Source of the DNA: Azonexus sp.
GTDB lineage: Bacteria; Pseudomonadota; Gammaproteobacteria; Burkholderiales; Rhodocyclaceae
Reading direction: 5' to 3'
NCBI GenBank assembly: GCA_031285115.1
Contig: JAITWU010000048.1
Location: forward strand, 1 to 19,529
Length of the DNA stretch: 19,529 nucleotides
Shown piece by piece: positions 1 through 19,529 of the stretch. Numbering within the stretch: the first letter of the stretch is position 1; each line of letters opens with the position of its first letter. The notes beneath the pieces are model-generated. The model made no database searches. It was not told the origin of the DNA and worked only from the letters and a program-made list of their open reading frames with translations. Made by a program: the position numbers and the translations under genes.

Positions 1-200
1 TCCCTCTCCCCTTGCGGGGTGAGGGCGGGGTTTCGCAAAGCACTGCTTTGCGCCGCCCGAACGGGTGAGCCATGCAGGGCGAACCCTCCAGGGAAAGAGG
101 GAGAGGGGGGAAGCGTCCGGCTGCGCCCATACCCCTCTCCCCAACCCCTCTCCCACAAGGGGAGAGGGGCTTTTAGGCGCATCTCCCTCGTCAGGAGAGA
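1..200. repeat. Mosaic of short palindromic repeats
   Basis: Several palindromes are packed together. Bases 145-154 (cccctctccc) pair with 160-169 (gggagagggg), and 132-142 repeats the cccctctcccc arm. Bases 1-27 hold a similar arm pair around ttgc. Bases 34-42 and 44-52 form a perfect 9-1-9 palindrome (cgcaaagca/tgctttgcg). Bases 182-199 form a weaker one (ctccctcgtcaggagag). The 'ctctccccaacccctctccc' type is a widespread dispersed intergenic repeat in proteobacterial genomes (family knowledge). Here it lies inside what should be the distal half of a sialidase-like gene. Confidence 0.6.
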
Positions 201-840
201 AAAGAACGCCATGCCGCAGCCGACCGGCAACCCGCCCATTGGCCGTCAGGCGCAGCCAGATCCGCTCATCGGCCAGCGCATTGCGCAACGGCAGCAGCAA
301 GCCGCCATCGGCCAGCGGCAGGGGCGGGCCGTCCGGCGCGAGGCTGTAACCCGCCAGCGGCGAAGTCGGCAGACGCTCCGGGGCCGTCCAGTGGCCGCCC
401 GCATCGGTCGAAACACTATGCGCCAGCGTGATATTGGCGCTACCGCCGACGCCGATGGCGGCAAACCACAGGTGCAGCCAACTGCCTTCGACATAAAGCT
501 GCGGCTTTTCGACCCGGCGGATATGGGCGAACAACCCGCCCGCTGCGGTTTCGCGGCTGGCAATCACGCGCGGCGCAGTCCAGCCGCCCGGCGCAAACAG
601 GCTGAAATGGATGACCGTCGCGCCCGCTTCATCGCCAGCGGCAGTCCACGCTGCGGCGATGCGGCCATCGGGCAGCCGGGCCAAGGTTGGCTCGCTCATC
701 TCCGGCAGCGGTTGAACGGCAATCCGGGGCGGCGGCAGCGGCTCCCGGACCGGCGTTGGCCAGTCGGGAATCCGCCACCACGCCGCGCCAAGCGCGGCGG
801 CGAACAGCGCCGCCGACAGCCAGCGCGGCAGGGCGGGCAT
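1..840 (-). CDS. Sialidase-like (BNR/Asp-box) protein, partial, distal part disrupted by repeats
   Basis: Open from an ATG at 840 to the window edge (280 residues, no stop). Residues 1-25 form a hydrophobic N-terminal segment (ALFAAALGAAWW), a signal peptide or membrane anchor, so the product should be exported. 'EPTLARLPDGRIAAAW' (50-65) and one canonical Asp-box, STDAGGHW (144-151, pattern SxDxGxxW), are typical of the exo-alpha-sialidase / BNR beta-propeller superfamily. From about residue 212-222 onward the reading frame passes through palindromic repeats (peptide 'SPSPLVGEGLGRG') that are not sialidase sequence; family members are usually near 350-380 residues with further propeller blades. 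The gene is therefore probably interrupted, or carries an in-frame insertion and continues beyond the window. No strong Shine-Dalgarno precedes the ATG; it lies 31 bp after the crotonase stop on the same strand and may be co-transcribed. Substrate is unknown. Confidence 0.6.
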   Translation of the reverse strand, partial: MPALPRWLSAALFAAALGAAWWRIPDWPTPVREPLPPPRIAVQPLPEMSEPTLARLPDGRIAAAWTAAGDEAGATVIHFSLFAPGGWTAPRVIASRETAAGGLFAHIRRVEKPQLYVEGSWLHLWFAAIGVGGSANITLAHSVSTDAGGHWTAPERLPTSPLAGYSLAPDGPPLPLADGGLLLPLRNALADERIWLRLTANGRVAGRLRHGVLFSPDEGDAPKSPSPLVGEGLGRGVWAQPDASPLSLFPWRVRPAWLTRSGGAKQCFAKPRPHPARGEG

Positions 841-871
841 ATTCAAGCGACAAAGACCGCGCTGCCCACGC

Positions 872-1660
872 TCAGCGCCCCTTGTAGACCGCCTGCCGTT
901 TTTCCATGAAGGCGTCGATGCCTTCGCCCGCATCCTCGCTCATCATGTTGCAGGCCATCACCTCGCTGGCGTAAGCGTAGGCGTCGCTCTGGTTCATCTC
1001 CAACTGGCGGTAGAACATGTTTTTGCCAAGACGAATGGCGACGGCGCTCTTGGCGAGAATAGCGGCGGCCAGACGCTCGATTTCGGCGTCCAGCGCCTCT
1101 GCCGGGGCGATGCGGTTGATGAGGCCCTTGGCTTTAGCTTCGTGCGCGTCGATAAATTCGCCGGTAAACAACATTTCCAGCGCCGCCTTGCGCCCGAGAT
1201 TGCGCGACAGCGCCACCGCCGGGGTCGAGCAGAACAGCCCGACATTGATGCCGGAAACGGCAAAACGGGCAACATCCGCCGCCACCGCCAGATCGCAGGC
1301 GGCGACCAGTTGGCAACCGGCGGCGGTGGCAATGCCGTGCACGCGGGCGATGACCGGCTGCGGCAAGCGGCCAATGGTCTGCATCAGTTGGCCGCATTGG
1401 GCAAACAGCGCCTGCAAAAACTCCTTGCCCGGATTGGCCCGCATTTCCTTCAAGTCATGTCCAGCGCAAAACGCCCGCCCGGCCCCGGCAATGACCACGA
1501 CGCGGACGCTTTCACTGGCGGCAATGGCCTCCAGTTCCGCCTGCAAGGCGGCGAGCATGGCTTTGGACAGCGAATTGAACTGGCCGGGGCGGTTGAGCGT
1601 CAGCGTGGTCAGTCCATCCGGGCGATCATGGCGGAGGATGAAAGGTTCTTCGTGGCTCAT
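872..1660 (-). CDS. Enoyl-CoA hydratase/isomerase family protein, ECHDC3-like
   Basis: 262-residue crotonase-fold protein. The start at 1660 is chosen because AGGAGA lies 7 bases upstream; an in-frame upstream extension to 1768 has no such site. The oxyanion-hole segment AGAGRAFCAGHDLKEM spans 59-73, and the second helix segment HGIATAAGCQLVAACD spans 108-123. The two glutamates that do hydration in classical enoyl-CoA hydratase (E144 and E164 in rat) are replaced: Q117 in 'GCQLVA' and G137 in 'SGINVGL'. The pattern 'ATAAGCQLVA...INVGLFCSTPAVAL' is characteristic of the ECHDC3 subgroup, whose acyl-CoA substrate is poorly defined. A cytosolic acyl-CoA-binding enzyme is likely, but ordinary hydratase activity is doubtful. 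The neighbours do not point to a pathway. Confidence 0.88.
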   Translation of the reverse strand: MSHEEPFILRHDRPDGLTTLTLNRPGQFNSLSKAMLAALQAELEAIAASESVRVVVIAGAGRAFCAGHDLKEMRANPGKEFLQALFAQCGQLMQTIGRLPQPVIARVHGIATAAGCQLVAACDLAVAADVARFAVSGINVGLFCSTPAVALSRNLGRKAALEMLFTGEFIDAHEAKAKGLINRIAPAEALDAEIERLAAAILAKSAVAIRLGKNMFYRQLEMNQSDAYAYASEVMACNMMSEDAGEGIDAFMEKRQAVYKGR

Positions 1661-1716
1661 GGCGGGGTCTCCTGTGATTGTTGTCGGAACCCAGCAATTT
1701 ACCGGAGAAGACATCA

Positions 1717-1743
1717 ACCGGCCAAGCGCCAATCCTGGCCGGT
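1717..1743 (-). terminator. Hairpin just downstream of vapC, possible weak terminator
   Basis: accggcca (1717-1724) and tggccggt (1736-1743) form a perfect 8-bp stem with an 11-base loop, starting 10 bases after the vapC stop codon in the direction of transcription. No T-run follows, so it may only stabilise the 3' end of the vapBC transcript or act with Rho. Confidence 0.3.
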
Positions 1744-1752
1744 CAATCCCGC

Positions 1753-2154
1753 TCAACCCCGCGTCCAATCCTCGACGCGCAAGCCGTCAACCCGCCCAAA
1801 CGCCGCATCATGGGTGACCAAAACCGCATCCGCAGCCAGCGCATGAGCGGCAATCAGCATGTCGAGCGGGCCGAGGACGTTGCCCCGCCTTGCCATCCCG
1901 GCCCGCACGCTGCCATAACACCGCATCGCCCTTTCATCCCACGGCAGCACATCGACGCGCCGCAGCAGTTCCGCAATCACTTGCTGAAGCCGTTTGGCCT
2001 CCGGCATTTTAGCCAGACCAAACATCAATTCCCCGCCGGTAATGGCCGACAGGCACAGGGCGCTCATCGGCGTCGCCATGATCCGCCGGGAAACTACCGG
2101 GTGGCTTTTGATGAAATGGCTGACGGCATTGGTATCGAGCATGTAGCGTTTCAT
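1753..2154 (-). CDS. vapC: VapC-type PIN-domain ribonuclease toxin
   Basis: 133-residue PIN-domain protein, the usual VapC length. The acidic Mg2+-binding residues are present: D7 (MLDTNA), E42 (GGELMFGL), D98 (GPLDMLIAAHA) and D116 (VTHDAAF). VapC toxins are endoribonucleases that cut tRNA or rRNA when the antitoxin is lost; the target of this one cannot be read from sequence. The start at 2154 overlaps the antitoxin stop as ATGA (2151-2154), the normal translational coupling of such pairs; an in-frame ATG at 2163 is less likely. It is the second gene of the vapBC operon. Confidence 0.9.
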   Translation of the reverse strand: MKRYMLDTNAVSHFIKSHPVVSRRIMATPMSALCLSAITGGELMFGLAKMPEAKRLQQVIAELLRRVDVLPWDERAMRCYGSVRAGMARRGNVLGPLDMLIAAHALAADAVLVTHDAAFGRVDGLRVEDWTRG

Positions 2155-2411
2155 TCGCGCCATCCGGCAAAAGGATCACGCTCCTGCACGCCCTGACTGC
2201 GCTCGCTGGCATCGAGAAAATCGGCAGGCGCTTCGGCATCCTTGAGAGCGGCGAGAAAACCATCCCAGTTGGTCGGCTTGCGCGACAAAATCACGTCGCC
2301 GGTCTCTAAATCCTGACGAATGAAAACTTCTTTTTCGGCAAAACGATAAGCGGCAGGCAGACGAACGGCCTGGCTGCGACCGTTGATGAACAGCTTGGCA
2401 ACCTGATTCAT
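2151..2411 (-). CDS. vapB: VapB-type AbrB/MazE-fold antitoxin
   Basis: 86-residue protein beginning MNQVAKLFINGRSQAVRLPA, the swapped-hairpin AbrB/MazE DNA-binding fold of VapB antitoxins (residues about 5-45). The acidic, tryptophan-containing C-terminus (residues 46-86, ending DPFAGWRE) is where VapB proteins wrap around the toxin. The start at 2411 has GGAG 7 bases upstream. Such antitoxins usually repress their own operon; repeated sites that fit this overlap the predicted promoter at 2433-2487. The gene is divergent from dnaE, with 110 bp between the starts. Confidence 0.9.
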   Translation of the reverse strand: MNQVAKLFINGRSQAVRLPAAYRFAEKEVFIRQDLETGDVILSRKPTNWDGFLAALKDAEAPADFLDASERSQGVQERDPFAGWRE

Positions 2412-2432
2412 GATTTTGCTCCAGAGGAAAAA

Positions 2433-2487
2433 TTGGCATATACCGCAGGATAGGCCCGGAGGCGGCATATATCAAGATGTATGCCAA
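2433..2487. promoter_or_regulatory. Candidate VapB(C) operators: repeated ggcatata sites
   Basis: ggcatata occurs directly at 2435-2442 and 2464-2471, and an inverted copy (tgtatgccaa) is at 2478-2487. The outer pair 2433-2442 / 2478-2487 is an inverted repeat with 9 of 10 matches. The sites flank and lie within the predicted vapBC promoter, as expected for autorepression. Occupancy might also affect dnaE, whose start is only 35 bp beyond the last copy. Confidence 0.45.
2447..2475 (-). promoter_or_regulatory. Predicted sigma-70 promoter of vapBC
   Basis: Read on the minus strand, TTGATA (2475-2470) and TATCCT (2452-2447) are separated by exactly 17 bases, 36 bases upstream of the vapB start. 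The -35 matches consensus at 5 of 6 positions and the -10 at 4 of 6. Prediction from sequence only. Confidence 0.5.
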
Positions 2488-2521
2488 AGTGTTTGTGGCT
2501 GGCCGGGGTAAAATCCGCCCG

Positions 2522-5500
2522 ATGAATCCCCCGCGCTACGTCCATCTCCGTCTTCATTCCGAATATTCCGTCAGCGATGGCATCGTCCGTTTGGGCGATG
2601 CGGTCAAGCGGGCGGCGGCGGATGGGATGCCCGCCCTGGCGCTGACTGATCTCGGCAATCTCTTTGGCCTCGTCAAGTTCTACACGGCGGCGCGGAGCAA
2701 GGGCGTGAAGCCGATCATTGGCGCTGATGTCTGGATCGCCAACCGGGAGACGCCGGAAGACGCTTACCGACTGCTGCTTCTGGCGCGTAACCGCGAGGGC
2801 TACCGGCAGTTGTGCGAATTGCTGACGCGGGCCTATCTCGCCGAGGGGCGGCGCGAGCGGGCGGAGATTCGCCGCGAATGGTTTGCCGAGATCGGCTGCG
2901 ATGGCCTGATTGCGCTTTCCGGCGGGCATTTGGGCGATGTCGGCGAAGCGTTGCAAAATGGCAATTTCGCCCAGGCCGCCGAGCGGGCGAGTGCCTGGGC
3001 GGCGATTTTTCCCGATGCTTTTTATCTCGAAGTCCAGCGTTACGGCCAGCCGCAGCAGGAGAGCATCGTCCAGCAAACGGCTGATCTGGCGGGTGATTTG
3101 GCGCTGCCGCTGGTGGCGACGCAGCCGGTTCAGTTTATGCAGAAAGACGATTTTCGCGCCCATGAAGCGCGTGTCTGCATTGCCGAAGGCTATGTGCTGG
3201 GCGACCACCGGCGGCCCAAAATTTATACCGAAGAACAGTATTTCAAGAGCCAGCAGGAGATGGTCGAATTGTTCGCCGACCTGCCGGAAGCCATTGAAAA
3301 CACGCTGGAAATCGCCCGCCGCTGCAATATCGAATTGACGCTGGGCAAGAATTTTCTGCCCGATTTTCCGATTCCGCCGGGTTTGACCATCGCCGAGCAT
3401 TTGATTGGCGAAGCGCAAAAAGGGCTGGAAATCCGCTTGGCCGAGCTTTATCCCGACCCGGCGACGCGCGCCGAGCGGCGGCCCGAGTACGATGCGCGGC
3501 TCGCTTTCGAGTGCGACACCATCATCCAGATGGGCTTCCCCGGTTATTTTCTGATCGTTGCCGATTTCATCAACTGGGGCAAGGAAAACGGCGTGCCGGT
3601 AGGTCCTGGCCGAGGTTCCGGGGCGGGTTCGCTGGTTGCTTATTCGCTGCGCATCACCGACCTCGACCCGCTCGCCTACGCCTTGCTGTTCGAGCGGTTT
3701 TTGAACCCGGAGCGGGTGTCGATGCCCGACTTCGACATTGACTTTTGCCAGGACAACCGCTGGCGCGTCATCGAATATGTGCGCGAGCACTACGGCGCGG
3801 CGGCGGTCAGCCAGATTGCCACCTTCGGCACCATGTCGTCGAAGGCGGTAATCCGCGACGTTGGCCGCGTTTTTGGCCTGCCCTACTCGATGTGCGACCG
3901 CATTTCCAAGCTCATCCCGGTCGTCCAGAACAAGCCGGTATCGCTCGCCGAAGCCCTGGAGCAGGAGCCGCAACTGCGCGAAATGATGGCTGGCGACGGC
4001 GATGGCGAAAGTGTGCGCGAACTCTTTGACCTCGCCGGTCGCCTCGAAGACCTGACGCGCAACGTCGGTATGCACGCCGGCGGCGTCTTGATCGCGCCGG
4101 GCAAAATCACCGATTTCTGCCCGATTTATCAGGCCACCGGGGCCGATGCCTCGCCCGTCTCGCAATTCGACAAGGATGATGTCGAAAAAGCCGGTCTCGT
4201 CAAATTCGACTTTCTTGGGCTGCGCAACCTGACCATCATTGAGTTGGCGCTCACTTACATCAAACAGATGACGGGCGAGCGGCCCGACCTGATGGGCCTC
4301 GGCTTCAATGACCCCGGCGCCTACCAGATTTTGAAAGAGGCCAACACCACGGCCATCTTCCAGGTCGAATCGGAGGGCATGAAAAAGCTCCTCAAAAAGC
4401 TGCAACCCGACCGCTTTGAAGACATCATCGCCGTCCTTGCCCTCTACCGCCCCGGCCCGCTCGGCTCGGGCATGGTCGATGATTTCATCCTGCGCAAAAA
4501 AGGCCAGCAGGCCATCGACTACTTCCACCCCGACCTGAAAGCCTGTCTGGAACCGACTTACGGCGTCATCGTCTATCAGGAACAGGTGATGCAGATTTCG
4601 CAGATCATCGGCGGCTACACCTTGGGCGGGGCCGACATGCTGCGCCGGGCGATGGGCAAAAAGAAGCCGGAAGAAATGGCCAAACACCGCGAAACCATCG
4701 CCGCCGGGGCCAAAGAACGCGGCTATAACCCGGCGCTGGCCGAACAATTGTTCGACCTGATGACCAAATTTGCCGAATACGGCTTCAACAAATCGCACAC
4801 CGCCGCCTACGCCGTCGTCACCTACCACACCGCCTGGTTGAAGCGCCACCACGCCGCCGCCTTCATGGCCGCCTCGCTGTCCTCCGACATGGACAACGTC
4901 GAGACCATGAAAACCTTTTACGAAGATAGTCTCGCCAACAAACTCAAGGTGCTCGGCCCCGACATCAACGCTTCCAACTACCGTTTCGAGCCGGTCGACC
5001 GCCACACCATCCGCTACGGTCTGGGCGCCGTCAAAGGCACGGGCGAGCAGGCCGTCGGCGTCATCGTCAAGGCCCGTAACGAGGGCGGGCCGTTTGCCGA
5101 CCTCTTTGACTTCTGCCGCCGCTGCGACAAGCGCATGGTCAATCGCCGCACCATCGAAGCCCTGGTCAAAGCCGGGGCGTTCGACGCCATCGCCCCGCCG
5201 GTCGCCGGTTCCGAACAGGCCGACCGCCACCGGCTGCTGGCCTCGGTCGGCATTGCCATGGAATTTGCCGAACAGGCCGAACGCGACGCCATGCAGACCA
5301 GCCTGTTCGATGTCGCCGGCGTTGCCGACGCCCACGCCCCGGAATACGTCGCCGTCAAGCCGTGGGACGAAAAAACCCGGCTCATGGAAGAAAAGACCGC
5401 CCTTGGCTTTTTCTTTTCCGGCCACCCCTACAACAGCTACAAAAAAGAGCTGCAACCCTTTATCCGACGCTCTCTCGACCGCCTCGAACCAGCCAGGGAA

Positions 5501-5989
5501 ATGACCCTCATGGCTGGCATCGTCACCGGCGTGCGCACCCTGATGACGCGGCGCGGCAAAATGATGTTCGTGCAACTCGACGACGGCGCGGGGCAAATCG
5601 AAGTTTCCGTCTTTAACGAACTGTTCGAGATGGAACAGAAAAAAATCGTCACCGACGAAATTCTCGTCATCGAAGGCAAAGTCCGCTACGACGAATTTTC
5701 CGGCAGCAACGCCGTCACCGCCGAAAAACTCATGACCCTGGGCGAAGCCCGGGCGCGTTTTGCCAGACACCTGCTGCTCAAAATGAATGGCGAAGCGGAC
5801 GCCCGCAAGCTGAAAACGCTCCTCACCCCCTTCACCCCCGGCCCCGCCCCGGTGCGCATCCGCTACCGCAATATTGAGGCCGAATGTGAACTGCAACTCG
5901 GCCCCTCCGCCTCTGTCCGCCTCGAAAACGACCTGCTCGACGCCCTTGGCGAATGGTTGCGGGGGGAGAATGTGGAGGTGGTTTACTGA
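2522..5989 (+). CDS. dnaE: DNA polymerase III subunit alpha
   Basis: Replicative C-family polymerase that synthesises DNA within the Pol III holoenzyme. It has 1155 residues, against 1160 in E. coli, so it is full length. The N-terminal PHP domain opens with HLRLHSEYS (8-16). The palm has GPGRGSGAGSLVAY and the catalytic PDFDIDF, giving D403 and D405, with the third metal ligand D563 in KFDFLGLRNLTII. 'YGFNKSHTAAYA' belongs to the tail of the polymerase domain; helix-hairpin-helix and OB-fold ('LMTRRGKMMFVQLDDGAGQIEVSVF') regions follow, then the C-terminal tau-binding part. The ATG at 2522 gives the family N-terminus; its ribosome site is weak. It is convergent with hsdM. Pieces matching codons 533-543, 1069-1087 and 1142-1146 recur at 14814-14927. 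Confidence 0.98.
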   Translation: MNPPRYVHLRLHSEYSVSDGIVRLGDAVKRAAADGMPALALTDLGNLFGLVKFYTAARSKGVKPIIGADVWIANRETPEDAYRLLLLARNREGYRQLCELLTRAYLAEGRRERAEIRREWFAEIGCDGLIALSGGHLGDVGEALQNGNFAQAAERASAWAAIFPDAFYLEVQRYGQPQQESIVQQTADLAGDLALPLVATQPVQFMQKDDFRAHEARVCIAEGYVLGDHRRPKIYTEEQYFKSQQEMVELFADLPEAIENTLEIARRCNIELTLGKNFLPDFPIPPGLTIAEHLIGEAQKGLEIRLAELYPDPATRAERRPEYDARLAFECDTIIQMGFPGYFLIVADFINWGKENGVPVGPGRGSGAGSLVAYSLRITDLDPLAYALLFERFLNPERVSMPDFDIDFCQDNRWRVIEYVREHYGAAAVSQIATFGTMSSKAVIRDVGRVFGLPYSMCDRISKLIPVVQNKPVSLAEALEQEPQLREMMAGDGDGESVRELFDLAGRLEDLTRNVGMHAGGVLIAPGKITDFCPIYQATGADASPVSQFDKDDVEKAGLVKFDFLGLRNLTIIELALTYIKQMTGERPDLMGLGFNDPGAYQILKEANTTAIFQVESEGMKKLLKKLQPDRFEDIIAVLALYRPGPLGSGMVDDFILRKKGQQAIDYFHPDLKACLEPTYGVIVYQEQVMQISQIIGGYTLGGADMLRRAMGKKKPEEMAKHRETIAAGAKERGYNPALAEQLFDLMTKFAEYGFNKSHTAAYAVVTYHTAWLKRHHAAAFMAASLSSDMDNVETMKTFYEDSLANKLKVLGPDINASNYRFEPVDRHTIRYGLGAVKGTGEQAVGVIVKARNEGGPFADLFDFCRRCDKRMVNRRTIEALVKAGAFDAIAPPVAGSEQADRHRLLASVGIAMEFAEQAERDAMQTSLFDVAGVADAHAPEYVAVKPWDEKTRLMEEKTALGFFFSGHPYNSYKKELQPFIRRSLDRLEPAREMTLMAGIVTGVRTLMTRRGKMMFVQLDDGAGQIEVSVFNELFEMEQKKIVTDEILVIEGKVRYDEFSGSNAVTAEKLMTLGEARARFARHLLLKMNGEADARKLKTLLTPFTPGPAPVRIRYRNIEAECELQLGPSASVRLENDLLDALGEWLRGENVEVVY

Positions 5990-5992
5990 CTC

Positions 5993-6073
5993 GCCCCTTG
6001 AATACCCGCGCTCGTCGCAAAATCAGCAGGAGCAGTATTCTGCCGCCCCTGCCATGCCATTTATTCAAGGGGC
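5993..6073. repeat. 81-bp element bounded by 12-bp perfect inverted repeats
   Basis: gccccttgaata (5993-6004) and tattcaaggggc (6062-6073) are exact reverse complements. The interior includes 'gcagtattctgccgcccc' (6032-6049), which resembles half of the palindromic element found in hsdS. It sits 4 bp after the dnaE stop and 20 bp beyond the hsdM stop, between convergent genes. It may be a long-stem bidirectional terminator or a MITE-like remnant; no clear target duplication is seen. Confidence 0.5.
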
Positions 6074-6093
6074 AGGTTAATCGGGGGAATGGG

Positions 6094-7641
6094 TCAGGCT
6101 GATGATTTTGGCAGCGCCGCCGCCACATCCCGAAACGCAACCAGCGCCGCTTCCAGATGCTCGATGATTTCCTGCTGCAACACATCCGGCGGCGGCAGGT
6201 CATTGAGATTGTCCAAGTTTTCATCCTTCAACCAGAAAATATCCAGACTGGCCTTGTCGCGGGCAATCAGGTCTTCGTAAGGGTAAAACCTGAAACGTTC
6301 CGGTTTGAGCGGCAACTCTTTTTGTCCGAGCTTTTTTCGTTCGAGATTTCGCCGCTCGGCCTCTTTTCGCTCACGCGCTTGGCGCTCCTGACGCTCATGC
6401 CGGTTTTCCGGGTGATAGCAGGTAATGAAATCCTGCAAATCACTCAACTTCAGCGGGCGGGTTTTCAGTGTGAAGCGCATATTGGTGCGTAAATCGTAAA
6501 ACCAGATACCTTGCGTATGCACCCGGCCATCCTTGGGCGCGTTGTCGAAGAACACCACATTGGCTTTCACGCCCTGCGCGTAAAAGATACCGGTCGGCAG
6601 GCGCAGAATGGTATGCACATCGCAGGTTTCCAGCAGTTTGCGGCGAATTTTCTCGCCCGCGCCGCCCTCAAACAGCACGTTATCGGGCAGCACCACCGCC
6701 GCCTTGCCGTTCACCTTGAGCAGACTGACGATGTGCTGCAAAAAATTCAGTTGCTTGTTCGAGGTAGTTTCCCAGAAATCCTGCCGCTCGTAAGTCAGCG
6801 CGTCGCGGTCTTCTTCACCTTCTTCATTGGTGATGGTCATGCTGCTCTTCTTGCCAAAGGGCGGATTGGCCAGCACGTAATCAGCGCGGGTTTTCGGCTC
6901 GGCAATCAAGGCGTCTGAACGCCCGACCGCCGGTTCGCCATCCAGTTCGCCGATGTTGTGCAAAAACAGATTCATCAAACACAGACGGCGCGTGTTGGGT
7001 ACGATCTCATTGCCGAAAAACGTCGCATCGCGCAAAAACGCTTTCTGGCGCTTATCCAGCCTCGCCTCCGGGCGCGTCAGCCATTTGTACGTCCCCAGAA
7101 AAAAACCGCCTGTTCCGCACGCCGGGTCGGCAATCGTTTTCATCGGCTCGGGCCGCACGCAGGCCACCATCGCGTCGATCAGCGCACGCGGCGTGAAGTA
7201 TTGCCCCGCGCCGCTCTTGGTGTCCTCGGCGTTCTTCTGCAACAAGCCTTCGTAAAGATCGCCCTTGATGTCGGCATCAATACCAATCCACTTTTCGCCG
7301 TCGATCATCTGCACCAGTCGCGCCAGCTTGGCCGGGTCTTGAATCTTGTTCTGCGCCTTGAAGAAGATCGCGCCCAACATGCCCGGCTCATTGCCCAGCA
7401 CGCGCAACACATTCAGATAGTGCACTTCCAGCGGCTCGCCCGTCCTGCTGCACAGGCTCGCCCAGTCGTAACCAGCGGGAATGTGTGTGTCGCGGTTGTA
7501 AGGCTCTTGCGTGTACTCGTGCGCCAGCTTGAGGAAGAGCAAATAGGTCAACTGCTCCAGATAGTCGCCATAACCTACCCCGTCATCGCGCAGGGTGTGG
7601 CAGAAGCTCCAGATTTTCTGGACGAGGGAGGAGGCGTTCAT
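6094..7641 (-). CDS. hsdM: Type I restriction-modification N6-adenine methyltransferase subunit
   Basis: 515-residue HsdM. An N-terminal HsdM_N domain (QKIWSFCHTLRDDGVGYGDY, from residue 8) is followed by the N6-methylase domain: 'GAGQYFTPRALIDAMV' (144-159), SAM-binding motif I DPACGTGG (172-179) and catalytic motif IV NPPF (259-262). All residues needed for adenine methylation are present. With HsdS it forms the M2S methyltransferase, and with HsdR the restriction complex. A highly charged Arg/Glu stretch (about 412-445, 'ERQERQARERKEAERR') looks like a coiled coil. The ATG at 7641 has no good Shine-Dalgarno. It is the last gene of the locus and separated from fic by 256 bp, unlike the usual adjacent hsdM-hsdS order, so it probably has its own promoter. 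Confidence 0.96.
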   Translation of the reverse strand: MNASSLVQKIWSFCHTLRDDGVGYGDYLEQLTYLLFLKLAHEYTQEPYNRDTHIPAGYDWASLCSRTGEPLEVHYLNVLRVLGNEPGMLGAIFFKAQNKIQDPAKLARLVQMIDGEKWIGIDADIKGDLYEGLLQKNAEDTKSGAGQYFTPRALIDAMVACVRPEPMKTIADPACGTGGFFLGTYKWLTRPEARLDKRQKAFLRDATFFGNEIVPNTRRLCLMNLFLHNIGELDGEPAVGRSDALIAEPKTRADYVLANPPFGKKSSMTITNEEGEEDRDALTYERQDFWETTSNKQLNFLQHIVSLLKVNGKAAVVLPDNVLFEGGAGEKIRRKLLETCDVHTILRLPTGIFYAQGVKANVVFFDNAPKDGRVHTQGIWFYDLRTNMRFTLKTRPLKLSDLQDFITCYHPENRHERQERQARERKEAERRNLERKKLGQKELPLKPERFRFYPYEDLIARDKASLDIFWLKDENLDNLNDLPPPDVLQQEIIEHLEAALVAFRDVAAALPKSSA

Positions 7642-7689
7642 GGGTGAGGAGCCAGCAAGGGGTAAAAAATGGTCGTTTTTTGATCGGAC

Positions 7690-7775
7690 AGATAATAAAA
7701 GTCAGGAAAATTCCAATAAAATCATGCAATTACATGCCTCGCCGAGTTTATTATCTGACGCTAAAGATAATAAAC
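7690..7775. promoter_or_regulatory. Three copies of tttattatct upstream of hsdM
   Basis: agataataaa occurs at 7690-7699 and 7765-7774, and its reverse complement tttattatct at 7747-7756. The last two sit in a perfect 11-bp inverted repeat (7746-7756 / 7765-7775, 8-base loop). This AT-rich stretch lies just upstream of the hsdM start and contrasts with the GC-rich genes around it. Operator or promoter sites for hsdM are the simplest reading; TATTAT within the motif could serve as a -10 box. Confidence 0.45.
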
Positions 7776-7798
7776 CCCGAAATTTTAGCCAAGGAAGC

Positions 7799-7892
7799 TT
7801 GTGGAGCGTAGAAGCTCTCCAATTTTCTTTGAGGAGCGCAATTGTAAAAATAGACTCCACAAAACGACTTGTGGAGTGGGGTGACTCCACAA
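7799..7892 (-). promoter_or_regulatory. Alternating ttgtggagt repeats forming competing hairpins after fic
   Basis: ttgtggag is at 7799-7806. Inverted and direct 9-base copies follow at 7854-7862 (actccacaa), 7869-7877 (ttgtggagt) and 7884-7892 (actccacaa), the last three starting exactly 15 bases apart. The middle copy can pair perfectly with either neighbour, so two mutually exclusive 9-bp hairpins with 6-base loops are possible. It begins 6 bases beyond the fic stop in the transcribed direction, and a T-rich stretch (ctattttta on the minus strand, 7844-7852) follows the distal hairpin. It may be a terminator or attenuator between fic and hsdM. Confidence 0.45.
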
Positions 7893-7897
7893 CCGGA

Positions 7898-9013
7898 CTA
7901 AAGCACATCCCGCCCCTCCGCCAGATTGATGAGCCGGGGAAAACACAAAGTCGCAGGACGGCGACCGCTTCCCGCCTGTAGCTCCCGCAAGATACCGCCG
8001 TCACGCAATTGGCGTAGCAAGCTGGGCGCAGTTTTTTCGTGGATACCGAACTCTTGGCTCAATTGCTCGGACAAATCAGAGATGCGGAAAATTGGCTTGC
8101 TGAAAATCGCATCCAGCAAATGCACCGTGTACTGTGAGTGCGTAAGCGAGTGAATAGCCTGCTTCATCTCCTCGTATAGCACTTTAATGGCAGTGACACG
8201 CTGACTGTTCTGTCGCGCCTGTGCCAGCACAGCTTGCAGGAAGAAGGCGATCCAGCCATTCCAGTCACCACTGGCGGAAATGCTTTTGAGTCTTGCATAG
8301 TATTCGCTGCGATTACTTTCCATGTACTCAGACAAATAGAACATGGGCTGCGACAGCACTCGCTTTTGGTATAAAAATAAAGGGATCAGAATGCGGCCTA
8401 TGCGTCCGTTGCCATCCTTAAATGGGTGTAGCAATTCAAATTGGGCGTGTACCACCGCTGTTTGCAACAGAAAATCAATGTCATCACTGTCCAGATACTG
8501 CTCCCACGCCTGCAAATGATCGGGAAGTTGCAAGGGATTGGGAGGCACAAAGCTGGCCTGCTCAATGGTGCAACCATAAGAACCAATCCAGTTTTGGTCG
8601 CGGCGAAATTCGCCAGGTGTTTTATCCTGCCCGCGCACACTGTCCATTAGGATACGGTGCAACTCGCGCACGAAAGACAATCGAATGGGATAGTCTTTCA
8701 GATATTCGCGCGCTGCAAATAGCGCCTTGCGGTAATTGGAGATTTCCTGAATATCCTGGAATTTTTCACCCTCTTTCAGCAACCCGGCTTCCTGTTCCAG
8801 CACCTCATCCACTGTTGCTTGAGTACCTTCGATCCGGGATGACAGCACGGCTTCTTGAGTGGTCAGTGGCGACAGCATAACCGCAGGATTGGGAATGCCT
8901 TGCAGCAGTCCGTCATAACGTGCCAGTTCGCTGTTCGCCTGTCCAACCAACGGTAATAAACGCCGATAATCCAAATCTGTCAGTGGCAAAATATTCGGGA
9001 TGTACGAGGTCAT
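7898..9013 (-). CDS. Class II Fic family protein (probable AMP-transferase) in the RM locus
   Basis: 371 residues. A Fic_N-type N-terminus precedes the Fic core with the catalytic motif HPFKDGNGRIGR (196-207, consensus HPFx(D/E)GNGRxxR); H196 is the catalytic base and the arginines bind ATP. SSRIEG at 58-63 matches the (S/T)xxxE(G/N) inhibitory helix, and its position N-terminal to the Fic core makes this class II: E62 should block ATP until relieved. A helical, winged-helix-like tail (about 300-371, 'IHEKTAPSLLRQLRDGGIL') probably binds DNA or dimerises. Such enzymes usually AMPylate a protein target, unknown here. The start at 9013 has AGGAGA 7 bases upstream and overlaps the hsdS stop (ATGA, 9013-9010), so translation is coupled to hsdS. 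Base composition is more AT-rich than the core genes, consistent with transfer. Confidence 0.92.
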   Translation of the reverse strand: MTSYIPNILPLTDLDYRRLLPLVGQANSELARYDGLLQGIPNPAVMLSPLTTQEAVLSSRIEGTQATVDEVLEQEAGLLKEGEKFQDIQEISNYRKALFAAREYLKDYPIRLSFVRELHRILMDSVRGQDKTPGEFRRDQNWIGSYGCTIEQASFVPPNPLQLPDHLQAWEQYLDSDDIDFLLQTAVVHAQFELLHPFKDGNGRIGRILIPLFLYQKRVLSQPMFYLSEYMESNRSEYYARLKSISASGDWNGWIAFFLQAVLAQARQNSQRVTAIKVLYEEMKQAIHSLTHSQYTVHLLDAIFSKPIFRISDLSEQLSQEFGIHEKTAPSLLRQLRDGGILRELQAGSGRRPATLCFPRLINLAEGRDVL

Positions 9014-10740
9014 TTCAGGTTCTCCTTGGTTTTTCGCTCGCGCGGTTTCTTCTTGTTCTGTGGCGTGTTCAAACTGTAGGGGCGGCATTCTGCCGCCCGT
9101 TGTTGTTTGACCGAAGCGGGCGGCAGAATGCCGCCCCTACGAGGGATCGCACGCTCGGCGCGGATACGCTCCAGCAGGGCGCAGGCGGGTTCGTCGTTCG
9201 GGTCTTGCGGGACGAGTTGACCGCAGAAGGCGGCGCGGAGGATGTTTTGGCGTTGGGCGGCGGATTGTTTGAGGGCGTGCCTTATTGATTCTTCTTGTAA
9301 TTCCATCGCTTCTAGTTGTGATTTCAATACGATAGCAAGCTCCTTAATCTCTTGTGTCGGAGGTAATGGAACCCAAACAGCCGCAACCTGTTGGAGATTC
9401 AAGCCCGGTTTACCGGCTCCATAAGCAGCGTTATTTAACTGGCCACGTCCTCCCGCATTTGTAGTGAGAAAGGAATGCAAAAAATCCGCAAGTTCTGAGT
9501 CTACGGGTCTAATCAATGCAACGTGTTGGCTAACGTAAGTCTCGTTGATTTCAGAGTTAATGCGTGCAGTTTTTCCTACGTTTGCTCCTGTTATTGTTAG
9601 CAGTAAATCATTTCTTCTGGCCTTTGTGCGCGCTCCTTCTGCGGTTGTCGGTGGATTGACATATGCAATATCCGACAAATTTAGCCAGTCTCTGTTGATA
9701 TTTTGCGACCGAATAAACATTGCCCCGGATTTTGCATAGTAATCAGCCCAACCGCGAGAACCACTGGTAATAAATTCAGACAACTGATCCACACTCGCCC
9801 AAACCCACCCCTCCGGCAATTCCGGAAAACCACTGGTATCCGGTTTGACCGGCTCGGGATATTTCTTTCGCCAATCTTTCGGCGGTGTTTTGCCTTGTTC
9901 CTTGAATTTGGCGAGCTGCTTGGCTTCCCAGCGGGCGCGGCGTTCGGCGAGGATGCGGGCCAACAGTTTCGCACCAGTTTCGTAGGGGCGGCATTTTGCC
10001 GCCCGTTGCGCAGGTGGATTCTTCGTGCCACCTTCATTTATCGAAGGATTTGCGGGCGGCAGAATGCCGCCCCTACAACAGGTTTCATCATCTGCCGCCC
10101 GTTGTTTTTCCGCCCGCCACTCTGCCGTGAGTGCGCCTTCCACGGCAGCTTTCAGCAAAGATTGACGATATTGCGCCAGCTTCTTTTGTGCGGCCTTGAG
10201 TTCGGCCACGCCTGCATCGAGGTCGGTAAGGAGTTCTTCGAGTTTGGCGATGATGCGGGTTTGTTCGGCGGCGGGAGGAACAGGAACGTCAACAGTTGCG
10301 AGCCATTTCGTTGGCACACGAAGCTGACCGGCTGTACCTGTCATGTGATGGCGGGCAAGCTTGCGAAATTCAGGTTGCGACAAATAATGTGCAAGCCAAG
10401 TACCCGTAACGACTGCACTTGGTCGCAAAACATGAAATTCCGTAGAACCGAAGGCGTAGCGGTTGGATAACTGGGGAACCAGTGCGCCTTTGCCATTTTC
10501 CATGCAGGGCGTGATTTTGGCGAACAAAACATCACCTTCGGCAAAGTATGTATAGCCCTTGCGAACTTCACCCAATGGGCGAAGTTGCGAAGCATCAAGT
10601 CCGCCGAAATTTTCTTGAACAGCGGACATGGGAACAAAATGAACTGAGGCATCGTCTGCTAAATCCGCATTAAACTTTGGACTGAGGTCGGCGATGCCTT
10701 GAATCTCGGCGTGTACCCACCCATTCGGCAACTCACTCAC
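9010..10740 (-). CDS. hsdS: Type I restriction-modification specificity subunit with in-frame palindromic inserts
   Basis: HsdS chooses the bipartite DNA target of the type I enzyme. It has 576 residues from a GTG at 10740 that overlaps the upstream TGA as GTGA, with GGTGGGGG just upstream; an ATG at 10770 would extend it by 10 residues. TRD1 spans about 5-155 ('LPNGWVHAEI'), conserved helix CR1 about 156-210 ('AEQTRIIAKLEELL'), TRD2 about 305-460 ('LPEGWVWASV'), and CR2 about 462-512. Two inserts are not HsdS sequence: residues 222-254 (CRGGILPPA...CRPYE) in the inter-domain linker and 534-555 (RRGGILPPA...CRPYS) in the tail, both encoded by the same palindromic element and both keeping the frame. 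Without them the length would be close to the usual family length. The fic start overlaps its stop. Target sequence unknown. Confidence 0.94.
   Translation of the reverse strand: MSELPNGWVHAEIQGIADLSPKFNADLADDASVHFVPMSAVQENFGGLDASQLRPLGEVRKGYTYFAEGDVLFAKITPCMENGKGALVPQLSNRYAFGSTEFHVLRPSAVVTGTWLAHYLSQPEFRKLARHHMTGTAGQLRVPTKWLATVDVPVPPAAEQTRIIAKLEELLTDLDAGVAELKAAQKKLAQYRQSLLKAAVEGALTAEWRAEKQRAADDETCCRGGILPPANPSINEGGTKNPPAQRAAKCRPYETGAKLLARILAERRARWEAKQLAKFKEQGKTPPKDWRKKYPEPVKPDTSGFPELPEGWVWASVDQLSEFITSGSRGWADYYAKSGAMFIRSQNINRDWLNLSDIAYVNPPTTAEGARTKARRNDLLLTITGANVGKTARINSEINETYVSQHVALIRPVDSELADFLHSFLTTNAGGRGQLNNAAYGAGKPGLNLQQVAAVWVPLPPTQEIKELAIVLKSQLEAMELQEESIRHALKQSAAQRQNILRAAFCGQLVPQDPNDEPACALLERIRAERAIPRRGGILPPASVKQQRAAECRPYSLNTPQNKKKPRERKTKENLK
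9076..9140. repeat. Palindromic element, copy 1, inside the hsdS C-terminal coding region
   Basis: Bases 9076-9099 (beginning gtaggggcggcattctgc) and 9117-9140 are perfect 24-bp reverse complements around a 17-base loop. On the minus strand it is read in frame as RGGILPPASVKQQRAAECRPY. It looks like a REP- or MITE-like dispersed element, not part of the HsdS fold. Confidence 0.8.
9982..10076. repeat. Palindromic element, copy 2, inside the hsdS central linker
   Basis: Bases 9982-10005 and 10053-10076 are 24-bp inverted repeats with one mismatch, around a 47-base loop. The arms are those of the 9076-9140 copy; the loops differ. It is read in the same frame as the other copy (RGGILPPA ... RAAKCRPY). 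A partial arm, tctgccgcccgttg, follows at 10091-10104, suggesting repeated insertion at this spot. Confidence 0.8.
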
Positions 10741-11909
10741 GCCGCCCCCACCTGTTCCACTGGCGGCCAAGTCTTGGCTTCGACACGCTCCCGATACCAG
10801 CGGTGCATGGCGGCATCGTCCACGGCGTATTCGCTGCGTGCCGATTTCCAGACCAAGGGAGGATTATGCTGACGCAGGCTTTCAAGCGCAGTTTGTGCCT
10901 TCTGCGCGGAAACCTTGCCTGCGGTTTTTTGCTGATAAAAAGCCAGTGCATCCGCATCGTAAGGACGAAAGCGTTGTTCTTTTTCGAGCATACGCCAGAG
11001 CACGGCGCGCTCAAGTGGATTGAGGCCAAGATAGTCAGATTCCATCTGCGCCTGGTCATCGCGCAGGCGTTGTTCCGCAATAGCGGCAACGGCAGACTCA
11101 AAGCGGCCTTCAATTGCAGCGAATGGACTTAATGCTTCGGTTAGTGCTGCCAAAAAGAACTGTGGCCGGTGGCCGAATCGCTCAAACGCATGGGATAGCA
11201 CCGCTTTATTGACTGGGCGCAAACCGGGTTGCTGTTGTTCCATGAGGTCAGCCACATAAGCAATGAAATCATCCCCCAGTTCGGGCATGCGCTGAATTTG
11301 CGAGCCATAAAAAGGGGCACTGTTGTTGTTGACCAGGCGCAGCAATTTGTCTCGGTCGGAGCCGGACATGACGAGCATCAGATTCACTTTTCCGGGCGCA
11401 TTCATTTGGTCGCGGGCTGATTTCAATGCAGTCATGGCATCTTCACCGGCTTCGCTGGTGAGTGCGTGCTGGGCCTCGTCAATGATTAAAACGACAGGTT
11501 TGCCAGCGCTTTCGCGCAGGGTTCTTAAAGCCTCAACCAGGGTGGCGCCGTCAATACGGCCTATTTTGCTGGTGTCAATCTTCAACGCTCCTGCAATGTT
11601 GACGCTTTCCAGCCCGGTGGCTTGGGCTGTTTTGGCAAGCCAGCCCAGATGTGATTGCAGGGCTTTCCCAATGACGTTGGCAATCAGCTCGCCAGGGTCG
11701 CGGCGCTTGTGAGTCCACAGGTCAACGTAAACAACAATCAATCCTTGGCGCTCCAGCTCAGGTTTGAGGTCTTCGGTGAGAAAAGTGGATTTGCCAGTAC
11801 GACGGGGGGCAGCAAGAAACAAGCCGTTATGGGCATCGCCAAACAGGTTTTTGCCTTGTATGGCCGTTGCAAGCTCTTGAGCAAGCGCGACTCTCTGGAA
11901 GTGGAGCAT
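10737..11909 (-). CDS. AAA/STAND-like P-loop ATPase embedded between hsdR and hsdS
   Basis: 390-residue ATPase of the AAA_16/ORC-like type. Walker A is APRRTGKST (34-42), Walker B VVLIIDEAQ (139-147), and 'LMLVMSGSDRDKL' (177-189) looks like a sensor strand. The C-terminal part (about 298-375, from 'LNPLERAVLWRMLEKE') resembles a winged helix, so DNA binding is plausible. AAGGA lies 7 bases before the ATG at 11909. Its stop overlaps the GTG start of hsdS, so the two are co-translated. It is not a standard Hsd subunit; accessory genes between hsd genes are known in some type I loci. Role inferred only: regulation of the RM complex, target sensing, or an additional defence activity. No nuclease or membrane segment is visible. 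Confidence 0.85.
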   Translation of the reverse strand: MLHFQRVALAQELATAIQGKNLFGDAHNGLFLAAPRRTGKSTFLTEDLKPELERQGLIVVYVDLWTHKRRDPGELIANVIGKALQSHLGWLAKTAQATGLESVNIAGALKIDTSKIGRIDGATLVEALRTLRESAGKPVVLIIDEAQHALTSEAGEDAMTALKSARDQMNAPGKVNLMLVMSGSDRDKLLRLVNNNSAPFYGSQIQRMPELGDDFIAYVADLMEQQQPGLRPVNKAVLSHAFERFGHRPQFFLAALTEALSPFAAIEGRFESAVAAIAEQRLRDDQAQMESDYLGLNPLERAVLWRMLEKEQRFRPYDADALAFYQQKTAGKVSAQKAQTALESLRQHNPPLVWKSARSEYAVDDAAMHRWYRERVEAKTWPPVEQVGAA

Positions 11910-11976
11910 GATTTATCCTTTTATATTTAATAATTCATAAATTATGATTTCTTAAATAATACGCCATAATCAGGAT
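11910..11976 (-). promoter_or_regulatory. AT-rich leader of the ATPase-hsdS-fic genes with a palindrome
   Basis: The 67-bp gap between hsdR and the ATPase gene is strongly AT-rich. It holds a 6-1-6 palindrome tcataa-a-ttatga (11935-11947) and the ribosome site aaggat. It could be a secondary promoter with an operator, allowing the ATPase, hsdS and fic to be expressed apart from hsdR. No confident -35/-10 pair was assigned. Confidence 0.35.
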
Positions 11977-14757
11977 CTACGCCACCAACTCCTCATTCAT
12001 CTGCGCCATCAGCCCATCCAATTCCTTGCCAAACAATCCCCATGCCTTTTGCAAGCCACCCTTGCCTGCCAGTTCGGCGTAATCAAAATCATCGCGGTTG
12101 ATGCTGCAACTGCTGGCGATGTGGTCTTTCATCAGGCGCAGCCATGCCATCTGCTCGGGGGTGAAGGCGGTGGCGCGCTGGGCGTTGTGGCGGAATATCC
12201 AGGCTTGGAAGCGTTTGTCCACCTCGTCGGCAAAGGGTTTGAGTTCCGTGTCCAGCCCCAGCGCGAAACGTACCAGTGAGACCAGATCGGTGAGTTGCCG
12301 TTTGCGGTCGGCGCCTTTGACTTGAGTCGCTTGCACACGGGCGTAGGCGTTCCAGAGTTTTTCAGTGGTGAGCATCAGCGGCGGTTTGGCGAGGTGCGCG
12401 TGCAGGTCTTCGATCATGTCGAAGGTAAGGGCGCGGCGTTGATACGGCTGCTGGTAGAAAAAGCTCAGGGCGGCAATGTCGTCCTTGTGCTGCTTGAGGG
12501 TGTCGGCAAAGGTTTGAATCACCGTTTGCGCCTGCGCCTCGGCCTGTGCGGAAAAGCCGCTGAAGGTGACTTGATCGAGGTTCAGGATGTCGATCAGTTG
12601 TTCGCGCTCGCGGCGGGCGTTGTCGATCTCATCGCGCAGTTCGGGCTTGTCGAAGGGCGCACAGGCGGCGGCAACGCGGGTGGCGCGGGCGGCGGCGATT
12701 TCTTCGGGCAGCAGGGTGTCTTCGTTGCGGGTAATGCCCTTGGTTTTGGCAGTGGTGAGCGCATCCTGCACGATGGCGTCGGGGTCGAGCGCGGCGATCA
12801 AACGCTTGCCCAAATCACCAACCGAAATGCCGTCGGCTGTTTTTTCAATGCGCGCCCTGGCTTTGTCGTCGAGTTGTTTGTTCAGGCGCACAAGGCGGTT
12901 GCCGAGTGAGAGCACGGTGTCATCGTCATGGCTGTTCATGGCGACGGCGAGCAACAGGTCTTTGAGCGCCACGCCGGGTTTCTTTTCCAGCGGGCGGCTT
13001 TCTGTCTTGAGCGATTTTTCCACGCCAACGGCGTCGATCAGCACAAAATGGGTTTTGGCGCCATCGGCGGATTGGCTCACGCGCTGAAGGCCATCGGCAT
13101 CCAGACTGCGCACGCCGCGCCCTTTCATTTGTTCGTAATAGCCTTTGCTGCGCACATCACGCATGAAAAGCAGAATTTCGAGCGGTTTGACATCGGTGCC
13201 GGTGGCGATCATGTCCACGGTGACGGCAATGCGCGGATGGTAGTCGTTGCGGAAGCTGGCGAGGATGCTGTCGGGGTCTTCTTCGGCGCGGTAGGTGACT
13301 TTTTTGCAGAAGGCATTGCCCTCGTTATAAACCTCGCGCACGATTTTGATGATGTCGTCGGCGTGGCTGTCGGTCTTGGCGAAAATCAGCGTCTTGGGCG
13401 TTTCTTGGCGCGCCGGGAAAATTTGTGTCTCCACCGCAGTTTTCATCGCGGTAATGACTTCACGAATCTGGCTCGGATTGACGACGGATTTATCCAGTTC
13501 CTTGCCGGTGTAAATGATGTCTTCTTCCGTTTGCGCCCAGCGTTTGGCGCGTGTTTGGCGGTCGCGGTGATCAACCCATTCTTTGGTTTCTATCGTTGCG
13601 CCGGTGCGGGTGATTTTGGTTTCAATTTCATAAACGTCATAGCCGACGTTGACGCCATCGACCACAGATTGCTCGTAGCTGTATTCGGCAACGACATTGC
13701 CACCGAAAAAGCCGTAGGTGCGCTGGTCGGGCGTGGCGGTCAGGCCAGTCAAAAAGGCATCGAAATAATCGAGCACCTGCTTCCACAGGTTGTAGATGCT
13801 GCGGTGGCATTCGTCGATGATGATGAGGTCGAAGGTTTCGCTGGGAATGTGGGCGTTGTAAATGACTTCCCTGGCCTGATTTTGTGTTTGCTGCACTTCG
13901 TTGAGCGAAATATCTTCCGCCGATTCATCCATCGGCTCGCCGCTCAAAATTGAATAGATGCGCTGGATGGTGCTGATGCACACCTGTGAATGCGGGTCGA
14001 TGCTGGAAGATGCCAGCCGCTGTACGTTGTAAAGTTCGGTGAATTTGCGACCATCGTCGGGCGGTGTGTAGGCCATAAACTCTTGATGCGCCTGCTTGCC
14101 GAGGTTGCGCGTATCGACCAGAAACAGAATGCGCTTTGCGCCGCCGAATTTGAGCAGGCGATACACCGAGGTGATGGCGGTAAAAGTTTTGCCCGCGCCG
14201 GTGGCCATGTGGATGAGGGCGCGGGGCTTGTTTTGCGCGAGGGATTTTTCCAGCCCCTTGACGGCGCTGATCTGGCAATCGCGCAGGTTTTGTTGCGGTA
14301 GCGCAGGCATTTGTTCAGCCAGACGACGCCGCAGGGTTTCGGACTGGGCCAGCCACTGCGTCAGAGTTTCCGGCTTGAAGAAATGGAAAATTTCACGCGA
14401 GCGCGGCGCGGGGTCGGTGTTGTCGGTGAAACGAATGATCTGGCCGGTGGCTTCAAACAAAAAACGTAGCGGCGCGTTGTCCTTGCGCCATTTGAGATTG
14501 GCGACGGCGTAGCGTGCAGTCTGCGCTTCGGCTACGGTCAGGTTTTCGCCTGCACTGTCTTTCTTGGCTTCAATCACGCCGCAAGGCTGGCGATCGACGA
14601 ACAGTACGTAATCGGCTGGGCCGGTGTCGGTGGGATATTCACGCACGGCCACGCCGCGCCCGGCGGCGAGGTTGAGTTGCTTCATGTCCTGAATGATCCA
14701 GCCCGCTTGTTCGAGCTTGCGGTCGATTTGCTGGCGTGCTCTGGTTTCGGGGGTCAT
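11977..14757 (-). CDS. hsdR: Type I restriction-modification restriction/translocase subunit
   Basis: 926-residue HsdR of the EcoEI-like size class. The N-terminal endonuclease domain has the PD-(D/E)xK arrangement, D49 in 'GPADYVLF' and E63-A-K65 in 'GVIEAKK'. The SF2 translocase follows with Walker A GAGKT (187-191), DECH (315-318), LTATP (339-343) and a motif VI-like 'QMKGRGVRS' near 545. The C-terminal region ('GGLQKAWGLFGKELDGL') is the helical part that docks on the methyltransferase. All catalytic residues are intact, so restriction should be active. With HsdM2-HsdS it cuts unmodified DNA after ATP-driven translocation. The ATG at 14757 has no strong ribosome site. First gene of the locus; the promoter should lie in 14758-14850, where the dnaE remnant starts. 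Confidence 0.96.
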   Translation of the reverse strand: MTPETRARQQIDRKLEQAGWIIQDMKQLNLAAGRGVAVREYPTDTGPADYVLFVDRQPCGVIEAKKDSAGENLTVAEAQTARYAVANLKWRKDNAPLRFLFEATGQIIRFTDNTDPAPRSREIFHFFKPETLTQWLAQSETLRRRLAEQMPALPQQNLRDCQISAVKGLEKSLAQNKPRALIHMATGAGKTFTAITSVYRLLKFGGAKRILFLVDTRNLGKQAHQEFMAYTPPDDGRKFTELYNVQRLASSSIDPHSQVCISTIQRIYSILSGEPMDESAEDISLNEVQQTQNQAREVIYNAHIPSETFDLIIIDECHRSIYNLWKQVLDYFDAFLTGLTATPDQRTYGFFGGNVVAEYSYEQSVVDGVNVGYDVYEIETKITRTGATIETKEWVDHRDRQTRAKRWAQTEEDIIYTGKELDKSVVNPSQIREVITAMKTAVETQIFPARQETPKTLIFAKTDSHADDIIKIVREVYNEGNAFCKKVTYRAEEDPDSILASFRNDYHPRIAVTVDMIATGTDVKPLEILLFMRDVRSKGYYEQMKGRGVRSLDADGLQRVSQSADGAKTHFVLIDAVGVEKSLKTESRPLEKKPGVALKDLLLAVAMNSHDDDTVLSLGNRLVRLNKQLDDKARARIEKTADGISVGDLGKRLIAALDPDAIVQDALTTAKTKGITRNEDTLLPEEIAAARATRVAAACAPFDKPELRDEIDNARREREQLIDILNLDQVTFSGFSAQAEAQAQTVIQTFADTLKQHKDDIAALSFFYQQPYQRRALTFDMIEDLHAHLAKPPLMLTTEKLWNAYARVQATQVKGADRKRQLTDLVSLVRFALGLDTELKPFADEVDKRFQAWIFRHNAQRATAFTPEQMAWLRLMKDHIASSCSINRDDFDYAELAGKGGLQKAWGLFGKELDGLMAQMNEELVA

Positions 14758-14778
14758 GGATTATTTTTTGCCGGATGT

Positions 14779-14808
14779 GTGATGGCGAGTCTATCACCCG
14801 ACTATCAC
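14779..14808. promoter_or_regulatory. gtgat/atcac repeats upstream of hsdR
   Basis: gtgat (14779-14783) and atcac (14793-14797) form an inverted repeat, and ctatcac recurs at 14791-14797 and 14802-14808, one helical turn apart. The position 20-50 bp upstream of the hsdR start suits an operator, but the second copy may simply be the edge of the dnaE-derived sequence. Confidence 0.25.
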
Positions 14809-14813
14809 GTCTC

Positions 14814-14927
14814 TGCCCGGTTTATCAGGCTACCGGGGTCGATGCCACCGACAAACTGCTAACCCTGGGCGAAGCCCGCGCCCGCTTCGCTAAACACCTG
14901 CTGCGCAAAACGCTTGGCGAATGGTTG
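14814..14927 (+). pseudogene. dnaE: Collapsed remnant of a second dnaE 3' region
   Basis: Three blocks match the intact dnaE in the same order and the same reading frame. Bases 14814-14846 match 4118-4150 with 3 differences in 33 (CPVYQATGVDA against CPIYQATGADA). Bases 14853-14909 match 5726-5782 with 10 differences in 57, six of them silent (KLLTLGEARARFAKHLLRK). Bases 14913-14927 are identical to 5945-5959 (LGEWL). The intervening dnaE sequence is missing, so this is an eroded copy of another allele and cannot make a polymerase. The mostly third-position differences show the two copies diverged while still functional. It lies between the hsdR start and a strong terminator. Confidence 0.85.
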
Positions 14928-14935
14928 TTTATTAA

Positions 14936-14965
14936 CGAAAAACGGGGCGCTGGCCCCGTTTTTCG
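14936..14965. terminator. Strong bidirectional intrinsic terminator
   Basis: Bases 14936-14948 (cgaaaaacggggc) pair perfectly with 14953-14965 around a gctg loop, giving a 13-bp stem with a GC core flanked by A and T runs, so it works on both strands. It ends aqpZ transcription (minus; stop at 14987) and would have served the dnaE copy whose remnant lies just upstream on the plus strand. It would also insulate hsdR from read-through. Confidence 0.85.
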
Positions 14966-14986
14966 CATGGTGGAAAGCCTTGGCGT

Positions 14987-15691
14987 TCAGCCTTTTACCG
15001 CCCTGCCCGCCACCAGCGGATAAACCACCCCCGCAATCGCCGCGCCGATGATCGGCGCGATCCAGAACAGCCACAGTTGCTCAAGCGCCCAGCCACCGGC
15101 GAATAACGCCTGCGACGTCGACCGCGCCGGGTTCACCGAGGTGTTGGTAACCGGGATCGAAATCAGGTGAATCAGCGTCAGACACAGGCCAATGGCAATC
15201 GGCGCGAAGTTGCCGGGGGCGCGTTGATCGGTCGAACCGAGAATGACGAACAGGAAAGCAAAGGTCATCACCACTTCGCAGACAAAAGCCGCTGCCATCG
15301 AATAGCCACCCGGCGAATGTTCGCCATAGCCGTTGCTGGCAAAGCCGCCCAACTCGAACCCCGCTTTGCCGGTGGCGATCAGGTACAGCGCCAGCGCCCC
15401 CAAGGCGCCGCCAATGACCTGGGCGACGACGTAAGGCAGCAAATCCTTTGCCGGAAAGCGCCCGGCTGCCACCAGTCCGACGCTGACCGCAGGGTTCAAG
15501 TGACAGCCGGAAATATGCCCGATTGCAAAAGCCATGGTCAGCACCGTTAAACCAAAAGCCAGCGCCACACCGGCAAAACCAATCCCCAATTCCGGGAAAG
15601 CCGCCGCCAGCACCGCGCTACCGCAACCACCGAGCACCAGCCATGCAGTCCCTACCATTTCGGCAGCCATCCGTTGAGTCAAAGAAGGCAT
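14987..15691 (-). CDS. aqpZ: Aquaporin Z, water channel
   Basis: 234-residue inner-membrane MIP-family channel with six hydrophobic helices. The two pore motifs are HLNPAVS (NPA at 66-68) and SVNPARS (NPA at 187-189). The selectivity-filter residues of water-specific AqpZ are conserved: F46, H175, T184 and R190, which argues for water rather than glycerol transport. The start at 15691 gives the typical N-terminus [11 protein letters not shown] and has AGGA about 10 bases upstream; an in-frame ATG 18 bases earlier is less likely. The terminator at 14936-14965 lies just beyond its stop. Likely monocistronic and divergent from the BPSS1780-family genes. Confidence 0.96.
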
Positions 15692-16044
15692 GAAAATTAT
15701 CCTCATCAAGTTAAAAAAACGCTGCGAAGTATACTCTGCTTATGACAAGCGGGAGTTCGCGGCGATTGCAACACCACTGGACCTCCTGCGCATGGTGGAA
15801 TCCAGACTGATGGCCTCAATACGCGCCGGCATGAGCCGGTTGCGTTACCGTCGCGCAAAATGTAGATGGCGCGCCAGTTGCCATTGAGTTGTCAGTTGGC
15901 ATGACAGCAATGGTGCAAAGACTTTTCACCTTGACGCTATACGTGACTTCCGCAGGCATTGTGGATTCTGACGAGGTCGGGCAAGGTTGTCGAGAATAGC
16001 GAATCTATCAAAAGCCGTTTGGGCTTCCCCGTTAGAATGTGCGC
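15692..16044. other. Divergent intergenic region with a hairpin, no gene seen
   Basis: 353 bp between aqpZ and the first BPSS1780-family gene. On the minus strand TATACT (15734-15729) could be the aqpZ -10 box, but the -35 is weak. An imperfect hairpin lies at 15881-15913 (ccattg/caatgg outer arms, tgtca/tgaca inner arms), without a T-run. No convincing reading frame, tRNA or small RNA was recognised. Confidence 0.4.
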
Positions 16045-16791
16045 ATGACTGAATTTTCGGCTTTTCCTCTTCCTCCCGAACCCTTTACCGGCGACAGCCG
16101 GGAAGTCGAAGCGGGTGCGTGTTTTGACTGGTTGCAACAGGGCTGGCTGTTATTTCTTGCCAATCCCGGCGTCTGGATTGGCTGTACGGTGCTGCTGATG
16201 GTGATTTTGATGGCGATTTCGATTGTCCCGGTTTTTGGGCAGATTGCCGCCCATTTGCTGGCGCCGTTGTTCGGCGCCGGGATGTTCCAGATTTGCCGGC
16301 GTCAGGCCAATGGTGACGATGCCGAGATCGTTGATCTGTTTGTCGGTTTTCGCCGCAGCGCCGGGCCGCTGGTGATGGTCGGCGTGTTTTTCGCCATCGG
16401 GATTTTCGGCCTTGCTTTTCTCGCTTTTCTGCTGGTCACCGGCGGCGTTTTGGGCGCTGCCGTCACGGGCCGTGTGGCGGGTTTCGGCTTTGCTTTTGGC
16501 AGCATCATGCTGGCTGGCCTTCTGGTCATGGTGTTGTCGGCGCCCGTCATTATGGCGACCTGGTTTGCCCCGGCGCTGGTGCTGTTCCATGATATGAAGC
16601 CGGTCGCCGCGATGCGCGCGAGTTTTGCGGCGGGGGTGAAAAACTGGCTGGCGATGGTGATTTTTGGCGTCTTTTTGGTGGTGGCGCTGTTTTTTGCCTT
16701 GCTGCCGCTTGGCCTTGGGATGCTGCTCCTGCTGCCGATTTTTTCCGGCGCGGTCTATGCCTCTTACCGCGACATCTTCGAGGGGGCCTGA
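16045..16791 (+). CDS. BPSS1780-family membrane protein, first of two tandem copies
   Basis: 248-residue integral membrane protein. A soluble N-terminus with 'REVEAGACFDWLQQGW' and 'LFLANPGVWIG' is followed by about six hydrophobic segments (roughly residues 40-62, 65-82, 108-135, 140-175, 200-228) and ends 'VYASYRDIFEGA'. This pattern is the BPSS1780 family of Betaproteobacteria, of unknown function. The ATG at 16045 is preferred; a GTG two codons upstream is possible, and the ribosome site is weak either way. The next gene starts 3 bp after its stop and encodes a paralogue, so the two are probably co-transcribed and may form a complex in the inner membrane. Confidence 0.85.
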   Translation: MTEFSAFPLPPEPFTGDSREVEAGACFDWLQQGWLLFLANPGVWIGCTVLLMVILMAISIVPVFGQIAAHLLAPLFGAGMFQICRRQANGDDAEIVDLFVGFRRSAGPLVMVGVFFAIGIFGLAFLAFLLVTGGVLGAAVTGRVAGFGFAFGSIMLAGLLVMVLSAPVIMATWFAPALVLFHDMKPVAAMRASFAAGVKNWLAMVIFGVFLVVALFFALLPLGLGMLLLLPIFSGAVYASYRDIFEGA

Positions 16792-16794
16792 ACG

Positions 16795-17568
16795 GTGCGC
16801 GCCCATGCTGTGACTTCCGCCCAGGGCTGGCGCTGGCTGCTCGCCGGTTTTGCCATTTTCCGCCGCAATCCGCCGCTCATGTCGATGCTGGTTGTGATCT
16901 ACGGATTGACGGTCATTTTTCTCAACCTGCTGCCCTTGGTCGGCGCTGTGGCTGTCACCCTGGTGACGCCCGGTCTGTCGGTCGGATTGATGCAGGCGGC
17001 GCGTAACATCGAGCGCGGCCAGGCCGCCGGTATCCAGACGCTGTTTGACGGCCTCAAACAGAATACGCGCACGCTGCTGGCGCTCGGCGGCCTTTACCTG
17101 CTGGTGACGCTCGGCGTCCTTGGCCTGTCAGCCGTCGTCGATGGCGGCGAGTTGTTGCGTTATCTGCTGGCGGCCAGCCACGCCGAGCGGGCGGCCTTTG
17201 AAAAGGCGGATTTCGCGTTGCCGGTTCTGTTCATGTCGATTCTCATGACGCCGGTGGCGATGGCCTGGTGGTTTGCCCCGCTGCTTGCCGCCTGGCATCG
17301 GCAGCCGCTGGGCAAGGCGCTGTTTTTCAGCTTTGTCGCCTGCTGGATCAACTGGCGGGCCTTGCTCGCCTACGTCGCCGCCGTGCTGCTGGCGGCGGGT
17401 GTGCTGCCCGCCGTTTTGCTGACCCTTCTGGCGTTGCTGCTGCCCGGTTTGGCTGGTTTCCTCAGTTTGCTGCTGGTTGTTTTCATGATGCTGGTCGGCG
17501 CTCCGGTGATTTTCGCCAGCGTTTATGCGAGCTACCGGGATATTTTTGGAATTTCCGAAATTGCCTGA
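16795..17568 (+). CDS. BPSS1780-family membrane protein, second tandem copy
   Basis: 257-residue membrane protein with several hydrophobic helices, including 'SMLVVIYGLTVIFLNLLPLVG' near the N-terminus (split here into two helices in the paralogue) and a very hydrophobic C-terminal third. It shares the layout 'GWRWLLAGFAIFRRNPPL', 'APLLAAWH' and the ending 'VYASYRDIF' with the preceding gene, so the pair arose by duplication and diverged strongly. GTG start at 16795 with GAGGGGG about 9 bases upstream, inside the end of the previous gene. Function unknown. Its 3' end may overlap nadD by up to 44 bp, tying it to that operon. Confidence 0.8.
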   Translation: MRAHAVTSAQGWRWLLAGFAIFRRNPPLMSMLVVIYGLTVIFLNLLPLVGAVAVTLVTPGLSVGLMQAARNIERGQAAGIQTLFDGLKQNTRTLLALGGLYLLVTLGVLGLSAVVDGGELLRYLLAASHAERAAFEKADFALPVLFMSILMTPVAMAWWFAPLLAAWHRQPLGKALFFSFVACWINWRALLAYVAAVLLAAGVLPAVLLTLLALLLPGLAGFLSLLLVVFMMLVGAPVIFASVYASYRDIFGISEIA

Positions 17569-18223
17569 GCCATTGCCTGAACCCCTTGGTCTCTTTGGCG
17601 GCACGTTTGACCCGGTGCATTTCGGCCATCTGCGGCTGGCTGAAGAAGCCAGCGGCCAGCTGGAACTGGCCGGTGTGCGCTGGCTTCCTGCCGGTCAGCC
17701 GGCGCATCGGGGCGAGCCGCAGGTTGCCCCGGCCGAGCGGCTGGACATGGTGCGGCTGGCCACAGCGGGCAACGCCCGCTTCGTTGTCGATGCCGCCGAA
17801 GTCGAAGCCGCCGCGCCAAGCTACACCGTGCCAACGCTCGAACGTCTGCGCCGCGAACTGGGCGCCCAGCAGCCGCTGGTGCTGCTGCTGGGCGCTGATG
17901 CTTTTGCCGGTCTGACAAGCTGGCATCGCTGGCGCGCGGTGTTTGATCTCACCCACATCGCCGTTTCGCACCGCCCCGGTTTTCCCGTGACCGCCGCCGC
18001 CCTGCCGTCGGCGCTCGCCGCCGAACTCGCCGCCCGCAGCGCCGATGTCGCCGCATTGCGCGCCGCTCCGGCGGGCCGCATCGTCACCTTCGCCATGACG
18101 CAACTGGCGATTTCCGCGACCGACATCCGCCAGCGGCTCATGGCGGGCCGCTCCGTCCGTTACTTGCTGCCGGACGATGTGCTCGACTATATTCAAACCC
18201 ATTCCCTTTATAGAAATTCCTGA
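17525..18223 (+). CDS. nadD: Nicotinate-nucleotide adenylyltransferase
   Basis: Makes deamido-NAD from nicotinate mononucleotide and ATP in NAD biosynthesis, in the cytosol. The nucleotidyltransferase signature GGTFDPVHFGHL is at about 25-36, and the second signature ISATDIRQRL near the C-terminus corresponds to the (S/T)xTxxR motif. 'GADAFAGLTSWHRW' is the family's substrate-binding segment. Start uncertain: the ATG at 17525 overlaps the previous gene by 44 bp and adds about 16 residues to the usual N-terminus; in-frame TTG codons at 17561 and 17573 would give a more typical start just before PLGLFGGTFDP. Its stop overlaps the rsfS start by one base (TGATG), so translation is coupled. Confidence 0.95.
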   Translation: MRATGIFLEFPKLPEPLPEPLGLFGGTFDPVHFGHLRLAEEASGQLELAGVRWLPAGQPAHRGEPQVAPAERLDMVRLATAGNARFVVDAAEVEAAAPSYTVPTLERLRRELGAQQPLVLLLGADAFAGLTSWHRWRAVFDLTHIAVSHRPGFPVTAAALPSALAAELAARSADVAALRAAPAGRIVTFAMTQLAISATDIRQRLMAGRSVRYLLPDDVLDYIQTHSLYRNS

Positions 18224-18588
18224 TGGACATCCGCAAGCTGCAAAAAATTGTTGTAAACGCCCTCGAAGACATCAAGGGCAAGGACATTGAAGTCATCAAC
18301 ACGAGCAAACTGACCTCGCTGTTCGATCGCCTCGTGATCGCCAGCGGCGACTCCAACCGCCAGGTCAAGGCGCTCGCCCGCAATGTCCAGGAAAAAGTGC
18401 GCGAAGCCGGAGCCAGCGTCATCTCGGTCGAAGGCGAAGAGAGCGGCGAGTGGGTGCTGGTCGATCTTGGCGACCTCGTGGTGCATGTCATGCAGCCGAC
18501 GGTGCGCCGCTATTACAACCTCGAAGAACTGTGGCAGGTGACGCCGACGCAGCGTCGGCAAGCCGCTGAACAAACCGCCGCCGAATGA
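18223..18588 (+). CDS. rsfS: Ribosomal silencing factor RsfS
   Basis: 121-residue member of the RsfS/Iojap/C7orf30 family. It binds ribosomal protein uL14 and stops 30S and 50S subunits joining during starvation. Family segments seen: '[27 protein letters not shown]' near the N-terminus (positions 16-42), '[16 protein letters not shown]' and '[10 protein letters not shown]' near the C-terminus. Length is typical. The ATG at 18223 shares a base with the nadD stop, and its own stop overlaps the rlmH start as ATGA. nadD-rsfS-rlmH is a conserved bacterial order. Confidence 0.97.
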
Positions 18589-19055
18589 AACTTTGCGTGC
18601 TGGCCGTCGGCCACCGCCAGCCAGCCTGGGTGAGCGAGGGCTGCGCCGAGTATGTCAAGCGGATGCCGCGCGAACTGCCGCTGACCGTCGTCGACATCAA
18701 ACCCGAACCGCGCGGCGCGAAAACCCGCGAACAACTCCTGACGGCGGAAAAACAGCGCCTCCGCGAGCACCTGCCGAACCATTGCCGCCTCGTCGTCCTC
18801 GACGAAAAAGGCGACAGCCTGACGACCCTGCAACTGGCTCGCCGCCTCGAAACCTGGATGCAGGATGGCCGCGACGTGGCCTTATTGATCGGCGGCGCCG
18901 ACGGCCTCGATGAAGAACTCAAAACCGCCGCCGCCGAGCGCCTTTCCCTCTCCAGCCTGACTCTGCCGCATGGCCTTGCGCGGCTTTTGTTGTGCGAACA
19001 GTTGTACCGCGCTGTCAGCGTCCTGAAAAACCACCCCTATCACCGCGAGGGCTGA
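18585..19055 (+). CDS. rlmH: 23S rRNA (pseudouridine-1915-N3) methyltransferase
   Basis: 156-residue SPOUT-family methyltransferase, the standard RlmH length (E. coli 155). It methylates pseudouridine 1915 in helix 69 of 23S rRNA using SAM. The trefoil-knot SAM site is visible in '[13 protein letters not shown]' and '[19 protein letters not shown]', and the protein ends with the conserved '[12 protein letters not shown]'. The start overlaps the rsfS stop by four bases. It is followed after 22 bp by maf. Confidence 0.97.
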
Positions 19056-19077
19056 GAACCCCGCCGCCAACGACACG

Positions 19078-19529
19078 ATGCCCATGCGCCTCTACCTTGC
19101 CTCCCGCAGCCCGCGTCGGCGCGAATTACTGAGCCAGATCGGCGTTGCTTTCGACACCGTGCTTTTCCGCGAAGATTTGCGGGCCGACCCGGAAACCGAC
19201 GAAACGCCCTTGGCTGGCGAAGACGCTGTCGTCTACGTCGAACGCATTGCTCGCGCCAAGGCCGAGCACGGTCAGCGCATCGTCCGTGAGCGCCGCCTGC
19301 TGCCCCATCCGGTGCTGGCTGCCGACACCACGCTCGAATTTGCCGGGCAGATTATCGGCAAGCCAGCCGATGCCGCTGATGCCGCCCATATCCTGCGCCG
19401 CCTGTCGGGGCAAAGCCATCGCGTCCTCACCGGCGTCGCCGTCATGCACGAAGGGCGCGCCGAATACATGCTATCGACCAGCGAAGTGCGCTTTCGCCCC
19501 CTCGACGAAGACGAAATCCGCCATTACGT
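19078..19529 (+). CDS. maf: Maf-family nucleoside triphosphate pyrophosphatase, partial
   Basis: 150 complete codons reach the window end, so the last 40-50 residues are missing. The Maf N-terminus LYLASRSPRRRELLSQIGV (substrate-binding SRSPRR) and the 'VLAADTTLEFAGQIIGKP' segment carrying the catalytic aspartate and 'GKP' are clear, as is 'LSGQSHRVLTGVAV'. Maf proteins hydrolyse non-canonical or pyrimidine nucleotides; which subgroup this belongs to cannot be settled from the fragment. ATG at 19078 or 19084 are both possible and neither has a strong ribosome site. The position after rlmH is the common betaproteobacterial order. Confidence 0.93.
   Translation, partial: MPMRLYLASRSPRRRELLSQIGVAFDTVLFREDLRADPETDETPLAGEDAVVYVERIARAKAEHGQRIVRERRLLPHPVLAADTTLEFAGQIIGKPADAADAAHILRRLSGQSHRVLTGVAVMHEGRAEYMLSTSEVRFRPLDEDEIRHY

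Follow-up and report, generated by a model that had tools for sequence, protein, structure and literature searches.

Beyond a type I restriction-modification (RM) locus in a contig of Azonexus sp., next to aqpZ, lies the leftover of a second dnaE gene. The sequence analysed is the whole of contig C303 (19,529 nucleotides, hereafter the window), from a draft metagenome-assembled genome of 2.64 Mb (414 contigs, 83% complete). Positions 14804-14935 consist of at least four ordered pieces of dnaE, from the middle of the gene, near its 3' end, the 3' end and the stop codon, amounting to ~130 bases. This remnant is most likely the dnaE that once faced aqpZ, now separated from the intact dnaE by 8 kb of RM-Fic locus, with no integrase detected. 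As to its origin, we tentatively favour, with a probability of roughly 40%, one-sided homologous recombination in dnaE, the opposite end having been joined illegitimately.

Structure of the contig and extent of the remnant

From left to right the window carries a crotonase-like gene, a toxin-antitoxin pair, dnaE, hsdM, a SoFic-like Fic gene, hsdS, an AAA ATPase gene, hsdR, the remnant, aqpZ and what we take to be the nadD-rsfS-rlmH cluster (Table 1). The genes from hsdM to hsdR read leftwards, convergent with dnaE and away from the remnant. A relative of the crotonase-like ORF is present in the dnaE neighbourhoods of 33 of 41 genomes, the window's own included. The PIN toxin was assigned by PF01850 (E 4.9e-16), while the best match of the antitoxin ORF, to PF04014 (E 0.0018), fell under the family cut-off and none was found at 0.001.

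Table 1. Features of the window, with positions, strand and basis of assignment.
Feature	Position	Strand	Details
Presumed enoyl-CoA hydratase/crotonase-like gene	872..1768	-	normally adjoins dnaE upstream in the genus
Toxin-antitoxin pair between crotonase-like gene and dnaE	1753..2468	-	PIN-domain toxin 1753-2163; MazE/VapB-like antitoxin ORF 2151-2468
dnaE, intact	2477..5989	+	ATG at 2477, or MNPPRY start at 2522 as in relatives
dnaE/hsdM intergenic stretch (convergent genes)	5998..6074		12-base inverted repeat GCCCCTTGAATA / TATTCAAGGGGC, read from the sequence
hsdM, type I methyltransferase	6094..7641	-	PF02384 E 1.7e-68; PADLOC MTase_I E 1.2e-193
SoFic-like Fic protein within RM operon	7898..9010	-	PF02661/PF13784; PADLOC SoFic E 3.3e-118
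hsdS, type I specificity subunit	9010..10770	-	PF01420; PADLOC Specificity_I E 1.3e-127
AAA ATPase	10737..11909	-	PF13401 E 6.5e-7; no PADLOC match
hsdR, type I restriction subunit	11977..14757	-	PF08463, PF04851, PF04313
Remnant block 1	14804..14846	+	dnaE codons ~544-558; left edge ATCAC..., small indels, set by eye
Remnant block 2	14847..14909	+	dnaE codons ~1082-1102
Remnant block 3	14913..14927	+	dnaE codons 1157-1161 (LGEWL); 15/15 vs window 5945-5959
Remnant block 4	14928..14935	+	final codons and stop of dnaE, TTTATTAA
Hairpin, terminator-like	14936..14965		perfect 13-base CGAAAAACGGGGC-GCTG-GCCCCGTTTTTCG, between remnant stop and aqpZ stop; read from the sequence
aqpZ (MIP channel)	14987..15709	-	PF00230 E 2.2e-48; convergent with the remnant, as with intact dnaE in the sister species G013

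A blastn search of 14758-14986 against the window's dnaE gave two collinear matches on the same strand as dnaE: 14812-14846 with bases 1640-1674 (32/35, E 4e-9) and 14845-14921 with bases 3242-3318 (62/77, E 9e-18). Together with the perfect match of the third block, they bear out the three ordered dnaE blocks of the preliminary description. The LGEWL of block 3 occurs at this position in only four of 41 aligned dnaE proteins (window, G013, G015 and G077). The end of the remnant was set at 14935 because GAATGGTTG joined to TTTATTAA matches the extreme end of the dnaE of G013, GAGGTTGTTTATTAG. Judged from that gene's terminus (GTTGTTTATTAG), the joint between blocks 3 and 4 lies at a 5-base GGTTG repeat. 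The start, with a left edge placed by eye, is probably near 14804. The segment first described as 14814..14927 is thus dnaE as proposed, but longer at both ends. Its blocks had also been called in frame, which holds for the two internal joints and fails at the last; as this joint breaks the frame, nothing in the remnant points to a reading frame kept by selection.

Chance similarity or an assembly artefact is a very improbable explanation. The source is a draft assembly, as noted above, but the best score of the remnant (76.1 bits) is far above the maximum across 253 further stretches of 229 bases from the window (31.7) and in 1000 dinucleotide shuffles (33.3), so that the blocks are not chance matches. 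Within the window's own genome the remnant region has no match besides itself and dnaE, and two strains have therefore not simply been merged. The intact gene is the sole dnaE match in this genome in a protein search at E 0.001, a search that misses the remnant too and that other short pieces could likewise escape.

The hairpin downstream of the remnant was not listed by a terminator scan, which returned 0 sites. Across 60 genomes, the window's own included, 18 had any match to 14760-15020 and no further remnant was found, in a search that missed the intact dnaE in 42 of them and that comparable remnants could likewise escape. The matches other than dnaE were to short hairpins similar to that at 14936-14965, elsewhere in G034, G018 and G004, and two weak ones of 39-40 bases in G033 and G014.

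Affinity of the remnant allele

To characterise the allele from which the remnant derives, 36 aligned codons (108 bases) were compared with 41 dnaE genes. The remnant is identical to the window's dnaE at 93 of the 108 bases, to that of G013 at 87 and to the 39 others at no more than 87; over the same columns the dnaE genes of the window and G013 are 85% identical. With 15 of 108 codon bases differing from the window's present dnaE, a recent copy of that gene was rejected, in agreement with the preliminary description. Nine of these 15 differences fall at third positions, a weak excess (binomial P 0.03), and the differing codons comprise seven silent and seven non-silent cases. In the longest block (14853-14909 against 5726-5782), six of ten differences are silent, as first reported. 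Of the changes found only in the remnant, 6/10 are at third positions, which may hint, but no more, that the allele was functional for much of its separate history.

The remnant was then tried on 79 attachment branches of a fixed 41-gene dnaE tree. The three branches around the window and G013 were best (0, 0.24 and 0.77 log-likelihood units from the optimum, the next being 9.5 worse) and together hold 0.94 of the expected likelihood weight, although among the best 14 of the 79 placements four outside this clade had AU values of 0.066-0.088, just above 0.05. A tree from the 108 columns joins the remnant, the window and G013 with support of 99/93.7. The three alleles of this trio are nearly star-like. 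AU tests on the 108 columns rejected no alternative pairing tried, and an attempt to assign the remnant to the allele of the window or of G013 specifically failed, the placements being equivalent. The remnant therefore groups with the alleles of relatives, as anticipated, at the level of the window/G013 clade and not clearly with either member. On sequence grounds the remnant most likely derives from an allele of this clade, at a distance from the window's dnaE similar to that of the sister species.

The empty site in the sister species

In G013, dnaE and aqpZ are convergent with 5 bases between their stop codons, and neither the RM locus nor the remnant is present. This sole informative relative thus lacks both the island and the remnant; a remnant without the island would have spoken against the proposed history. 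It had also been predicted that relatives without the RM locus would have dnaE followed directly by the 14936-14965 hairpin and aqpZ; the dnaE-aqpZ adjacency is found in G013, whereas the hairpin is absent from it.

The aqpZ genes of the window and G013 are 90% identical at the nucleotide level. An aqpZ-like match was found in seven of 76 genomes of the genus, the close type in the window and G013 only (93%; next 63%), and the remaining five matches are at most 63% identical and all on contigs other than that of dnaE. As a trait seen in the window and G013 only, the dnaE-aqpZ adjacency suggests that the remnant-aqpZ pair is best read as its altered form.

The other neighbour of aqpZ differs between the two genomes, so the region has also been rearranged. 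Beyond aqpZ the window continues into the nadD cluster, which G013 carries on its contig C90, and the genes beyond the aqpZ of G013 match contig C306 of the window's genome. In five relatives (G013, G065, G026, G028 and G004) genes other than aqpZ lie ahead of the nadD cluster. In G013 the place of aqpZ upstream of this cluster (L165, G013:C90) is taken by a small toxin gene that we take to be HigB-like; the other relatives have different conserved genes there.

On the opposite side of dnaE in G013 (L027 3-1655, G013:C56), a different type I hsdR lies directly upstream of the gene and is cut by the contig end. This stretch matches the window's hsdR at 91% over 32 bases, within both restriction genes and with no sign of a shared insertion.

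The restriction-modification locus

With hsdR, hsdM and hsdS together, the 8 kb locus is a type I RM system, and the AAA ATPase and Fic genes are cargo past the three usual type I subunits. Among 399 genomes of the order, the nearest relatives of its hsdR are four genes at 73-80% identity, all from other families; in the genus itself (60 genomes) no full-length match exceeds 56% and no partial one 62%. GC content is 51-58% across the five genes of the locus against 61-65% in the surrounding stretches. The RM locus is on this evidence probably foreign, though the transfer need not have been recent. An integrase-borne island that replaced the gene end would carry an integrase or recombinase gene; no match to an integrase or transposase was found among the five scanned island proteins.

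We do not favour the remnant as a part of the RM unit, as the regions upstream of hsdR in five relatives are unlike it by eye. Around the four hsdR relatives from other families (15.7-18.0 kb each), tblastn at 1e-5 detected no dnaE match and blastn no match to the window's remnant stretch.

Within the locus (window 9076-10109), a palindromic repeat, GCGGGCGGCAGAATGCCGCCCCTAC, occurs at 9116 and 10052 with related copies, inside the hsdS frame and at its end; it is read through as RGGILPPA...CRPY and has a weaker relative at 6026-6052.

Origin of the arrangement

Homology-facilitated illegitimate recombination (HFIR), in which one end joins by homology and the other illegitimately, imports non-homologous genes without an integrase; it is reported for S. 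pneumoniae, A. baylyi and P. stutzeri transformed in the laboratory and, rarely, for E. coli conjugation (PMC3240628). The case described there is a laboratory reaction, whereas the window holds only an old natural product from which we infer the reaction. Our preferred reading is of this kind. Linear DNA from a close relative, carrying the 3' part of dnaE followed by the RM locus, would have entered the cell. On one side, homologous recombination within the resident dnaE would have kept a complete dnaE upstream of the RM locus; on the other, an illegitimate joint inside the resident dnaE would have stranded its 3' half, from ~codon 544, beside aqpZ. The stranded half would then have shrunk by internal deletions, the last across the GGTTG repeat, and with the loss of this homologous half a loop-out of the RM locus by recombination between the two dnaE copies would have become less likely. 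What we infer here is who the donor was, how its DNA recombined, in which order the steps took place and how stability was affected.

At the homologous junction expected from HFIR, an intact dnaE is present without an allele switch along its length. At the other junction, 14758-14803 / 14804 joins the region upstream of hsdR, to which the upstream regions of five relatives' hsdR genes are unrelated by eye, to mid-dnaE. The remnant begins at ~codon 544 and earlier codons are absent from the window outside dnaE, as a deletion of the resident sequence between the two junctions would leave it, although later erosion could give the same picture. Several points weigh against one-sided recombination. 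The intact dnaE is 88% identical at the nucleotide level to that of G013 overall, comparable to aqpZ, and G013 is also the nearest sequence, once in a tie, in 17 of 19 sliding windows, with no recombination break or allele switch seen in the 19. It thus has no visible mosaic and follows the sister species, and no foreign allele has been demonstrated. That the RM locus arrived together with a second dnaE, as first suggested, is therefore put forward here conditionally, the intact dnaE being without sign of foreignness. The reading is further limited to a single MAG contig, with G013 as its only informative relative.

The same order could have arisen if the RM genes had inserted with a long target duplication, the two dnaE copies being identical at birth and the downstream one having decayed, which we consider somewhat unlikely. 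Insertion of RM genes with duplication of host sequence has been described by the Kobayashi group and is a known pattern for RM genes in related genomes (PMC1643837, PMC3031569). Direct repeats of dnaE border the RM locus in the same orientation, dnaE-aqpZ in G013 supplies an empty target with one copy, and the near star-like relation of the three alleles fits an old duplication soon after the split from G013. Near-identical repeats would, however, be expected, and those in the window are 86% identical over the 108 codon bases and carry large deletions, though an old insertion could diverge; unlike in the described cases, the far copy is a diverged allele of ~130 bases and not a matching direct repeat. 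The concentration of differences at third positions, small as the numbers are, is also unexpected for a copy that was neutral from birth, and in a second scar, in genome G079, the two dnaE ends show 5 differences over 75 coding bases, three silent ones included.

A rearrangement independent of the arrival of the RM genes, in which the aqpZ segment with an attached dnaE end moved beside the RM locus and the nadD cluster, is unlikely. It would account for aqpZ lying ahead of the nadD cluster in none of the five relatives and for G013 having its nadD cluster on another contig than aqpZ, with genes beyond aqpZ that differ from the window's, but alone it leaves the landing 8 kb from dnaE and in the same orientation unexplained. 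Less probable still is a single crossover of a circular molecule (a plasmid or circularised fragment) with dnaE and the RM genes, giving two full dnaE copies of which one was lost. The final order would be the same and a whole second gene would be left, and the stretch from mid-gene to the stop can indeed still be seen; yet the first 540 codons of a second copy were not found in the window or, in the protein search at E 0.001 that misses the remnant too, in its own genome.

Integrative elements that take over the 3' end of a host gene are familiar for leaving the displaced end on their far side. The window differs from these in having no integrase match among the scanned island proteins and a remnant that reaches back to mid-gene. 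A likeness is also found in Vibrio T6SS effector-immunity arrays, where a new module displaces part of a gene, the old 3' end stays and an HFIR-like mechanism has been proposed (PMC5361080). A stranded 3' end is common to these arrays and the window, whereas the anchor there is a T6SS cluster and here an essential replication gene, with a restriction or toxin-antitoxin module as cargo. The open-licence literature held nothing combining restriction-modification, target duplication and dnaE, or Azonexus, restriction-modification and dnaE, and by title none of its items on HFIR and restriction-modification concerns this case.

Further scars at dnaE

For 56 genomes, 59 dnaE neighbourhoods with 745,431 flank bases were searched for pieces of the genome's own dnaE; a few of them held a partial dnaE only. 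Four of 60 genomes were left out: G009, with a short contig, and G021, G023 and G072, with matches of only ~30% identity. Two clear scars were found, in the window and in G079, and the others were at or near background. Reversed dnaE sequences gave a background maximum of 41.2 bits; a match in G077 (46.0 bits, 67% identity) lies above it and was counted as unproven.

In G079 (L090 6870-8072; G079:C111), the dnaE leader and the first 77 coding bases recur ~1.2 kb upstream of the gene at 95% identity over 128 bases, and ParD-like and ParE-like genes lie between the fragment and the intact dnaE. The fragment starts with MNSPRY, as in near relatives, and the intact copy with MNPPRY; the intact start nevertheless resembles most near relatives no less than the fragment does (e.g., 73 against 72 of 75 bases for G005). 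The fragment is bordered by inverted copies of a dispersed repeat, GGGGACAGACCACG, of which the window has no copy, and this suggests a repeat-assisted route in G079.

Both scars have the fragment outermost, beside the gene that neighbours dnaE in relatives, and the module between the fragment and the intact dnaE. This is the order to be expected when incoming DNA with a module beside a dnaE end joins homologously within dnaE and illegitimately at its far side. A broader and doubtful reading is that the ends of dnaE are recurrent homology anchors for integrase-free capture of RM and toxin-antitoxin modules in Azonexus/Dechloromonas, each capture stranding an old piece of dnaE, after whose loss the module is locked in place. 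Two independent captures would then be represented by the window (RM, 3' end) and G079 (ParDE, 5' end), and the hsdR of G013 and the PIN pair of the window, both upstream of dnaE, possibly further ones. Integrase-free settling of defence genes beside core genes is usually invisible because no trace remains after clean homologous exchange. A core-gene piece left stranded is a readable scar, which helps to date the event, shows on which side homology made the joint and offers a search target in any genome collection. If essential genes such as dnaE anchor repeatedly, such scars would directly measure how defence modules spread without an integrase.

A hotspot is suggested but not proven by two scars in 59 neighbourhoods, as the window itself prompted the scan and the stretches were centred on dnaE, which does not make a fair test. 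The earlier view of dnaE as an integrase-free exchange point thus gains one independent case, G079, without being established by 2/59 that include the window itself. A scan of the same type over 518 ORFs of the neighbourhoods, dnaE among them, gave ten matches of at least 60 bits. Two were the dnaE matches of the window and G079, a short repeat in G075 accounted for two more (88-96%), and the remaining six, in G015, G027 and G063, had 59-65% identity. Among the matches listed, RM genes were seen by eye near dnaE in G024 (~9 kb), G067 (~10 kb), G013 (the adjacent hsdR) and the window. Given that the 60 genomes gave 207 methylase matches, ~1.3 would be expected by chance within 11 kb of dnaE (hand arithmetic), so RM genes near dnaE are unremarkable. 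In the draft genomes G010, G078 and G082, dnaE is split across contig ends; its halves overlap by 24-34 residues in G010 and G078, which possibly reflects mixed strains.
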